The notes beneath the pieces were generated by a model. It did not search any database. It was not told where the DNA came from and saw only the letters and a list, made by a program, of their open reading frames with translations. A DNA stretch of 64,000 bases, taken from positions 186,001-250,000 of the forward strand of contig JAGHYV010000001.1 of assembly GCA_017743475.1 (NCBI GenBank), written 5' to 3'. A program made the translations under genes and the position numbers. This document shows, in pieces, positions 1 to 64,000 of this stretch (position 1 is its first letter; every line of letters begins with the position of its first letter). Origin of the DNA: Roseiflexus sp. GTDB lineage: Bacteria; Chloroflexota; Chloroflexia; Chloroflexales; Roseiflexaceae.

Positions 1-184
1 CGCCCAGACTGCGCGGTGTCTCTTCGGGCAGCGACGTGTAATCAATGGGTTCGCCGATCACAGCAATCTCAGGCAACGGCAGGTCGTCTGGTCGGTCAGT
101 GCGTCGTCGTCGCACAATGATCAATATGACTGTCACGATCAGCACTGCTCCGACAAATAACAGCGCAATGATCTCAGGCGACAT
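1..184 (-). CDS. Short single-pass membrane protein, partial (C-terminus off the window)
   Basis: Reading leftwards from the ATG at 182-184, the frame stays open to the window edge. It begins MSPEIIALLFVGAVLIVTVI, a hydrophobic segment of about 22 residues, followed by four arginines (stop-transfer or signal-anchor pattern) and then a polar, acidic stretch. This indicates an N-terminal membrane anchor with a cytoplasmic tail. The family cannot be named from 60 residues. It is transcribed divergently from the accD remnant, and the 200 bp between them would hold both promoters. Confidence 0.6.
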   Translation of the reverse strand, partial: MSPEIIALLFVGAVLIVTVILIIVRRRRTDRPDDLPLPEIAVIGEPIDYTSLPEETPRSLG

Positions 185-402
185 TGAGCGTCCAGGTCCT
201 TTCGATCAATACCAGCGTATGCTTGCAACCATTTCGTCTCGTTTGTGTCCTGCGGCTATCATATGACAACCCGGCGCGAGATGCAAGCAATATATGCGAT
301 ACCGATGTTGAGAAACTCTCTATCTTTCCTGCCAGAGTGTAAAATGTGGGAGCTATGCTATGATCACGCGACAACAGGTGCAAAGAATTCAGGGTGCGTA
401 GT

Positions 403-1302
403 ATGAAGGACCTGTTTCGTCGCGCGCCGAAGCGTTTTACGGCAGCGCGCATCGAGAATCAGGCAATCCCCGACAATATGTGGGTCAAATGCCCGTCCTG
501 CGGCGACCTGATCTATACCCGGCAGTTCAGTGACAATCTGAAAGCCTGCAAATGCGGCTATCACATTGCGTCTAACCGCGCGCGAGTGGCTTGGGTTGCT
601 CGATGATGGGTCGTTCGTCGAGTTCGATGCTGCCCTGGCGTCGGTCAATGCGCTGGGATTCGTGTCGCCACGGCATGTCTACGAACAGAAATTGAGCGAA
701 AGTCGGGGGCAGACCGGTCTGAACGATGCGCTGATCACCGGCAGCGGAGCGATCGACGGGATGCCGCTGTGCCTGTCAGTCACCGAATTCGAGTTTATCG
801 GCGGTTCGATGGGATGCGCCTATGGCGAGCGCTTGGCGCGCGTGATCGAGCGTGCCGCCGATGCGCGCCTTCCGCTTTTGACGATCAACGCCAGCGGCGG
901 CGCACGACAGGAGGAAGGTCGCTGGCGCTCCTCTAGATGGCAAAGGTCAACATAGCGCTGACGCGCCTTGTGTCCGCTGGTCAACCCCATATTGCCCTGC
1001 TGGTCGATCCGTACTATGGCGGTGTGCTGGCATCGTACACTTCGGTTGCCGATGTGATCATCGCCGAACCCGGCGCACGGATCGGCTTTGCCGGGCGACG
1101 GGTCATCGAGCAAACGATCCGCCAGAAACTGCCATCCTATTTTTTCCAGACTGCCGGATTCCTTCTGGAGCACGGCACGATCGATATGGTGACGCCGCGC
1201 AGCGAACTGCGGAGCGTCCTGTCAACCCTCTTGCGATTGTATCGTGATACGACTGTACACACGCCAGCAGCACAGTATGTTCCGACACTAAAGCGCACCT
1301 GA
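403..1302 (+). pseudogene. accD: Acetyl-CoA carboxylase carboxyltransferase beta subunit (accD), broken
   Basis: The pieces add up to AccD, the zinc-finger half of the carboxyltransferase that makes malonyl-CoA. The N-terminus (MKDLFRRAPKRFTA) and finger (CPSCG...CKCGYH) read from 403, the middle (LDDGSFVEFDAAL, then INASGGAR) from 566, and the C-terminus ([20 protein letters not shown]) from 937. Lesions: one extra T near 567 (CACATTGCG where CAC ATG CG is expected); a lost base near 917; an in-frame TAG at 934-936 where the family has Gln before MAK; and a second Cys pair reading C-K-C instead of CxxC, which suggests a lost codon. Several independent lesions argue for a real pseudogene rather than a sequencing slip. 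accA follows after 2 bp. Confidence 0.85.
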
Positions 1303-1304
1303 GG

Positions 1305-2182
1305 ATGACTATTCCAATGAAAACGTCAGCCTTGACTCCATGGGACAGAGTGCAACTGGCGCGCCATCCGCGCCGTCCGCATACTCTCGATTATGTGCGC
1401 GCCCTGTGCGACGCTTTCATCGAACTCCACGGTGATCGTCGCTACGGCGATGACCCGGCAATCGTCGGTGGACTGGCGCGATTCGCCGACCGTACTGTTA
1501 TGATTGTGGGGTATCAGAAAGGGAGTGACGCGCGCGAGAATGCGCGACGCAACTTCGGTATGGCATGCCCGAAAGGGTATCGTAAAGCGCTGCGCCTCTT
1601 TCGCCACGCCGAAAAGTTTGGCTTCCCACTAATCTGCTTTATCGACACGCCGGGCGCCGATCCGAGCACGGAATCAGAGGAGCGTGGTCAAGGGAATGCT
1701 ATTGCGGAAAATATTCTGACGCTTGCCGGGTTACGCGTTCCAATCGTTGCATGTGTGACCGGCGAGGGGGGAAGCGGCGGCGCACTGGCGCTTGGCGTCG
1801 CTGATCGGCTTCTGATGCTCGAGCATGCAATCTACTCTGTGGCAGCGCCGGAGGCGGCAGCATCAATTCTCTGGCACGACGCAGGCAAAGTGCCAGAAGC
1901 GGCAAGCGCAATGCGCATCACAGCACAGACCAGTACGACCTTGGGATCGCGGATGCGATCATTCCCGAACCGGAAGGCGGTGCGCACACTGATGCTGCTA
2001 CTGCGGCTGCGGCAGCGGGATCGGCATTGCGCGCAGCGCTTGATGCGCTGGTCGGGCTGCCAACCAACGTCCTGTTGCAGCGCCACTACGCCAGATACCG
2101 CATTATTGGACGCTTTCAGGAAAGCCAATCAATGCTGGACATACTTGCCATTGTTCCACCGCTTCCTTTCAAGGGATCGTAA
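1305..2182 (+). pseudogene. accA: Acetyl-CoA carboxylase carboxyltransferase alpha subunit (accA), frameshifted
   Basis: Clear AccA features read from 1305: the [20 protein letters not shown] start, [27 protein letters not shown] and [20 protein letters not shown] (oxyanion-type glycines). The ATG lies 2 bp after the accD stop, the usual accDA arrangement. Near 1925-1932 the frame is lost: the family-like tail ([20 protein letters not shown], then [11 protein letters not shown]) continues one frame over and stops at 2180-2182. The uninterrupted frame instead runs into a nonsense tail to 2249. Because the partner accD is also broken, the pair is probably a dead duplicate. An intact copy elsewhere in the genome is expected, since the enzyme is essential for fatty acid synthesis. 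Confidence 0.85.
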
Positions 2183-4229
2183 CACGGGTGAGAAGCAGTG
2201 CATCCTGCCCGGCATCGTCAGCTCGCTCCCCATCGGTTCGCAAAGGTAATCGGGAGAGGGTCTGCGGGTCGTAGACGCCAATCGCAAGGCAATAGGTTCC
2301 GGCGGGGAGATCAGGCGGTAGCGGGAAATGCTGCACCATCGAAATGTGTCTGCCTGGTTGCCATGCTCGCGGACGCCAGTGTTCCGTTCCCAGCGGAACA
2401 TCCACTTGTGCAACACGTTCGCCTACGCTATTCAGCAGGTGAATGAAGACCATATAGTCACGGTCGAGTTGTGCAATCGCCTGCCACACTAGCGTGATTG
2501 TCAACGCCCCGGACGCGCGAACAGCGGATGTATCGAGGCTGTATCCATGGAGGTGAACCATATCGCCGAAATCTGTATCCAGCACTTCAGTGACCGGCGG
2601 CGGAACGTGATAGATATAGGCATAGTCAATACCATGGATCTGGACGATATGGATCGGCTTCAGACGCTGTAATGGGGCATGCAGTTCCGGTCGCGTGTTA
2701 CGCTGAATCTGGTCAATATATGTTACCGCATAATCAACGCGCAGCGGATTTTGAATAGCCTGGAGCGGCGCAACCCCTGCTGGCGCAAACGGACTCAGGA
2801 CAGCCTGGTAGAACACGGCGATCGGGCGCTCCCTGCCATCTGGTTGAGCGGCAATGAATTCAGCCGCAAGTTCCAGCCCCTCTCCCCAACCAATCGGCAG
2901 AACCTGTTCGGCTACTGCACCGCCACCGATCAGCGGGTTGTAGTACGCCAGATAATAGGGATGGTACCGGATCAGGTTGACGACCAGTGCCATTATTACC
3001 AGCCCATAACCCGCCATTTTCCACAGATGCGTGACGCCAAAATGTTCGTTGACTATTGCGATGATCGTACTACGTCCCCGGTTGCTCAGAAGATCGTATC
3101 CACGGGAGAACCCGGCTGCCGCCAGGATGGTCAGCGCAGGGAAGACCGGCAGCGCATAGCGGTCGAATTTTTTTGCCATAACGCTGATTGCTGCAACAAA
3201 AAGAACGATAAACACTGCCAGCAGTAGCAAGGGACGATTGGCATCCTTCCATGCGTCTTTCCCATCACGCACGATAAAGCCGACCCAGATTAGCACGCCG
3301 ATCAGCGTCCACGGCGCCAGGCGGAACGGTATCGCCACCAGGTAGAAGAGTGGTCCGGGATCGGCAACGGCGCGACCGAAGAAGAAGTTCCCCCAAGGGT
3401 GCGGCGCTCCGCCATCAAAGAGAATCTCGCTCACGACGCCCCAGGTTGTCGCAAGCGGTCGCACCCACATAGCAGGCCAGAGCGCGATCCAGACAAGCGC
3501 TGCCATGCCGCACCACACTGCCATGGGCGGAATGCAACGCACCATCGTCATCACCACAGAACGGACGGTAAGCGTCGATGGCAGACCCTGCCCAATGACT
3601 ACAACCAGCCCTGCCAGCGGCGCCAGCAGCAGCGCGGGTGATTTGGTCAGCAACCCTAGACCGGCGACGAGACCACTGGCAATCCACCACGGCGATTGGA
3701 CAAAACTGCGCGCGTCGCTCTGGAGTGCCACCAGCATCAGCAGCAGGCTAAGCGTCATCAGGGATGTCAGGGTTGCATCCATGTGAAACAGTTGCGAGTG
3801 AGCGACCAGAAACGGCTCGCCGATCCAGAGCAGCGCCGCTAAGAGCGCAATGGTTCGACCGGTCAGGCGCTCTAGAAGCGGGTATGCCAGCGCAAGCGCA
3901 AGCGCCGTGATCGTGGCAGCCGGTAACCGCATGATAGTATAGAAGGTCGCCGGGTGTTCCTGGAGGATCTCGGCTGCGGTCAGAGCCTGGTAGATCGTGT
4001 GCCCCAGAGTGCCAAGCCACAGCGTTGTGACTGCCGGATGCCCAAAGTAGAAGGTGTCAGCGAAGTTGCCGGTAGCGACTGCGGTTGCGAATCGCCTGGA
4101 GAGCGATATCCAGTGGTAGGCTTCATCAACAGTGAGAAAACGTCCATTGGGCCAGCGCGCTGCCATTGCCAGAGCAAGAAGCACGACTGGCGTCGCTGCT
4201 CGATGCAGGACCTGACTAGGACCTGTCAC
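2169..4229 (-). CDS. GT39/ArnT-type integral membrane glycosyltransferase
   Basis: 686 residues. The N-terminal 450 residues contain about ten to twelve hydrophobic segments. An acidic pair follows the first membrane segment ([15 protein letters not shown]), as in dolichyl- or undecaprenyl-phosphate sugar:protein/lipid transferases (PMT, ArnT, GT39/GT83). The motif [17 protein letters not shown] resembles the GHPP..Y loop of these families. The C-terminal 200 residues are soluble and beta-rich, probably extracytoplasmic, and resemble those of the second GT39-like gene at 26953. The likely role is transfer of a lipid-linked sugar to a cell-surface acceptor. The 3' end overlaps the accA remnant by 14 bp, convergently. 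Confidence 0.75.
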
Positions 4230-4386
4230 AAGCCCTCCTTGAGTAAGAATCGTCGTCGGTGCGATACCCTGGACAGGTGAAGGCTACCTCCCACTGGTAG
4301 GAGGTATCGTCGCTTTGCACGTAACGACGATTCTGGTCTGTTATCCTGAACTGAGGAACAAGACGAACGACAATAACTGTTGTGCC

Positions 4387-4623
4387 TTAACGAGAAGAGC
4401 GCACGGTTGAGGTTTCTTCGTCGGTGCTACGTGGTTCGCCGGAAGGTTCGGCTTTCACGCGCATCCCGACAATCAATGTGCCGAAGAGAAGCACAGCCAT
4501 CGCAACAAATACCGCGATGGTGAGGAGCGACTCGCTTTTCGCAAGTTCAAACCCCAATGCGACAAATGGAAACACTGCCAGCAGAATAGCAATCGCTGTC
4601 CAGAGGCGATCGAATGTATTCAT
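4387..4623 (-). CDS. Small two-helix membrane protein
   Basis: 78 residues from the ATG at 4621-4623, preceded by GGAG about 7 nt upstream. Two hydrophobic helices (IAILLAVFPFVALGFEL and LLTIAVFVAMAVLLFGTLIV) are followed by a polar, acidic C-terminus. No family is recognised. A longer in-frame start upstream would run into the transposase-like gene and lacks a better ribosome site. It lies 79 bp downstream of that gene on the same strand. Confidence 0.55.
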   Translation of the reverse strand: MNTFDRLWTAIAILLAVFPFVALGFELAKSESLLTIAVFVAMAVLLFGTLIVGMRVKAEPSGEPRSTDEETSTVRSSR

Positions 4624-4702
4624 AACACTACTCCGCGTTCTCCCTCTCGACTCCTTCTGGGACATATAGTACCACAACTTTTGCGGAAAGGGACAAGGTG
4701 TG

Positions 4703-6391
4703 TCACCCTTGAAACTGATAGATCTCGAACGGCAACGCCAGCAGATGCAGTACACGCTGTTGCAGCGGCGATAGCGGTGTCATGCTGGAAGGATCATGAT
4801 GGAAGCCAGGAGCGAAGGTCATATCACGAAAAGCGTTGAGCAGACGCTCGCTGGTGATCCGCGACACACTTCGCCCGTTGTCCCGGTTGGAGGAGAGGGT
4901 GAATACGCCTTCCTCAATCAACCGGCAGCGCGCGATGGCTTCGAGCGAGGCGAGTGCGCGTAACCCAAGTGAGAGCAGGCGTATCAGCCCGGTTTCCAGT
5001 TCTGGCGAGCATACGTCGTGTGGCGCCAGCGAGATTGGACGCCCATGCAGGCGCTCGAAGCCTGATGCAGGAGGGAATGTCAGCGAGAGCATCTGATCCC
5101 TGGTAGGTTCCGGCGGGGTGATATTGGAACCAAATATCTGCCACCCCAGGCTTTGCACCGCTCGACTCAGCGCATCGGTATCGACCGACACGTTTATACG
5201 CACATTGCGCTCAACACGTACGCTGGTTGGTCGCCCCCGATACCGGCGCACCGCACGCTCCTCGATCTGCTCATCGAAGTCCAGGCGCAGAAGCCCCCGT
5301 ACCTGATAACTGTCGAGAATGGCATTAGCGGCTTCACGCAGAGCCTCAATAGTACGGGGACGGCGCCTCCCTCGTTTGCGCTCGCCAAGCGCCAGCAATG
5401 CCGCGTGCGCGCGTGTCAGACGTGCGCGTAATGCTTCCTCCGAGATACGTGCGTGGTTTGGTGCACGAATAGCGATCCGTCGCTCGTTCCAAACAACAGT
5501 GCTGCCGTCGAGATCGACTCGCATCGGGGTAAACCACTCAATGCCATCGCTGAAAGGAGAGGCGGGCGGATCCTGATCGTCTGCTGGCGAGAATGGCGTC
5601 CGGTGTGCTGATCGAGCATCATCGAGCGGGGCATCCAAAATGGACGGAGGATCTGGCAGCAGGCAAAGATACTCGTGGTTGTACTGATGGATCGCGCCGC
5701 GGAATTCAACTGCGGTGAGGGCTTCGCCAATGAAGCGGTATCGTTGTGGCGGCAGGTTCTGACTTATCTGCTCCACGAGATTGTAGAACGACGCAGGGTG
5801 CGTGCGCTCGTGTGAGAAGGAGTACAGTACGAGCGGTATGTTCATCGGGTCGAGCATTGCCAGTGCTATCGGTTGCCGTGACACCCCGGCGCGCCAGAGA
5901 TGGGCCTGATTAACCAGGAACAGCCCGTTCGGTGAGATATGCCACATCCGACCTTCATAGATGCGCACGTGGATCTGTTCTATTGCCCATGCCCATGTAT
6001 CGAGCATGTGATGATTGAGATCGTGCTCAATCGCCTGCCACTGGTGATCGCAGCTAAGTCCAACCAGGAGATCATGAAGCCGATCAATATCGACATCAAT
6101 GGGAGTAATCTCGCTGCCGATACACCAATGAAGTGTTCTGGATCGGCTCGATACCCACCGCTGAATTGCTCTGTCTTTGTGGTCGCTACACGACAGGATG
6201 TAGGTCAACCAGACGACAGCAGTCCAGCCAGAGGTGAGATTGCCCCAGTAGGCGTGGGTGGGAATGTGCCGGTCAAGGATGTGCGGAATGCCTATACGGC
6301 GCATATGGGCAATGAGAAGCGGAATGTCGTCGCTGTGCTCGGCAGTGAGCATCAGCATCTCTGGACGTTTATGCGTGTGAAGCATGGGCAT
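4703..6391 (-). CDS. IS1634/IS4-type transposase homologue without DDE residues (possibly domesticated)
   Basis: About 560 residues from the ATG at 6389-6391; an upstream in-frame ATG at 6478 is less likely. The N-terminus (HSDDIPLLIAHMRRIGIPHI, then WTAVVWLTYILS) matches the DUF4277-type head of IS1634-group transposases. LAMLDPMNIPLVLYSF and YEYLCLLP-like segments fit the RNase H-like core. GFERLHGRPISLAP and GLIRLLSLGLRALASLE fit the C-terminus, and the end (SPLQQRVLHLLAL) is also family-like. From memory of the family, the three catalytic acids should sit in RxDSTT, in VGDxKM and before the RLKG motif. Here those sites read RIYEGRMW, IGEALTAV and FPPASGFERLHG. No terminal inverted repeats are evident around it. 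A full-length open frame without the catalytic triad suggests either very recent death or a retained non-transposase role. Confidence 0.6.
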   Translation of the reverse strand: MPMLHTHKRPEMLMLTAEHSDDIPLLIAHMRRIGIPHILDRHIPTHAYWGNLTSGWTAVVWLTYILSCSDHKDRAIQRWVSSRSRTLHWCIGSEITPIDVDIDRLHDLLVGLSCDHQWQAIEHDLNHHMLDTWAWAIEQIHVRIYEGRMWHISPNGLFLVNQAHLWRAGVSRQPIALAMLDPMNIPLVLYSFSHERTHPASFYNLVEQISQNLPPQRYRFIGEALTAVEFRGAIHQYNHEYLCLLPDPPSILDAPLDDARSAHRTPFSPADDQDPPASPFSDGIEWFTPMRVDLDGSTVVWNERRIAIRAPNHARISEEALRARLTRAHAALLALGERKRGRRRPRTIEALREAANAILDSYQVRGLLRLDFDEQIEERAVRRYRGRPTSVRVERNVRINVSVDTDALSRAVQSLGWQIFGSNITPPEPTRDQMLSLTFPPASGFERLHGRPISLAPHDVCSPELETGLIRLLSLGLRALASLEAIARCRLIEEGVFTLSSNRDNGRSVSRITSERLLNAFRDMTFAPGFHHDPSSMTPLSPLQQRVLHLLALPFEIYQFQG

Positions 6392-6522
6392 CGACCTGTC
6401 TCTCAGGACCGGATTTCGGGATGCAGCGTGGCATCTCGCTGATGATAGTATCAATGTAGAATGACCGCCCCTTTTCAATTTCCTCTGTGGACGTGAACGT
6501 TTATTAAGACCAGGTTACGGTG

Positions 6523-6528
6523 TATAAT
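6523..6528 (+). promoter_or_regulatory. TATAAT -10 box placed for a leaderless mRNA
   Basis: A perfect TATAAT ends 7 nt before the ATG of the M16 peptidase, so transcription should begin at or one base before the start codon. No purine-rich ribosome site fits between. The -35 region is weak. Confidence 0.55.
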
Positions 6529-6535
6529 TGACGAT

Positions 6536-7831
6536 ATGCTAGACTATCCGCCACCGCCACAACTCTACACGCTGCCTGGTGGCTTGCGTGTGCTAATCGA
6601 GGCGCTGCCGTATGCGCACTCAGTGTCGGTCGGTTGCTTCGTAAGTGTTGGCGCCGGTCATGAAGCGCGCCATGAGAGCGGCATTGCGCACTTTATTGAG
6701 CATATGCTCTTCAAAGGCACGCAGCGCCGACCATCGCCCAAGTTGATCGCCGATGCCATCGAGGGTGTCGGCGGTACGCTGGATGCCTATACTGGTTTCG
6801 AGTCGACGGTCTACTACGCCAAAGTCGCCGATATCTATTTCGACCGTGCGATCGATGTGCTTGCGGATATGCTGATCGCTCCGCGCTTCGATCCGCTCGA
6901 CATCGAAAAAGAGCGGCGCGTGATCACCGAGGAACTGCATCAGACCGAAGACACGCCTTCGGAACTGGTGCATCTGGTTCTCGACGCTGCCATGTGGGGC
7001 GACCAGCCGTTGGGACGCGACATTGCTGGCAGTGAGGAGACAATCGCTGCGTTCCATGCCGAACAGATCGTTTCGTTCTGGCGGGCGCATTACACCAAAC
7101 GGAATATGGTCATTTCGATCGCCGGGCACATCGACGTGCAGCGCGCGCTCGATGCAGTAGCAGTCGCATTCGACGCATTGCCGGAAGGCTCGCCAGCAGT
7201 GTTGCTGCCCAGCCAACCGCCGCGCCCTGGTCCGGCGGTAACGTTGCGCAGCGACAACAACGAGCAAGGGAATTTCTGCATCGGTTTCCGCGGCGTATCC
7301 CACAACGACCCGGATCGTCGTGCGTTGCTGGTCTTCGACACTGTGATCGGCGGCGGCGCATCATCCCGCCTGTTCCAGGAGATCCGCGAAGAACGAGGAC
7401 TGGCGTACAACATTGGCAGCTACAGCCGCGAATACCACGATACAGGGAAGTGGGTCATCTTCGGTAGCGTGGAACCGCGGTATGTGTACGAGTGTATTGC
7501 GACTGTGATGAGAGAATTGCGCCGCGCGCGCGTCGAAGGGATCACCGCTGAAGAACTGGCGCAGGTCAAGGAGCAGGTCAAAGGAGGCATACTCCTTTCG
7601 CTAGAGGATACCTGGGCGATTGCGTCGCGCAACGGGTCGCATCAACTGCGCTACGGACGCGTTATTCCCATCGAACAGGTCGTTGCCGAGGTTGAAGCCG
7701 TATCGCGAGACGATGTGCTGCGCGTCGCCCAACGGGTGCTGCGTGACGACCATCTGCACTTGGCGGTCATCGGTCCGTATGATGATGCCGCCGATCTTGA
7801 GAACTTGCTCACTGTAGAGCGTCCTCTATGA
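6536..7831 (+). CDS. M16 family zinc peptidase (processing-peptidase-like)
   Basis: 431 residues, the usual length for bacterial PqqL/YmxG-type processing peptidases. The inverted zinc motif HxxEH is HFIEH at residues 52-56, followed about 76 residues later by the third ligand in VITEELHQTED (around 132). The inactive second domain contains the family's GGGASSRLFQEIREERGLAY at about residues 277-296. No signal peptide is visible, so a cytoplasmic or membrane-associated location is likely. It probably degrades or processes small peptides; the substrate cannot be told from sequence. A TATAAT box immediately upstream suggests leaderless translation. rnpB follows on the same strand about 50 bp downstream with its own promoter. 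Confidence 0.93.
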   Translation: MLDYPPPPQLYTLPGGLRVLIEALPYAHSVSVGCFVSVGAGHEARHESGIAHFIEHMLFKGTQRRPSPKLIADAIEGVGGTLDAYTGFESTVYYAKVADIYFDRAIDVLADMLIAPRFDPLDIEKERRVITEELHQTEDTPSELVHLVLDAAMWGDQPLGRDIAGSEETIAAFHAEQIVSFWRAHYTKRNMVISIAGHIDVQRALDAVAVAFDALPEGSPAVLLPSQPPRPGPAVTLRSDNNEQGNFCIGFRGVSHNDPDRRALLVFDTVIGGGASSRLFQEIREERGLAYNIGSYSREYHDTGKWVIFGSVEPRYVYECIATVMRELRRARVEGITAEELAQVKEQVKGGILLSLEDTWAIASRNGSHQLRYGRVIPIEQVVAEVEAVSRDDVLRVAQRVLRDDHLHLAVIGPYDDAADLENLLTVERPL

Positions 7832-7864
7832 ATGCAGCCTGCTGCTCCGCGCGTACGCCGCATG

Positions 7865-7873
7865 TGCTACAAT
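7865..7873 (+). promoter_or_regulatory. Extended -10 promoter of rnpB
   Basis: TGCTACAAT fits TGnTAnnAT; predicted start at about 7880-7881, which is where RNase P RNA pairing begins. Confidence 0.55.
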
Positions 7874-7880
7874 AGATATG

Positions 7881-8338
7881 GGATCGAGATTCGGCAACGA
7901 GCCGCCGCTGGAGCGATCCTCCAGAGGAACTTCCCGACTCCCCGCCTGCCGCAAGGCAGAACGTCGCCCTGCGAAACAGCAAGCGGGGGCACGCAGGTGG
8001 TAACGCCTGCGTGACGCAAGACGGCAACAGAGAGCAGACCCGCCGATGGCTCCTTCGGGAGATCAGGTAAGGGGTGAAAGGGTGCGGTAAGAGCGCACCG
8101 GCGTCGGCAGCAATGCTGGCGGCCAGGCGACTGCGCCGACGATGGGGAGCAAGGTGTGTGGGGCGGGCTTATCGTGTGGGAGCGACATATGTCGCGTGAT
8201 CACCACCGCGCTCGCTCACATCGCAGCCGCGACGGTGAAGGTGGGCAACACCCGCCAGGCTAGGAGCGGCCCGCGCAGTGCGCGGAGAGAGATGGCGGCG
8301 AACAACAGAATCGGGGGTACGGTTGCCGACTCGCTGAC
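7881..8338 (+). ncRNA. rnpB: RNase P RNA (M1 RNA, class A)
   Basis: This is the catalytic RNA that trims 5' leaders from tRNA precursors. The near-invariant core is readable: GAGGAACTTCCCGACTCC (P4 5' strand region) at about 7924, and GGGTGAAAGGGTGCGGTAAG followed by AGCGCACCGGCG (J11/12 region) at about 8071-8103. Near the 3' end, ACAGAATCGGGGGTACGG stands where ACAGAA..GGCTTA is usual. The ends pair as stem P1: TCGGCAAC at 7891-7898 with GTTGCCGA at 8322-8329. A length of about 450 nt is at the long end for the class. It is flanked by its own extended -10 promoter and an intrinsic terminator. Confidence 0.93.
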
Positions 8339-8339
8339 C

Positions 8340-8370
8340 GGGCGGGAGTAGAGTGCTTCCGCCCGTTTTT
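8340..8370 (+). terminator. Intrinsic terminator of rnpB
   Basis: GGGCGGGAG pairs with CTTCCGCCC across a 7-nt loop, followed by GTTTTT. Confidence 0.8.
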
Positions 8371-8448
8371 GTTGCAGCCTCCAGTATTTGACGACATCTA
8401 TCAATCGCGTTACGATAACGCCGCATCGTCGAAATCGTTGGAGCCGTT

Positions 8449-9672
8449 GTGCACCTGTTCCTTTGCAGCATCCTGCAGTGGTTCGAGCGCAGGTTGATCA
8501 GTGCCTATCCAGAGAATGTCCGCGCCAACATTCGCATCGAACTGCTGGCTTCGTTCTGGTACGGTCTCTTCTTTGCTGCTAGTCTGACGTTCTTTCCGGT
8601 TATTCTGCGTCGTTTAGGAGCTACCCCCTTCGAACTAGCGCTGTATGTCGTCTTCAGTTACATTGGTCAGACCCTGTCGCCGCTCAGTTTGATGCTGCTG
8701 CGGCATATGGCGCCGATTCGCTTCTCGGTGATCGCCTGGTCGTTCGCACGCGGCGTGCTCTTTTTTGGAGCGCTTTCGAGCAACACGCTCTGGTTACTGG
8801 CGCTCGCAGCACTGTTTTGGATTGCTGAGGCGCTGCCATCACCAGCATATGCGCGCATCATGCAGCAGATCTACTCGCCACGCTACCGTGGACGCGCTAT
8901 GTCAACAGTGCGGATTGGCGTCGCAATCGTGGTGCTGATTGCAACACCAATTGCGGGTTGGGCGCTTGATCAGGTGGGACATCCCCCTCTCTTTGCACTG
9001 GCTGCAATCTTCGGTGTTGTTTCGAGCCTGATCTTCTCGTGCGTTCGCCCGATCGATGGCACTGCGGAACCAGAGAATCCGCCAGCACTTCGTGCATTGC
9101 TGCCGATTGTGCGCCACGACCGCCGTTTTGCACTCTACCTGCTGGTTCTGACAATCTATGGTTTCGGCGCCGTGATGGCGCTCCCCTTCTACCCGGTGGT
9201 GCAGGTGACGAAACTCCACCTCTCGTACACAACCATTGGCTATTTGAATCTGGTGCAATCGCTCTGCTGGCTGACAGGATTCTTCGTATGGGGGCGTCTG
9301 CTCGACCGGTACGGTCCGTTGTGGGTATTGCGCCTCAGCATTCTCCTGGCAGCCTTCGTGCCGCTAACCTACATCTGGGCTAGTAATGCCTGGATGTTGC
9401 TGCCCGCGTTCATCTGCCAGGGTTTGATGCAGGGCGGTTTCGAATTGGGGATCACCACCGGCGCTATCGACCTGGCAAAACGGGGGCATGTGATGGAGTA
9501 CACTGCACTTCAGACGGCAACGATAGGAGTACGTGGCATGCTGGCCCCGCTGACGGGGGCAGCGCTCCTCAGCGCGGGTACATCCGAAACCCTGGTGTTG
9601 GGTCTTGCCGTTGGGTTGGTGGCAGGATCGTGGGTTCTGATCGGCGCGGTGCGGCTGCCACGTACTCCGTAA
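8449..9672 (+). CDS. Major facilitator superfamily transporter
   Basis: 407 residues starting with GTG. Twelve hydrophobic segments can be counted. The loop between the second and third segments is short and basic. The central cytoplasmic loop (about residues 190-220) carries a polar stretch (CVRPIDGTAEPENPPALRAL), and the second half repeats the fold with WGRLLDRYGPLWVL, the MFS loop-8/9 motif. YRGRAMSTVRIG resembles the permease signature after helix 4. The substrate is unknown. It stands at the head of a polysaccharide-associated stretch, so export of a surface metabolite is possible but unproven. Confidence 0.8.
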   Translation: MHLFLCSILQWFERRLISAYPENVRANIRIELLASFWYGLFFAASLTFFPVILRRLGATPFELALYVVFSYIGQTLSPLSLMLLRHMAPIRFSVIAWSFARGVLFFGALSSNTLWLLALAALFWIAEALPSPAYARIMQQIYSPRYRGRAMSTVRIGVAIVVLIATPIAGWALDQVGHPPLFALAAIFGVVSSLIFSCVRPIDGTAEPENPPALRALLPIVRHDRRFALYLLVLTIYGFGAVMALPFYPVVQVTKLHLSYTTIGYLNLVQSLCWLTGFFVWGRLLDRYGPLWVLRLSILLAAFVPLTYIWASNAWMLLPAFICQGLMQGGFELGITTGAIDLAKRGHVMEYTALQTATIGVRGMLAPLTGAALLSAGTSETLVLGLAVGLVAGSWVLIGAVRLPRTP

Positions 9673-9940
9673 TATTGATCGATCAGGATGTATTCTTGCC
9701 AGGGCTCCCCATGGTCGTTCTGGAATGTTCCTGGCATTCTGGGACGATACGCGTCCGCGCACTGCCCGGATAAGCGGACGTCTCGCCCGCACGCAGCGAT
9801 GCGATCCATACTATAGAAGCAAGGGGATCGTGCTCTCCGTTGTCCCACGAGGGCAGAACACCCTTCGCTCCATAGTACACAGCGCGGATGGTGAACGAAC
9901 ACTGATGGAGCTTTTGTTTTACCAAATTTGACATAGTGCA

Positions 9941-11332
9941 CTATGGTCCCAGACGAATGTAGATTGGCGCATCGCTAACGTTGAAACCAATCAATCCATC
10001 CCCGCTGCGATCCGAGCAATCGATAGTGAGCGGCACTGGACGCTCCAGGTGCGAAATGCACATCGCCCGTGCGCCGGGTTGCACCACAAGACCCCACCCG
10101 ACTTCGTCAGGAGCTCGAGGTCGCCAGAAGAGATGGAGTGTGCTCCCATCGCGTGCGGCAAAGCGTAATGTCTGCACCATGCCGTCCTGATCAAACCGCA
10201 CATCGGTGAGCGGCGGACCGGTGTATACCGCGTCGCGCAGCAGGAGCGCGGCATTGCGGTAGGCATAGAACGCCGGTCGCGGCGTCACGCGGCTACTGCT
10301 GAGATCCGCCAGATGACTGTTCTGAAACCCCGTCCCCTGTTCTAGCAGCGTATACCAGAGAATGCCGCGCAGGTTCATCGCAATTGCTAGAGCATAGATC
10401 CGGGCGGCATAGTTTGCCTGCATTTGCAGGTATGCCTCCGGGCAGGGTTGACCTTCAGGGCACACCTCGGCGACCTCAAGGGCGGCGAGCGGCGTATGTT
10501 GAAGACCATAGGTTGCTAGCGCACGACGGAGACTCTGCGCCTTCAAGGTCATCCGCTCTGCGCTCCCCCAATACGTGTAGCCAGTGAAACCGATAATGTC
10601 GCATGCCAGCCCGCTGCCTTCGATCATGCCGCGCAAAAATCCGATTGTTTGCCGGTCGTCGGGCCAGAAGTGCGCGAAATTCCCGCCGATGATCTGCGCC
10701 GATGGATTGACCGACCGGATGGCGTCGGCGAACACGCGCAGTGCAGCGCCATACGCATCGCCGCCGTACCATGGTGCCTGACCGGTATTCCAGCAACCGC
10801 TCCCTTTATTGTCGCTGATTGCCAGAGTGAAATCCGGCTCATTCCAGAATTGCCAGTATCGCACACTCAGATCGCCGCTCTGATAACGCGTTGCGGCAGC
10901 AATGGCGAAGCGCGCCAGATCAGCATAGGCTTCGGGCGCTACGGGGCTGCACGTTCGACCGGGGAGACGACGCGCCCATTCCGGCGCGATCTGTACCAGG
11001 ACAATTGGCTCGATGCCAGCAGCGCGCAGACGGCGGATATTCGCTTCTAGCGCTGCTGCTGCTTCCCAGGAATAGACGCCGCGCGTCGGTTCAATTGTCG
11101 CCCAGATCAGATCACCGGCACGAGCCCAGGTCGCTGGGAGCGCTGGCAACCACGGCTCAGCATGTGCGCCATAGTTCATCCGCAGGTCATACCCTATCTG
11201 AACACGAGTATCAGGAACGCTTACCAGCGGGAGATATATCATCGATGTCGTTGCCCCAAAACTGGCAGACGGTGATGGCATCCGCATCAGGAGGGTCAGA
11301 ATGGGAATGAAGAAGAGAAGGAGTACTCGCAT
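9941..11332 (-). CDS. Secreted TIM-barrel glycoside hydrolase-like protein (clan GH-A type)
   Basis: 463 residues with an N-terminal signal-like hydrophobic stretch (VLLLFFIPILTLLM), then a short linker containing MIYLPLVSVP. The barrel shows WARAGDLIWATIEPTRGVYSW near the start. VRYWQFWNEPD, in the position of the acid/base Glu after strand 4, is typical of GH5/GH39-like enzymes. ALEVAEVC is a candidate for the nucleophile strand, though less certain. A beta-rich domain closes the protein. It probably cleaves an extracellular polysaccharide; substrate unknown. It is transcribed convergently to the MFS gene and divergently from the methyltransferase operon. Confidence 0.7.
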   Translation of the reverse strand: MRVLLLFFIPILTLLMRMPSPSASFGATTSMIYLPLVSVPDTRVQIGYDLRMNYGAHAEPWLPALPATWARAGDLIWATIEPTRGVYSWEAAAALEANIRRLRAAGIEPIVLVQIAPEWARRLPGRTCSPVAPEAYADLARFAIAAATRYQSGDLSVRYWQFWNEPDFTLAISDNKGSGCWNTGQAPWYGGDAYGAALRVFADAIRSVNPSAQIIGGNFAHFWPDDRQTIGFLRGMIEGSGLACDIIGFTGYTYWGSAERMTLKAQSLRRALATYGLQHTPLAALEVAEVCPEGQPCPEAYLQMQANYAARIYALAIAMNLRGILWYTLLEQGTGFQNSHLADLSSSRVTPRPAFYAYRNAALLLRDAVYTGPPLTDVRFDQDGMVQTLRFAARDGSTLHLFWRPRAPDEVGWGLVVQPGARAMCISHLERPVPLTIDCSDRSGDGLIGFNVSDAPIYIRLGP

Positions 11333-11451
11333 GGATACTCTGACAGGTTTGTATGCTCGGAACCATCACGACCATCATACCCTATCTCCCAGCAATGGAG
11401 CAGCTTCCATTTGTTACACATGAGTGACAACGACAACGATAGTACGATTCG

Positions 11452-11560
11452 GTAATTGTTCACACCCATGGAAACACACGCGCCTTGAAGCGAGGGTGTC
11501 CCCCTTTTGCGTCTACGATGGCAAGATGCCTTCCCTCCCAAGAGAAATGTGAACACTTAC
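11452..11560 (-). repeat. MITE-like dispersed repeat, copy A
   Basis: About 105 bp bounded by GTAATTGTTCACA and its inverted partner TGTGAACACTTAC. Read in reverse complement, the interior matches copies B (44938-45057) and C (47356-47464): an outer AT-rich TIR, then a GGGCATCTTGCC-type core and a GCGCGTGTGTT segment. It lies directly upstream of the methyltransferase promoter. Confidence 0.75.
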
Positions 11561-11574
11561 TACGACCGTCGGTA

Positions 11575-11583
11575 TGATATAAT
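11575..11583 (+). promoter_or_regulatory. Extended -10 promoter of the polysaccharide operon
   Basis: TGATATAAT is a perfect TGnTATAAT. Its -35 side falls in the end of repeat copy A. Predicted start at about 11590. Confidence 0.6.
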
Positions 11584-11617
11584 CGCTCCGCCAATGGAAG
11601 AGGTAAGGGAACCGATC

Positions 11618-12370
11618 GTGACCGTGATTCCGACTGCACGTCATCAGATCGAGCGTCTGCATCACGACCAGGTTGCGACTCGCGAGCAGAGCGACTTTTA
11701 TGCGTGGGGGGCGCTTGATGCCGCAGATGCCTTCGCATATTCGTTAATTGAACGACCGCAAGGCAGCATCATCCTGGACCTCGGGTGCGGAAGAGGAGCG
11801 CATACCCTGCATTTTGCGCAATCCGGCGCTTACGTTGTCGCTATCGACCTATCAGGAGGTATGACCAGTGTGACACAGCGGCGTGCGGTCGCAGCCGGGC
11901 TTGGCGATCGCGTGGCAGTTCAGCAGATGAGCGCCGAATCGCTAGGGTTTGCCGATGCGACCTTCGATTATGTGTTTGGTCACTCGGTTCTTCACCATAC
12001 CGATCTGGCAGTGACGCGGTGGGAGGTGCATCGCGTCCTCAAGCCAGGCGGGCGCGCCGTTTTCCTGGAGCCGCTGAGTCACAATCCGCTGCTCAACCTG
12101 TTCCGGCGTTTGACGCCATGGCGACGAACGCCGACCGAGAAACCGCTCAGTATGGCAGACCTGCGTTTTTTTGCAGAACCTTTCGCCAGTGTATCGCATC
12201 GAGAGTTTTATCTACTGGCACTGGCTGCGTTCGCTTTTGCGCCTTTCGGCAGTCGCGCACTGTTTCGACGCACGCTGCATCTGCTCAATGCCATTGATCA
12301 GCGCATCTTTCGTCTCGCGCCCGTACTGCGCCGCTACGCATGGGTGACGGTATGCGAGGTGCGGCGATGA
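11618..12370 (+). CDS. Class I SAM-dependent methyltransferase
   Basis: About 250 residues. GTG at 11618 is chosen because AGGTAAGGGA precedes it at 7-8 nt and it lies downstream of the predicted transcription start; an ATG at 11594 is the alternative. Motif I is ILDLGCGRGAHTLHFA. Motif II-like VVAIDLSGGM follows, then VGHSVLHHTD-type motif IV (FGHSVLHHTD) and HRVLKPGGRAVFLEPL as the post-IV strand, typical of the Methyltransf_11/UbiE group. The substrate is not deducible. Its stop overlaps the next gene by ATGA, placing it in an operon with glycosyltransferase genes, so modification of a polysaccharide or lipid carrier is plausible. Confidence 0.85.
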   Translation: MTVIPTARHQIERLHHDQVATREQSDFYAWGALDAADAFAYSLIERPQGSIILDLGCGRGAHTLHFAQSGAYVVAIDLSGGMTSVTQRRAVAAGLGDRVAVQQMSAESLGFADATFDYVFGHSVLHHTDLAVTRWEVHRVLKPGGRAVFLEPLSHNPLLNLFRRLTPWRRTPTEKPLSMADLRFFAEPFASVSHREFYLLALAAFAFAPFGSRALFRRTLHLLNAIDQRIFRLAPVLRRYAWVTVCEVRR

Positions 12371-13545
12371 AAATTCTCTTTGTTGCACCACGCTTCCCCG
12401 ATCCGCTCATCCAGGGCGATCGGTTGCGCGCGCGCCAGTTCCTACGCGTTCTGCGCCGCTGGCACGAGATCACCCTCGTTACACCTGCGACGTCAGAGCC
12501 GCCAGACGCTGCCACTATCGCCGACATGTGCGACCGGTGGGTTCCAGTCCATGAGCCGCGCTGGCAGGCGCTATGGCGTGTCGCGTCGCATAGTATTGGG
12601 ACGCTACCGTTGCAGACAGTGCTGTTCAGTTCGCCAGCACTGATCCGCACCGTGCGCGACCTGGCGCATCACCAACCATTCGACTTACTCTACCTGCATA
12701 CCGCGCGAGTGGCACCCGTGGTCGATGCTGTCTCAGCGTTGCCAAGAGCAATCGACTTTATCGACGCGCTGTCGCTAAATATGTATCGCCGTGCCCGCTG
12801 TCAGGGCAGTATCACGCACTGGTTGTTCGATATTGAAGCACGCCGGATGTCAGAATACGAGCAGTATCTTTCCGAAATATGCGATGTACAGTTCGTCTCG
12901 GCAAATCGCGATCGTGCATTCTTAGGACCAAACGTTCGAGTTGTCAACAGCGGGGTCGACGTGGCTCAGTTTCCTTATGTAGAACAGGGGCGTCTCAATG
13001 ATCTCATTGTCTTGACTGGTCGCATGGGGTACTTCCCCAATGCAGACGCTGCAGTGTCGTTTGCTTCAAATGTCCTGCCCCTCGTCCGGCGCGAGGTGCC
13101 AGCGGCACGCTTGCAGATCGTTGGCGCCGATCCACCGCAGCGGGTACGAGCACTGGCGCGTTTACCGGGTGTTGAGGTGACCGGCTATGTACCTCGTATC
13201 CAGGACTATCTGCAACGTGCGACAATCGCGGTGGCGCCGTTACGCAGTGGTTCAGGCTTTCAGACAAAAGTGGCTGAGGCGATGGCGAGCGGTGCTCCAG
13301 TTGTGGCGACGCCACGCATACTGGATTCGCTCGATGTGCGTCATGACGAGCATGTGCTTTTGGCACATAATGATGCCGAAATGGCGGCGCAAATCGTGCG
13401 CCTGCTGCGCGATGCCGCGCTCCGCCGCCGGTTGGCACGGGCGGCGCGCACGCTGGTCGAACAACAATATACCTGGGAACGTTCTGCTGCAGCAATCAAT
13501 GCTCATCTCGTCGCAGTTGTCGAGCAAGGCAAAAAAGTATCATGA
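12367..13545 (+). CDS. GT4 family glycosyltransferase (GT-B fold)
   Basis: 392 residues from the ATG at 12367, which overlaps the methyltransferase stop (ATGA). The N-terminal MKILFVAPRFPDPLIQGDRL and the C-terminal VAVAPLRSGSGFQTKVAEAM motif (nucleotide-sugar site, EX7E region) are characteristic of GT4 transferases and resemble the stp1/TIGR03087 sugar-transferase group linked to exopolysaccharide loci. It transfers a sugar from a nucleotide donor to a lipid-linked oligosaccharide at the cytoplasmic face. It is translationally coupled on both sides. Confidence 0.85.
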   Translation: MKILFVAPRFPDPLIQGDRLRARQFLRVLRRWHEITLVTPATSEPPDAATIADMCDRWVPVHEPRWQALWRVASHSIGTLPLQTVLFSSPALIRTVRDLAHHQPFDLLYLHTARVAPVVDAVSALPRAIDFIDALSLNMYRRARCQGSITHWLFDIEARRMSEYEQYLSEICDVQFVSANRDRAFLGPNVRVVNSGVDVAQFPYVEQGRLNDLIVLTGRMGYFPNADAAVSFASNVLPLVRREVPAARLQIVGADPPQRVRALARLPGVEVTGYVPRIQDYLQRATIAVAPLRSGSGFQTKVAEAMASGAPVVATPRILDSLDVRHDEHVLLAHNDAEMAAQIVRLLRDAALRRRLARAARTLVEQQYTWERSAAAINAHLVAVVEQGKKVS

Positions 13546-15026
13546 GTCGTCGTGGCGTTCTCAACCATCCAACACAGCCGTGTAAGATGTCATTCCATTT
13601 GCGATTGGAGATTTCCGAGCGCCGGTTGTTGCTGCGCGTCGGTGATCTGGCGTTGACCATGCTTGCCGTCTGCGGCGCGTTGTGGTTCTGGGCAAGTCTG
13701 GCGGATCGTGCACTCGATATCGCTCTGATCCAATCGCAGCTTAGTTGGGTGGCGCTGATTGGCATTGGCTGGCCCCTCTGGCTGATGCTCGCAGACATGT
13801 ACAATCTACGTCTGGTCGCGCGCATCGGTCCAAGTATGCGCCGGATTCTACTTGGCGGTCTAGTGTTACTGTTCGCGTATCTGGCGCTATTCTTCGTGCT
13901 ATCACGCGCACCGGTTACCGGGATGCTTGCGTTCATCGAGATTGGCACGCCGCAACTGCGACTAGCGCCTGCGCTTGCGATTGTGCTGCTGGTTGTGTCG
14001 ATGGCGATCTGGCGTCTGGCATACATTCGTGTGCTGGGCGCGCCACACGCGCGGCGTCGGTTGTTGATCCTGGGAACGGGTCAGGCGGGTTCGGCGCTGT
14101 CGCATGTCATTCTGAAGGGACACACCCCATACTATGAGATTGTCGGGTTTGTCGATGACACCCCCCATCCATCCTGTGATTGCATCGGCAGCGTGCCGGT
14201 GATCGGCGGCGTCGATCGCCTCGGCGATGTCGTTTGGGATCAGCGCGTCGATGAGATTGTGATCGCTAGCAGCAACGTCAGCGGCGAACTGCTCCAGTTC
14301 TTGATCGACTGCTATGAACGAGGAATTGCTATTACACCCATGCCGCTGCTGTACGAACGGTTGACTGGGAAGATTGCAGTGGAACACGTTGGCAATCAGT
14401 GGCATGTGGCGCTGCCGTTGCAATCACGTCCGACACGGACTGCCGAGGCAGTGTTGAAACGCATGCTCGATCTGGTCGGCGGTCTGGTTCTGGTAGGGTT
14501 GCTGCTGGTTCTGCTGCCATTCATTGCACTTGCAATTCGTCTCGACACGCCCGGTCCTATTTTATACCGGCAGCAACGCGTTGGCTGGCGAGGACGACTC
14601 TTTACAGCGCTCAAGTTTCGCTCGATGGTTCAGGATGCCGAACCAGATGGCGAAGCGCAGTGGGCATTAAAGGAAGACCCGCGTGTGACACGCGTTGGGC
14701 GCTGGTTACGGCGTACCCGCCTTGATGAACTACCGCAGGCATTGAATGTTCTGCGCGGCGAGATGAGCCTGGTTGGACCACGTCCTGAACGACCGGAGTT
14801 CGTCGAGCAGTTGCAGCATATTATTCCTTTTTACCGCGCACGTCTGGCGATCAAACCGGGGCTGACAGGGTGGGCGCAGATCAACTATGGCTATGGCAAT
14901 AGCGTTGAAGCATCGCTTGCCAAACTCCAGTACGACCTCTACTATCTGAAGCATCAGTCGTTCTGGTTCGATCTGCTCATTCTGGCACGGACAGTGCACG
15001 TAGTATTACGGATGAAAGGTCAATAG
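13542..15026 (+). CDS. Undecaprenyl-phosphate sugar-phosphate transferase (polyprenyl glycosylphosphotransferase)
   Basis: 494 residues with an ATGA overlap to the preceding gene. Four N-terminal membrane helices are followed by a Rossmann-like domain ([20 protein letters not shown] at about residue 170, CoA-binding-like) and a fifth helix. The catalytic C-terminal bacterial sugar transferase domain contains [66 protein letters not shown] and [15 protein letters not shown]. This WbaP/CpsE-type enzyme loads the first sugar-1-phosphate onto undecaprenyl phosphate to start exopolysaccharide or O-unit synthesis. It sits logically beside the GT4 transferase and the DUF2142-like protein. Confidence 0.94.
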
Positions 15027-15148
15027 AAACTGCCGGAAGAGCCGGAGCATACACTCAAAGGCGGACAATACGTCTGGATAACGTACCGTATCGGTTGTAG
15101 GGGATCGCCACGGCGCTTCTGGCATCTCCCAATGATGACGAACCTCGC

Positions 15149-17824
15149 ATGAGCAGTGGTTCCACGTCTACCATGCAGTCCGCATCAACGATAAACATTA
15201 CCCACTCGCATACAGAAGCGCGTTTCCGGTCCGCGTCGGCAAAGTACATTGCGCTGGCAACACTCGTGACAGTCGTTGTGCTTGGCATTGGTCTGGCGTG
15301 TGCGCCCTATTCGTTCGTCTTCGATGCGGCAGACTCAGCAGCGGAAAGGCATCTAATCAGGTTCAGCGCCGCCGAGTCAAACGAGCGCGAGCAGTATCGC
15401 TGGTCGGAACGGGGTGCCGCAGTGCGTCTGTTCGGTCTCACCCGGCGCCCGCTGATCATCGATCTGCGTATGACCTCGCCGCGCCCGCCGAATGCTGCGC
15501 CTGCCGAGATGCGCCTGGCACTTGGATCCTGGCGCAGTAATGCTTTTGTTGTTGAAGGGGACTGGCGACGCTACCGGGTATTACTCCCACCGCGTCCCGG
15601 CGCCCCTGATCTTCGTCTCGATATACGCACCTTTCGCCCAGTTAAAGAGCGTGATACACGAGATTTGGGCGCCGCTTTTACACGTGTGGCAGTGCACCCG
15701 GTCGATGGTCTTTCGGCACCAGGTAGAGCAGTTGCAACGCTCGGCGGAATCCGCACTGTCGTGTTGCTATTACTGCCAATTGCAACATTTGTGGTCATGT
15801 CGCGATTGGCAGACGGAGTGATACCCTGGTTTGCCACTGCAGCTGTGGCCGGTCTTGTCGCTATCGGCGCTGCGCGTCCGGTCGATGCCGTTGCGCTTCT
15901 GCCCGACCTGTGGCTTATTCCGGTCGGGACTGCAGTGGGTGCGGCCACCTTGTGGGGAATACAGTCGCATCTGTCGCCGTGGCTGGCAGTTCTGCAGCAA
16001 GCTCTGGCTTCGGATACAGCACGGCTTGCAGGCGTACTGGTCGTCGCCAGTGTTCAGGGAGTGATTTTTCTGGCGCTAGTTCCTCCTTGGCAGCACTATG
16101 ATGAACCAGCACACTTCGAATATGCCTGGTTGCTGGCATTTCACCCATCCTGGCCCACGATAGGGACGGTCAACCCGGCAATTGCCTGGATCGGCGGTGA
16201 AGGGCGCGCACTGTCGCATTTTCCGACGTATCATCTGCTGGTAAGTCTGCCACTTCGACTCACTAGCGGATTGACGGTTATCGAACAACTCTACGTGGCC
16301 CGCAGCGTATCGCTGGTCATGTTCGTGGTTACAGTCGCCATTCTTGGCGGCATTGCGCGCACGCTTTTCCACAAGGGGCATCATATGCGCTGGTTGATGC
16401 CGCTCACGGCAGTGCTCATTCCCCCCTTTGCCGACATTATGACGGCAGTCAACAACGATGTTGGCGCGATTTTGGGATTTTCTCTCTTTCTGTGGAGCGT
16501 GGTCCGGATTATCGCGCTGGGATGGAGTGCTCGACGCGCGTCATTGGTCGTTGGCGCTGCACTGATTGCCGCAGCAATGAAGAACGTCGCGGTAGCGGCG
16601 ATCTTCATTGCCCCACTCGTTCTGGTTGTTGCAGTTGGTCTGCGCCGCCAGTGGCGCTGGAAACGTCTCATTGCAGCGCTGGTCGGGGCAGGCGCAGTCA
16701 TCCTTGGCAGCGTGGTTGCGTGGGGCGATCCTGCCGGGTGGTATCGCTACGGCGCAGTATCCATCGATGGCGCAGCGCGCGCGGTTGTTTCCGATACGCC
16801 ACACGGACAACAGGCATTTCGTCTTACATCCAGCGTCTCCATGTTCGATGAGTTTTCCGGGCTGGCAACTCCCGTTGCTTCTGCTGCTCTGCCCCTGATC
16901 GCCGGGAACCCGGTCACTGTCGGCGCATGGGTCTGGGCGTCACGCCCGGTCACGATCGCCGGACCGGGAGTTCTCTACAACGATGGGACGCGCCCTGTGG
17001 CGATGATGGCGCCGGTTATTGAGGCAGATACAAAGCCACGCTTTGTTGCGTGGACATTCGAAGCGCCAGAAGCCTTGAGCTCGTTGCAGGTTTTTGTTCC
17101 TGCACCACCGCCCGATGCTGACCCGCCTGTCACACTGTTTGTCGATGGCATTGTGGCAGTACAAGGTTCGTTCTCCGCCGATACTCCACCGATTCTCGAC
17201 CGTTCGGCGACCAGCGGTTTCTGGGAGGGACGTCCTTTCGTCAACCTTGTACGCAATGGCTCGGCGGAACAGGCGTGGCCGTATGTTCGTCCAAGCGTTG
17301 ATCGAGCCGTCTGGCCTGTTGTCCGGCGTTCTCCATCACGAATCGTCACATCGGTGTTCGATATTGGGCGCACCGGACCAATCGTGGCGTTTGATGTTGC
17401 GCCTGATCTGGTCTTTCGTTCTCTCGCTTCGTTTGGGTGGGGAGAAGTGACGCCGCCAGGGCAGATCATGCGCCTGGCGTTGCCGTTAGTAGCGCTGGCG
17501 ACGCTTGCGGGGTGCATCCGTCTGGCTGTAACACGCTACGACTATTCACCCCGATATATTGCTATCGTGCTGTTTCTGATTATTGGTGCGCTCCTGTGGG
17601 TGAATGCGGCACTGCGCATCCTGCCAGCGCTGATTGTCCAACCTCCTCCTTTCCCACGCTATGGATTCCCTGCTATCGGACCGCTGGCGCTGGTTCTTGC
17701 TGCCGGATGGCTGGCGTGGTGGTCGCCACAGCGTCGCGTGATTGGCATTGCAACGCTGGTGATCAGCCTGCTCATGCTGAATGTACTGGCATATGCAACA
17801 ATATGGTGGCACTGGTATGTGTAA
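15149..17824 (+). CDS. Large polytopic membrane protein, DUF2142-like
   Basis: 891 residues. An N-terminal anchor (YIALATLVTVVVLGIGLACA) precedes a soluble beta-rich stretch of about 150 residues. Many membrane helices follow, with the loop PPWQHYDEPAHFEYAWLLAF before helix 4 and FPTYHLLVSLPLRLTSG after it, as in DUF2142 proteins, which are GT-C-like. A second soluble domain (about 540-720) and more helices close the protein. The acidic DEPAHFEY loop is in the place of the GT-C metal-binding site. A role in assembling or transferring surface glycans is inferred from fold and position, 120 bp after the glycosylphosphotransferase. Confidence 0.65.
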   Translation: MSSGSTSTMQSASTINITHSHTEARFRSASAKYIALATLVTVVVLGIGLACAPYSFVFDAADSAAERHLIRFSAAESNEREQYRWSERGAAVRLFGLTRRPLIIDLRMTSPRPPNAAPAEMRLALGSWRSNAFVVEGDWRRYRVLLPPRPGAPDLRLDIRTFRPVKERDTRDLGAAFTRVAVHPVDGLSAPGRAVATLGGIRTVVLLLLPIATFVVMSRLADGVIPWFATAAVAGLVAIGAARPVDAVALLPDLWLIPVGTAVGAATLWGIQSHLSPWLAVLQQALASDTARLAGVLVVASVQGVIFLALVPPWQHYDEPAHFEYAWLLAFHPSWPTIGTVNPAIAWIGGEGRALSHFPTYHLLVSLPLRLTSGLTVIEQLYVARSVSLVMFVVTVAILGGIARTLFHKGHHMRWLMPLTAVLIPPFADIMTAVNNDVGAILGFSLFLWSVVRIIALGWSARRASLVVGAALIAAAMKNVAVAAIFIAPLVLVVAVGLRRQWRWKRLIAALVGAGAVILGSVVAWGDPAGWYRYGAVSIDGAARAVVSDTPHGQQAFRLTSSVSMFDEFSGLATPVASAALPLIAGNPVTVGAWVWASRPVTIAGPGVLYNDGTRPVAMMAPVIEADTKPRFVAWTFEAPEALSSLQVFVPAPPPDADPPVTLFVDGIVAVQGSFSADTPPILDRSATSGFWEGRPFVNLVRNGSAEQAWPYVRPSVDRAVWPVVRRSPSRIVTSVFDIGRTGPIVAFDVAPDLVFRSLASFGWGEVTPPGQIMRLALPLVALATLAGCIRLAVTRYDYSPRYIAIVLFLIIGALLWVNAALRILPALIVQPPPFPRYGFPAIGPLALVLAAGWLAWWSPQRRVIGIATLVISLLMLNVLAYATIWWHWYV

Positions 17825-17873
17825 GGCACACGGGATGAGAGAAAAGGGACGCCAGGTTGCATATGGTCGTTGA

Positions 17874-17961
17874 GGGTGTGCGCTGAAGTTGGAGGTTTTA
17901 CGTTGTGTAAGGTTGCACGTCGTACGTCGCGCGTTGAAGGTTGAACATTGGAAGGTTGTCA
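17874..17961. repeat. Degenerate heptamer repeat (GTTGAAG/GTTGAAC type)
   Basis: The stretch GTTGAAGGTTGAACATTGG and neighbouring bases consist of imperfect 7-8 nt units. The same family recurs inside the gene at 27843-27900 and just after the stop at 29190. Confidence 0.5.
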
Positions 17962-18093
17962 GGTAGCGACGTTGCATCGCACCGTCTCCGAGCGCGCGAA
18001 GGTCGAGCCATTGCATTGCACCGTCTCCCCCGCGCGCACTGGTTGAAGGCAGAGATGCCAGTTCTCAGTTCCTGGTTCTCTGTCCCGCAGCCC

Positions 18094-19455
18094 CTAACCC
18101 CCGACCTCCGCAATCACCGCCTGCACTGACTCACCAACGATCGCCACAATCTGATCGATCTGTTCCTCTGTCGAGACCAGTGGCGGAGCGAGTAGAATCA
18201 TATCGCCGAGCACGCGGGTAAACAATCCGCGCTTTAGCATCTCCTGGTACACGCGCACGCCGACATTTGCTTCCGCTGGATAGGGCTGCTTCGTCGCTTT
18301 ATCCGCCACCAGTTCGACAGCCGCCATCATCCCTTTGCCGCGTACATCCCCCACCCCGTCGAGCGCATACAACGTCTTCAAGCCGGTCAGCAGGCGATCC
18401 CCCAGAACTGCCGCCCGCTCGACCAACCCCTCCTCCTCGATAATCCGCAGATTGCGCAACGCAACAGCGCAGCATGTTGGATGACCGGAGTAGGTGTAGG
18501 CATGCATGTAACGTTTGTCGGGCGGTGCGCTGTGGATCACCTCACGAATGCGGTCGGAGATGCCGATGCCGCCGAGAGGGACGTACCCGCTGGTGATCCC
18601 CTTGGCAAACTGCACAATATCCGGTTCAATGCCATAGTGCTCAAGGGCAAACCAGCGACCGGTGCGCCCAAAACCGGTAATGACCTCGTCAGCGATCAGT
18701 AACACCTCATATTTGTCGCAGATCGCGCGAATGCGACCGAAGTAATCGTCCTGCGGCACGATCACGCCGCCAGCGCCCTGCACCGGTTCAGCGATGAATG
18801 CGGCCACTGTTTCAGGACCTTCGCGCAGAATGGCTTCTTCGAGCAGATTGGCAGCAGCGATGCCATCGCTGACTTCAGGTGTCGGGTTGACGAAGCGATA
18901 TGGGTAGGGCGACTCAATGTGCACAACACCCGGCATGCGCGGCTCAAACATGGGCCAGTAGACCGGCAGACCGGTCGCGCTCATGGCAGCCATCGTCACA
19001 CCGTGGTACCCCCGCATTCGCGCAATGAACTTGACCTTCTCCGGCTTGCCAACCAGTTTCCAATAGTAGCGAGCCGTTTTGAAGGAAGTCTCGGTCGCTT
19101 CGGCACCGCCGCTGGTGAAGAAGAAGGTGTTGATCGACGGGTACATCAACTGACTGAGTCGCTCCGCCAGATTGATGGCAGGCAGATTCGACGAGCCAGT
19201 GTAGGCGGAGCAGTATGCCAGCGTGGTCATCTGGTCTGCTGCCGCTTCCGCCAGTTCGCGTCGCCCATGCCCGACGTTCACGTTCCACAGCCCGCTCAAC
19301 CCGTCGATATACTCACGCCCCTCGATGTCGATTACAACCGCACCGTGCCCTTTCACCCAAATCTTTGGGGATTGATGAGCGCTAGGGTGATACAGCGGAT
19401 GCAACAGGTGCGCGAGGTCGCTCTGAATGCGATCAGCGACATCGATGGCAGTCAT
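18094..19455 (-). CDS. Class III (omega) PLP-dependent aminotransferase
   Basis: 453 residues from the ATG at 19453-19455, chosen for GGGAGGAG 5 nt upstream; the frame opens further upstream without a better start. Class III signatures are present: GLSGLWNVNVGHGRRELAEA, FFFTSGGAEATETSFK, the ARMRGYHGVTMAAMSATG loop, AFIAEPVQGAGGV, and LLIADEVITGFGRTGRWFA; then the PLP lysine is in QFAKGITSGYVPLGG. The closest groups are omega-amino acid:pyruvate and putrescine/diamine aminotransferases; the exact substrate cannot be assigned. It appears monocistronic. Confidence 0.9.
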   Translation of the reverse strand: MTAIDVADRIQSDLAHLLHPLYHPSAHQSPKIWVKGHGAVVIDIEGREYIDGLSGLWNVNVGHGRRELAEAAADQMTTLAYCSAYTGSSNLPAINLAERLSQLMYPSINTFFFTSGGAEATETSFKTARYYWKLVGKPEKVKFIARMRGYHGVTMAAMSATGLPVYWPMFEPRMPGVVHIESPYPYRFVNPTPEVSDGIAAANLLEEAILREGPETVAAFIAEPVQGAGGVIVPQDDYFGRIRAICDKYEVLLIADEVITGFGRTGRWFALEHYGIEPDIVQFAKGITSGYVPLGGIGISDRIREVIHSAPPDKRYMHAYTYSGHPTCCAVALRNLRIIEEEGLVERAAVLGDRLLTGLKTLYALDGVGDVRGKGMMAAVELVADKATKQPYPAEANVGVRVYQEMLKRGLFTRVLGDMILLAPPLVSTEEQIDQIVAIVGESVQAVIAEVGG

Positions 19456-19748
19456 AACTCCTCCCGTACAAGAAAAATCACAGCAGTGCATCCGGGACAA
19501 TGATACCACAGGTATAACAATACGAGCAGATAATGAAGCAGGTGCATGCTTGTAGGAAACGCGACCACGTGTCGCGGGCGCTTGCGGAAAGGCGCGTTTC
19601 TTTGATCGCAACACTGGAGTACAAAGCATTGTCTGATGACATACCGTATCAAAAATGGGTAAACTACCCTGCAACCACAGGGGGAATCGCTCTTCCTCCG
19701 AGCATCCAGCAGCGGCTATACTGGACTATAAACGAAAGGAGCATTGCG

Positions 19749-20336
19749 ATGGGTATGTTCGACTTCCTGTTCGGACGTGAGCGACATCAGCAGCGTCCAC
19801 AGCCCGCAACTGGACCAACCACGCGCCTGAGCGACGAACAGGCGCTTGAGCGTTATCGCTACTTTCTGCGCACTGCGCCGCCTGATGCAATCGAGCAGGC
19901 ATATGCCGATGCGTTCGCACAGTTGACGCCAGAACAGCGCGCATATGCACTGCGTGAATTGACAGCCTTGCTGCCGCCGTACGAGCGCGCCTCCATGCCG
20001 CAGCAGGACGACCCGCAGACTCTGGCGCGTCTGGCGACGCGTGCCGAACTGCGTGAGCCGGGCACAGTCGAGCGCTTGTTCAGCCGCAGCGACGCACCCG
20101 TGCCGCCACACCCAGCGCAGGCGCAAGGCGGGATGGGCTTCGGTGGTGCGTTTGCCGGAACGTTGCTAGGAGCTATGATCGGTGGCGTGATCGGCAGTAT
20201 GGCGGCCCAGGCAATCCTGGAGGGGTTTGGCGCCAATGAAATGATCGGCGACGTGGGAACGGAAGACCTAAACAGCGGCTTTGAGGACTTTGGCGGCGAT
20301 CTTAGCGCTGAATTCGATATGGGCGACGGTTGGTGA
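19749..20336 (+). CDS. Conserved hypothetical protein with glycine-rich hydrophobic segment
   Basis: 195 residues from the ATG at 19749, with AAAGGAG 5-6 nt upstream. The first half is helical and polar (SDEQALERYRYFLRTAPP, then QLTPEQRAYALRELTALLPP). A glycine/alanine-rich hydrophobic run follows (GFGGAFAGTLLGAMIGGVIG), and the tail is acidic (GFEDFGGDLSAEFDMGDGW). The pattern resembles small regulators or membrane-associated proteins of unknown role seen in other bacteria. No catalytic motif is visible. Confidence 0.7.
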   Translation: MGMFDFLFGRERHQQRPQPATGPTTRLSDEQALERYRYFLRTAPPDAIEQAYADAFAQLTPEQRAYALRELTALLPPYERASMPQQDDPQTLARLATRAELREPGTVERLFSRSDAPVPPHPAQAQGGMGFGGAFAGTLLGAMIGGVIGSMAAQAILEGFGANEMIGDVGTEDLNSGFEDFGGDLSAEFDMGDGW

Positions 20337-20373
20337 AATGACAGCGAGCGCGGAGTGCGTCTGCACTTCGCGC

Positions 20374-21696
20374 TCACCAGACCTCTTGTGCAATCAAGTC
20401 TTCATACGTCTCGCAGCGCTGGATGAGTCGCGCTTCTCCCCTACTGACCAGCACAACCGCCGGTCGGGGCGTTAGGTTGTAGGTACATGCCATACTCAGC
20501 GCATATGCGCTAGCAATCGGAACAGCCAGTATCTCGCTGGCCCCGGCGCGCGGTAGCATTAGGTCGCGGATCAAGACATCGCCGGACTCGCAGTAGCGAC
20601 CGGCAATCGCCACACATTCCTCAACCGGATCATGCATCCGCTCTGCCAGCGCTGCAGTATAGCGCGCACCGTACAGTGCAGGGCGAATATTGTTCCCCAT
20701 ACCGCCGTCGATATGGAGAAAGCGCATATGGGGAAGTGATTTGGCTGCTACAATTGTGTAGAGCGCAACACCAGCACGCGCAATAATCGAGCGTCCTGGC
20801 TCAATCACGAGGCGCATGAGTGGCAATCTGCGGCGTTCACATCCGCGTACCAGCGAGTCGCCCAACAGCGCCGCCCAGGCATTGATGTCCGGCAGGGGTT
20901 GATCGGCAGTGTACGGGACGCCGATCCCGCCACTGGCATTTATCTCTTCGATCAACATACCAAAGCGGTCACGCAGACGTGCTGCACTATCGAGTAACAC
21001 CTCAATGGCTGCTGCATAGGGTGCTACATCGAACAGTTGCGATCCCACATGAGCATGCAACCCGGTCAGACGTATGCCAGATGCTGCACGCAGTTTTTCA
21101 GCGGCGGCATCACGTGCGTCGAGTGGCAGACCAAACTTTGATGTCGCGTGACCGGTCTGGATATACGCGTGTGTTGGCAGCGATGTCAGGCGCAATGCGT
21201 AACGCAACTGGCTGCGGCAGCGCACGATGCGCAGTCATGCGCGCCAGCACGTCCAGTTCGTCCAGTTATCGACGATGATCTGTCCAATCCCGGCTGCCAG
21301 CGCCTGTTCCAGTTCGGCGCGCGTTTTGGCGTTACCGTGCATATGAATGCGCTGCGGCGAGAATCTGGCGCGCAGTGCAACGTACAGTTCGCCGCCTGAA
21401 ATCACATCCAGACCCAACCTCTCATCAGCAATGATCCGTGCAATTGCGACGTTGAGCAACGCTTTGCCAGCATAATGCACTGCGGTTGTACCGCGGTAGT
21501 AATTAGCAAATGCAGTGCGACATACGCGACATGCAGTGCGGATGGTCATTTCATCGAAAAGGTAGAGTGGCGTGCCATACTGATGCGCCAGCGCTGCTGC
21601 ATCGCACCCGCCAATGAACAGGCGACCGCCATGATCGACGGAAGTCGTTAGGGGTCAAAGACCTGCGTCAGGAGGCGCGGTATGATTGTGGGTCAT
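20374..21696 (-). pseudogene. lysA: Diaminopimelate decarboxylase (lysA), broken
   Basis: LysA makes lysine from meso-diaminopimelate. The ATG (21694-21696) overlaps the antiporter stop by ATGA. Codon 14 is TGA (21655-21657), after which the frame continues with GGRLFIGGCDAAALAHQYGT and the PLP-lysine segment VHYAGKALLN. Frame is lost at about 21270 (VDN|DELDVLARM) and again at about 21180, just before HAYIQTGHATSKFGLPL. The remainder (GLHAHVGSQL, then VIEPGRSIIARAG, and the substrate-site GRYCESGDVL) is then clean to 20374. One nonsense codon and two shifts make it non-functional; another route or copy must supply lysine. Confidence 0.85.
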
Positions 21697-23156
21697 ATCT
21701 CAACGTTACTCAACACGCGCCGCACATCGTCGAGGGCGCTGCGTTCTGCCAGCAGCAACACCCGATCTCCCGGCTCCAGAATCGTTGTGCCATCCGGAAC
21801 CAGGCTATCGTCACTGCGGTTGATCAGTACCACCAGCGCGCCACGCGGCAATCCAAGTTCCATAATCGCCCGCCCACATGCAGGGGAACCGGGCACAACG
21901 GTCAACTCAACCAGTTGACTGCTAGCGCTGATCTGCGGAATGAACTCTTGCGGATAGTGAAACGTCGCTTGGGGACGCGGTTGCTGCACACCAAGCCAGC
22001 GCGCAACATGCGCAATAGTGGTACCCTGGATCAACACCGAGGTCAGAACGATAAAAAAGACCAGGTTGAACACCATGCCCGCGCGATCCAGCCCTGCCAG
22101 CAGTGGGAAGGTTGCCAGCACGATCGGCGCTGCGCCGCGCAGCCCAGCCCAGGAAACCATCACTTTAGCGCGCCAGTCGTAGCGGGAGACAGCAAGCGAC
22201 ACAAAGACTGCTATCGGACGCGCTACAAAAACGAGAAATGCGGACATGAGCAACCCTTCGCCAATGATCGGAACGATGCGCGAGGGGTACACCAGCAAGC
22301 CCAGAACAAGGAACATGGCAATCTGCATGAGCCATGCCAGCCCGTCATAAAAACGGATGAGGCTTCGTTTATGGGCAAAATTGCAGTTGCCAAGCACGAT
22401 ACCGGCAAGATAGACCGCGAGAAATCCGCTGCCGTTGATCAGCGCCGTACTGCCATAGGTAAACAGCACCAACCCTAGCGCCAGCGCTGGATATAATCCT
22501 TCCAATTGCAGTTTTGCGCGATTGATGGTAATTGCCATTAACCGGCCCATCGCATACCCGGCTACGCCACCGACGGTCATCTGCAGCACAAACAGCGGCG
22601 CCAGGCTTGCCAGTGAGCGCGACGGGTCGGCTAGCACCATGGTCAGGCCAATCGTCAGAAACACCGCAATCGGATCATTGCTGCCCGACTCGAGTTCGAT
22701 CAACCCCTCCAGATTATCGCGTAGATTGACATCCCGCGTGCGCATCACCGCGAATACTGCAGCAGCATCGGTTGACGAGATGATCGCCCCAAGCAGGAAC
22801 CCTTCCAGGATCGAGAACTGGAGCAGCAGATGCGCAGCAATGGCTACCAGCAGTGCGCTGATCAACACCCCCAGATTCGCCAGGATCAGCCCTGTCCACA
22901 ACACCGGACGGATCATCTGCCAGTCGGTGCCCAACCCGCCTGAGAACAGGATCAGTACCAGCGCCAGTACACCAACTGACTGCGCCAGCCAGGCGTCATC
23001 GAAGTAGATGCCAATCGGACCGTTAGAACCAGCAAGCATCCCGATGATCAGAAAGAGCAACGGCGCAGGCAATCCGAATTGGAGCGATGCTTTTCCAGCA
23101 ATGATGCTGAGGATCAAAAGCAACGCTGCGATCGTCAGGATAAGTTCAAGCGACAT
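21693..23156 (-). CDS. CPA1-type K+(Na+)/H+ antiporter with TrkA-C domain (NhaP2/CvrA-like)
   Basis: 487 residues from the ATG at 23154-23156 (MSLELILTIAALLLILSI). About twelve to thirteen membrane helices contain the CPA1 core: FLIIGMLAGSNGPIG, FSGGLGTDW, LGAIISSTDAAAVFAVM (with the ion-binding Asp) and LESGSNDPIAVFLTI. The C-terminal 90 residues form a TrkA-C regulatory domain (SSQLVELTVVPGSPACGRAI, then ILEPGDRVLLLAERSALDDV). It exchanges cytoplasmic K+ or Na+ for protons across the inner membrane. The stop overlaps lysA by ATGA. The start MTP-MSLEL allows an upstream ATG three codons earlier. Confidence 0.9.
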   Translation of the reverse strand: MSLELILTIAALLLILSIIAGKASLQFGLPAPLLFLIIGMLAGSNGPIGIYFDDAWLAQSVGVLALVLILFSGGLGTDWQMIRPVLWTGLILANLGVLISALLVAIAAHLLLQFSILEGFLLGAIISSTDAAAVFAVMRTRDVNLRDNLEGLIELESGSNDPIAVFLTIGLTMVLADPSRSLASLAPLFVLQMTVGGVAGYAMGRLMAITINRAKLQLEGLYPALALGLVLFTYGSTALINGSGFLAVYLAGIVLGNCNFAHKRSLIRFYDGLAWLMQIAMFLVLGLLVYPSRIVPIIGEGLLMSAFLVFVARPIAVFVSLAVSRYDWRAKVMVSWAGLRGAAPIVLATFPLLAGLDRAGMVFNLVFFIVLTSVLIQGTTIAHVARWLGVQQPRPQATFHYPQEFIPQISASSQLVELTVVPGSPACGRAIMELGLPRGALVVLINRSDDSLVPDGTTILEPGDRVLLLAERSALDDVRRVLSNVEI

Positions 23157-23487
23157 TGGTGTAACCTGCCTGATTGCCTTTCTCTTGCGTTGCCAGATGA
23201 GACGCCACAGACGAATAGAAAGTAATCGTGGCGCACTGTGCAAAAGCGAAGAGTAACGCAGGATACAGCTATTGCTGCGCCTGGCAGCAACGCCAATCGT
23301 TCGTTCTCGTAGAAAAGAAGGGGACAGCAGAGCATCCTGCTGCCCGCAATAGGAGATGAAACGCGGTTACAACACCCCCGTTGCCTAATCCTGAGCTGAT
23401 GGTACAGCGGGGTACCGAAAAGCAGGCATTTCTGGCTGTGCAATGCCTTTGTCTTTCGCCTGCCAGCCCGGATTTGCACCTCCGGAC
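23157..23487. other. Intergenic stretch between antiporter and peroxidase genes
   Basis: 331 bp. It must hold the antiporter promoter. The ORFs here have no recognisable content, and no repeat or hairpin stands out. Confidence 0.4.
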
Positions 23488-23994
23488 TTACAAGAGTTCC
23501 TTCAATACTGCCAGTGCTGCGTCGTAGTTCGGTTCTTGACCAGCAACTGGCACGTATTCAGCGTAGCGGATGATGCCATCTCTGTCTACCACGAACACTG
23601 CTCGGCTTTCGATGCGCAACTCTTTGACATACGTTCCGTAGGCAGCACCAAAACTCATATCCAGGTGATCAGACGCCATAATGACTTTATCCACTCCCTC
23701 AGCGCCGCACCAGCGCCCCAGGGCAAACGGCAGATCAGCGCTAACCGTCAGGATGTTAACCGCATCCCCGAGCGCCGCCGCTGCTTCGTTAAACCGCCGG
23801 GTCTGTTTGGAACAGACGCTGGTATCGATCGATGGAATGACGCTGATGACCAGCGGCTTGCCAGCAAACTGCTCACTGCTGATTGTTGCTTGTCCGGTCG
23901 TCAGCGTGAATGCGGGCGCCCGGTCACCCGGCTTCAGTTCAGGACCCACCAGCGTTCTCGGACCCCAGAAGTCGAAGGCGTTCGCACGTTCCAT
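23488..23994 (-). CDS. tpx: Thiol peroxidase, Tpx-type peroxiredoxin
   Basis: 168 residues from the ATG at 23992-23994, with AGGAGGA 7 nt upstream. The peroxidatic cysteine motif is SIDTSVCSKQTRRF (about residue 61), preceded by the Tpx-typical VISVIPSIDTSVC. The resolving cysteine expected about 35 residues later is in GRWCGAEGV. The N-terminus GPELKPGDRAPAF and the C-terminus RAVFVVDRDGIIRYAEYV are peroxiredoxin-like. It reduces H2O2 and alkyl hydroperoxides using thioredoxin in the cytoplasm. It appears to be a single-gene unit. Confidence 0.93.
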   Translation of the reverse strand: MERANAFDFWGPRTLVGPELKPGDRAPAFTLTTGQATISSEQFAGKPLVISVIPSIDTSVCSKQTRRFNEAAAALGDAVNILTVSADLPFALGRWCGAEGVDKVIMASDHLDMSFGAAYGTYVKELRIESRAVFVVDRDGIIRYAEYVPVAGQEPNYDAALAVLKELL

Positions 23995-24207
23995 ACATTC
24001 TTCCTCCTGAAATGCACGTTCGACCCGGCGACAATCCATAGATACGATGGACAATCAAAGGAACTGCCTCCGTGCACTGGATACAGTACCTTGATATGAC
24101 TATCGTACAGTTGAAGATGCCGGTTACCGGTCATTATAATCGATGCAAGCAATGTTGGGCGCGGCACACGTATCGGTACAGACTCTGAAAGAGTTTCGGA
24201 AGGGGAT

Positions 24208-25686
24208 ATGATTAACTTCGTTCTCATTCTCCTGAGCATGATCATCCTGACTGCGACTGGCGTCTATGTGCTGATGCAAGACTGGCGCGCAATGACAAAT
24301 CGCCTGTTCGCATTGTTTGCTCTCAGTGCCGTTCTGCTCATGTATTGCGCCGTGCTGCGCTTTACGGGAGACAATCCATGGGGAATATGGTTCGTCTACG
24401 GACTGTCAGCACCGTTACTCGCTGTATCTTCCTGGTTACTGATCTGGCTGATTCTGGCGATCTTTATTCCACACCGTTATGCACAGCTACATACGCGCCG
24501 GGCGCTCGCAGCACCTTACGTGTTGATAGCGCTGTTCCTGACGCTAGACTGGTATAGTGGTCTTGGTCTGGTCAGGCGTACAGGCGCGTTCCAGGCAGCA
24601 GGCATGCCAGACATTTTGAATGGTCCGCTCTTTGTGCCAATGATAGTATCATATGTTTTCGGCGGCTTGCTTGTTCCTCTGGCGATGTTGATCACTGTTG
24701 CCGTACATCAGCGCCGTGAGCGTGTGCCAGCAGTGTGGCTGTCAATTGGTCTGGCGCTTTCCTTTGCGGCAGGTGCATGGTTCGGTTCGGCTTCCTGGCC
24801 AGCGTTGAATTATGTTAGCATGCTCCCGCTCTATCTTGCATTTGGCTGGGTGACGTTGCGGTATCAGGTGTTTCGCCCATCGCAGGTTGCGCTGCGCACT
24901 GCCATTGAGTATCTGCCGGATGGCGTGGTGATCATTGATGCGCAGCGACAGGTTCGCTTTGCGAACCGTGCAGCGCGGCAACTGGCGCTGCTTGATGGCA
25001 ATGGCAGGACGGCATTCGAAGCAGCGCTGGCGCGCGTCGGATTTCAGGACTGCACGACACCGGAGGATCGTCTCGATGGTGTGCGACGATTTCATCGTGT
25101 GGGCGAGATGGAGGCCACACTGATGGTCTCGGAAGTTGCCATAGAAGGCGATCAGGAATCCGCCAGCGTGCTGCTCCTGCGCGACGTGACAGCAGCGGAA
25201 CGCCAGAGGGTAGCGCTGGCGGCATCGCACGCCGCGCTCGAAGAACGCACAGCGGCGCTGGAACGCTCGCTCGACGAGATCCGCCAGCGGGACGCGATAA
25301 TCACTCGTTTGACGCTGCCGATGATCCCGTTGAGCGAAGGGGTACTGGCACTGCCGCTGATCGGCGCCTTCACCGGCGAACGCAGCCAGGCGATGGTTGC
25401 GCTGCTGCTGAACCAGATCGAGCAACAACGCGCACAGAGGGTACTGCTTGATCTGACCGGTATCACCAGTTTTGATCATTCCCTCGCAGTAGCGCTGCGC
25501 CAGGCTGCCGACGGCGCTCGCCTGATGGGGGCGCAGATCGTGCTGTGCGGCGTGCGCCCCGATATTGCTGAAAGTATCGTCCGTGAGCGATTGGAGATAC
25601 CCGGCATTCAGTACTTTGCAACGATGCAAGAGGGAGTCGCTACGCTCCTGCATCAGGGTAACAGATCGTCACTGGTGCATCAATAA
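24208..25686 (+). CDS. Membrane sensor: 7TM, PAS and C-terminal STAS domain
   Basis: 492 residues. Seven hydrophobic helices fill residues 1-230, in the style of the histidine-kinase N-terminal 7TM region (HisKA_7TM). A PAS domain starts at AIEYLPDGVVIIDAQRQVRF, and a coiled coil (AASHAALEERTAALERSLDE) leads into a STAS domain (PMIPLSEGVLALPLIGAFTG, then RVLLDLTGITSFDHSLAVAL). Kinase domains are absent. STAS domains with this PLIG opening occur in RsbR-type stressosome proteins; the usual phosphorylated Ser/Thr appears as D-S around TSFDHS. A role in partner-switching stress signalling triggered by a membrane stimulus is inferred. Confidence 0.75.
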   Translation: MINFVLILLSMIILTATGVYVLMQDWRAMTNRLFALFALSAVLLMYCAVLRFTGDNPWGIWFVYGLSAPLLAVSSWLLIWLILAIFIPHRYAQLHTRRALAAPYVLIALFLTLDWYSGLGLVRRTGAFQAAGMPDILNGPLFVPMIVSYVFGGLLVPLAMLITVAVHQRRERVPAVWLSIGLALSFAAGAWFGSASWPALNYVSMLPLYLAFGWVTLRYQVFRPSQVALRTAIEYLPDGVVIIDAQRQVRFANRAARQLALLDGNGRTAFEAALARVGFQDCTTPEDRLDGVRRFHRVGEMEATLMVSEVAIEGDQESASVLLLRDVTAAERQRVALAASHAALEERTAALERSLDEIRQRDAIITRLTLPMIPLSEGVLALPLIGAFTGERSQAMVALLLNQIEQQRAQRVLLDLTGITSFDHSLAVALRQAADGARLMGAQIVLCGVRPDIAESIVRERLEIPGIQYFATMQEGVATLLHQGNRSSLVHQ

Positions 25687-26147
25687 GATGTCGTGCACTC
25701 ACTCCGCCGCAATCCACATCCGTCCCGCCGTTATCGTGCTCAGCGCCAGGTCGGTGCGGTATCATTCGCTTCCAGCGTGATCAGTACGACAGTGGTAGCA
25801 AACTCTTTGCGTTCAGTCGCTCCATGATGTGCAGCGACCAATTGCTATATCGGCTCATATGCTGAATAGTGGTGATCCGAAGCTAGCGCAGCAATTCTGC
25901 CAGCGCTGCTTTTACTGTATCGCTGCAGGCACGCACCAACCTGACCACTCCGAGCAGTGTGCTGCCAAAAAGCGCGTCACTACCACAATATCTCCCACGC
26001 CTCTGCCAGCGCTTGGCGCCCGGTTGTGCCGGATGGCTCGCCATCATCACTTATGCCCTCGATAGTGCTCGATCCATGCCCAACGACATACGCACTTGAC
26101 CTTGTAGACGCAACGAGGGTGGGATCCCCTGTCAACTACTGTCACAG
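25687..26147. other. Degraded intergenic region before HerA-like remnant
   Basis: 461 bp with no convincing gene. Short coding-like scraps on either strand are interrupted by stops. Given the truncated ATPase that follows, this is probably eroded sequence from lost genes. Confidence 0.4.
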
Positions 26148-26740
26148 GTGATCCAGCGGGTGCTGACCAATCGCGCCATCGTGATCCTGTCGTTCGCTCA
26201 GGAGAATGTCGCCGATACGCCGTACTTCCTGCTCAACGAAATCCTGACCCGCCTGCGTCAGGTGATCCATCGCTCTTTCCAGGACGGACGAACCTCAAAT
26301 GCGCTGGTGCTGCTCGATGAAGCGCATCTGTTCGCCGGTGAACATGCTGACGACACCAGTGACGGCGCGCGCACCCGTTCGCTGCTGGCGCAGAGCATTC
26401 GAATGACCGGCAAGTATGGCGTCGGCTGGATGTTCATTACCCAGACGCTGCACGATTTTGACAAGACGATCCTGCGGCAGTTGCAGGTGAAGATTTTTGG
26501 GCATGGGTTCAAACTCGGCGCTGACCGCGAGTATGTCGAAACTGAACTGGGCAAAGAGGAGTTTGCACGCTACTGTTCCCTCCCCGATCCAAAGTCGCTT
26601 CCTCAAAGTGGCGGCGGTACTGGCAGAACCGATGAAGCACGGGTTGACCACGCGCAGTTCAACGTGCGTAGCGCTGGCAGGTCTCAGGCAGAGTACAGAT
26701 CAGTCGGTCATCCGAACAGATGTTTCTCCTTGCAATTGTT
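26148..26740 (+). pseudogene. HerA/DUF87-type ATPase, C-terminal remnant
   Basis: The frame from 26148 encodes the C-terminal half of a HerA-like hexameric DNA-translocating ATPase: NRAIVILSFAQENVADTPYF, the Walker B stretch NALVLLDEAHLFAGEH, RMTGKYGVGWMFITQTL (sensor-like) and QLQVKIFGHGFKLGADREYV. The Walker A half is missing upstream. After DPKSL near 26600 the frame slips: FLKVAAVLAEPMKHG in the next frame looks like the expected continuation. Both ends are lost, so it is a relic. HerA-NurA ATPases act in end resection and in several phage-defence systems; no partner nuclease lies beside it. Confidence 0.7.
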
Positions 26741-26936
26741 GACCAAAATCGGTGCTGGTCGCTTATCATATTTGACTTCACTGCCAGAACGCATAGCAGA
26801 GACGCAAAGAGCGCAGAGGCTTCCGTGCCCTTACGAATGCGGACAGGCTGAGGTAACTCCAGATCTGGCAGCGCATAGCATAAGATGCGTAGATATGCAG
26901 TGGTTCTCGATCCGGCGATATAGCATGGCGGGCCGA

Positions 26937-26945
26937 TGGTATAAT
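26937..26945 (+). promoter_or_regulatory. Extended -10 promoter for a leaderless message
   Basis: TGGTATAAT fits TGnTATAAT. The expected start at about 26952 coincides with the ATG at 26953. Confidence 0.55.
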
Positions 26946-26952
26946 GCCGGGC

Positions 26953-29190
26953 ATGGCAAACGTTCCGGTTGAACCGCGTGTTGCTGCGCAAACGCAGCGT
27001 TATCGACCACGCCTGCTACGGTATGCACCTGGAGCGCTGGCACTGACGCTGTTCCTGACGCTGGCGCTGGGGCACGGTATTCTCGGCGCTGCTGCAGCGC
27101 CAGTGCAGGGTGTGCTGGCGCTGGCGTTGCTCGGGTCGATCCTTGCGCATCCGCAGGTGATGGCGCGGGTGCGCGTGACGCGCACTGCAGTGACTCTGGT
27201 CGGCATTCTTGCACTGGCGCTGGGATTGCGGGTCTGGGGATTGCGCTTCGGATTGCCCTACTTCGAGCACCCCGATGAATGGGCAGTTGCCGACGAGGCG
27301 CTGCGGATGTTGCGCACGGGTGAGTACACCCCCTTTTCGTACACCTACCCGACACTCTATGTCTACATGCAGGTTGGTGTGGCTGCCCTCCACTTTCTCT
27401 GGGGCGCTGGCGCCGGTCTCTACCGCACCCCTGCCGACATCGATCCAGTGCAGTTTTATGTCTGGGCGCGCGCATTGACCGCCCTGCTTGGCACGGGTGC
27501 CGTCGCGCTGACGTTCCTGGCAGGACGCTCCCTCTACGGGTGCACAGTTGGATTGCTGGCAGCTGCGCTCATCACAGTCATGCCAGCAGTTGCTGGCGAT
27601 GCGCACTATGTGACGACCGATACGCCAGCAATGTTTTTCACTCTGCTGGCATTCCTGGCTATCGCGCAGATCGGTACTGCCCCGGAGCACAGCGAGCGTC
27701 AGAAGACGCTCTGGTCTACACTGGCGCTAACGTTCGTCGCCGGGTTTGGCGTCGGCATTGCTACGGCGACCAAGTGGAATGCTGGCACACTCGTGATCGC
27801 GCTGCTGGCGGCGATTGTGCTGGCTGCGTATCGTCGCACGTCTGACGCTCAACTTTCAACGCTCAACGCTCAACCTTCGAAGTCCAGCGTTCAATGTTCT
27901 ATGCTTAGCTATCTCCTCGCTGCTCTCGCTGGCATCCTGGTGGGTTTTACACTCGGCGTTCCGTTCTGGCTGCGCGATCTGCCACGCATTCTTACCGATC
28001 TCGCCGGGATTATCAGACATTACCGCCTCGACGGGCATCCGGGTGCCGAGTCGGACCGACCAGCGCTGTTCTACTGGTGGGCGTTGACCCGTGAAGGGAC
28101 GCTGCTGGCGTGGGCATGTCTGGGAGGGGTAGCGCTGGCTTTCCTGCGCCGCAAATCGGCTGATATTCTTGTTCTGGCGGTTGTCGTTCCTGCAGTGCTA
28201 CAACTGACTGGGGTGAAAGTCGTGTTCTTCCGCAACGCGATGCCGATACTGCCATTCCTGTGCATTCTTGCCGCAGCGCTGGTCGTTGCTATTATTGATC
28301 AGTTGACAACTGCGAAGCGGGATGCGGGAATGCAACCCGAACGTAGGAAAGCACCAACGCCAGTTGCATTCGTTCGGCGGTTGATCGGCAACCGCACTGC
28401 ACTGTTGCTGGCAGTCGCTGCGCTTCTGATGGCTGAGCCGCTAGCGCAGGCGATCCACGACGAAACGCTGCGTTCCCGTCCGACGACGCGTATTCTGGCG
28501 GGGGAATGGCTGGAGGCACGTACAACGGATGGTGAGCGAGTCTGGCTGGAGGATAATACCCTCATCCTTTCGCCGCGTTTGCGCGCTGTTGGCGGCGAGC
28601 CTGCCATCCGGCACGAACTCGCCTGGTACCGCGAGCAGGGCATTCGGTTTGTGGTAGTGCACCTTGACCGTGACACGGGCGCGGCGGCGCTGAATGCCTT
28701 TGGCGAACCAGCGGCGCGCTTTCTGCGCGCTGGTAAGCGGCACGGACCTGAACTAGCGATCTTCGATACTGGCGCGCCCGATGTGGCAACCGAGCCACGC
28801 ACACCTTCAGGAGCAACGCTTGGCGCTGGCGCCATTGTGCTTGATGGATATCGCCATCCGGGAAGAGTTCAGGCGGGTAAGACACTCACGCTAGCACTGT
28901 TCTGGCGGGCGACGCGCTCGCTCCCGCTGGATTACACCGTGTATGTGCACCTCGTCGATGCAGCGGGAAGCAAAGTTGCGCAGCGCGATGTGCCGCCGCT
29001 CGAAGGGCGTCGCCCCACCAGCGCATGGCAGCCGGGAGACCTGGTGCGCGATGATCAGGACCTTTTTGTTCCTGAAACGGTCGCGCCGGGAACCTACCGC
29101 CTGCTAGTGGGCATGTACGATGCCGCGACAATGACGCCGATCAATGATGCTGGACCGATTGATCTGGGGGTGGTGACCGTGACACGTTGA
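26953..29190 (+). CDS. GT39/ArnT-type integral membrane glycosyltransferase
   Basis: 745 residues from the ATG at 26953; the ATG at 26944 overlaps the -10 box, so the later start is preferred. About eleven helices make up residues 25-470. The first loop carries LPYFEHPDEWAVADEALRML, with the acidic pair of GT39-type enzymes. AALITVMPAVAGDAHYVTTD and TKWNAGTLVIALLA are typical inner helices. The C-terminal 250 residues are soluble; their ALFWRATRSLPLDYTVYVHL matches the design of the tail of the protein at 2169-4229 ([20 protein letters not shown]). A 58-bp repeat is inserted in frame (27843-27900). It probably glycosylates a surface polymer from a lipid-linked donor. Confidence 0.75.
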   Translation: MANVPVEPRVAAQTQRYRPRLLRYAPGALALTLFLTLALGHGILGAAAAPVQGVLALALLGSILAHPQVMARVRVTRTAVTLVGILALALGLRVWGLRFGLPYFEHPDEWAVADEALRMLRTGEYTPFSYTYPTLYVYMQVGVAALHFLWGAGAGLYRTPADIDPVQFYVWARALTALLGTGAVALTFLAGRSLYGCTVGLLAAALITVMPAVAGDAHYVTTDTPAMFFTLLAFLAIAQIGTAPEHSERQKTLWSTLALTFVAGFGVGIATATKWNAGTLVIALLAAIVLAAYRRTSDAQLSTLNAQPSKSSVQCSMLSYLLAALAGILVGFTLGVPFWLRDLPRILTDLAGIIRHYRLDGHPGAESDRPALFYWWALTREGTLLAWACLGGVALAFLRRKSADILVLAVVVPAVLQLTGVKVVFFRNAMPILPFLCILAAALVVAIIDQLTTAKRDAGMQPERRKAPTPVAFVRRLIGNRTALLLAVAALLMAEPLAQAIHDETLRSRPTTRILAGEWLEARTTDGERVWLEDNTLILSPRLRAVGGEPAIRHELAWYREQGIRFVVVHLDRDTGAAALNAFGEPAARFLRAGKRHGPELAIFDTGAPDVATEPRTPSGATLGAGAIVLDGYRHPGRVQAGKTLTLALFWRATRSLPLDYTVYVHLVDAAGSKVAQRDVPPLEGRRPTSAWQPGDLVRDDQDLFVPETVAPGTYRLLVGMYDAATMTPINDAGPIDLGVVTVTR
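27843..27900. repeat. Heptamer-type repeat inside a coding region
   Basis: CTCAACTTTCAACGCTCAAC and following bases belong to the same CAACGTT/CAACCTTC family as 17874-17961 (reverse orientation). Here the repeat is read as Ser/Asn/Gln-rich sequence (DAQLSTLNAQPSKSSVQCSM) between two membrane helices. Confidence 0.6.
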
Positions 29191-29214
29191 ACGTTGGACG
29201 CTGGACAGCGAAGC

Positions 29215-29355
29215 TCAACTGACCACAATCTTGAAGTCGTTCGACGGGTGCCCCAGCGCTTCCAGCAACTGCGCGATAATCCATCGCACTGATCGTGCGC
29301 TCTGATTGGTCTCAATCCACAATGTAGTGCCCGGAATGGGTGCCGGGGAGATCAT
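29215..29355 (-). CDS. 46-codon ORF overlapping the Mrr-like gene; possible relic
   Basis: The ATG (29353-29355) overlaps the stop of the upstream Mrr-like frame (ATGA). The product MISPAPIPGTTLWIETNQSA with the tail WIIAQLLEALGHPSNDFKIV has normal codon and residue composition. It may be a coupled small gene, or the true C-terminal end of the Mrr-like protein after a frameshift. No family is recognised. Confidence 0.4.
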   Translation of the reverse strand: MISPAPIPGTTLWIETNQSARSVRWIIAQLLEALGHPSNDFKIVVS

Positions 29356-29744
29356 ACCATCCGGGCTGTCAGCAATGTGCTACCGTGTGCGTCCTTTGAT
29401 AGTGGTCGCAACCATTGCGAATTCGTGAAGTCGCTGGTGGTGATAATAATACCCTGCTGATGCACCTGCAGTGAACCGCGCAACTGGGTGACGACCTCCA
29501 CGTTTACGTTTTTCTTCCAGCGCTTTACCTGCACCGCAGCGCTCACCTCGGTCAGCCCGGCTGCGCGGTAGATGCCCACGACGTCAACGCCGCCATCGTT
29601 GCGGTACGGGGTGATTTGAACCGTACTCTCATCAAAGCCCATACGGATCAGCAACTCGCGGATCAGCGCCTCGAACCGGTCTGGCGGCATGTTCATGACC
29701 ATTTTGCGCAATTGTTTTCGCGTGTCTGTATTGATGTCGGACAC
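29352..29744 (-). CDS. Mrr_cat-like nuclease domain protein, short or truncated
   Basis: 130 residues from a GTG at 29742-29744, 31 bp after the histidine kinase stop. MPPDRFEALIRELLIRMGF leads into the restriction-endonuclease-like fold. The catalytic set is DGGVDVVGIYRAAG followed by AVQVKRWKK (D...QxK), then QLRGSLQVHQQGIIITTSDF, the typical Mrr RGxxITTS strand. Type IV Mrr enzymes cut methylated DNA, but full-length members carry an extra DNA-binding domain that is absent here, and the C-terminus after TTSDF is abnormal (SKDAHGSTLLTARMV). It is either a minimal nuclease or a remnant. The open frame continues antisense through the kinase gene, so the start is uncertain. Confidence 0.55.
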   Translation of the reverse strand: MSDINTDTRKQLRKMVMNMPPDRFEALIRELLIRMGFDESTVQITPYRNDGGVDVVGIYRAAGLTEVSAAVQVKRWKKNVNVEVVTQLRGSLQVHQQGIIITTSDFTNSQWLRPLSKDAHGSTLLTARMV

Positions 29745-29775
29745 ATGGGCATATCCATTTGTTTTGTTATTCTCC

Positions 29776-31863
29776 CTATCTCCGCACCAGATCCGTCGCC
29801 ACGGGAAGGGTGAAGTAGAAGGTGCTACCCTTGTTGAGTTTACTCTCTGCCCAGATGCGACCGCCATGCAGTTCCACCAGGGCTTTGGCAATCGAAAGAC
29901 CAAGACCGGTGCCGCCGATGCGGCGCGTATTGCCGTTGTCAACGCGGTAGAAGCGCTCCCAAATGCGCGGCAGGTCCTCCGGAGCGATACCAATTCCCTG
30001 GTCGCTTACCGCAATGCGCACAAACTTCCCGCGTGGGTGGTCGGGCGGGAGTTCAACGTTATCGGAGATTGAGAGGCGGATTTCGCCACCATTTGGTGAG
30101 TACTTGACTGCATTCGTGATCAGATTCACCAACACCTGCCGGACCTTGTCGCGATCAGCATAGACGGGCGGCAGATGCGGCGGAATGTCGATCAGCATCG
30201 TGTGTTTGCCGCTGATCTGATTGTTGAGTTGCGCTGTCAGGTCGCTCACAATCTGGCGCAGTGACACTGCCCACTGATTGAGGCGCACATTCCCGGCTTC
30301 CAGCCGCGTCACCCCAAGCAAGTCTTCAACGATCTGATAGAGATGGTTCGCTTCATTGTATACGGTCTGCACAAATTCGCGCCGTTCAGCAGGACTGAAC
30401 TCACGCGCCAGCAGCAATTCGGTGTATCCCATGATCGAGGTTAGTGGCGTGCGCAGTTCGTGCGAGATGATTGAGAGGAACTCACTCTTCAGGCGATCGG
30501 CTTCGCGTTCGCGCGTCACATCGCTGACGATCCACAATCGACCAGTCAGCGAACCGAAGCTATCGCGCGTTGGCACCGAGAGGAGCATTAACTCCTGATG
30601 CGGGCTGGTCAACTGTACCAGCAACGATTGCACTTCAGTCGGGGCGCGTTGACCTTCGGCGCACATTCTGGTCAGCGTAAGCGGGTCGCGCAGCCGCGGC
30701 AGCAACAGTGGCACCAGATCAAGCGGCACGTAGAACGGATCGCGTATTGATCCGGGCGGCAACCCCCAGATCGTCAGCCATGCCGAGTTGTGGCGCAGCA
30801 CGCGCCCCTGCTGATCCATCAACGCCAGCCCGCTGGGAATGCTGGAGAAGACCTGACCCAGGTGCGTGCTGGTTTCGAGCAACTGCTGATAGTGCAGCGC
30901 GCGACGGAGCGGATTGACGGCCAGGTCGCACAACGCCTTGACGAACGCCACTTCGCTCTCGCCGAACGCGGTTGAGCGCGGGCTATCGAGGATCAGCACC
31001 GCAAGCGGTTGATCGGTGCCGATTGGCATTGCCAGTTCCGCGCGCACTTCAGGATTGAGTGCCTGATAATCCGGATCGTGGGAAACATCACGCAGGAGGA
31101 TCGCGCGCCCGGTGCGCGCGACCTTTCCCGCAACGCCAACGCTCCAGTTCCAGCGACGCCGCGTTTCACCGAAAGCGTCGCGGCTGAGTGGGTTGGCGCC
31201 GTACCCTTCGTATGCCTGAAGCGTCACTTCACCGCGCTCATGGTCAACTACACCGATGGCGCCAGCTTCGGCGCCAGTTGCATCGAGCGCCCAGCGCAAC
31301 AGGAAGGTCAAGAGTTCACCCAGGTCGAGCGGCGCTTCAAGTTCAGCGCGCAGAGCATCGAGTACACGCTGCTGGCGCATCGTTAGGATTGGCGCATCAA
31401 CATTTGCGCCGCTGCTGGACGCGATCGCAGCTGCCATGAGCGGCGTCAGCGCATCGATCAGCGCCTGTTCCTCGTCGCCGATGACCATCTGATGGTCGCC
31501 GCGCAGTTCCAGCACCCCCCATAGACGCCGGTTCCAGATGATCGGCGCGCCATAGTGAAGCGCCGGGTTATCGGCAGCATCCACAACACGACGACAGGGG
31601 GCGCCACAGGCAATAACCTCGTGCAACAGATCATCGTGCCACGGGAGACTCCAGCCGTTCGGCGCATACCACTGATCGCCGGTTGACACCGTGATCGGTT
31701 CATGCTGCCACCAGGTCACACGTCCATCGTGAAAGCGAATGACAGTGCGCAGCAGTTCAAATACACCGGGCAATCGCATCTCAAGCGCCTGATCGCTGGC
31801 GAGCAGGCGTGAAGCGTGCAGAATGATTGGAAGCGTCGCCGATGTGGAAGAGAGCGCGTACAT
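29776..31863 (-). CDS. Soluble hybrid sensor histidine kinase (GAF-GAF-PAS-HisKA-HATPase)
   Basis: 695 residues with no membrane segments. A first GAF-like domain (about 1-150) is followed by a second GAF domain (TGAEAGAIGVVDHERGEVTL) and a PAS domain (FSSIPSGLALMDQQGRVLRH). The dimerisation/phosphoacceptor site is FLSIISHELRTPLTSIMGYT. The ATPase domain has the N box NLITNAVKYSPNGG, G1 VSDQGIGIAPEDL and G2 GGTGLGLSIAKALVELHGG. It autophosphorylates on His in response to a cytoplasmic cue and passes phosphate to an Asp on a response regulator, which is not encoded next to it. Confidence 0.9.
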   Translation of the reverse strand: MYALSSTSATLPIILHASRLLASDQALEMRLPGVFELLRTVIRFHDGRVTWWQHEPITVSTGDQWYAPNGWSLPWHDDLLHEVIACGAPCRRVVDAADNPALHYGAPIIWNRRLWGVLELRGDHQMVIGDEEQALIDALTPLMAAAIASSSGANVDAPILTMRQQRVLDALRAELEAPLDLGELLTFLLRWALDATGAEAGAIGVVDHERGEVTLQAYEGYGANPLSRDAFGETRRRWNWSVGVAGKVARTGRAILLRDVSHDPDYQALNPEVRAELAMPIGTDQPLAVLILDSPRSTAFGESEVAFVKALCDLAVNPLRRALHYQQLLETSTHLGQVFSSIPSGLALMDQQGRVLRHNSAWLTIWGLPPGSIRDPFYVPLDLVPLLLPRLRDPLTLTRMCAEGQRAPTEVQSLLVQLTSPHQELMLLSVPTRDSFGSLTGRLWIVSDVTREREADRLKSEFLSIISHELRTPLTSIMGYTELLLAREFSPAERREFVQTVYNEANHLYQIVEDLLGVTRLEAGNVRLNQWAVSLRQIVSDLTAQLNNQISGKHTMLIDIPPHLPPVYADRDKVRQVLVNLITNAVKYSPNGGEIRLSISDNVELPPDHPRGKFVRIAVSDQGIGIAPEDLPRIWERFYRVDNGNTRRIGGTGLGLSIAKALVELHGGRIWAESKLNKGSTFYFTLPVATDLVRR

Positions 31864-31939
31864 GGTCTCGCCCTATCTGTTTGAGTTATTTTAGCGCCCT
31901 AATGCGGCCTGTCAACAGTTGGTACACACGGTATTCGGC

Positions 31940-31968
31940 TTGACATACCCATATTAGCGTGTTACCAT
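31940..31968 (+). promoter_or_regulatory. Sigma-70-type promoter for the transporter operon
   Basis: TTGACA, a 17-bp spacer, then TACCAT. It lies in the 434-bp gap between the divergent kinase and transporter genes. The remaining leader of about 320 nt holds a perfect hairpin (32140-32160) and no gene. Confidence 0.5.
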
Positions 31969-32139
31969 TCCGCATAATCGTTGATGTAGCGTTAATCTGG
32001 TGTATCCAGGCGCACAGGATGACCGTCTGCGCTCGTTGTGTATTCCTTGTCAGCAAGGAGTCGCCGCGCTCTTCCAGTAGATTCGGGGTGGGCGTAACCT
32101 GGCAGTATCACTGCGTGCCTATCTCTAGATACATACCGT

Positions 32140-32160
32140 TCGCACCGATATCCGGTGCGA
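32140..32160 (+). promoter_or_regulatory. Perfect 8-bp hairpin in the leader of the transporter operon
   Basis: TCGCACCG pairs with CGGTGCGA across ATATC. There is no T-run, so it is more likely an operator or mRNA structure than a terminator. Confidence 0.4.
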
Positions 32161-32297
32161 GCCCCTGATAATACGGATAGCATATCAACAAGGAGGTCGC
32201 CTATCGCACAAACCTGTTTATCGTTTTCAGATTCCTTTACGGACTTCAATGAGAGATATCCTCTGGTCTGGAAGACCTGAGAAAGGAGCTTCATTCC

Positions 32298-34259
32298 ATG
32301 AAGATTCTCGACAGGAAAATCGCGCTCATTCTCATGCTCGCGCTGGTTGTGCCAATCATAGCAGCCTGTGGCACCCCTGCGGCGCAACAACCGATCCGCG
32401 AGACGGTAGTTGTGACCGCAGAACCTATTAGGGAGACAGTCGTCGTGCGCGAGACAGTCGTGGTTGAGGGCCCGACCGCTGCTCCGTCAGGGGCTTTCAC
32501 CACACCGCACCCGATCCTCAGCGATGTGCGGGTGCGCCAGGCAATTGCGTACTGCACCAACCGCCCCGAGTTGATCCAGTCGGTTTACAGTTACCTGACG
32601 CCAGAGCAGCAGCAAGCGTTGCTGATGGATACCAACCTGCCGAAGACGCACTGGGCGGCTGCCAGTGAAGCAGACGGCATTGTGGTCTATCCGTTCGATC
32701 CGGAAAAGGGCAAGGCGCTGCTCGAAGAGGCGGGCTGGAAACTGCCCGAAGGTCAGCGTGTGCGCGCGAAGGATGGGGTGCCGCTGGCGCTCGAGTTCAC
32801 CACTACCAATGCGCAGTTCCGCATCACCTGGGCAACTGTGCTGGAGAAGCAACTGCTCGATAACTGCGGCATCCAGATCATCCGCAAACATGCGCCGGGT
32901 TCCTGGTGGTTCGGTAGCGCCTCCGGTCTGCGTCGGCGCGACTTTGAACTTGGCGCATTCGCCTGGGTTGGTGAAGCCGATCCCCGTGGTCGCGACCTGT
33001 ATGCCTGTGACCAGATTCCGCTGCCGGACAACAATTGGGAAGGCCAGAACTATATGGGCTGGTGCAACGAGACCGCCAGCAAGGCGATCGTCGCAGCCAA
33101 CAATACGCTGAACCGTGAGGAGCGCATTAAGCACTACAAGACATTCCAGGTCGAGTTCACTAAGGACATGGTCAGCCTGCCGCTGTTCCAGCGCCTCGAA
33201 GCGTATGCCTGGAACAAGGCGTTGAGGGGTCTCAAGCCCGACCCGACCGAGTATATCACCGCGAATGCGTATCAGTGGGAGCGCGCCGATGGCGGCGACA
33301 CCATTATCCTGGGCTTCACTCAGGAGCCAGCTTCGATGTTCACGCTGGTCGAGAGCGCGGCAGTGCAGCGCCAGGCGGCGCAACTGGTCGGGGGTGTGCT
33401 GACGACCCAGTATAGCTACGACTTCCAGCCGGTGCTGCAGGATGGTCTCTCGACGATCGAGGCTGGCAAGGCAAAGAATGAGGTCGTCGAAGTCAAAGAA
33501 GGTGATAAGGTCTGGGACGCGACGGGCGCTGCTGTTGAACTCAAGCCGGGCGTCGAGATTGTCAACGCTGACGGCGAGACGATCAAGTACGAGGGCGGCA
33601 CGGTCAAGATGAAGCAATTGACCGTCACCTATGATCTGATCAAGGGCATCAAGTGGTCGGACGGTGAACCGCTAAAGAAGGCTGACCTTGAACTGAGTGT
33701 CAAGATCGCGTGCGATCCTGAGTCGGGCAATGTGAGCCTCACTTTCTGCCAGTCGCACGATAATCTTAATGGTGTTACCTTTAACAGCGACACCAGCTAC
33801 ACCATCAAGTTCCTGCCGGGCGTGCAGTGGCCAATTTACTTCACCGCTCTCTACGGCGGCTACCCCTCGCATGTGACCGTTTCGGACGGGCGGAAACTGG
33901 CGGATGTGCCGGCGAAAGAGTGGGCAACTCTACCGGAAGTCGCCGAAATTCCGCTGGGGTACGGACCATACATTCTGAAGGAGTGGAAGAAGGGCGAGTT
34001 CATGAAGTTCGAGGCGAACCCGAACTTCGTGCTCGGCGCGCCGAAGGTCAAGAATGTCATCATCCAGTTCTACGCCGACACCAATGCGGCAGTAGCAGCG
34101 CTGCTGACCGGTGAGGTCGACATTCTTGAGAAGGCGACGCTCGGCGCCGGTCCGGAGGTGGAAACGGTGCTCAAGGCGGCGGCAGAGGGCAAGATCGAAG
34201 CCAAGACCGACGCCAGCCCGACCTGGGAGCACATGGATATGAACCTGTTCATCCGGTAA
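32298..34259 (+). CDS. ABC transporter solute-binding lipoprotein, family 5, circularly permuted
   Basis: 653 residues. A lipoprotein signal (ALILMLALVVPIIAAC, Cys24) is followed by a short linker with three RETVVV repeats. The order of the mature domain is inverted. Residues ~70-330 (HPILSDVRVRQAIAYCTNRP, YPFDPEKGKALLEEAGW, NCGIQIIRKH, then FQVEFTKDMVSLPLFQRLEA) correspond to the C-terminal half of OppA/DppA-type proteins. Residues ~332-653 (DTIILGFTQEPASMF, GIKWSDGEPLKKADLELSVK, IPLGYGPYILKEWKKGE, PKVKNVIIQFYADTNAAVAA, ending HMDMNLFIR) correspond to the N-terminal half. In the canonical protein MNLFIR leads directly into HPILSDVRVRQAIAY. Nothing is missing, so the fold could close. It starts after AGAAAGGAG and heads the operon for peptide-type uptake. 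Confidence 0.85.
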   Translation: MKILDRKIALILMLALVVPIIAACGTPAAQQPIRETVVVTAEPIRETVVVRETVVVEGPTAAPSGAFTTPHPILSDVRVRQAIAYCTNRPELIQSVYSYLTPEQQQALLMDTNLPKTHWAAASEADGIVVYPFDPEKGKALLEEAGWKLPEGQRVRAKDGVPLALEFTTTNAQFRITWATVLEKQLLDNCGIQIIRKHAPGSWWFGSASGLRRRDFELGAFAWVGEADPRGRDLYACDQIPLPDNNWEGQNYMGWCNETASKAIVAANNTLNREERIKHYKTFQVEFTKDMVSLPLFQRLEAYAWNKALRGLKPDPTEYITANAYQWERADGGDTIILGFTQEPASMFTLVESAAVQRQAAQLVGGVLTTQYSYDFQPVLQDGLSTIEAGKAKNEVVEVKEGDKVWDATGAAVELKPGVEIVNADGETIKYEGGTVKMKQLTVTYDLIKGIKWSDGEPLKKADLELSVKIACDPESGNVSLTFCQSHDNLNGVTFNSDTSYTIKFLPGVQWPIYFTALYGGYPSHVTVSDGRKLADVPAKEWATLPEVAEIPLGYGPYILKEWKKGEFMKFEANPNFVLGAPKVKNVIIQFYADTNAAVAALLTGEVDILEKATLGAGPEVETVLKAAAEGKIEAKTDASPTWEHMDMNLFIR

Positions 34260-34277
34260 ACCGGTAGGGGCAAAAAG

Positions 34278-34306
34278 GCGCGTGCGGGGTTTGTCCCTGC
34301 ACGCGC
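34278..34306 (+). terminator. Stable hairpin between binding-protein and permease genes
   Basis: GCGCGTGCGGGG pairs with CCCTGCACGCGC (11 of 12) across TTTGT without a T-run. Such hairpins often protect the 3' end of the abundant binding-protein mRNA and reduce permease expression. Confidence 0.55.
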
Positions 34307-34361
34307 ATTCATATATAATTGAACGTTAACCGGCTCAGCGCATTCGTATGGGAAATGTGGC

Positions 34362-35564
34362 ATGACGACGTATCTGATCCGCCGCCTGATCCAAATGGTT
34401 GTTGTGACCATTCTTTCGGCAATGCTCGGCTATTCGTTGCTGTACCTTGCGCCAGGCGGGCCGTTGTTGTTTTTGCAGCAGATGCAGAATACCGGGCAGC
34501 GCCGGGTGACCGAAGAAGATATTGCGCGCCTGAAAGCTCGCTATGAACTTGATCTCTATCTCCCCATCCGCTTTACTCGCTGGTTGATCGGCTTCCCTGC
34601 CGGTCCTGTACAGATCGGCGGGATGAATCTGATCTCGCCGGACACAGTCGTCGGGTGTGCGATCCCCGGTCAGGTGCGCCTGCGCTACCCCGATGGCACG
34701 GTTGAGATCATCGAGGAAGGGTGCGTCCGGGTGGTAACACTGGCGAATCTGGCGGAGCGCCGCACGAGTCGTGGCATTCTGTTCGGCGATTTTGGGCTAT
34801 CGCAACAGATTGCGCGTGATCGTCCGGTTAGCGATCTGCTGATGAGTCGCCTGCCGTATACGCTGCAGTTGATGGGTGTTTCGACATTGCTGGCAATTCT
34901 GATCGGTGTGCCGGTGGGCATCTATTCGGCAGTGCATCAGTACTCACGCTTCGACTATGCGATGACTGGCATTACCTTCGTCGGGTCGTCGCTGCCGACG
35001 CTGTTTATGGGGGTTATGGCGATCCTGGTCTTCTCGGTGCTGGCGAAGGAAGCCGGGTTGCCCTACCTGCCGTCGGGCGGTGCACAGGGTATTCGCAACT
35101 ACGATGTTCCATGGATCGGGACGGTGCAGGCCGGTTCGGCGCTTGATCGCACCTTGCGCTTCATTATGCCGTGTGCGGTGTTGACGTTCTTCAATATCGC
35201 AGGGTGGAGCCGCTTCATTCGTGCCAGTATGCTCGAAGTGCTGCGGCAGGATTATGTGCGCACAGCACGCGCGAAAGGCGTGCGCGAGCGGGCAGTGATT
35301 ACCAAGCACGCGCTACGCAATGCGTTGATCCCGTTCGTGACCCTACTCGCAGGGGTGCTGCCAACGCTGGTTGCTGGCGCAGCCATTACCGAATCGGTGT
35401 TCAACTGGCCCGGTATGGGGCGGTTACTGGTCGATGCGCTTGGACGCAGCGATTACACAGTGGCGATGGCGATCCTGTTTATCAGTACCGTTCTGGTGTT
35501 GATTGGGTATCTCATTTCCGACATCCTGTATACAATTGTCGATCCGCGCATCCGGCTCACGTGA
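34362..35564 (+). CDS. Peptide/nickel-type ABC transporter permease (OppB/DppB family)
   Basis: 400 residues. The TM1 start TYLIRRLIQMVVVTILSAML with LLYLAPGGPLLF is characteristic of DppB/OppB. A periplasmic insertion (about residues 80-150, including PGQVRLRYPDGTVEIIEEG) makes it about 60 residues longer than usual. The BPD_transp_1 core contains the EAA loop EVLRQDYVRTARAKGVRERA and HALRNALIPFVTLLAGVLP. It forms the inner-membrane channel with the next gene product and accepts substrate from the permuted binding protein. Confidence 0.93.
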   Translation: MTTYLIRRLIQMVVVTILSAMLGYSLLYLAPGGPLLFLQQMQNTGQRRVTEEDIARLKARYELDLYLPIRFTRWLIGFPAGPVQIGGMNLISPDTVVGCAIPGQVRLRYPDGTVEIIEEGCVRVVTLANLAERRTSRGILFGDFGLSQQIARDRPVSDLLMSRLPYTLQLMGVSTLLAILIGVPVGIYSAVHQYSRFDYAMTGITFVGSSLPTLFMGVMAILVFSVLAKEAGLPYLPSGGAQGIRNYDVPWIGTVQAGSALDRTLRFIMPCAVLTFFNIAGWSRFIRASMLEVLRQDYVRTARAKGVRERAVITKHALRNALIPFVTLLAGVLPTLVAGAAITESVFNWPGMGRLLVDALGRSDYTVAMAILFISTVLVLIGYLISDILYTIVDPRIRLT

Positions 35565-35579
35565 GGAGCAGAACGTACA

Positions 35580-36584
35580 ATGGCCACGACAACATCGGCG
35601 CCCGCAGCGTCTGGCGCTCTTGACAGGTTGCAAACGCGCTCTGAAGGGCAGTGGGTGGTTGTTTTCCGCCGATTTCGTCGGCACCGCCTGGCAATGGTCA
35701 GTCTTGCGATCTTGATCCTGATCTTTACCGCTTCGATCCTGGCGCCCTGGATTGCCCCCTTCCCGCGTGACGAAATCGGCCTGAACCGTACCCGCCTCCC
35801 GCCAATGAGCGTTGATCCGGTCACGGGTCAACTCCATATTCTTGGCACCGACCACCTGGGGCGCGATTTCTTCACTCGCGTGATCTATGCGGCTCGGGTG
35901 TCGCTGATGGTGGCGATTTCAGTAACGATGCTGGTGGCGATCATCGGTACAACCCTCGGCTTGCTGGCAGGGTTCTTCGGCAGTTGGGTCGATAATACCA
36001 TCAGCCGTATTATGGAGTTTGTCGCAACGATCCCTGACCTGCCGATCCTGCTGATCCTTAGTGCGATCATGATTCAGAATGCCGACCTGATCGTTCTACC
36101 GTCCTGGATCATCGGTCCGATCGCCTGGATCATGGCGGCTCCCAACCGCGAGGCAACCCAGGTGGCGTTACTGATCCTGGTGCTCGCATCGCTCGGTTGG
36201 GTCGGTGTGGCGCGTTTGATGCGCGGGATGGTGCTTCAGGTGCGCGAAATGCAGTATATCGAGTCGGCACGCGCACTCGGCGGATCGAATATGTGGATTC
36301 TGCTCAAGCATGTCTTTCCGAACGCCTTCCCACCTCTGATCGTGGCATTTACGCTCGGTCTCAACGGCGCACTGGTGAGCGAGGTAGCGATCAGTTTCCT
36401 CGGTTTCGGCGTGCAGGACCCGACACCAACGTGGGGGAATATGATGGGGTTTGCAACCAGTTATATGTTCAACCATCCGTGGATGCCGCTCATCCCTGGT
36501 CTGCCGATCTTTCTCTGTTCGCTGGCGTTCAACTTTATTGGTGATGGATTGCGCGACGCTCTCGATCCGCGCTTGAAACTGTAA
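35580..36584 (+). CDS. Peptide/nickel-type ABC transporter permease (OppC/DppC family)
   Basis: 334 residues starting 15 bp after the previous stop. The OppC N-terminal domain (VVVFRRFRRHRLAMVSLAIL) is followed by FILGTDHLGRDFFTRVIYAA-type sequence (HILGTDHLGRDFFTRVIYAA), and the EAA loop MQYIESARALGGSNMWILLK precedes FPNAFPPLIVAFTLGLNGAL. An additional hydrophobic loop around residues 160-190 (PSWIIGPIAWIMAAPN) is longer than average. It partners the OppB-like protein. Confidence 0.93.
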   Translation: MATTTSAPAASGALDRLQTRSEGQWVVVFRRFRRHRLAMVSLAILILIFTASILAPWIAPFPRDEIGLNRTRLPPMSVDPVTGQLHILGTDHLGRDFFTRVIYAARVSLMVAISVTMLVAIIGTTLGLLAGFFGSWVDNTISRIMEFVATIPDLPILLILSAIMIQNADLIVLPSWIIGPIAWIMAAPNREATQVALLILVLASLGWVGVARLMRGMVLQVREMQYIESARALGGSNMWILLKHVFPNAFPPLIVAFTLGLNGALVSEVAISFLGFGVQDPTPTWGNMMGFATSYMFNHPWMPLIPGLPIFLCSLAFNFIGDGLRDALDPRLKL

Positions 36585-36601
36585 CAAGAAGTAAGAGAAA
36601 C

Positions 36602-37630
36602 GTGACGACTTCATCTGTTCCTGCACCGGCAGCAACTCTGCGCAAAAAATCTGCAAACGGCGACGTTCTCCTCGAAGTGCGAGGGTTGAAAACCTACTTC
36701 TTTACCGAAGCTGGTGTAGTGCGCGCAGTTGATGGAATTGACCTGACAGTACGCCGTGGCGAGGCGCTTGGCATCGTCGGGGAAAGCGGTTGTGGCAAAA
36801 GTGTCACGTCGCTCTCGATCTTGCGTCTGATCCAGGACCCGCCAGGGAAGATTGTCGAAGGGCAGATTATCTTCGACGGCACTGATATCCTCGCGCTGAG
36901 TGAAGAGGATATGCGCCATATCCGTGGCAACCGCATCTCAATGATCTTTCAGCAACCCACCACCTGCCTCAATCCGGTCTTCAAGGTGGGGGATCAACTT
37001 ATCGAGGCGCTGGAGATCCACCAGGGATTGCGGGGCGAAGAGGCACGTCGGCGTGCTATCGAACTCTTCTCGCTAGTGGGGCTGCCTGACCCGGAACGGC
37101 GCATCAACCAGTATCCGCATGAACTGTCCGGCGGGCAGGCACAACGGGTAATGATTGCGATAGCGCTGGCGTGCAACCCGGAACTGCTGATCGCCGATGA
37201 GCCGACGACGGCACTCGATGTGACGATCCAGGCACAGATCCTCGATCTAATGCGTGAACTGCGCGAGAAGATCAATACCTCAATTATTCTGATCACCCAC
37301 GATATGGGAGTGGTCGCCGAAATGGTGGATTCGGTCGCCGTGATGTATGCCGGGCAGGTGGTTGAATATGCCAATGTGTATAGCATTTTCGCCGAACCGA
37401 AACATCCCTATACCCAAGGATTACTGGCGTCAATCCCGGTGTTGGGTGAGATCGTCGATGAACTGGTGACAATTCCCGGAACTGTACCGAGCCTGATCAA
37501 TCCGCCTACCGGATGCCGCTTCGCTGACCGCTGCACCAGACGGTTCGCGCGCTGCGATGAACCGCCACCGATGTTCAACCTGGAAGATGGGCGGCAGGTG
37601 CGGTGCTGGCTGTATACTCCCGATGCTTGA
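36602..37630 (+). CDS. ABC transporter ATPase, OppD/DppD family (first pair)
   Basis: 342 residues with a GTG start. Walker A is [11 protein letters not shown], the Q-loop [12 protein letters not shown], the signature [15 protein letters not shown], Walker [15 protein letters not shown] and the H-switch LITHDMGVV. The C-terminal oligopeptide extension ([20 protein letters not shown]) holds the four cysteines that bind an iron-sulfur cluster in this family. It hydrolyses ATP together with the OppF-like protein encoded next. Confidence 0.93.
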
Positions 37631-37657
37631 ACTTCCTGATCAATCAATGGATGTTCT

Positions 37658-38665
37658 ATGACAATGGCAGGGCAACGCAGTGTGTCGAACGATACGCTGC
37701 TAGAAGTCAATAATCTGGTCAAGTATTTCCCGATCAAAGGTGGTATTCTGCGCCGTACTGTCGCAGTCGTCAAGGCTGTCGACGGCGTCAGTTTCACCCT
37801 CAAACGCGGCGAAACCCTGGGTCTGGTCGGCGAGAGCGGGTGCGGCAAAACCACGACTGGACGCACGATCCTGCGGCTGGAGAAGGCAACCAGTGGTGAA
37901 GTGATCTTCGATGGCAAGGATGTGCTTGCTGCCTCCGGCAGTCAGTTGAAGGCTCTGCGCCGCGATATGCAGATCGTCTTCCAGGACCCGTATGCTTCCC
38001 TTGATCCGCGGATGACGATCGGCGAGAGTGTGGCGGAAGGGTTGACGATCCACGGAATCGGTAGCAAAGCCGAGCGTATCGAGCGTGTGCGTGAGGTGCT
38101 GTCGAAGGTCGGCCTGCATCCCAGCCATATGGAACGTTTTCCGCACGAATTTTCCGGCGGTCAGCGCCAGCGGATTGGGATTGCACGTGCACTGGTGATG
38201 AATCCAAAACTAATCGTGTGTGATGAACCGGTGTCGGCGCTCGATGTGTCGATCCAGGCGCAGGTGCTCAACCTGTTGCGCAATTTGCAGCAGGAGTTCG
38301 GTCTCACCTACCTCTTCATCGCGCACAATCTCAGCGTTGTTGAGCATATCAGCAATCGGGTCGGTGTGATGTACCTGGGGAAGATGGTCGAACTGGCGGA
38401 GCGGATGGAACTCTTTCGCCATCCGCTCCATCCGTACACCAAGGCGCTGATTTCCGCCATTCCGATCCCAAACCCTGCCATCCGGCGTGAGCGGATCATT
38501 CTTCAGGGGGATGTACCAAGTCCGATCAACCCGCCAAAGGGGTGCCGCTTTCATCCACGCTGCTGGATGGCGCGCGACATATGTCGCGAAGTTGAACCGG
38601 TATTTGAGGAAAAAGCGCCCGGTCACTGGTCAGCCTGCCATTTTGCATATGAGGTTTCACCATAA
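37658..38665 (+). CDS. ABC transporter ATPase, OppF/DppF family (first pair)
   Basis: 335 residues. The start [20 protein letters not shown] is typical of OppF. Walker A is [11 protein letters not shown], the Q-loop [12 protein letters not shown], the signature [15 protein letters not shown], Walker [15 protein letters not shown] and the H-switch FIAHNLSVV. The Cys-rich C-terminus is [20 protein letters not shown]. It starts 27 bp after the OppD-like gene and forms the heterodimeric motor with it. Confidence 0.93.
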
Positions 38666-38677
38666 AGGAGAGTGACT

Positions 38678-39697
38678 ATGTCGCAACCGCTGCTCGTCGT
38701 TAAGAACCTCGAGACTCATTTCAAGACCCAGGACGGGATTGTTAAAGCTGTCAATAATGTTTCGTTCCACGTCGATCGCGGTGAAACTCTCGGCATTGTC
38801 GGCGAGAGCGGTTCGGGGAAGAGCGTCACGTCCCTCTCCATTATGCGCCTTATTCCCAATCCGCCAGGCAAGATCGTCGGCGGGCAGATCATCTTTGACG
38901 GCCACAACCTGCTCGATTACACTGAAGAAGAAATGCGCCACATTCGCGGTAACCGGATTGCCATGATTTTTCAGGACCCAATGACCTCGCTCAATCCGGT
39001 ATTGACCATTGGGCGCCAGATCACCGAATCGCTTGAACTGCATATGAAACTATCGCCTAAAGAGGCGCGCAACCGGGCAATCGAACTTTTACAGATGGTC
39101 GGTATTCCGGGTGCTGCGCGGCGTATCGATGATTATCCGCATCAGTTCTCTGGCGGGATGCGTCAGCGCGTGATGATCGCAATGGCGCTGTCGTGCAACC
39201 CGGAGTTGCTGATCGCCGATGAGCCGACAACCGCGCTTGATGTGACGATCCAGGCGCAGATCCTTGAACTTATCCAGCGGTTGCAGCACGAACTCGGCAC
39301 AGCAGTGATCATCATCACCCATGACCTTGGCGTCGTTGCCGGGATGGCAGACCGGGTGATTGTGATGTATGCCGGTCGGGTGGTGGAGGAAGGACCTACC
39401 GAGGAGATCTTTGCCCGTCCCCGCATGCCGTATACGATTGGTTTGCTGCGTTCAATTCCGCGCCTCGATGCGGAAGAAGGGCGAACGTTGACCCCTATTC
39501 GCGGGTTGCCGCCCGACCTGATCAACCTGCCGCAGATCTGCCCCTTCAGTCCGCGCTGCGACTATTTCATCCCTGGCGCATGCGATCAGCAGGTTCCGCC
39601 GTTGCGCGAGGTGGTCCCAGGTCATAAGGCTGCCTGTCTGTTCGATATTACGCTCGAAACACCGCTTCCCACAACCAGTGGCCAGGTGCCAGTATAG
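38678..39697 (+). CDS. ABC transporter ATPase, OppD/DppD family (second pair)
   Basis: 339 residues from the ATG at 38678, 7 nt after AAAGGAG; the GTG two codons upstream is too close to that site. Walker A is [11 protein letters not shown], the signature [15 protein letters not shown], Walker [15 protein letters not shown] and the H-switch [11 protein letters not shown]. The C-terminal cysteines are in [19 protein letters not shown]. It is clearly paralogous to the gene at 36602 but more canonical at the Q-loop ([12 protein letters not shown] against [12 protein letters not shown]). Confidence 0.93.
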
Positions 39698-39731
39698 CGA
39701 TGCGATAATAAGCAGGTAGAGGGTGGGAGAT

Positions 39732-40799
39732 ATGAGCGCCACGTCGACCGATCTGATCCAGGTGCGGAACCTGAAAATGTACTTCCCTGTAACGAAGGGA
39801 ACAATTATCAAACGTACTGTTGGCTATGTCAAAGCCGTCGATGGTGTAACATTCTCAATCAGGCGGGGCGAGACACTGGGGCTGGTGGGAGAGAGCGGGT
39901 GCGGAAAATCCACTACTGGTCGCGCCATTCTGCAGCTCTACAGGCCAACTGCTGGCGAGGTGCTGTTCCAGGGAACCGATCTGACCCGCCTGCACGGGGA
40001 AGAGTTACGCCGGATGCGACGCAAGGTGCAGATGATCTTTCAGGATCCGTATGCGTCGCTTAATCCACGCATGACGGTGGGAGACATTATTGGTGAGCCG
40101 ATTGCAGTCCATAATCTGCGTCAGGGGAAGGCAGCTATCCGTGAGCGTGTGCAGGAACTGCTTGAACTTGTCGGTCTTAACCCCTACTTTATCAATCGCT
40201 ATCCCCACGAGTTCTCTGGCGGTCAGCGTCAGCGCATTGGCATTGCACGTGCACTCGCGGTCGAACCGGAGTTTGTTGTGTGTGATGAGCCGGTTTCGGC
40301 GCTCGACGTCTCGATCCAGGCGCAGGTGCTCAATCTGCTCGAAGACCTGCAACATCGCCTTGGGTTGACCTACCTATTCATTGCGCACGGTCTGGCAGTC
40401 GTCAGGCATATCAGCGACCGCGTGGCAGTGATGTATCTAGGGAAGGTAGTTGAACTGGCGGAGGGAAAGAAACTCTACTCCATGCCGATGCACCCCTACA
40501 CTCAGGCGCTCCTGTCAGCAGCGCCGATTCCTGATCCAACTATCGAGCGCAAACGGCAACGCATCATCCTGGAGGGTGACGTGCCTAGTCCATTCAATCC
40601 ACCGCCGGGTTGCCATTTCCATACCCGCTGCCCGATCGCCATCGAACGCTGCAAAGTCGAAGAGCCGCCCTTCCGGGATTATGGCGACGGGCATTTCGTC
40701 GCCTGCTGGCGCGCGCCTGAGTCGATCGAGTTGATGGAGCGGTACGCAGCACGCCCGAACAATGGCGCGCGCTCCATTGCGCCGCAGGCAGGCGCATAA
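39732..40799 (+). CDS. ABC transporter ATPase, OppF/DppF family (second pair)
   Basis: 355 residues from the ATG at 39732 (SD AGAGGG 8 nt upstream; GTG at 39723 possible). [20 protein letters not shown] is the OppF opening. Walker A is [11 protein letters not shown], the signature [15 protein letters not shown], Walker [15 protein letters not shown] and the H-switch FIAHGLAVV. The C-terminal Cys motif is [20 protein letters not shown]. It is the last gene of the operon. Confidence 0.93.
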
Positions 40800-40935
40800 C
40801 TGACCCTACCGCAACAACGTACCGCTGGGACGCTGAGTGCGCAGCGTTTTCCCTGGTTCTGGCTGTGGGGTTAATCTTTTGAATAGCCGATAGGCGATAG
40901 GCGCCAGGCGTGCTTGCCATGGGGCTAATGGAGAT

Positions 40936-40974
40936 TGAGCATTAAATCCGCTATACCGAACGAGCCGTGGGGCT
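40936..40974 (+). repeat. 39-bp sequence repeated exactly in inverse orientation at 61480-61518
   Basis: It begins TGAGCATTAAATCCGCTATA and ends GAGCCGTGGGGCT. It belongs to a gene-free 814-bp stretch (40800-41613) made of AGCCC/GGGCT-type repeat units. A short hydrophobic segment near 41420-41510 (IGWGEALILFFIPAFLLALA) recalls a TatA helix but lacks a start codon. Confidence 0.8.
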
Positions 40975-41282
40975 AAAGCTCTTAGCTTTACGAGGCGAAG
41001 CCTGCCTGCGTGAGACAGAATCGTGCGCCCTACTCCAGTAGCGGGAGAGACGCCCTCTCAGGTGCGCGCGCCTCCGGCGCGCCACACCGACAGAGACGCT
41101 TCAGCGCCGCAGGGGCTTCCACGCGCTCAGGGAGAGCTGATCGAAGATTGCGAATTCAGTATGCGCACTAGCCGTCGGGCTCAAGCACTCAGCTACCCAG
41201 GGCGAAGCCTGCCTGCGCGGGCTAGAGCAGTATCATTACTCAAAGACCATCAGCCCGCACCCTCTCTCGTTTCAGGCATCAG

Positions 41283-41335
41283 GACGCCCAAAATCCCTCT
41301 TCTCCCACAAGGGGAGAAGAGGGCAAGGGGACAAG
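41283..41335. repeat. Palindromic CTTCTCCCACAAGGGGAGAAG repeat
   Basis: CCCTCTTCTCCC pairs with the complementary GGGAGAAGAGGG across ACAAGG. The preceding sequence CATCAGGACGCCCAAA is shared with the copy at 43300-43369. Confidence 0.7.
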
Positions 41336-41700
41336 GGGCAAAAGCGCACTGGAATGCAGAAAATCACTCATCCTGTGCCGCGCTGGAATGGACAAACGCA
41401 CTGGAACGCAGTATCATAACAATTGGCTGGGGCGAGGCGCTGATTCTTTTCTTCATACCAGCATTCCTCCTAGCGCTGGCGTTTCGCAGCGGTTATGTAT
41501 GCGGGAGGCTGAGGCGCTCAGGCACGTCACGCAAAAAGGACCAAACCAGCCTGACAGATGATGTCCAATCAGGGCGATATGCAAAGGAATCAGCATTCCC
41601 AACCTAACATCACGTGAGTTTCGCAATTGGAGATTATATGAGGCGAATCGCTTCCCAACGCAGGTCGTTTTTGAGTTCAGTTCCGAAGAAACGTGGCAGG

Positions 41701-42036
41701 CGGATATCTCCAAAAAACCGGCCAGATATGCAGAGAGTTCGCGAGTACATTGCCTATGACCCGAACGATCCTCCATACTGGCCCGCTGCAATGGGTCGGC
41801 TGCGCGTCTGGCGCTGCACAGGAGACCGCGTCGTCGAAGGCAATGCCGATGCGTAGGGGCATGTCTGGAGCAATAAGCTGGAATGCTGGCTCGTACCCAA
41901 CGGCGCTCTGCTCCGCCTCATGCCACTCGATGGTCGGATTGCACCGACGGAGGCAGAAGCCGAACGCCTTGATCGTGAAGCAGCCCGGGCAAAACTGCGT
42001 GAACTTGGGGTTAAGATGCCTGGCAAGAATAGATAG
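41701..42036 (+). pseudogene. Uma2-family (DUF820) endonuclease-fold protein, C-terminal remnant
   Basis: One frame reads VREYIAYDPNDPPYWPAAMG, RLRVWRCTGDRVVEGNADA, then an in-frame TAG (41854-41856), then GHVWSNKLECWLVPNGALLR and a Glu/Ala/Arg-rich helical tail ending KLRELGVKMPGKNR. This is the C-terminal half of Uma2 proteins, which are abundant in Chloroflexota and cyanobacteria. The catalytic N-terminal half is absent. The TAG stands where DAQG would be expected. Confidence 0.7.
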
Positions 42037-42044
42037 GTGAAAAA

Positions 42045-42451
42045 TCTCTGTATGCGAAATATGGGTCACATCGATACCACTTGCGAGCGCCTTGTCGATC
42101 TGAGCGTTCAGTTCCGCAGCAACCGCACCATGGCAGTCGTGCGGTGGAAGTACCCCTTCTCGTCCAGCAACCCCGATGCCGGTTCGCGTGTCCTGAGCAG
42201 ACTCTGGCAACAGGCACCCCATTCGCAGGTAGGCGTGGCATGGACGCCAATATCAACAGCGGGGTCGGCTTGGGCACACGCGACGACTGCTGGAAAGCGG
42301 GAGCAGGGAATCACCGCTGCCGCTGACGAAACCAGCACGAAAAGTTCTGCGATGGCAGGATGGTCGCCTGGCACATGCTGAGATCGTCGGCGTGGATGAT
42401 GATCACCCGCTCTTCGGGACGGAAGCCGAGGTGCGCCAGGATTGGGTTCAT
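42045..42451 (-). pseudogene. ChbG/YdjC-type carbohydrate deacetylase, N-terminal remnant
   Basis: The ATG at 42449-42451 opens NPILAHLGFRPEERVIIIHA-DDLSMCQAT (metal-binding HADD motif). After a shift come ELFVLVSSAAAVIPCSRFPA and DPAVDIGVHATPTCEWG (HAT metal site), and a further frame gives AVAAELNAQIDKALASGIDV-THI. The C-terminal half is missing where it meets the uma2 remnant on the other strand. At least two frameshifts are present. The functional enzyme deacetylates chitooligosaccharide-type substrates. Confidence 0.75.
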
Positions 42452-42466
42452 GGGAGTACTCTGGTG

Positions 42467-43102
42467 TTACGGCGATAATCGTTCGACGATCCATCCGTCA
42501 TTGGTACGTCGGTAGCGCAGACGATCATGAAGGCGGTTGGGGCGTCCCTGCCAGAACTCGATCATATCAGGAATGACCCGGAACCCGCCCCAGTACGGCG
42601 GGCGCGGGATGTCGCGGTTGGCGTAGAGCGCCTCCAGTTCGGCGACACGCTGTTCCAGTTCGGCGCGACTGCTGATGACCGTACTCTGGCGCGATGCCCA
42701 TGCGCCAATGCGATTGCCATTCGGTCGTGAGACGAAATAGGCGTCGGATTCCTCCGGCGAGACCCGCTCGACGCGCCCCTCGATGCGCACCTGGCGCTCT
42801 AGTTCGGGCCAGTAGAATACAAGCGCCGCCCACGGGTTCGCTGTCAGTTCGACTCCCTTCCGGCTCTCATAGTTGGTGAAAAAGACGAATCCGCCAGCAT
42901 CCACCCCCTTGAGCAACACCATGCGCGCTGATGGTTTGCCATCCAGGGTGGCGGTTGCCAGGGTCATGGCATTCGGTTCGATCAACCCGGCGTTGAGCGC
43001 CTGATCGAACCAGTGCTGAAACTGTTTCAGCGGGTCGGGGTCGATATCGGATTCGCTCAACCCGTGCAGCGTGTACTCTTTCCGCAGATCAGCGAGAGAC
43101 AT
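42467..43102 (-). CDS. pdxH: Pyridoxamine 5'-phosphate oxidase
   Basis: 211 residues, standard length. FMN and substrate motifs are present: [60 protein letters not shown], and the C-terminal [17 protein letters not shown] with WIVERLSP. It oxidises pyridoxine or pyridoxamine 5'-phosphate to pyridoxal 5'-phosphate with FMN in the cytoplasm. It lies 16 bp after the start of the chbG remnant but is itself intact. Confidence 0.96.
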
Positions 43103-43195
43103 ACGTCGTGCTCCTTTTTCCAGCTAACAGCCGCGCTTCAGAGAGCGTATGCCAGATGACGAGCCAAAGCCCTGCGGGCTGAGTCAATCCAGCAC

Positions 43196-43369
43196 GCTCC
43201 ACATTTCCCCCTTCTCCCCCTGTAGGAGAAGAGGGCAAAGGGAGATCGCACAGGGGTAGATTTTTTGGCAAGCCCCTGCGTGCCATCTCCTGTTTCAGCC
43301 ATCAGGACGCCCAAACTCCCCTTCTCCCCTTGTGGGAGAAGGGGGTTGGGGGGATGAGGGGGCGAATCC
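43196..43369. repeat. Two palindromic CCCTTCTCCCC repeats
   Basis: Units at about 43206-43240 and 43316-43350 fold as CCCTTCTCC/GGAGAAGGG hairpins. The second is preceded by CATCAGGACGCCCAAA as at 41277. Together they fill the gap between the glycosyltransferase and pdxH genes. Confidence 0.7.
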
Positions 43370-43370
43370 C

Positions 43371-44513
43371 TCATCGTATTGCACGCGTATAGACTGCCAG
43401 TGTTTCTTCAGCAGCGCGCTGCCAGGAGAACGTTGCAGCACGCTGGCGTCCAGCGTCGCTCAACGCCGCGCGCAGTGTTGGATCTGTCAGGACGCAGTCA
43501 ATTGCCGCCGCGAGCGCCCCTGGATCGTTAGGATCGATCAGCAGTGCTGCATTCCCAACAACCTCTGGTAGACTTCCAGCGCGGCTACAGATTACCGCCG
43601 TACCGCACGCCATCGCTTCCAGTGGCGGCAGGCCGAACCCTTCGTAGCGCGACGGATAGACAAAGAGCAGCGCTCCGCTGTACAGGGCAGGAAGATCGGC
43701 TTCTGCAACCGCTCCCAGATCAAGGACGGCGGGATGGTCAAAGGATAGCATCCCACGGTCACGGTGACCAGCGAGCACAAGCAAGGGCGCTGCCTCACAA
43801 CGTCCAGAAGCCGATCTACGCCACGCCTCTACCAGTGTACTAACGTTTTTGTGCGGCTTGTCGGATGCCACACAGAGAATGTAGCGGTCTGGCAGGCGAT
43901 AGCGTGTTTTCACCTCCGCCACGACTGCCGGGTCGGCGGGTTGGAAGCGTCCATCGGCGGCACCGTATACCACATCGATGCGTGCAGGCGATACGCGGTA
44001 TGCGCAGGCGATATCGTCACGTGTGCGGCGTGACAGCGTAATGACCCGTCGCACCGACCACAGCGCCAGTCGGGTCGAGAGATCGAAGAATAGGCGTGCG
44101 CGCAGCGACGACTCACGTGGGAAGAGGCGCGGAATAATGTCATAGAGCGTCACCACGACGGGGCACGGGAGACCGGCGTAGGGAAAGAGATAGTAGGGTG
44201 CATGAAAGAGATCGGCACGTGCCTGCCGTAGCAATGTGGGAAGAGCAACCTGTCCAGCAATGCTGAAGGGGGGTGGAGCGGCAAGCGCCTGTACCCGCGA
44301 CGCACGCAGCAGGCGTTCCAGGTCGTAGCGCGTATTTGCAGCAGCGAAGGAGCCGAGTCGTTTGTGTGAGTGGCGCGGCACATCCGACGTATAGAGGAAC
44401 ACAAACTCGTGCGGCGTACCCAGGGAGACTAGCGCCGATGCCAGGCTGAACACATAGCGTCCGATCCCTGGAAAGTGATCATTGACAAAGCGCAGGTCGA
44501 GCGCGATCCGCAT
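43371..44513 (-). CDS. GT4 family glycosyltransferase
   Basis: 380 residues. MRIALDLRFVNDHFPGIGRYVFSL is typical of the mannosyl-/glucosyl-transferase branch. The first domain has DLFHAPYYLFPYAGLPCPVV and VVTLYDIIPRLFP; the second has YILCVASDKPHKNVSTLVEA, LFVYPSRYEGFGLPPLEAMA (EX7E) and AVICSRAGSLPEVVGNAALL. It is cytoplasmic or membrane-peripheral, building a glycan from nucleotide sugars. It is not next to the main polysaccharide cluster. Confidence 0.9.
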   Translation of the reverse strand: MRIALDLRFVNDHFPGIGRYVFSLASALVSLGTPHEFVFLYTSDVPRHSHKRLGSFAAANTRYDLERLLRASRVQALAAPPPFSIAGQVALPTLLRQARADLFHAPYYLFPYAGLPCPVVVTLYDIIPRLFPRESSLRARLFFDLSTRLALWSVRRVITLSRRTRDDIACAYRVSPARIDVVYGAADGRFQPADPAVVAEVKTRYRLPDRYILCVASDKPHKNVSTLVEAWRRSASGRCEAAPLLVLAGHRDRGMLSFDHPAVLDLGAVAEADLPALYSGALLFVYPSRYEGFGLPPLEAMACGTAVICSRAGSLPEVVGNAALLIDPNDPGALAAAIDCVLTDPTLRAALSDAGRQRAATFSWQRAAEETLAVYTRAIR

Positions 44514-44552
44514 ACCTTGTTCCCAGCGTCAGGCTCGGACGGTACATAGCAC

Positions 44553-44678
44553 TTATGTGGCATCTATCTGGCGCAATTCCAGGTGAGCCACGTCAATTGC
44601 GGCATCCGTCATGATATAGTACACATCGAACGTCCCATCCGCGCGCAGATCGACAGCGGTTGGATAGAGCTGGAGCAT
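44553..44678 (-). CDS. Small ORF upstream of the GT4 gene
   Basis: 41 codons from the ATG at 44676-44678: MLQLYPTAVDLRADGTFDVY, with tail YIMTDAAIDVAHLELRQIDA. Codon use is like the neighbours. It ends 39 bp before the GT4 start and may be cotranscribed with it. The frame is open further upstream but becomes antisense to a Lys-rich ORF. No family is recognised. Confidence 0.4.
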   Translation of the reverse strand: MLQLYPTAVDLRADGTFDVYYIMTDAAIDVAHLELRQIDAT

Positions 44679-44701
44679 AGCGCGCACCTCGATGAACCTC
44701 G

Positions 44702-44710
44702 TGCTATAAT
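44702..44710 (+). promoter_or_regulatory. Extended -10 box TGCTATAAT
   Basis: A perfect TGnTATAAT on the plus strand, overlapping the first codon of the Lys-rich ORF at 44709. Confidence 0.45.
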
Positions 44711-44813
44711 GACCAGTATCGTCAGCAGTGGCACTGCGGCGCAGACCGGAGACAAAAGTCCAAAAAACGCCAGCAAGCAGAAGAAGCAGGTAACAGCAAA
44801 GAAGAAGAAATAA
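44709..44813 (+). CDS. Small Lys-rich basic protein
   Basis: 34 codons. The C-terminal part reads TGDKSPKNASKQKKQVTAKK-KK. The SPKNxxKxKKQ pattern is reminiscent of very small basic proteins found in several bacterial phyla (family memory, unverified). The extended -10 overlaps the ATG, so the true start may be internal or use another promoter. The antisense frame looks like a hydrophobic protein only because Lys codons read as Leu/Phe. Confidence 0.45.
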   Translation: MTSIVSSGTAAQTGDKSPKNASKQKKQVTAKKKK

Positions 44814-44937
44814 GCGCTGACCTAACGCACTCCGAACGCAGGTGGGGGAGAGTGAGACAATGCGCATGCTCCTCTCTCCCATCTCCACTGCGTCGCTGAG
44901 GATAGCACGCTCCCCAGCGTGCGTCAAGATTGCACAT

Positions 44938-45057
44938 CTGTGTAAGAGTTCACATTTCTCCAGGGAACGAGGGCATCTTGCCCTAGCAGACGGCGACGAG
45001 GGCGTCCCACCCTCGCTCCCAGGCGCGTGTGTTACCCCAGGTGTGAACAGTTACACA
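44938..45057 (+). repeat. MITE-like dispersed repeat, copy B
   Basis: Terminal inverted repeats TGTGTAAGAGTTCACA at the left and TGTGAACAGTTACACA at the right. The interior contains GAGGGCATCTTGCCCT and GAGGGCGTCCCACCCTC, each a short palindrome. It is homologous over its length to copy A (inverted) and copy C. Confidence 0.8.
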
Positions 45058-45091
45058 TTTGACGAGTATCTGACAGTACACGGGACATCGT

Positions 45092-45526
45092 ATGACTCGC
45101 ATCGTCCTGATCCTGATCCTGACGGCTTGGTTGCCTGCATGTACACTCCCCACGCCGCCACAACCGACAACCCCGCGTCCGACAGCGCCGGTCATTCTTG
45201 AAATCACTCCTGCTCCGACGCTAGATGTAGACGCTACCGCGACCGCATACGCTACATTACTCGTTCCCTCACCGACACCGACCGGGTTGTACATCGTTCA
45301 GCCGGGCGATACACTAAGCGAACTGGCAATTGCATTCGGCACGACAGTTGCCGAGATCATGGCTGCCAATGGCCTGACCGATCCTGACTCACTGCAGGTC
45401 GGGCAACCACTGATCATTCCCTCGCTGGTGGATACATTGCCATCGCTGCAGGCAACGCCAGCCATTAATGCAGGGACGACAGATCAAACTCCTATACCTG
45501 TTACCCCGACACTGGCGACCCCGTAG
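45092..45526 (+). CDS. LysM-domain lipoprotein
   Basis: 144 residues. The signal peptide TRIVLILILTAWLPAC ends in a lipobox (LPAC). A Pro/Thr-rich linker of about 50 residues follows, then one LysM domain (GLYIVQPGDTLSELAIAFGT, then NGLTDPDSLQVGQPLIIP), and a Pro/Thr-rich tail. LysM binds peptidoglycan or other N-acetylhexosamine polymers, so this should be an envelope protein with a glycan-binding head. Confidence 0.85.
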   Translation: MTRIVLILILTAWLPACTLPTPPQPTTPRPTAPVILEITPAPTLDVDATATAYATLLVPSPTPTGLYIVQPGDTLSELAIAFGTTVAEIMAANGLTDPDSLQVGQPLIIPSLVDTLPSLQATPAINAGTTDQTPIPVTPTLATP

Positions 45527-45544
45527 CGACCCCCGGAAATGGCG

Positions 45545-45573
45545 CTTGACAGGCGAAGCGATTTTCGGTATAT
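45545..45573 (+). promoter_or_regulatory. Near-consensus sigma-70 promoter
   Basis: TTGACA, exactly 17 bp, then TATATT. This is the best promoter in the window; predicted start at about 45580. Confidence 0.75.
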
Positions 45574-45616
45574 TTGCAACGTCAATCCTTCAAAATTGCC
45601 GTTCAGGCGTAAAGGA

Positions 45617-45691
45617 GGTGATGCCCATGAGTAATAAGCGTGAGGGCATCACCGTCGAGGTGGTACAATAACCCCACCCATGGTGATGCCC
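45617..45691 (+). promoter_or_regulatory. Three-segment alternative pairing (attenuator-like)
   Basis: GGTGATGCCC (45617-45626, part of the ribosome site), GGGCATCACC (45644-45653, inside the ORF) and GGTGATGCCC (45682-45691, after the stop) are exact 10-mers. Segment 2 can pair perfectly with segment 1 (17-nt loop, hiding the ribosome site) or with segment 3 (28-nt loop, freeing it), never both. A terminator follows after 9 nt. Confidence 0.65.
45627..45671 (+). CDS. 14-residue peptide ORF
   Basis: MSNKREGITVEVVQ. It has an ideal ribosome site for its ATG. KREGITVE faintly recalls the N-terminus of IF-1 (KKEGIEVEG), but nothing follows. The ribosome would disrupt pairing segment 2 while translating. 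Confidence 0.45.
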   Translation: MSNKREGITVEVVQ

Positions 45692-45700
45692 AAGGCAAAC

Positions 45701-45730
45701 AAAAAACCCTCGCAGTTGTGAGGGTTTTTT
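45701..45730. terminator. Bidirectional intrinsic terminator
   Basis: AAAAAACCCTC and GAGGGTTTTTT pair across GCAGTTGT. It ends the short transcript on the plus strand and rplY on the minus strand, 19 bp after the rplY stop. Confidence 0.85.
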
Positions 45731-45748
45731 GATTCCGGGAAAAGAAGA

Positions 45749-46405
45749 CTATTCTTCTTCCTCTTCCTTCGACTCGCGGCGTTCGCGCACCAGTTCCGGC
45801 TCGGCTGGAGTTTCGGCTGCTGCTTCCTCTTCTTCACTTTCAGCAGCGCGCGTATGCGCCAGACCCACCACCAGTTCATCACCAGGGGTCACCAGCGTTA
45901 CGCCGGGCGGCAGCGTCAGATCGCGCGCATGAATACTTTTGTCGAACGAATCGAGCATACTAACATCGACCGTAATGTGAGCAGGGATCGCGGTTGGCAG
46001 CGCGCGGATTTCGACTGCGCTCAACGCCTGGTTTAGCACTGCTTCGCCACTTTCGACAAGCGGCGACTTCCCTTCGATATGGATCGGAATGGCCACCTCC
46101 ACCTCCTCGCGCAGATCAACCGCGCGGAAATCCGCGTGAATAATATTGCGCGTCACCGGATGGCGCTGCAGCGCATGGATGAACGCTGTGAGCGGCGGAC
46201 GACCAGCGATATGCAGTTCGATCAGCGAGGTGCGCCCGGCCCGGCGATAGATCGCCTGGAAACTGCGCGCATCGACCTGCACAGCAATCGGTTCAACGCC
46301 TTTTCCATAGACCGTCGCTGGTAGAATGCCGCTGCGTCGCAACCGTTTGACCTTCTTGCCCAAAACCAAACGCGGTTCGAGCGATAGTGTGAACTTTTCT
46401 GACAT
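45749..46405 (-). CDS. rplY: 50S ribosomal protein L25, long Ctc form
   Basis: 218 residues. The L25 domain ([38 protein letters not shown], then [16 protein letters not shown]-like [20 protein letters not shown]) binds 5S rRNA. The C-terminal TL5 domain ([20 protein letters not shown], then [20 protein letters not shown]) marks the Ctc/TL5 type. It ends in an acidic low-complexity tail ([16 protein letters not shown]...EEEEE), common in this group. It is monocistronic with a shared terminator. Confidence 0.95.
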
Positions 46406-46575
46406 ACTAAAATCGATGCTCCTAATCGTGTTGCAAATACCTTCGCCTCAAGCTAAGGGCATTGCCCGGTAGCTCCAGGATGCGCATTGTACTATACCGC
46501 GCGACGAGATGCAAACCAGGGTCAGCGAAGGAGAGAGGGTAGAAAGTAGGGAAGTAGAAAGTAGAAAATATGGGC

Positions 46576-46605
46576 TTGACAAGAACAGGTGTGTTATGTA
46601 ATAAT
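46576..46605 (+). promoter_or_regulatory. lexA promoter with a putative SOS box in the spacer
   Basis: TTGACA at 46576-46581, 18 bp, then AATAAT. The spacer begins with AGAACAGGTGTGTT (46582-46595), which agrees at 11 of 14 positions with the Gram-positive SOS box CGAACRNRYGTTYC. Binding there would block RNA polymerase, as expected for LexA autoregulation. Confidence 0.5.
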
Positions 46606-46680
46606 GAATGCACCACAAAAGTTCTATCGAACAGGCTTGCGGTTCTGTGGAACGGCGCCAGAATTGAAAGGGCAAAACGT

Positions 46681-47337
46681 ATGCGCTCATCAGATCAACT
46701 CTCAGCGCGGCAGCGCGATATTCTTGGCTTTATTGAGGAGTTTACTCAGGAACATGGTTATCCGCCCTCCATTCGCGAAATACAGGATGGTTTGCACATT
46801 TCCTCAACATCGGTTGTTGCCTACAATCTCCGCGCTCTGGAGAGCAAAGGTCTGATCGATCGCGACGGCAGGGTATCGCGCGGCATCAAGATCAAGAACA
46901 TGACACCGATACCTCTGAGCCGCGCGCAGGGCGGTCGGGTGCCACTCCTGGGCGTCATTACCGCTGGTCAGCCGCTGCCCAACCCGGAAGACACAAGCAC
47001 CACTGCTGTCGAGATGATCGAGGTTCCCGTCGATGTGGCGCCGCCTGAGAAGCTGCAGAATGTCTATGCGCTGAAGGTGCGCGGTCACTCAATGATCGAC
47101 GCGCTGATCGACGATGGCGATATTGTGCTCATGCGCTACCAGGAGACCGCCGATAATGGTCAGATGGTCGCAGTGCGCATCGAGGACGATAACGCTGTCA
47201 CGCTCAAACGGTTCTACCGCGAAGGCGATAAGGTGCGTCTGCAACCTGCCAACATCACTATGGAGCCGATCTACGTCGATGCAGCGCGCGTTCATGTTCA
47301 GGGGCGCGTCGTCGGCGTGCTGCGGTCGATGTGGTGA
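46681..47337 (+). CDS. lexA: LexA repressor, SOS response
   Basis: 218 residues from the ATG at 46681 (SD AAAGGG). The winged helix reads QLSARQRDILGFIEEFTQEH, YPPSIREIQDGLHISSTSVV. The self-cleavage site Ala95-Gly96 is in LGVITAGQPLP. The catalytic Ser137 is in VRGHSMIDALIDDGD and Lys176 in AVTLKRFYR. It represses DNA-repair genes and is inactivated by RecA-stimulated autoproteolysis. The upstream in-frame extension has no good start. Confidence 0.96.
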   Translation: MRSSDQLSARQRDILGFIEEFTQEHGYPPSIREIQDGLHISSTSVVAYNLRALESKGLIDRDGRVSRGIKIKNMTPIPLSRAQGGRVPLLGVITAGQPLPNPEDTSTTAVEMIEVPVDVAPPEKLQNVYALKVRGHSMIDALIDDGDIVLMRYQETADNGQMVAVRIEDDNAVTLKRFYREGDKVRLQPANITMEPIYVDAARVHVQGRVVGVLRSMW

Positions 47338-47355
47338 AGTGACTCCTCTTCTCCA

Positions 47356-47464
47356 GTAAGTGTACGTATTTTTCCTGGGAGTGAGGGCATCTTGCCTTTG
47401 CAGGCATGACGAGAACAGAACGCCCTTGCTCCTGGGTGTGTATGTTCTCCAGGTTTGAATAGTC
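47356..47464 (+). repeat. MITE-like dispersed repeat, copy C (degenerate)
   Basis: GTAAGTGTACGTATT at the left and CCAGGTTTGAATAG at the right are mutated versions of the copy B ends. The core GAGGGCATCTTGCC is conserved. It begins 19 bp after lexA. Confidence 0.65.
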
Positions 47465-47674
47465 CATTTCCCCTGCGTTGTGTTGATCAGAGGCGAAGAG
47501 CATGCTAGCAGCAGGCGAGGGTGCTGCTTTTTCCTGCTCGTTGCTGCCTGTTGATGATCAAGAGATGGGAATTGTGCGGCAAAGTATGGGAGGAACGGGG
47601 CGCAATAACATATCCTGCTCCTTACCTTTGAATCTTTTCAACTGAACAGCTGTCCGCCTTGCGCGATAAGCGCA

Positions 47675-48733
47675 TCAGATCGGGATAAAACTGGCCTCCA
47701 GCGTCAGACTACGCACGAATGCGGCGATCAGACGTGCGGCATACTCGACATCGCTCAGGGCGATCATTTCATTCGGAGAGTGCATATATTGGGGATCGAG
47801 ATCACAGCGGTAGCGACCCCGCCGCGCGACAGGTGGATGGCATCCGCATCGGTTCCGGTGGAGCGCGGATTCACCTGGACGCTGTACGGAATGCCTTCGC
47901 GTTCTGCAATCGCTGTCAGCATATCGTACACCACCGGGCTATTGGCAGAACTGCGCGACAGCACCGGTCCGCCGCCAAGCCGCACATTGCCATATTGCCA
48001 GCGGTCGGCGTTCGGATGATTCGGTTGCAAAGGTCACATCAACTGCAATGGCGACCTGCGGCTCGAAACTAAAGGCTGCGGTATGCGCATCGGCAAACGT
48101 GATTTCCTCCTGCGACGTTGCCACCGCTGCTACCGTTGCGCGCGGGCGGTCGCGCTCCGGCAAACGAAGCGCCTCCAGTACCGTGAATGTGCCAATCCGG
48201 TCGTCAATGCTACGTGAAACGATCTTCCCGCCCGGCAGATCGTAGATTGGTGCATCGATCACACCGGTGGCGCCGACACGCACCAATTCTCCGGCTTCTG
48301 CCCGACTCGCTACACCAATGTCGATCCAGAGGTCCTCGATCTTGCTGGCTTTCTCGCGCTCGTCGGGTTTCATCTGATGGATCGGTTTCTTCCCGATGAC
48401 GCCGATGACATCACCGGTGCGCCCCGCCAGGCGCACCCGCTGCCCGACCAGCACCTGCGGGTCCCATCCGCCGATGGGCGAGAACGACAGAAAGCCGTCG
48501 TCATCGATAGCACTTACCATCACGCCAATCTCGTCGATATGACCGGCGAGCAGCACACGCGGCGCTCTGCCTTCCAGTACCGCATACGAACTGCCGCACA
48601 CATTGGCGTAGACTTGATCGGCAAAGGTTTCGGCTTCGCGCTGCCAGATGCGCCCGATAGCCACTTCGTCGCCGGAAGGACCAGGCGTGGCAAGCAGACG
48701 TTTCAAAAATGCAAGCGAATGGTCGTTCATCAT
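47675..48733 (-). pseudogene. M42 family metallo-aminopeptidase (FrvX/tetrahedral aminopeptidase-like), frameshifted
   Basis: From the ATG at 48731-48733 the frame gives ATPGPSGDEVAIGRIW, APRVLLAGHIDEIGVMVSAI (metal His), GGKIVSRSIDDRIGTFTVLE (bridging Asp) and VAAVATSQEEITFADA (catalytic Glu). Near 48010 it shifts, and GGGPVLSRSSANSPVVYDML with IPYSVQVNPRSTGTDADAIH continues one frame over. Near 47795 it shifts again, and the end MHSPNEMIALSDVEYAARLI (metal His) runs to 47675. All active-site residues remain, so inactivation looks recent. Confidence 0.85.
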
Positions 48734-48883
48734 CGTTCCTCTCTCTGTCAATGCATGCAATTGTACCGCATCGAAGCCAGGAATGCGATCTGCATACTGG
48801 AACGACGGGATCCTCCAACTCGCAATTGTACTGCGCTTCGAGCGGCGTAGAGCGACTCCCTGCCCCCTTCTCCCACGTGGGAA

Positions 48884-49909
48884 GCAATAGACTTCATCAA
48901 GGTTTAATGGCGTACTATTTTCATAAGAACTAAAATAGAGGGAAACGCGATGTGCGAGTATCGATCCATTATCGAAAATCCGGCGAAATGACGTTCTATG
49001 ACCGGAATGACCTCTGATGAGTTTCATGCGCTGGTTCCGATCTTCCACACTGCATTTGAAGCGTATATGGAACGTCGCACCATTGATGGTCATGTTCGAT
49101 ATTGTCGTCGCTCCGTCTCTTCTGCAAACTCGCACTTCCAACCACGGAGGATACATTGCTTTTTATTTTGACGTATCTCAAACAAAATCTAACACACGTG
49201 ATGCACGGACAGATCTTCCATATGAGTCGGTCAAACGTGAGTAAATGGGCGCATCTGTTGCATGGAGCGCTCAACTACGCGCTATCACGGCAACATCTCC
49301 TTCCGGCGCGCACTGCCGACGAACTGACGCGGCGATTGCGGGAGGAACCGCCGCCAACGGCGGCTCTGACCCCCTTTTATCCATGACGGCGTAGAACGTC
49401 CCATTCATCGTCCAAGTGATAAAGTCGACCGAGAATTGTATTACAGCGGCAAGAAGAAACGGCATACGCTCAAGAATGCTCTTATTGTTGATGAATTCGG
49501 CGCTATTCACTTTTTGAGCGATACGTATGAAGGAAGTATGATACATGTATCGCGGGTGAAGCGGAATACTCCCTTCCGAACGCGAGTATTCTCTATCAAG
49601 ATGCCGGGTTCCAAGGATTTGACGTGCATGGCGTGCTGGTGATTCAACCGAAGCAGAAGCTGCGCCACAGAGGGCTCACGCCGCAAGAAAAGGCGAATAA
49701 TCGGCGTATATCATCGGCTCGCGTGCGTATTGAACATGTTATCGGCGAAGTTAAGCCGCATCGAATCATTCGTGAGATCATACGTTCCAGTCGTTCCGAA
49801 TTTCGGGAGAAGGTCATAGAAACATGTTGCGGGTCGCATGACTTCCGAATTCGGTTAAGATGCAAAGAGTATTCTGAAAATCAAAGTGAACCTTGATGAA
49901 GTCTATTGC
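48884..49909 (+). mobile_element. Degenerate insertion sequence with intact 21-bp terminal inverted repeats
   Basis: Perfect inverted repeats at 48884-48904 and 49889-49909 (GCAATAGACTTCATCAAGG...). The transposase, of the IS5/DDE_Tnp_4 type, is in pieces: PTTEDTLLFILTYLKQNLTH with RSNVSKWAHLLHGALNYALS (helix-turn-helix, ~49130-49290), VDRELYYSGKKKRHTLKNAL (~49420-49480), QDAGFQGFD-like, and KANNRRISSARVRIEHVIGE (~49690-49760). At least two frameshifts and stops separate them. Length is 1026 bp. It could only move if a related transposase acted in trans. Confidence 0.8.
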
Positions 49910-49963
49910 GCATCGTGGAAACGCAATGCACAGTGCACCCGGCGTTCTGTTGAGAGACGACCA

Positions 49964-51091
49964 TCACCTGGCAGCATGGGGCAGCGGCGTCTCCACCGAA
50001 AGTTCCGTCTGCTGCCGGTCGAACGCCTGGCGCGCCTGATCGATGCGGCGCGCAGCTTCCGCCATTGCGAGCGCGGCGCGATTGGCGTCTTCGGCGCGAA
50101 AACTGCTGTAGAACGCCAGCATATGGTCGAGCGCCGTCAGTTCGAGTTCCAGCCCCTGCAGGTAGAGCGCGTGCGCTTCGGCAAGCGCATCCGGCGGTTG
50201 CACTGCTGCGATGACTGCGTATGCCTGCTCGATCTCATCCCGCAGACGCTGTGCCGAGGTCGCATGGATGATCGACGAGCCGCCGGGTCGACTGGTGGCG
50301 TTGCGGTACGACTCGATCGCGCCGCGCAGACGGGCGCGCGGCTCTTCCAGACGACTCAGGTATGCCAGCGTTGCGGCATTGCGCTCCTCAGTCAACGTGG
50401 TCTCGAGCAGCGCCGGGACAGTAATGACCGGTTCCTCTGGCGCCAGCTCTTCCCCGGCAGCGATTGCACGCTGCATCAGCTCTGCCTGAATGAGCGCCTG
50501 GTTCCGTTCTACTGCAGCGCGAAGCGCGTAATTGAGGGCGAGTGTGAACATCAGCAGCAAAATCGGCATACTCCAGAGCAACACGCGCGCCCGACTCATC
50601 TCCTGACGCGAGAGACGCCATCCGACCCACCAGGAATCGGTGTGATCCCGCGATGGCTCACGCGCCGGAAACAGAAAACCGATCAACCGCGTGCGCCACA
50701 GCGATGGCGATGGTGCAGCGACCACGCCATCACTGCCATTTGAGACGCTCTCTTCCGCCACATTGGGCACTGCACGCGCAAACGGCGCCGTGATGTCGGC
50801 ATCGCCATCGCGCAGCAACTGGCGACTCTCCAGCCACGCCAGTCCGCGCCGGGCGCGCTCATTCTGCGGGTTGATCGCCAGCACTGAACGCAGACAGAAT
50901 GCGATCTCTTTCGGATCGTCGAGAACGCCGGAGAGCCACAGCCATCCCATCTCGTGCTGCGGATCGAGTTGCACAACACGCGCCAGCAACACTGCTGCCA
51001 GACGACGCTGCCCACCACGTGCCGCCGCCACGCCACGCACGAAGAGTTGCGCTGCCTCGCGCTGATTTGCCTTGATCTCCGTCCTGACCAT
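49964..51091 (-). CDS. TPR-like single-pass membrane protein
   Basis: 375 residues. An N-terminal helical repeat (RGGQRRLAAVLLARVVQLDP, then LRSVLAINPQNERARRGLAW) resembles a TPR pair. A hydrophobic segment (ARVLLWSMPILLLMFTLALN) at about residue 185 separates it from a C-terminal helical, Glu/Ala/Arg-rich domain. No enzymatic motif is seen. The ATG overlaps the GH18 stop (TGATG), so both are translated together. Confidence 0.7.
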   Translation of the reverse strand: MVRTEIKANQREAAQLFVRGVAAARGGQRRLAAVLLARVVQLDPQHEMGWLWLSGVLDDPKEIAFCLRSVLAINPQNERARRGLAWLESRQLLRDGDADITAPFARAVPNVAEESVSNGSDGVVAAPSPSLWRTRLIGFLFPAREPSRDHTDSWWVGWRLSRQEMSRARVLLWSMPILLLMFTLALNYALRAAVERNQALIQAELMQRAIAAGEELAPEEPVITVPALLETTLTEERNAATLAYLSRLEEPRARLRGAIESYRNATSRPGGSSIIHATSAQRLRDEIEQAYAVIAAVQPPDALAEAHALYLQGLELELTALDHMLAFYSSFRAEDANRAALAMAEAARRIDQARQAFDRQQTELSVETPLPHAAR

Positions 51092-52371
51092 CAGTGCTCT
51101 GGCAATAACCGACTCAACATCCGCTGCGACTCATACGGGTCCTGAAGCAGGCGATGACGAATGACCTCCCAGTTGCGCGGGTCTTCGCCGCCAAGCCGCC
51201 AGATCGCAATACCCGCCAGGTCGAGTTCCTGGACCAGACGCAGTTTCGCATCCAACCCGCTGCTGGTGGCGAACCAGACCTCGCGCCGCCCTTCTTCGCG
51301 CGAAGTGTAGGTGATCCAGTTTTCCTGTACCAGACCATTCTGGTTGCTCTCCATCAGATTGACTGACAGGCGATATGTCTGAATGATATCGTTAATCATC
51401 GCCCACGTTTGCCCGCGTGCATTGCCGCCACCGTCACGGGGCCAGTTGTATCCGTAGAATGGCACGCCGATGATAACCTTTGCCGGATCCACAACCGTCA
51501 CCGCATAGCGGGCGACACGTTCCACCCAGTAGACCGGCGCAACCGGACCGGGACCGCCGCCGCGCCAGTGGTAATCGTAGGTCATAATTCGCAACCGGTC
51601 AACAACCTGACCAATAACCGCCCAATCCTGAAATCCCCCCAACCCGCAGTAATCGCAGTCCTTGGCATGCACGGCGACAGTTAACAGTTTGCCGTGAGCG
51701 TGGAGCGCATCGGCAAGTTCGACAACAAACGCACTGTATTCATCACGGAGACTGCTGCTGATAAACTCGTAATCAATATCAATCCCATCGTAGTCGTAGG
51801 TGAGCACTTCATCGACTATCTGCTGCACGTGGTACGAACGCAGACGCGGGTTGCGCAGAATACCCGGCACCGGGTCATCGCCAGTAACGATATTGTGCAC
51901 CGTTGGAATGACGAGCACATTCTTGCTGCGCGCCAGTTCGATCAGCGTGCGGTCGCGCGCCTCGCGCCCAAAGCGGAGCGTACCGTCTGGCGATGGCGAG
52001 TACCAGAACGGGCTGATCTCGTCAAGAATATCGGCGTTCGCCTCGAACGACTCGCGATTCTCGGAGCCGAACGAGTTGGGGAGCCAGGCGGCGATATACC
52101 GCCCCGTCTTCGGATGAAACCACGCGCCTTCTTCGGGAAGCGCGGACGCGGGTGAAACCGTTCCCTCTGCCTGAACTGACGGGATGATCGCCGGTGCCGG
52201 CGTCGGCGTGTCTGCAACCAGCGTGACCGGCGGTAGCGTTGGAGTTGGAAATACCGGCGGTTCTGTCGCGCGCACGGCAAGACCGACAGTATCGACAACC
52301 AGCAATGCCCAGACGATCAACGACACAACATAGATCGACACAAACAGCGGTGATGAGAAAACGTGTCGCAT
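51091..52371 (-). CDS. Membrane-anchored GH18 family protein (chitinase/SleL-like)
   Basis: 426 residues. One N-terminal helix (FVSIYVVSLIVWALLVVDTV) and a Pro/Thr-rich linker precede a GH18 barrel. The catalytic motif DxxDxDxE is DGIDIDYE at residues 195-202, preceded by VHNIVTGDDPVPGILRNPRL-type loop. Strand 8 contains GIAIWRLGGEDPRNWE. Closest functional groups are SleL/YaaH-like N-acetylglucosaminidases acting on peptidoglycan. It faces the cell exterior and is cotranscribed with the TPR-like protein. Confidence 0.88.
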   Translation of the reverse strand: MRHVFSSPLFVSIYVVSLIVWALLVVDTVGLAVRATEPPVFPTPTLPPVTLVADTPTPAPAIIPSVQAEGTVSPASALPEEGAWFHPKTGRYIAAWLPNSFGSENRESFEANADILDEISPFWYSPSPDGTLRFGREARDRTLIELARSKNVLVIPTVHNIVTGDDPVPGILRNPRLRSYHVQQIVDEVLTYDYDGIDIDYEFISSSLRDEYSAFVVELADALHAHGKLLTVAVHAKDCDYCGLGGFQDWAVIGQVVDRLRIMTYDYHWRGGGPGPVAPVYWVERVARYAVTVVDPAKVIIGVPFYGYNWPRDGGGNARGQTWAMINDIIQTYRLSVNLMESNQNGLVQENWITYTSREEGRREVWFATSSGLDAKLRLVQELDLAGIAIWRLGGEDPRNWEVIRHRLLQDPYESQRMLSRLLPEH

Positions 52372-52417
52372 GACCGAGCAATAGTGAATGGCGCTCGCTC
52401 AGCAAGCGTCCGCGTCC

Positions 52418-52783
52418 TCAGTAGGCGTCCAATTCGTGCAATCGCTCATCGCTAATGCCGAAAAAGTGGGCAATTTCGTGCAGCACCGTGCGCCGCACCT
52501 CTTCGCGCAGCGCATCGCGCGAGGGAAAATCACGCACCAGCGGCGCCTGAAAGATCGTAATGACATCCGGGATCAGCGGATCGCCGTCAGTGCGCTCCGT
52601 CAGCGGCACCCCTTCATACAGCCCGTAGACCGTTTGCCAGGGGCGCAAACCCAGTGCGCGGCGCTGCTCGCGGCTGGGGCGCGCTTCGATCCGTACTTCG
52701 ACATTCGTAAGATAGCGGGCAAATTCAGGCGGCAGCGAGTCCAGTGCCTCGATAACGATCGATTCGAACGTCTTGCGATCCAT
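52418..52783 (-). CDS. Zincin-like metallopeptidase (minimal gluzincin-like, PF06262 type)
   Basis: 121 residues from the ATG at 52781-52783. The zinc motif is HEIAHFFGISDERLHEL (HExxH at 102-106, downstream acidic residue), and the N-terminus FESIVIEALDSLPPEFARYL with VPDVITIFQAPLVRDF-like strand matches the small bacterial zincin family. Function unknown; cytoplasmic. It follows the sigma factor gene by about 130 bp on the same strand. Confidence 0.88.
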   Translation of the reverse strand: MDRKTFESIVIEALDSLPPEFARYLTNVEVRIEARPSREQRRALGLRPWQTVYGLYEGVPLTERTDGDPLIPDVITIFQAPLVRDFPSRDALREEVRRTVLHEIAHFFGISDERLHELDAY

Positions 52784-52910
52784 AACGCTTCTATCGCCAG
52801 AAGAAACCCTCCAGGGCATTATACGCGGGCGATAGAAGGGACGTCAAGCAGGATGCCACATAAAAGTGGTATGCGGCAACCAGATGATAGAACCGGCGAT
52901 TGGAACGCAC

Positions 52911-53504
52911 CTAAGAGACGACGATCAGTTGACGCGCCGGATGGTCGGCAAGCGCCTCGGCGAGGCGCGCCAGCCCGCGGTGCTGGAGCGCTTTCACCGA
53001 ACCAACCGTGCGCCCAAGCGACTCGGCAATCTCGGCGAGCGAGCGATCCTCATCGAATCGCAGGCGCAACACAAGACGCTGATCACGGGTCAAAATGCGC
53101 ATAACGCTCCGGAGTTCATTGTATGCGATCTGGGAGATAACCGCTTCATCCGGGGGCTCGAGCGCTTGAGGCGCACTTTCATCAAGCGGAACGGATGGGC
53201 GCCTGCGCGCCTGGCGGAGCATGTCCATCGTGCGTGCATAGGCAATCCGGTAGAGCCATGCGGAAAAGGGCCAGCCGCGATCTTCGTAGCGATCCAGTCC
53301 TTCCAGCATCTTGACGAACACATCGCTGCACACATCCTCGGCGAGGACTGGATCGCCCAGTCGGGAAGCGATGTAACGATGCACCTGCGGAGCATACCGT
53401 TCGTACAACTGCCCGATCGCGTCAGCATCGCCAGCTTTTGCGCGCGCAATAATGTGCGCTTCGCTTTCATAATGGTTGTTGGCAGATGTGGATGCGACTG
53501 CCAT
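52911..53504 (-). CDS. ECF-type RNA polymerase sigma factor
   Basis: 197 residues. Region 2 contains DAIGQLYERYAPQVHRYIAS, LAEDVCSDVFVKMLEGLDRY and WLYRIAYARTMDMLRQARRR. Region 4 contains LRSVMRILTRDQRLVLRLRF, DRSLAEIAESLGRTVGSVKALQH. It directs RNA polymerase to stress or envelope-type promoters. No anti-sigma gene is adjacent; the downstream genes encode a zincin and envelope proteins, which may belong to its regulon (inference). Confidence 0.93.
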   Translation of the reverse strand: MAVASTSANNHYESEAHIIARAKAGDADAIGQLYERYAPQVHRYIASRLGDPVLAEDVCSDVFVKMLEGLDRYEDRGWPFSAWLYRIAYARTMDMLRQARRRPSVPLDESAPQALEPPDEAVISQIAYNELRSVMRILTRDQRLVLRLRFDEDRSLAEIAESLGRTVGSVKALQHRGLARLAEALADHPARQLIVVS

Positions 53505-54148
53505 TGTCCGCCTCTCAACAACGCAGAACCGATCTACTGCCCGACGAAAACACTGTCAGTGTACGTCGCAAAGATGAAAGAGTCGTGTCATCGGTCTGTG
53601 ACACGTGCGCTGTCAAGACAGGCAGGACGATGACAAGCGCCGACGTTCATTGTGTGTATACGCGCATCGGCATGCTCATCAGAATGCTATAGTTCCATAC
53701 AGGAGATCTGCCAATTGCTGATCGCTCCAGTGATCAGCGCGCTTGGCGCGCCTGCAAATAATGATGTATAGATAACGCTACGATGCGCGGTCGTAATGAA
53801 TGTTCATTCACAGCTCCGTCCGTCGCTGGCTTCGCCATCATAGGATATTACCACTCCTTAACACATTTTTAGTACAGTCGGTGTACAATATCAGTTACTA
53901 TATGTGGCATTGAAATGAGCGGCGACATTCAACATTCAGACGATGTTGACTCTGTTTGGCGACTACGCCTGTCGGAGTTGGAAGAACGCCGCATAGCATC
54001 CGCAGTGACAGCATACACTCGCCGTCATTGCGAGCCTGTGAATCGCCACAATCTCTCTGCACAACCGCAGAATGTCACGTCGTACTCGCAGTGACACATA
54101 TACAGCAGAGAGCTGGCAAGTGAAAGAGTGCGCGAAAGTGAGAACAGA
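53505..54148. promoter_or_regulatory. 644-bp intergenic region with two inverted repeats
   Basis: No gene is visible. TGAATG-TT-CATTCA (53797-53810) is a perfect 6-bp dyad of the TetR-operator kind. GTACA-GTCGG-TGTAC (53872-53886) overlaps a possible -10 (TACAAT, 53884-53889). Both could regulate phoU-acylphosphatase or the divergent sigma gene. Confidence 0.4.
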
Positions 54149-54805
54149 ATGCGGGCTCATTACATTAAGCAACTGCAATCAGTGCACGACGACCTCCTTC
54201 GCATGGGGAGTCGCGTCGAACATCAACTTGCCGACGCTATCAAAGCGCTGGATAGGCTCGACATCGAACTGGCGCGCGAAATTATTGCGCGTGATCGTGA
54301 GATTGACGCTGCACGCAACGCTATCGACGAGCATGTGTTCCAATTGATTGCCACTCAACAACCGGTTGCTACCGATCTGCGCAGTCTGCTGGCAGCGATC
54401 GCAATTGCCGGTGAACTTGAACGTGCTGCCGACTATGCCAAGGGCATCGCCAAAAAAGTCGAGCGCAGCCTGCAAACGTCGTCAATTATTGAAGCTCCGA
54501 TGGAACTTCACCGCTTGGGAACGCTAGTGCAAACCATGTTGCGTGCCTGCCTGGATGCCTTTGTGCAACTTGATGTGACGCTGGCGCGCTCGCTCGGCGA
54601 AAAAGATCAGGAAATCGATGCCCTGGAAGATCGTGTGATCGAGATGCTGAAAAATGCGGCGCGCCAGGATCCGCGCAAACTCGACTGCGCGCTGCTCCTG
54701 ATCGATGCCGCGCATGTGCTCGAACGTCTTGCTGATCGCACGACCAACATTGCAGAACGGGTCATTTTCATCGCTACTGCCAGAGCGGAGGAAATTAACC
54801 CATGA
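54149..54805 (+). CDS. phoU: PhoU-type phosphate signalling regulator
   Basis: 218 residues from the ATG at 54149. Two three-helix PhoU repeats are seen: LLRMGSRVEHQLADAIKALD with EIDAARNAIDEHVFQLIATQ and DLRSLLAAIAIAGELERAAD; then MLRACLDAFVQLDVTLARSL with EIDALEDRVIEMLKNAARQD and LLIDAAHVLERLADRTTNIA. The E/DxxxD metal-cluster motifs are present in both. PhoU links the Pst phosphate transporter to PhoR/PhoB and limits phosphate uptake; no pst genes lie nearby. It is coupled to acyP by ATGA. Confidence 0.95.
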   Translation: MRAHYIKQLQSVHDDLLRMGSRVEHQLADAIKALDRLDIELAREIIARDREIDAARNAIDEHVFQLIATQQPVATDLRSLLAAIAIAGELERAADYAKGIAKKVERSLQTSSIIEAPMELHRLGTLVQTMLRACLDAFVQLDVTLARSLGEKDQEIDALEDRVIEMLKNAARQDPRKLDCALLLIDAAHVLERLADRTTNIAERVIFIATARAEEINP

Positions 54806-55083
54806 TGGACATGGCTCGTGCACACGTCTTCATCTCAGGTCGCGTTCAGGGAGTGAATTTTCGCGCCAGCGCACGCAATTACGCCCGTGAAGTCGGTGTC
54901 TCTGGGTGGGTGCGAAACCTGGAGGACGGGCGTGTCGAGGCGGTCTTTGAAGGTGAACGTTCGGCAGTGCAGAAGATGGTCAGCTGGTGCTACAGCGGTC
55001 CGTCGCATGCGCGTGTCGAAGCAGTGGATGTGCGCTGGGAGAAGCCAACCGGCGAAGAACGCGGTTTTTCGATCATCTGGTGA
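54802..55083 (+). CDS. acyP: Acylphosphatase
   Basis: 93 residues. The substrate loop VSGRVQGVNFRASARNYARE (here ISGRVQGVNFRASA) carries the catalytic Arg, and the catalytic Asn is in GVSGWVRNLEDGRVEAVFEG. It hydrolyses acyl phosphates such as 1,3-bisphosphoglycerate and carbamoyl phosphate. Normal length is 90-100 residues. Its ATG overlaps the phoU stop. Confidence 0.95.
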   Translation: MMDMARAHVFISGRVQGVNFRASARNYAREVGVSGWVRNLEDGRVEAVFEGERSAVQKMVSWCYSGPSHARVEAVDVRWEKPTGEERGFSIIW

Positions 55084-55099
55084 GTTGACATCCTGCGCC

Positions 55100-55392
55100 G
55101 ATCCGTGTGCTTTTTTGGGAATAAACCACGGATTGCGGCGAATTGAACGGACGGATATGGATGTCTTTATTTGTTAATCCGTGCCGATCCCTCGCACCCG
55201 TGCCGGTCTGTAGTCTCTTTGGGAATAAATCACGGATATACACGGATGATTCTATTGGCTAATCCGTGCCGATCCGCGTGCTTGTTAGGAATACACTACG
55301 GATTGACACAGATGTTTTATTTGCTAATCCGTGCTAATTCGTCGCACCCGTGCTCATCCGTGTTCTATTCATAAAAAACCACGGATTGCCGC
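55100..55392. repeat. Array of degenerate ACCACGGATT / AATCCGTG units
   Basis: Four imperfect units of about 80 bp each contain a CACGGAT-type word, an AT-rich middle (TTTATTTGTTAATCC) and an inverse AATCCGTGCCGATCC word. Related units occur at 61128-61258 and 61545-61640. There is no gene in the array. Confidence 0.75.
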
Positions 55393-55457
55393 GAAAAGAA
55401 GTGCAGGGGGAGGCATTGACCGGACCCCTGCACCTCTGGCATCACGATAGGTCAACG

Positions 55458-58027
55458 TTACCTGATCGTCAGCGGTAGGAACACCTGGTACGGCTGCACC
55501 TGGATGGTCACCTGCACTTCCTCTGACCAGACGCCTTCATTGTCCCTGGCGCGGAACGTGATGATGTGTTCGCCGAATGCGAGGGAGGCCGCCAACCTGG
55601 TAAACTGACGCTCGGTGCTCAAGACGCCGTCCCGGTTCGAGCGCCATTCGTAGGCGACAATTTGCGGGTCATCCCCTTCTGCATCGTTGTCTGCTGCCCC
55701 CCCTCGAACGTCAGGGTCTGGTCGGGATACACGACCACGCCGCCGCCCGGATAGCCCGGAATGATATAGACAATCGACACACTTGGTCGGCCTGCATCGG
55801 CGACGGTCATCTCCGGCGGCGGTTCCGGTTCGCCGCTTGCCAGCGGGACGACCTCCTGCGCGTGTTCGCCGCTTTCGAGGTAGGGATCAACCTCCTCTTC
55901 CGGCAGCGGCGCTGGCGCCAGCGGCGCGATGGTGTCCGGCAGCTTATCGTCTGGATCAGGCGGTACCGTCGGCGCAGCCGCTTCGGCCGAGTCGGAGACC
56001 TCCATTTCCCAGAGCGAATAGCTCCACTGCGTGCCTCGCGCCACTCCACGCATTCGCACATAGCGGGCCGTGGTCGCGGGGAATTGGATCACCTCTACAC
56101 TGCCTCTGCCGTTGTCGGTCCAGAACACATTCCGCCAGTTTCGTCCATCGGTGCTGACATCAATACCGTATCGCCTGCCATAGGCATTTTCCCAGCGAAG
56201 CGTGACCGTATCAATCGTGCGTTGGCTGCCCAAGTCGACATAGATCCATTGCGGGTCTCCAAACCACGACGACCAGCGGGTGTCCAGTTTGCCGTCGAAG
56301 GCGTTGGCCACATTCAGCCATGGCCATTCACTCGATGAAGCATACGCGCGCTTGCCAAGAGCGTAATTCGGCGGATTTTCCATTCTCAGGCGGATTCGGT
56401 AGGCGCCGGTCGTCTGGTGTTGATAGGAGCGGGCTTTGACCCGGTAGGTGCCGTTGCTCGGCAGCACCGCAACCAGCCAGGCGTTGTTGTCCGTCCTGCC
56501 GCCGTTATCATTGGTGGCGATCCGCGAGCCGTTCGGGTCGTACAACTCCAGGAAACTGTCCAGGTTGCCGTCGGTACGGTTCATCCGAATCCAGACAATC
56601 CGCCCGGCGATGCCGGTGAAAACGTATGCGTCCTCATCAGTTTGCGGCGTGATCCGCCCGTCCAGCCAGCGGTCGTGTTCCAGCCAGCGGTTGTCGTCGG
56701 GGTCACGACTGCCAGCTCCGGCGATTACGCGCAGGGTGTAAGCGCCCGTCTGATTGTTGATCGCCTTCGCCTCGATCCGATAGCGTCCGGGATCGGGCAG
56801 GCGCACTATCAACTGCGCATTCAGAGAACCAGCGCTATTGTTGTCAAGCGCCAGCAGCGCGCCGTTAGGCCGGTAGATGGACAGGTAGGGGTCAAGACCG
56901 CCGGATGTGCGGATCATCTCGATGGTCACTTCCTGACCGGCAGCGCCATCAAGGTAGTAGTCGTCACGCGGCTTGGCGCTGGTGATTTCCGCGTTCACAC
57001 TCTGACCGGGGGACACCAGCGTGATGGGGGAATTATCCGAGGTGATCAAGGCTCTGAGGCACAACGATTGGGCGCCTGGCTTAGAAAAGCAGTTGTTCCT
57101 GCCCAGGGTGTACCTGGAAATGACGGTGCCGACGATGTTTTCACGGATGAAACGTCCATTTGCCCACCGCCCCACCGAGAAGTGGAGATGCGGTCCAGTG
57201 CTCCAGCCGCATGCACCCTGATAATTGAACCGATTGTAGATAATCCCCAGACGTTGCCCCTGGCGAACCTGCGTTTGTCGCGGCGTGAGATGGCTCGCTG
57301 AGTTTTTATCAAGATGCAGGTATTCGGTGGCGTACCCGTCCCTGTGGGACAGAATAACCTGCACTTGAATGTGATCAACGCACTTGTGTTCCACGCGCCT
57401 TTCCGCTGCTGCTACGACTTCACGCTAGTCGGGAGGAATAGCAAACAGCGGCGCCAGATCGATGGAAGCAGCGTTGATCCAGTGCGGTCCCTGGGTATAC
57501 ACCCATTGCTGCCCCTCCTTCCATGGCCATTTCAGATTGAGCGAGCCGGGCAACCCTTGCGGCGCGAGCGGCGCCGCGTCGTCGTGCACGCCAGCCTCAC
57601 GGGCGAGCTGCGTGAACGTCTCCGTGCCTTGCACTGCGCCGCGCCAACCGGTCGCCTCGCGCCGCAGCACAACCAGCGCTGTTGGAAACTGGAGCAGCGA
57701 TTCATACCGCTCCGGTAACGCTTCCGGTCGCATGACGACGGTTGCGATCGTAGCGGTGCCGTTGTTGAGGAGATCCAGCGAGGTCAGGATCAGGCGCCGG
57801 TCATCACCAGGGAGGATGTCGGCAGGACGGCGGCAGAGCGCCTCCGACGCCGCGTAATGCAGGTCGGCGGGCCAGGGGAGCGTCGTCTCCACCAGGTTCA
57901 CCTGGTCACAGGTCTCGTGTGCGATGCCCACTGCTCCGGCCGACGCATAGCCGAACGGGATGATGGCGCTAACAAAGAGCGCTGTGAGCAGCACAACAAT
58001 GAGTTGCTTGAGGTGATGGTTGTACAC
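55458..58027 (-). pseudogene. Secreted M23 peptidase with PPC and discoidin domains, broken
   Basis: One gene in three pieces. A signal peptide (LIVVLLTALFVSAIIPFGYA) and the first part of an M23 (LytM) domain run to a TAG at 57425-57427 within PPD*REVVAAAE. The same frame goes on with ILSHRDGYATEYLHLDKNSA and the HxH site STGPHLHFSVGRW. Two PPC-like domains follow (SLDPYLSIYRPNG-type; GNLDSFLELYDPNGSRIATN), then an F5/8 discoidin domain (NYALGKRAYASSSEW, FGDPQWIYVDLGSQRTIDTV). At a run of seven G (55696-55702) the frame is lost; ADNDAEGDDPQIVAYEWRSN, a PKD/Ig-like end, continues to QVFLPLTIR and stops at 55458. It would act on cell-wall peptides outside the cell. Confidence 0.8.
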
Positions 58028-58070
58028 AACGTGCCTCCTTGTGGTACAGTGACGGTGCGTATCGCTGCGC

Positions 58071-58172
58071 GGTTATCTCCATGGTGTCGTTGGTGCGTCC
58101 AACACAAAAGACGCACTGCGAGCATTACTCTAGACGAGCGCGGTTCTCTCCGTGGTGTCGTTAGTGCGTCCA
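58071..58172. repeat. Pair of 34-bp direct repeats
   Basis: CGCGGTTATCTCCATGGTGT at 58071 and CGCGGTTCTCTCCGTGGTGT at 58139, each followed by CGTTxGTGCGTCCAAC. They lie in the leader between the two secreted-protease genes. Confidence 0.65.
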
Positions 58173-58186
58173 ACGCCGACGCCGCA

Positions 58187-60771
58187 CTATCGCACCACCA
58201 GCGGCAGGTAGACCTGCTGTGGCGGCGACAACATCGGCGGCGCCTCGACATCAACCGGTTCCTCCGGCGGCAGCGCCACGATCCCAAAGTAGTCCTTTAG
58301 AAACTCGTCCTAGACCCCGTCCGCTGTGAACTGAAACAACTCGTGGTTGATGTAGCGAGTGTACGCCTGCGCTCCAGACCGGGGCGGGAAATAGATGCTC
58401 ACCCCGTGCGCCCCCTCCAAATCCCAGAACACCTCCTGAAACGCGCCGCTCTGATGGCGCTCGGCGATCACAAAGCCGCCGCTCCGCACCGCGTCCATAA
58501 CCCCCTGCGCCGCCCCCCGCACCGCGCCATCGGGCGCGTAGTCCCGCACCTTCTGCGCCAGGTGGTACAGGTCGAGATACTCGTCATCGTCAGTGATGCG
58601 GTAGAACTCGCGCGAGTCGAACTTCTGTGCGGCGCTGCGCGCGTTCCGCACGGCGTTCCTGACGCTCTCATTGGCGAGATTGGCGCGCAACGCGGCGGCG
58701 AAGGCATCCGTCGCCTGACGGACAGCGTTCGCCTTGCTCAGGTCGAGCGCCGAGATGGTGCGCGGATAGCGGTTCACCAGAGCGGGATGGGTGAAGTACG
58801 TATCGACCACTCGCCGCGCCAGCTGGCGCGGCGTGGTGGAGGCGGTGACGCTGGTGGCCAGGTCGGCGAAAGCATACGGCGCCGCCGGGTCCGCCGTGTC
58901 CGCTGCACCGCTGAGCTGCGCGGGCAGGTAGGCAGCATAGGCGAAGACCGACCAGCCCAGGTTTTGCGACGCCACCAGATAGTCGGCGTAGTCTTTCACC
59001 TGATAGGCGTGCTCCAGCAGCGCCATCAGGCAGGCGTCATAGTGCAGCACGTCAATCTTCCGCTGCCCGTCGTTGGTCGCCGTGCGCAGCGCCGCGCGCA
59101 GTTCGGCGGGGCTGAGAAAATCTTTGCGATTGGTCGTGGGATCACGGTTGGTGTCATCGTAGGCGATCCCCTGGGTGCCCAGCCCGTGGTTGGCGATGGA
59201 CAGGTAGTAGTGCTGCGCGGGATAGGTGGCGCGCGCCCAGAGAATGAAGTCGCGCAAAGTTTGCGGGTCGCCGGTGTTGACTTCGCCCAGGTGCCATCGA
59301 TTGACATTGAGAGTGTAATTGCCGCCAGGCTGAACGACAAAGCGCCAGGAGTCGCCAGAGCGGTCGCTGTCGAAGAGGACGACAATCGTGACGTTGGGGT
59401 TGGCAGGTTGCGCCTCCAGGTGCCGCACAGCCCTTTGCAGATGGGTGTACAGATTGTTGTCGCCAGCCAGGTAGAGCATAAAGGTCCAGGAAGTCTGCGC
59501 TGGCGGCGGGATGGGTGTGGCGGTTGGGGATGGGGATGGCGTCGCCGTCGGCGATGGCGTCGCATTGTCCGCCCTCGCCCACTCCAGCGCCAGGGTCGCC
59601 ATGCCCTGCTGATCCCAATGCTCAAGCAGCAGCCGATGGTAGCCCGCCGACAACTCAAGGTTGACCTCACGGGTAAGCGACTGCGGCTGCCAGGACTCGA
59701 ACACCAGCCGGTCATCGACCCAGAAACGGACGCCGTCGTCGGCGCGGACGGTGAAGCGGTAGCGTCCGGCAGTCGGGAAGTTGACATAGCGCATCAAGCG
59801 ACTGTGAAATGGTCGGCGGGGATGGTCGCTGCCGGTTGCCCGGCCCACGACCGGTTCAGGAACATCTCGGGCGCGTGCTCAACGTGCAGCACCGGTCCGG
59901 CGAGCCAGTCATTGGCGAAGAACTCGCCGCGCCAGGCGTTCAGGTATTCTGTCCCAAACGCCTAGATGCGGTTATTGCCGGTATCTGCCACGTAGACGGT
60001 GCTGTCGGGCGCAACGGCCACGTCGGAAGGATTGCTGAACTGCCCGTCGGCGCTGCCCTGCGACCCCCACGTGCCTAGGAAGGTTCCACTGGCGCTGAAG
60101 TGCTGGATGCGGTTATTCCAGTAATCCGCTACGTAGACAGTGCCGTCGGGCGCCACCGCCACGCCGGAAGGTCTGCTGAACTGCCCATAGCCGCTGCCAA
60201 ACGCCCCCCACGTACCGAGGAAGGTTCCGTCGGCGCTGAAGCGCTGAATGCGATGGTTGCCCGTATCTGCCACGTAGACCGTGCCGTCCGGCACCACCGC
60301 CACGCCGTCAGGAGAGCTGAACTGCCCGTCATTGTAACCCTGCCGCCCCCACGTGCTGAGGAACTCGCCGGTGGCGCTGAAGCGCTGGATGCGATGGTTG
60401 CCCGTATCCGCCACGTAGACCGTGCCGTCGGGCGCCACTGCTACACCCTGAGGATTGTAGAACTGCCCGTCACTATAGCCATACACTCCCCACCCGCCGA
60501 GGAACTCGCCGGTGGCGCTGAAGCGATGGATGCGGTGGCTGTCGCTGTCCGCTACGTAGATGGTGCCGTCGGGTGCCGCCGCCACATCGGAAGGTTTGTT
60601 GAATTGCCCGACCGTTGTCTGGGCGCCGATAGCAAACTGGAAGACGCGGTAGGGGAGCGTCTGCTGTGCCAGCGTTGTCTCACCGGAGCTGCCGGTGAAG
60701 GGAGCAGAGACCAACGAGGTCATCACCAGGAAGAGTGCGCACACGAGTGCAATGAGTCTTCGCGGATGCAT
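58187..60771 (-). pseudogene. Secreted NHL-PA14-clostripain (C11) protease, broken
   Basis: The signal peptide (LIALVCALFLVMTSLVSAPF) is followed by five NHL beta-propeller repeats of the form FSxPxGVAVAPDGTVYVADT-GNHRIQRF. A TAG at 59962-59964 interrupts NNRI*AFGTEYLNAWRGEFF; the frame continues into a PA14 domain. One base is lost near 59803 (FTV|RLMRYVNFPTAGRYRFTV). A Thr/Pro/Ser-rich linker leads to the C11 protease: TSWTFMLYLAGDNNLYTHLQ, catalytic His in SIANHGLGTQG and Cys in VLHYDACLMALLE. A second TAG (58310-58312) cuts TADGV*DEFLKDYFG, and the tail ends QQVYLPLVVR at 58187. C11 enzymes cleave after Arg/Lys. Two stops and one shift inactivate it. Confidence 0.82.
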
Positions 60772-60947
60772 GGCAAACTCCTGTCAGTGCTGCAACCTGC
60801 GCCTGGTGCGCCACGTCGCAGCGGTGATGCAGCAGGGCGCACCGGGCAACGCTTACGATGAATATATCACCCCCTTTTCGGTTTTTTTTGGTTCTATTTG
60901 TCATAATAGATGAAAGTAATGTCATCTGTGCAGCGCCGCGCGGCGCT

Positions 60948-60981
60948 GGTAGTGATTGTAGTGCGGTAGTGATTGTAGTGC
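60948..60981. repeat. 17-bp perfect tandem duplication
   Basis: GGTAGTGATTGTAGTGC twice in a row, in a gene-free stretch (60772-61859). Confidence 0.85.
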
Positions 60982-61127
60982 CCTGTGTTCGATTTTCTTT
61001 TCGGTTAATCAGATGAAAAAAGTGTCATTTCATGCAGTGACATGCATTGCAGCAACGGCACACTCTGGTGGGCTTCGCCCCACGGAGCCGGAATAGACTG
61101 TCGATCAGCGTGAGGGTTGCTTGATGA

Positions 61128-61258
61128 ATAGAACACGGATCGGCACAGATGTGACGGATCAGTGCAGATCAAGGAAGAAAAACATCGGTGGCAATCCGTT
61201 ACATCCGTGTGTATCCGTGGTTCATTCCCAAAGTGCACACGGATCGGCACAGATGGTA
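61128..61258. repeat. CACGGAT-family repeat unit
   Basis: AGAACACGGATCGGCACAGA, an A-rich middle with ATCCGTTACATCCGTGTGTA, and TCCGTGGTTCATTCCCAAAG. It is of the same family as 55100-55392. Confidence 0.7.
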
Positions 61259-61415
61259 ATGGTTTTGAGATCACATCCGCTATTGTCGGCGCAGGCGGGC
61301 TTCGTCTCGTGTAGCCGAGGGTTTATAGTCGAAATAATCCGCCATGGCCTGAGCAGGTGGGCTTTGCATTCCACAGCCGAGGGCTTTAGCCCAACGGCAA
61401 GGGTGCATACCGGAC

Positions 61416-61518
61416 TTAATGCTCAATCTCCATGAGCCCGACGTCACAAGGCGCATACCAATATTAAATGCTCAATATGAGCCCCACGGCTCGTTCGGTA
61501 TAGCGGATTTAATGCTCA
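61416..61518. repeat. AGCCC/GCTCAAT repeat, contains the inverse of 40936-40974
   Basis: Bases 61480-61518 are the exact reverse complement of 40936-40974. TTAATGCTCAATCTCCAT near 61416 also matches the inverse of 40927-40944. Further GGGCTTTAGCCC-like units occupy 61290-61400. Confidence 0.8.
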
Positions 61519-61544
61519 TCATCTCTATGAGCCCGACGGCAAAT

Positions 61545-61640
61545 AGACCACGGATGAGTATGGATAAAATAAAAACATCCGTGGTAATCCGTTACATCCG
61601 TGTGTATCCGTGGTTTATTCCCAAAGAGACCACGGATTGA
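61545..61640. repeat. CACGGAT-family repeat unit
   Basis: ACCACGGATGAGTATGGATA, AAACATCCGTGGTAATCCGT and TATCCGTGGTTTATTCCCAA. It is nearly collinear with the unit at 61128-61258. Confidence 0.75.
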
Positions 61641-61759
61641 CCTGGCGCAGGAAACGCCGAACGTGCCCGATCAAAAACCGATCGGCAACGCCATAAGGTC
61701 TCGATCACAGAATCGTAAGCGCCGTTCCCTTTTTATCCTACCATGCGATCCCCGTTCAG

Positions 61760-61794
61760 GCGCGCCAGAAAAGGACTTTCGGGGCGCTTTTTTT
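61760..61794 (+). terminator. Intrinsic terminator-like hairpin upstream of the SSB-like gene
   Basis: GCGCGCC pairs with GGGGCGC (one mismatch) across 14 nt, followed by seven T. Its position inside the longer open frame supports starting the next gene at 61860, not 61743. What transcript it ends is unclear. Confidence 0.55.
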
Positions 61795-61859
61795 ATTATG
61801 CGACAGTTGCTATGCTATGCCTGTCATTCGGCTATATTCGACCCGACAGGGAGCCTGCA

Positions 61860-62702
61860 ATGAGCGAAGCGACTTCTCAACCCAACACCTACCACGCCGC
61901 AGCCGTCGGCATTCTCGATGTTCCGTCCACGAACCGCCAGAACCTGCACCGCCGTCCGCACCTGCGCATGACGGGTCCGCTCGGCGGCGACTTTCGTCTG
62001 CCGATCCGGGTCATGCGTGAAATTCCCGGCAGCGAACTTCTTGATCACGCGCACCACGGCACACGCCTGCTGATCGAAGGGCGTCTGGAGTGGAACAAGT
62101 CGTCCGACGCCGCTGCACTGCTCCCGACGCTCATCGCTGATGCAGTGCGTCCTGTGACCCCTGATGACGAAGAGGGGTGCGATGTCTGCCTGTGCGGTGA
62201 AGTCACCGCCCCGGCGCGCATCCGGCGCCATCCGTTGCGCCCTGGCATTGCAATGGCGCACGTGACCCTTCGCGTTCAGATACCACGCACGCGCGCAGCA
62301 AGTCGCGCAGTGATCACCGAAACGGTAGGAATTCCGGTCGTTATCCCGCTCAACCATCCCGACGCGCCAGCGCTCCTGCGCCCCGGCAACCGCGTCCTTG
62401 TCGAAGGGTTGCTGGAACAGGCGCCGTTGCCCCGCAACGGACCAGAAGTCGATCAGGCGCTAGCAGACCTTGATGAAACAGCAAAGCAGCGCGCCACATG
62501 GACGATGACGCCAGAAGAAACGCGCGCAGCCGAGCGCGACTACACCCGGCGCCGCTGGGAGGCGACCCACACGGTCATCTATCGGGTCGTTGCAGGATAT
62601 GTCGAGTTATTGAACGGTGCGCCCGCCACCATCCGCGAGGCGCGTGAACTGCGCCGCGCCGAACTTCAGCGTCGCGCGCAACGACAGCAGTCGTCGTCAT
62701 AA
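61860..62702 (+). CDS. SSB-like protein with two OB-folds
   Basis: 280 residues from the ATG at 61860 (SD GGGAG). The first half reads GDFRLPIRVMREIPGSELLD then GTRLLIEGRLEWNKS; the second reads IAMAHVTLRVQIPRTRA then RPGNRVLVEGLLEQAPL. Each ends in the (R)VLVEGxL strand characteristic of single-stranded DNA-binding OB-folds. A helical, Arg/Glu/Gln-rich tail replaces the usual acidic SSB tip. It could be a plasmid/phage-type or accessory ssDNA-binding protein. It opens an accessory block at the right edge. Confidence 0.65.
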   Translation: MSEATSQPNTYHAAAVGILDVPSTNRQNLHRRPHLRMTGPLGGDFRLPIRVMREIPGSELLDHAHHGTRLLIEGRLEWNKSSDAAALLPTLIADAVRPVTPDDEEGCDVCLCGEVTAPARIRRHPLRPGIAMAHVTLRVQIPRTRAASRAVITETVGIPVVIPLNHPDAPALLRPGNRVLVEGLLEQAPLPRNGPEVDQALADLDETAKQRATWTMTPEETRAAERDYTRRRWEATHTVIYRVVAGYVELLNGAPATIREARELRRAELQRRAQRQQSSS

Positions 62703-63225
62703 ATCGTTGGTGACCGGCGGTCGGTTGTCCGGGCCGCCGAGACTAGGCCTGCCCACCAACTCCCCTCCCTTCCTGGCGAGACGGTCGGCTGGCTTCGTAT
62801 CACCGGCCCGATTGGGGCCGGCAGCGAGAACCTCGCTGCATTGCACCCTGACAACCCCATACCATATCTGGCTTTCTGATGCGCGTTGACGCGCGACTGA
62901 CGCATACGCCTTCAGAAAGAACATCAATGGCGCGCCACGCGCCGATTTCCTTCTCGTTCCTCTGTCGGTCACCGGTCGGTTCAGCCACGACGCCTCGCGC
63001 GTCACTCGTATCCGCTGCGCCGCCCGGCGGCGCACCCGTATTAGGAGGAAACCGCCCCCATACGCTTACCGTGTGGTGCGGCGCCACGACCATCACGCGG
63101 CAGCACAACGCTGCACCATGTCTACTTGCCCCCCGCGCGGGACACACCAGCATTCTGGAGTGTCCCGCACGGGACATAAGGAACGTCGGTGTGCTCTGCG
63201 CTCCTGAATTCAAAAGGAGACAGCA
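62703..63225. other. GC-rich gene-free region with several palindromes
   Basis: 523 bp without a convincing ORF. Short palindromes include CGCCGCCCGGCGGCG (about 63018), GGCGCGCCACGCGCC (about 62931) and TGTCCCGCACGGGACA (about 63161). It ends with AAAGGAG before the ATG at 63226. It may be a long structured leader or a recombination/transfer-related region. Confidence 0.4.
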
Positions 63226-63660
63226 ATGATCCACGGCGTTCCAGTGTTTCCCACTGCTTTTCCGAATCGTTTCGTTCTGGGTTACCCGGATAAAAACATC
63301 CGTACAGCTATGGATGTGCCGACGGACAGAGTGTTCTTTGAATTGCTCTGCCACGGCTCATGGCCCGATACGAACGGCAAAACGTATGCTGTTCCGTTTG
63401 TGACTGCATCCCTCCGGGGCGAACCCATCGATGCTCAGAAGTTGTTCGATATCATCGTCACCCGCCGTGAGTATCGCCTGGGACAACCCGTGCGTCTGCT
63501 TATGTGTTGGGTGGGATACGGTCCAGACTCGCTGGCACAGCAACTCGCAGACCTGCTGGGAACCGTTGTGCTGGCGGCAAATGAGCGCATTTTAGCGGCA
63601 ACGTTTGAGCCAATCAACGGCGGCGTCTGGCTCACGTTTACCCCACGCTGCTGGAAGTAA
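63226..63660 (+). CDS. Uncharacterised 144-residue protein
   Basis: It starts 6-7 nt after AAAGGAG. The N-terminal half has RVFFELLCHGSWPD. The second half, GQPVRLLMCWVGYGPDSLAQ-QLADLLGTVVLAANERI, resembles the LLxCxxGxGxxSxAQxLAxxLGxxVxAP pattern found in C-terminal domains of some polymorphic-toxin and secreted adhesin proteins (from memory). Here it is a free-standing protein without signal peptide. A strong terminator follows. Confidence 0.65.
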   Translation: MIHGVPVFPTAFPNRFVLGYPDKNIRTAMDVPTDRVFFELLCHGSWPDTNGKTYAVPFVTASLRGEPIDAQKLFDIIVTRREYRLGQPVRLLMCWVGYGPDSLAQQLADLLGTVVLAANERILAATFEPINGGVWLTFTPRCWK

Positions 63661-63696
63661 TCTCGAATCTCGAACGAACTGGTACGGAGACGTTAC

Positions 63697-63728
63697 AGGA
63701 GGGGCGGGTTGCTGACCGCCCCTCCTCC
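63697..63728 (+). terminator. Intrinsic terminator
   Basis: AGGAGGGGCGG pairs with CCGCCCCTCCTCC across GTTGCTGA, followed by TTC; 37 bp after the stop at 63660. Confidence 0.7.
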
Positions 63729-63826
63729 TTCATATCAGCAACGGTGAATTCAGGGTGCGATCACGACAATCGGTTCAGGGGGAGATAACTGGAGCAGACG
63801 TAGCGATCAATACCGGAGGAATATCC

Positions 63827-64000
63827 ATGTACTACGCCGATCTCCAAATACGTGGTTTACCAGCAAGCGGTCGTGATACACCGCTCTGGCGGTCGGCTGG
63901 CTCGACTCGCTGTTTCCTTACACGATTGGTCCAACACCATCGGCATTTCAGGAGCGTCTGCGCGAGCACTGCGCGTGCGGCGTCTACGAGCCGATGCTTG
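63827..64000 (+). CDS. Partial gene at right edge, probably frameshifted
   Basis: ATG at 63827 with GGAGGAATATCC just upstream. The frame gives MYYADLQIRGLPASGRDTPL, but near 63870-63880 the next frame reads more naturally: YTALAVGWLDSLFPYTIGPT, then FQERLREHCACGVYEPML to the edge. A 1-2 nt indel near 63873 would join them. The family is not recognised; the gene continues beyond the window. Confidence 0.45.
   Translation, partial: MYYADLQIRGLPASGRDTPLWRSAGSTRCFLTRLVQHHRHFRSVCASTARAASTSRCL

Follow-up and report, generated by a model that had tools for sequence, protein, structure and literature searches.

A family 5 solute-binding lipoprotein of Roseiflexus and its relatives with swapped halves, very probably circularly permuted at the hinge between the lobes

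The question raised by a gene at positions 32298-34259 (+ strand) of a 64,000-nucleotide stretch of Roseiflexus sp. DNA, hereafter the window, is whether a solute-binding protein (SBP) of the SBP_bac_5 family can be encoded with its two halves in exchanged order, and what such an exchange would imply for the importer encoded beside it. A preliminary description based on the letters alone had claimed that the product is a circularly permuted SBP family 5 lipoprotein within an otherwise ordinary oligopeptide ABC operon, and that no permuted member of this family is known to have been described. The permutation itself is backed by profile matches, by a predicted structure and by over 60 co-linear orthologues, and we consider it highly probable, taking the best explanation as a whole, that the gene encodes a lipid-anchored SBP_bac_5 solute-binding protein circularly permuted at the hinge between its lobes.

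Layout of the gene and order of its halves

The open reading frame is read through 653 codons from an ATG at 32298 and ends in HMDMNLFIR, followed by a stop codon at 34257-34259, a position that corresponds to the inter-lobe hinge. These landmarks, together with the frame, the lipobox and the RETVVV repeats, had been given correctly in the preliminary description, as re-reading confirmed. All features of the gene lie on the + strand. The signal peptide (32298-32369) carries a lipobox (...IIAAC24) with the lipid-bearing Cys24, recognized from the sequence and conserved in orthologues, and is followed by a Val/Thr/Glu-rich linker with RETVVV repeats (residues 25-66; 32370-32495) that varies in length among orthologues. 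The half that is canonically C-terminal (residues 67-330; 32496-33287) now comes first; it comprises lobe II/domain III together with the canonical C-terminal segment, and HPILSDVRVRQAIAYCTNRP lies at residues 71-90, after the linker. The canonical N-terminal half, or lobe I (residues 331-653; 33288-34256), now comes last and includes DTIILGFTQEPASMF at residues 334-348.

The identification rests on the reading frame and on profile, PDB-sequence and de-permuted searches. The Pfam profile SBP_bac_5 (PF00496) matches the protein in two separate stretches (156.5 bits against a gathering cut-off of 32.4; E 1e-45), and these are swapped relative to the canonical half order; a profile alignment in canonical order, which would have refuted the permutation, was thus not obtained. 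Across the NCBIfam and PDB sequence searches, query residues ~67-328 align with the C-terminal half of the family's proteins and residues ~439-651 with the N-terminal half. Residues 72-327, for example, correspond to the C-terminal part of Opp4A (312-554 of 556), and in PDB entry 2d5w (T. thermophilus) query residues 74-309 align with chain positions 322-560 and residues 552-651 with positions 206-311, that is, in reversed order. No NCBIfam equivalog cut-off was reached (Opp4A, NikA, SapA, DppA), the best score being that of Opp4A (123.8 against 650).

Every canonical relative that is matched in two pieces shows them in swapped order, and this includes the closest canonical paralogue of the same genome (C56:90964-92853). 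When the query is de-permuted (residues 331-653 followed by 67-330), this paralogue is matched in a single piece at 213.6 bits, versus two pieces of 151.6 and 55.8 bits with the native query. Canonical relatives across the phylum are then aligned as a single collinear stretch (32-34% identity, E values to 1e-72), and the permutants' own matches are split into two. Judged by sequence comparison, the swapped order is far beyond chance. The general criteria for circular permutation are met in that homologues exist in both orders, both halves are complete and the termini are adjacent, the adjacency resting on a model. Since local profile matches ignore order, such a permutant passes for an ordinary family 5 SBP in Pfam-type annotation.

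Predicted fold, hinge and cysteine pairs

The mature protein was modelled with AlphaFold2 from an input that included orthologues and half-length fragments of canonical relatives, and a canonical relative (L035), encoded by a sister family in the syntenic operon, served as control. The permutant is predicted as one confident monomeric fold (mean pLDDT 95.5, pTM 0.90; control 91.2 and 0.84), and the two models share one list of secondary structure elements, circularly shifted against each other. For comparison with the PDB we used Foldseek, whose alignments follow the order of the sequence. Among the best 50 matches the permutant aligns with solved SBPs over 221-322 columns, along only half of their length, with target-normalised TM values of at most 0.41 (except for one 256-residue domain fragment) and E values reaching 8e-13, whereas the control aligns along the full length over 566-612 columns (TM up to 0.86, E 1e-43). 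A half-length match of the permutant combined with a full-length match of the control is the signature expected of a permutation. Failure of the halves to form a single two-lobed fold, which had been named as a second means of refutation, is not what the confident single prediction suggests; the two-lobed packing is itself predicted, resting on pTM and secondary structure without an order-independent superposition or an experimental structure.

In the cluster C structure EppA the hinge consists of two antiparallel strands (PMC7312458), and in AliD lobe 1 (residues 29-296 and 583-617) is arranged around lobe 2 (residues 297-582; PMC11192437). In the models the cut of the permutation coincides with the loop after the first hinge strand. 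This strand (TWEHMDMNL, residues 634-648; 34197-34241) corresponds to E282-297 of the control and to E569-583 of the permutant model, where it now enters the C-terminus. The second hinge strand (residues 293-305; 33174-33212) was assigned by comparing model strand E228-240 with the control and with the published hinge (PMC7312458). The canonical N- and C-termini, lying side by side in lobe I, would be joined through a short turn; the joint, placed at 33276-33308 from the model and from orthologue spacing, leads within ~4-6 residues from the canonical C-terminus (W327) to the canonical N-terminus (DTIILGF). The new start and stop of the chain would lie where canonical proteins pass from lobe I to lobe II. 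It is inferred that both hinge strands are retained, with the second as the one remaining covalent link between the lobes, and that the lipid tether has moved from the start of lobe I to the lobe II side of the hinge. Compared with cluster C SBPs such as OppA, DppA, NikA, AppA and 2d5w, both halves are homologous and the gene likewise stands first in a Dpp/Opp-type operon, but the chain is rotated so that its N-terminus lies at the start of lobe II and its C-terminus at the end of hinge strand 1.

AliC, a cluster C SBP that crystallised as a dimer swapped through the hinge loop between lobe I and lobe II, shows that the fold survives a rearrangement of the connection between the lobes (PMC11192437). 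The same crystal form leaves room for a reading in which the hinge cut permits exchange of lobes, yielding a domain-swapped or loosely hinged dimer that acts as a sensor or scavenger and not as a monomeric receptor, and orphan permutants without an ABC operon, one of them with an extra C-terminal region, could be viewed in this light. We regard this as very unlikely, as the monomeric model is confident, the members of the main line stand first in importer operons, and the authors of the AliC study report no evidence for a functional swap (PMC11192437). Three disulfides are inferred from cysteine pairs that co-vary among orthologues: 86/190 and 237/256 are each present as both or neither in 66 of 66 rows, and 472/484 with one exception. 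Each pair is confined to one half and none therefore bridges the cut, so that a cysteine staple across the cut was rejected. The idea that C472/C484 is specific to permutants was also rejected on wider sampling, as two canonical proteins (L196 and L263) have both residues.

Distribution and origin of the permuted order

The search for homologues with the same half order, which the preliminary description had recommended, recovered a clade that is old and conserved rather than a local peculiarity. Permutants are found in 24 of 40 relatives, at 45 loci of GTDB contigs and in 43 of the 400 genomes drawn from the phylum, with co-linear orthologues sharing 50-95% identity. An alignment of 40 permutants contains ~100 invariant columns. 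In nearly all members the mature domain starts with (T)TPHPIL.D and the chain stops only a few residues from the MNLF-R/K strand. Of 65 orthologues measured, 62 have a spacing of 17-18 residues across the joint, counted from W327, the final conserved Trp in the canonical C-terminus, to QEP in the canonical N-terminus. No relatives were detected on viral contigs. The 496 plasmid records, all below 60% identity, include no clear permutant; their best-ranked matches (~22-29%) are mostly in two pieces, that is, canonical-looking.

An assembly artefact, an inversion error or a pseudogene would have to be considered for a source genome that is a draft of 206 contigs, the more so as two homologues are frameshifted. 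Such explanations are refuted by dozens of independent co-linear orthologues, among them members in single-contig genomes (G002, G147, G163, G044 and G359) and on the chromosome CP059258.1, and the open frames, conserved ends and invariant columns also speak against them, so that we accord them virtually no credence. As to the frameshifted homologues themselves, the break lies inside the N-half in one (L120:8303-10343, in the single-contig genome G264) and at the joint of the halves in the other (L121:4550-6749, in G288), and each may be a sequencing error or a real break.

In SBP trees the permuted proteins form one clade (SH-aLRT 100), and the tree therefore requires only one permutation event. 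The deepest split within this clade separates two solo paralogues (L117 and L118) from the operon line. One ancient origin suffices, older than the dispersal of the permutants through Chloroflexia and Anaerolineae, whether that came about by descent, by transfer or by a combination of the two; the canonical parent group is left unresolved by the SBP trees. In the tree of permB, the permease gene that follows the SBP gene, the sequences from permutant operons form one clade (support 99) that is sister to those from canonical-SBP operons, and the pair is set apart from other permeases with support of 100.

The order could have arisen by tandem duplication, in-frame fusion and subsequent loss of the outer halves. 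This is the standard route and is inferred to fit the data; no duplicated intermediates (~1100 aa) were present among the open reading frames seen. A fission-fusion origin, in which halves from two SBP paralogues or separated half-genes were fused in a new order, finds some footing in the operons of this lineage, where two canonical SBPs frequently occur in tandem or in flanking positions, in the higher identity to canonical relatives in the C-half (35-37%) than in the N-half (25-28%), and in the existence of a descendant that retains only the C-half (L119). Separate trees of the halves gave no support for a chimera of two paralogues, however, as CP, SBP1 and SBP2 each form one clade and neither half falls firmly within a different canonical family; the confinement of all three cysteine pairs to single halves likewise counts against it, and we judge this origin unlikely.

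Several loci depart from the common arrangement. At L127:6035-8500 (G232) a permuted SBP is fused to a C-terminal region of ~150 aa without a Pfam match, and at L119:7431-8675 (G002) only the canonical C-half and the last strand are present, again fused to a C-terminal region of ~150 aa without a Pfam match; no ABC operon genes were detected in the fetched stretch of either locus, and both products are possibly repurposed surface proteins. The divergent solo permutant at L117:6387-8330 (G004) lacks an evident lipobox Cys; its locus lies at a contig end and showed no importer operon alongside. A second divergent solo permutant, L118:7412-9310 (G389), also has no importer operon seen alongside and is encoded directly upstream of a 958 aa protein (within L118:7412-12477) that combines an N-terminal phosphonate-binding domain with an SBP_bac_5 domain in canonical order. 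Permutants without an adjacent ABC operon (L117, L118 and L127) may indicate that part of the family does something else. One further permutant operon (L083) is on a contig binned as Candidatus Gracilibacteria; its permease groups among Oscillochloridaceae, and the contig is probably misbinned.

Operon, permease segment and related systems

In the window the permuted SBP gene is followed on the same strand by permB, encoding a DppB/OppB-like permease of 400 aa (34362-35564; BPD_transp_1 and BPD_transp_1_N, NCBIfam Opp/Dpp permeases), and permC, encoding an OppC/DppC-like permease (35580-36584; OppC_N and BPD_transp_1, Opp4C best). Four ATPase genes assigned by NCBIfam come next, in the order OppD/DppD-like 1 (36602-37630), OppF/DppF-like 1 (37658-38665), OppD/DppD-like 2 (38672-39697) and OppF/DppF-like 2 (39723-40799). 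Two consecutive OppD/OppF-type pairs within one operon (36602-40799) are also encountered in a single-contig genome of the same genus (G002, L122). A divergent gene for a histidine kinase (29776-31863, - strand; GAF/PAS-like by eye) adjoins the operon, is conserved in Roseiflexus relatives and is a possible regulator.

The presence of Dpp/Opp permeases and ATPases meets the expectation for an SBP_bac_5 operon. The order SBP-permB-permC-ATPase-ATPase is conserved across Chloroflexia and Anaerolineae, and of the loci whose flank is long enough nearly all have permB, permC and OppD- and OppF-like ATPases downstream of the permutant. Two sister families of the same taxonomic order (f3 and f2) have these genes in identical sequence, but a canonical SBP takes the first slot and a second canonical SBP follows the ATPases; relative to the permutant operon they share 42-46% identity in permB, ~40% in permC and 72-79% in the ATPases. 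Their canonical SBPs (L035, L039 and L040) occupy the same slot and are 29-31% identical to the permutant after de-permutation, and differ in the order of the chain and in the permB beside them, whose loop is ~40 aa shorter and lacks two cysteines.

The permuted SBP would act as an ordinary Venus-flytrap receptor that captures a solute between the lobes and delivers it to the importer formed by permB, permC and the ATPases of its own operon. Import by this mechanism is most likely its role, inferred from family, anchor and operon in the absence of binding data. As to the ligand, in AliD an Asp at W+3, counted from the pocket Trp (W498/D501), binds the amine of the peptide (PMC11192437). The corresponding position 226, as tallied in 36 permutants, is Q in 21, E in 11, D in 2 and S in 1; with Q or E in its place, the Asp that marks the peptide-specific OppA/DppA/AliD type is lacking and a peptide ligand is not assured.

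The description of the operon as otherwise ordinary does not hold, as permB carries an extra extracytoplasmic segment (residues ~78-135; 34593-34766) that contains Cys99 and Cys121 and recurs in every one of the permutant operons examined. Measured from the W-L motif after TM1 to the GDFG.S motif, the loop is 68-80 aa long with exactly two cysteines in all 66 distinct permB sequences from permutant operons, versus ~34-38 aa without Cys in syntenic canonical operons and ~16 in ordinary DppB homologues. The TM1-TM2 extracytoplasmic region is ~40 aa longer than in canonical-SBP operons. In 35 genomes without a permutant the listed permB matches begin downstream of the segment, with two exceptions: a distant homologue whose insertion is unrelated (G050/L234), and a match of 41% that is slightly longer. 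Apparent loops near 79-84 in four non-permutant permB sequences were rejected as faults of the pattern anchors, the alignments showing no such segment. The segment and the permutation fall on one stem branch, so that their co-occurrence is a single observation and not a repeated correlation.

The lengthened region includes the scoop from TM1 to alpha3 that in E. coli DppB binds the cleft of DppA (PMC12136057), and it may contact the rearranged receptor, a docking role being inferred. We tentatively propose, as an idea somewhat unlikely to hold, that receptor and permease co-evolved, such that a tether at the hinge and a freed hinge strand led to a different mode of docking or release, served by the Cys-bearing segment. 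It is quite possible, if short of an even chance, that the permutation is instead a purely neutral relic, with docking and dynamics unchanged and the permB segment unrelated. The fold is predicted to be unchanged and Pfam still recognises the family, and the same permease region has insertions in unrelated canonical-SBP systems (ECD1/ECD2 of AmiC; PMC11192437); set against this, long conservation without reversion, the hinge tether and the segment in every permutant operon examined suggest a matched pair, without proving it. The pneumococcal Ami system offers a partial parallel, in that the OppB-type subunit AmiC has an enlarged extracytoplasmic region modelled as touching the SBP and AliC shows the hinge-loop swap of lobes, but its SBPs are canonical, the two AmiC domains are far larger and homology has not been shown (PMC11192437).

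Circular permutation occurs only rarely in natural ligand-binding proteins, and the sole described SBP case found belongs to cluster B. This is MglB-2 (Tp0684) of Treponema pallidum, for which the designations "Type Ic" and "Cluster Bc" were proposed and which has relatives in spirochaetes and Gram-positives (PMC4990184). It resembles the Chloroflexota proteins as a clade-wide natural permutation in a tethered lipoprotein that keeps the two-lobed fold, which for the Chloroflexota proteins is a prediction, and its authors suggested that permutation and anchoring are linked (PMC4990184). MglB-2 is a sugar-binding protein with a break within the N-lobe sheet and an added fourth hinge crossing (PMC4990184), whereas the Chloroflexota permutant belongs to cluster C (SBP_bac_5), is broken at the hinge between lobe I and lobe II and by inference has one covalent crossing removed; the features that define the MglB-2 type (cluster B fold, N-lobe break, fourth crossing) are not met by a PF00496 protein broken at the hinge. 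The statement that no permuted member has been described stands for SBP_bac_5, for which no report was found in the open-access PMC literature (subscription papers and the AlphaFold DB being outside the scope), and does not stand for SBPs in general. The protein is apparently a second natural case, independent of MglB-2, in the peptide/opine/nickel family.

A permutant that is conserved over two classes and has canonical sister operons represents a natural experiment on the importance of chain order, tether position and hinge covalency for Venus-flytrap receptors and their docking, and its new hinge termini make it a natural scaffold for the design of biosensors. If the proposed co-evolution of receptor and permease were true, this clade would use a distinct receptor-translocator interface within the type I ABC importers.

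Follow-up and report, generated by a model that had tools for sequence, protein, structure and literature searches.

The window is the whole stretch of 64,000 nt of Roseiflexus DNA analysed here. Read directly, it carries a promoter, a perfect Shine-Dalgarno (SD) sequence of 12 nt, an open reading frame (ORF) of 14 codons, three short segments called 1, 2 and 3, and a terminator, placed between a LysM gene and a ribosomal protein gene. All parts of the unit had been named in a preliminary description of this DNA, and all were found in place. The features of the locus are as follows:

45092..45526, + strand: LysM-domain lipoprotein-like gene (Pfam LysM, E=1.7e-16), the upstream neighbour, not in the unit
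45546..45574, + strand: sigma-70-type promoter TTGACA-17-TATATT with 11/12 consensus matches (TTGACA 45546-45551; 17 nt; TATATT 45569-45574)
45598..45608, + strand: small 5' hairpin element GCCGTTCAGGC (CCGnnnAGG), with conserved columns
45611..45622, + strand: extended SD AAAGGAGGTGAT, nearly invariant in an alignment of 42 sequences
45617..45626, + strand: segment 1 GGTGATGCCC, pairing with segment 2
45627..45671, + strand: ORF of 14 codons, MSNKREGITVEVVQ, with ATG at 45627 and stop codon TAA
45644..45653, + strand: segment 2 GGGCATCACC, inside the ORF and complementary to segment 1, its complementarity with both partners being kept
45682..45691, + strand: segment 3 GGTGATGCCC, past the stop codon and complementary to segment 2, part of a long 2:3 hairpin in the full-length fold
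45700..45731, no single strand: intrinsic terminator hairpin, whose T-runs serve both sides (the L25 gene too)
45749..46405, - strand: ribosomal protein L25/TL5 gene (Pfam Ribosomal_L25p, TL5_C), the convergent neighbour, not in the unit

Transcription of the unit probably starts near 45581, and a promoter scan of 44900-46600 listed no - strand promoter over the unit. The earlier claim of a compact transcription unit is borne out in the homologous loci, where a promoter with at least 9/12 matches lies within 75 nt upstream in 108/164 loci (2.4% of shuffles) and a terminator-like hairpin lies downstream in 128/162 (10.5% of shuffles). These signals show the unit, on sequence grounds, to be a gene of its own, with its own promoter and terminator.

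The SD AAAGGAGGTGAT is complementary in 12/12 bases to GGCTGGATCACCTCCTTT, which is found in multiple copies in 3/4 related genomes. Judging from their sequence and copy number, these copies are probably the 3' ends of 16S rRNA; in the genome of the window itself, the model search returned no 16S gene. Only 2 places in this genome of 4.97 Mb have AAAGGAGGTGAT followed by ATG. The spacing between GGAGG and the start codon is 8 nt in 125/149 loci. The 5' element is seen in most class members, and its CCG and AG fall in columns of the 42-sequence alignment that vary little or not at all. In the class, the conserved CCGnnnAGG(G) stands directly before the SD. Its counterpart GCCATCCT in a divergent group, which we call Anaerolineae-type from its sequence divergence and presumed taxonomy, can pair with the SD, and this extra 5' helix is paired in 96.2% of cells over ten sequences.

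By DNA search alone, 40/60 relatives were seen to carry the unit, their common core consisting of segment 1, the start of the ORF and segment 2. A covariance model, R1, built from 42 sequences out of these relatives, detected the unit in 136/158 genomes of the class, including 89/93 good ones, almost always as a single copy. In one genome (G127) two copies of the unit adjoin on opposite strands (L176 and L232). In a sample of 400 Chloroflexota genomes, R1 gave 84 positive genomes at E<=0.01, a broader model, R2, gave 137 at E<=0.001, and a model of the Anaerolineae type, R3, gave 42, all by E-values that are rough. Since the R2 and R3 runs had the same settings and the same number of good genomes (307), they were taken to cover the same 400 genomes; 29 genomes were common to both lists, where the two matches always coincided in position, and 13 were added by R3. 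Thus, about 150 of the 400 sampled genomes, roughly one third, would carry the unit, a figure that may miss weak members or include chance among the weakest matches. Inspection of the weak R2 and R3 matches in the phylum covered 20 weak or divergent R2 ones, which were fetched; 17 of them, many of which carry an entirely rewritten segment 2, have the full layout, and the other 3 lack it. Scanning the genome collection for the exact pattern, which demands a near-perfect segment 2 and reaches only such members outside the phylum, gave 33 matches, 32 in Chloroflexota and one in Ectobacillus antri. The latter lies inside an apparent coding region and was taken as chance. A chance origin of the unit itself is excluded, because it is conserved across genomes.

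The loci used below were derived from 154 aligned matches, from which 5 without a qualifying ORF (4 reverse-strand matches and one real locus, L162, with its stop lost) and 1 duplicate were dropped, leaving 148. Adding 17 weak matches from the phylum gave a set of 165 loci; L274, L275 and L282 were left out for an unconvincing layout, and L159, L160 and L165 were likewise left out of the distant set.

The surroundings of the unit vary, as judged from ORF calls that were made mechanically. A LysM motif lies upstream on the same strand in 48/158 loci and in none in the three other orientations, and the L25 gene is convergent in 27/165 loci, too few for an obligatory partner. Both are present in 14 loci, which belong to the window's family and to more distant families of the class. 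The order LysM-lipoprotein > RNA > < L25 is seen in the window and in L128, L136, L145, L214, L231 and L240; most other loci have other neighbours, among them a 23S rRNA gene beside the unit (L139, 2827-5001) and a tmRNA gene within about 1 kb of it (L267, 119-490). Because near and distant families of the class share it, this order suggests that LysM > RNA > < L25 is ancestral there. It had also been noted earlier that no gene follows the unit on its strand, and this holds. In the window, no + strand gene follows until an ORF at 46570, which from its sequence we take to be lexA-like, about 0.84 kb on and past the convergent L25 gene; over 74 loci, the next downstream gene (ORF of at least 120 aa) is a + strand gene in 34 and a - strand gene in 40. 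Some clades locally share a same-strand downstream gene (e.g., 8 loci with one protein family), and none common across clades was seen, deep branches included.

In the 42 sequences, 1:2 forms standard pairs in 99.8% of 420 cells, while slid controls reach at most 60.2%, and three pairs are changed on both sides. Segment 1 hardly varies, and segment 2 changes almost solely to letters that still pair through G-U. Segments 2 and 3 are paired in 93.6% of 420 cells; two-sided changes affect 6 pairs and 38 cells, counts that include inherited changes. Beyond the order, both partners shift together: segment 1 GGTGATGCCCGGA goes with segment 2 TCCGGGCGTCACC in L134, GGTGATGCTA with TAGCATCAC in L141, and GATGCGA with TCGCATC in L140. 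The anti-SD codons read CCTCC in L153, L158 and L161, and in distant classes segment 2 is rewritten (e.g., GCATCCCTCCTC) and still pairs with its own SD. The cognate 1:2 duplex has a mean of -19.3 kcal/mol vs. -11.5 kcal/mol with the ORF shuffled (n=148). Among ten sequences of the Anaerolineae type, 92.7% of 2:3 cells pair, two-sided changes being seen in 6 pairs, and 91.5% of 1:2 cells pair, slid versions reaching at most 68.5%; this 1:2 pairing stands only slightly above shuffles, 52/500 of which reach its pairing percentage and 22/500 its two-sided pairs. As far as the alignments tell, both pairings are maintained by two-sided changes. The segments, which had been presented as mutually exclusive, are therefore co-conserved, and the loss of co-conservation that had been named as speaking against them did not occur. 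The same comparisons show that the ORF codons of segment 2 can act as an anti-SD for their own RNA, from which segment 3 can take segment 2 away.

The folding of the RNA was modelled at two lengths. The 157-nt RNA of the window has a z-score of -6.67 against 200 shuffles, none of which is as stable, and the fold of 45582-45731 has a z-score of -7.49. When it ends at segment 2, the window RNA folds as 1:2, while the complete RNA folds as 2:3 plus the terminator, with the SD sitting in a weaker 5' helix. The 2:3 hairpin coexists with the terminator at full length; the terminator hairpin is separate and therefore not the alternative fold. As modelled, the window RNA itself is a clean switch from 1:2 to 2:3. 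Of the 165 loci, 155 reach at least 5 expected 1:2 pairs in an RNA truncated ahead of the stop codon, and 155 reach at least 5 expected 2:3 pairs at full length; the mean number of 1:2 pairs falls from 10.0 in the truncated RNA to 3.9 at full length. A strict switch, in which all three conditions hold together, is predicted in 65/165 loci vs. 39/495 shuffled controls and fails in 100/165. The earlier statement that 2:3 frees the ribosome site thus stands in part: 1:2 does yield to 2:3 in the folding, but the SD core is on average not freed in the full-length RNA, the mean unpairedness of GGAGG at equilibrium being 0.31 in the complete RNA vs. 0.38 in the truncated one. This is because the 5' UTR can also pair with the SD, and such a competing 5' helix, seen in the window fold and in the Anaerolineae-type alignment, speaks against a simple release of the SD.

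The ORF is kept as a reading frame. Of 154 alignment rows, 149 have an ORF of 12-24 codons preceded by an SD at 6-12 nt, and four of the five that fail are reverse-strand matches. The first stop codon falls at codon 12-18 in 162, 9 and 6 of the 165 loci for frames 0, +1 and +2, respectively, in loci that were chosen for a frame-0 ORF. In the 42-sequence alignment, the distance from ATG to segment 2 varies by multiples of three. Three loci, L071, L119 and L162, have the usual stop codon mutated; in two of them the ORF extends to 21 and 24 codons, and in one it runs longer. The end of segment 2 lies a median of 15 nt before the stop codon, and in the Anaerolineae type the anti-SD codons lie only a few nt before it. 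The peptide, of 12-24 aa and a mean GRAVY of -0.07, is far less stable in sequence: pN/pS is 0.91 before segment 2, 0.84 within it and 0.62 after it (353 non-independent pairs), and the second half differs between classes (GIT.., CTTSE.., AASLLK, RAASVRSR). Translation thus seems to be kept and the peptide product not. Since the reading frame is kept and the amino acids are not, we think that the selected trait may be ribosome engagement.

Codon choice in the ORFs is also unusual against a background of uncurated long ORFs. The stop codons of the 165 loci are TAG in 115, TAA in 44 and TGA in 6, compared with TGA 55, TAG 44 and TAA 27 in nearby long ORFs. AGT makes up 238/340 Ser codons vs. 526/5,278 in long ORFs, an excess of about 21-fold, and at least one AGT is found within codons 2-6 in 153/165 loci. 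The excess of AGT and the rarity of TGA may reflect RF1-type termination, a need for U-ending purine codons, or the avoidance of structure. The likeness of the peptide to the N-termini of IF-1 raised the idea of a partial infA copy, which was rejected: the genome's one match to the eIF-1a family lies elsewhere, and no homologue examined runs on into an IF-1-like protein.

The unit was compared with known RNA families and systems. With Rfam 15 at the gathering score, no family was found in 45500-45760, and window-wide only a CRISPR repeat was matched (CRISPR-DR28 direct repeat, 41201-41224, + strand, 35.6 bits, just above the gathering threshold, a single copy listed). On six loci from six families, Rfam 15 matched only the neighbouring LSU rRNA and tmRNA. 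Below threshold, the hairpin and terminator part matched Leu_leader with 31.4 bits (gathering 50) and Phe_leader with 24.5 bits (gathering 55). The leaders of erm and cat genes, such as ErmC, have a short ORF, a strong SD and mutually exclusive segments, and the position of the ribosome decides which hairpin forms; the masked SD belongs to the downstream gene. The unit resembles them in that its ORF overlaps one of several mutually exclusive segments. However, its masked SD is the short ORF's own, no regulated same-strand gene lies directly downstream, and where such leader peptides have a conserved sequence at which a drug makes the ribosome stall, there is no conserved peptide across the phylum. 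The trp, leu, phe and his attenuators consist of a leader-peptide ORF, alternative hairpins and a terminator at the end, all of which the unit shares in layout. In contrast to them, its terminator is not an alternative fold, no operon comes after it, and, AGU Ser excepted, it has no series of codons for a single regulated amino acid. The mRNAs of hok-type toxins have metastable, mutually exclusive folds. Similarly, the unit is a stand-alone small mRNA whose nascent and full-length folds are predicted to differ and whose SD can be masked, but its peptide is not hydrophobic and drifts, the promoter scan of the locus pointed to no antitoxin RNA, and the unit is a nearly universal single copy in the class. 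SgrS/SgrT is an example of a dual-function sRNA that encodes a small protein; the unit is likewise a compact, sRNA-sized gene with a short ORF, which here, unlike in SgrS/SgrT, itself carries the anti-SD; no region for pairing with a target was recognised in the unit. Another structured RNA of the phylum is the Chloroflexi-1 motif (RF01698), reported from Chloroflexus aggregans (PMC2864571), and the Rfam 15 scans gave no match of it to the unit. Among the open-licence papers brought up by literature searches, no title or opening of an abstract describes the RNA studied here. By its sequence, the unit belongs to a new Chloroflexota RNA family, which is defined here by the SD, the short ORF, the 1:2 and 2:3 pairings, the terminator and a stand-alone position, with a terminator detected in 128/162 loci and a promoter in 108/164.

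Several explanations can be weighed against this evidence. The unit might be a conserved micropeptide gene, that is, a tightly controlled mRNA whose product of 12-18 aa works as a peptide. The ORF is intact in nearly all loci, the promoter and SD are strong, and distant classes again show a Ser-rich start (MSS-, MDSS-, MSD-), but pN/pS is near 1 early in the ORF, the rewriting of the second half between classes tracks the pairing and not the peptide, and the encoding of Ser by AGT points to nucleotides or decoding rather than to the residue. We regard this explanation as unlikely; the self-regulated micropeptide of the preliminary description accordingly keeps its ORF and is otherwise weak, because the amino-acid sequence drifts nearly as fast as silent sites. 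A base-pairing, dual-function sRNA, in which an exposed segment regulates other mRNAs in trans and the ORF serves as a gate, would agree with a stand-alone unit that has a terminator and is kept while its neighbours change, and the alternative folds could show or hide a seed. What makes it rather improbable is that near-invariance is confined to the purine-rich SD, which would naturally pair with the 3' end of 16S rRNA, and that segments 2 and 3 vary between clades, which a fixed target would not permit.

The classical layout of a short ORF, mutually exclusive hairpins and a terminator could instead be a leader or attenuator of the erm or trp type that lost its gene or moved away from it. This is very improbable given the separate terminator hairpin, the mixed strands downstream and the lack of a conserved downstream gene, with no shared same-strand one in the deeper branches seen; the relocated leader proposed earlier is thus unsupported, because the downstream strand is mixed and no same-strand gene is shared across clades. 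A type I toxin mRNA of the hok kind with metastable folds would also be a small mRNA with its SD masked by alternative structures. Its chances are slight, since the peptide of 12-24 aa has a mean GRAVY of -0.07 and no conserved sequence, and the class mostly has one copy per genome. Finally, the locus may hold no RNA device at all, only an inverted repeat and a bidirectional terminator between the LysM and L25 genes. The terminator is usable from both sides, and L25 is convergent in part of the loci, but most loci have other neighbours and yet keep the SD, the ORF and the three segments, so that this reading is barely credible and is refuted by conservation at unrelated positions.

The explanation that we prefer, to which we give about an even chance, is that the unit would be a stand-alone regulatory micro-mRNA of phylum-wide occurrence that carries a ribosome-operated switch; what counts would be its translation and not the peptide sequence. 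While segment 3 is absent, in a nascent or 3'-shortened RNA, 1:2 would form and mask the ribosome site. Once the RNA is complete, 2:3 would form and 1:2 would mostly be lost. A ribosome reading the ORF would break 2:3. By textbook ribosome footprints, one that has reached the stop codon would in most lineages have just passed segment 2, which would then be separated from segment 3 and free to close 1:2. In the Anaerolineae type, the anti-SD codons are nearer to the stop codon and would be covered, so that this geometry of the terminating ribosome is not universal. The closed 1:2 would hold back the next ribosome, admitting one ribosome at a time; the translation of the RNA would be self-limiting, and its fold would switch with ribosome traffic. 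Furthermore, the RNA may act in trans through the ribosome, by binding 30S subunits or by reporting initiation and termination. Such action, rather than a functional peptide, is our preference, unproven and the least certain step. As a wider and tentative proposal, which we consider possible but doubtful, the mechanical input of the RNA may be the translation of a peptide with next to no meaning, and its output may act on the ribosome itself, as a tunable 30S trap or as a sensor of initiation and RF1-type termination.

The RNA is nearly universal in the class Chloroflexia, occurs in several other Chloroflexota lineages too, and is absent from Rfam 15. It is a defined, short object of about 150 nt, with three segments and one ORF, in cultured bacteria, and it comes with a deep natural alignment that shows one segment rewritten on several occasions while constrained by two pairings. 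Elements of the attenuator type would here control the RNA's own short ORF. If the wider proposal is true, the unit would be a leader-type switch without a cis target, of which we know no example. Its layout, that of an attenuator without a gene to attenuate, raises the question of what a ribosome-driven RNA switch can do alone.
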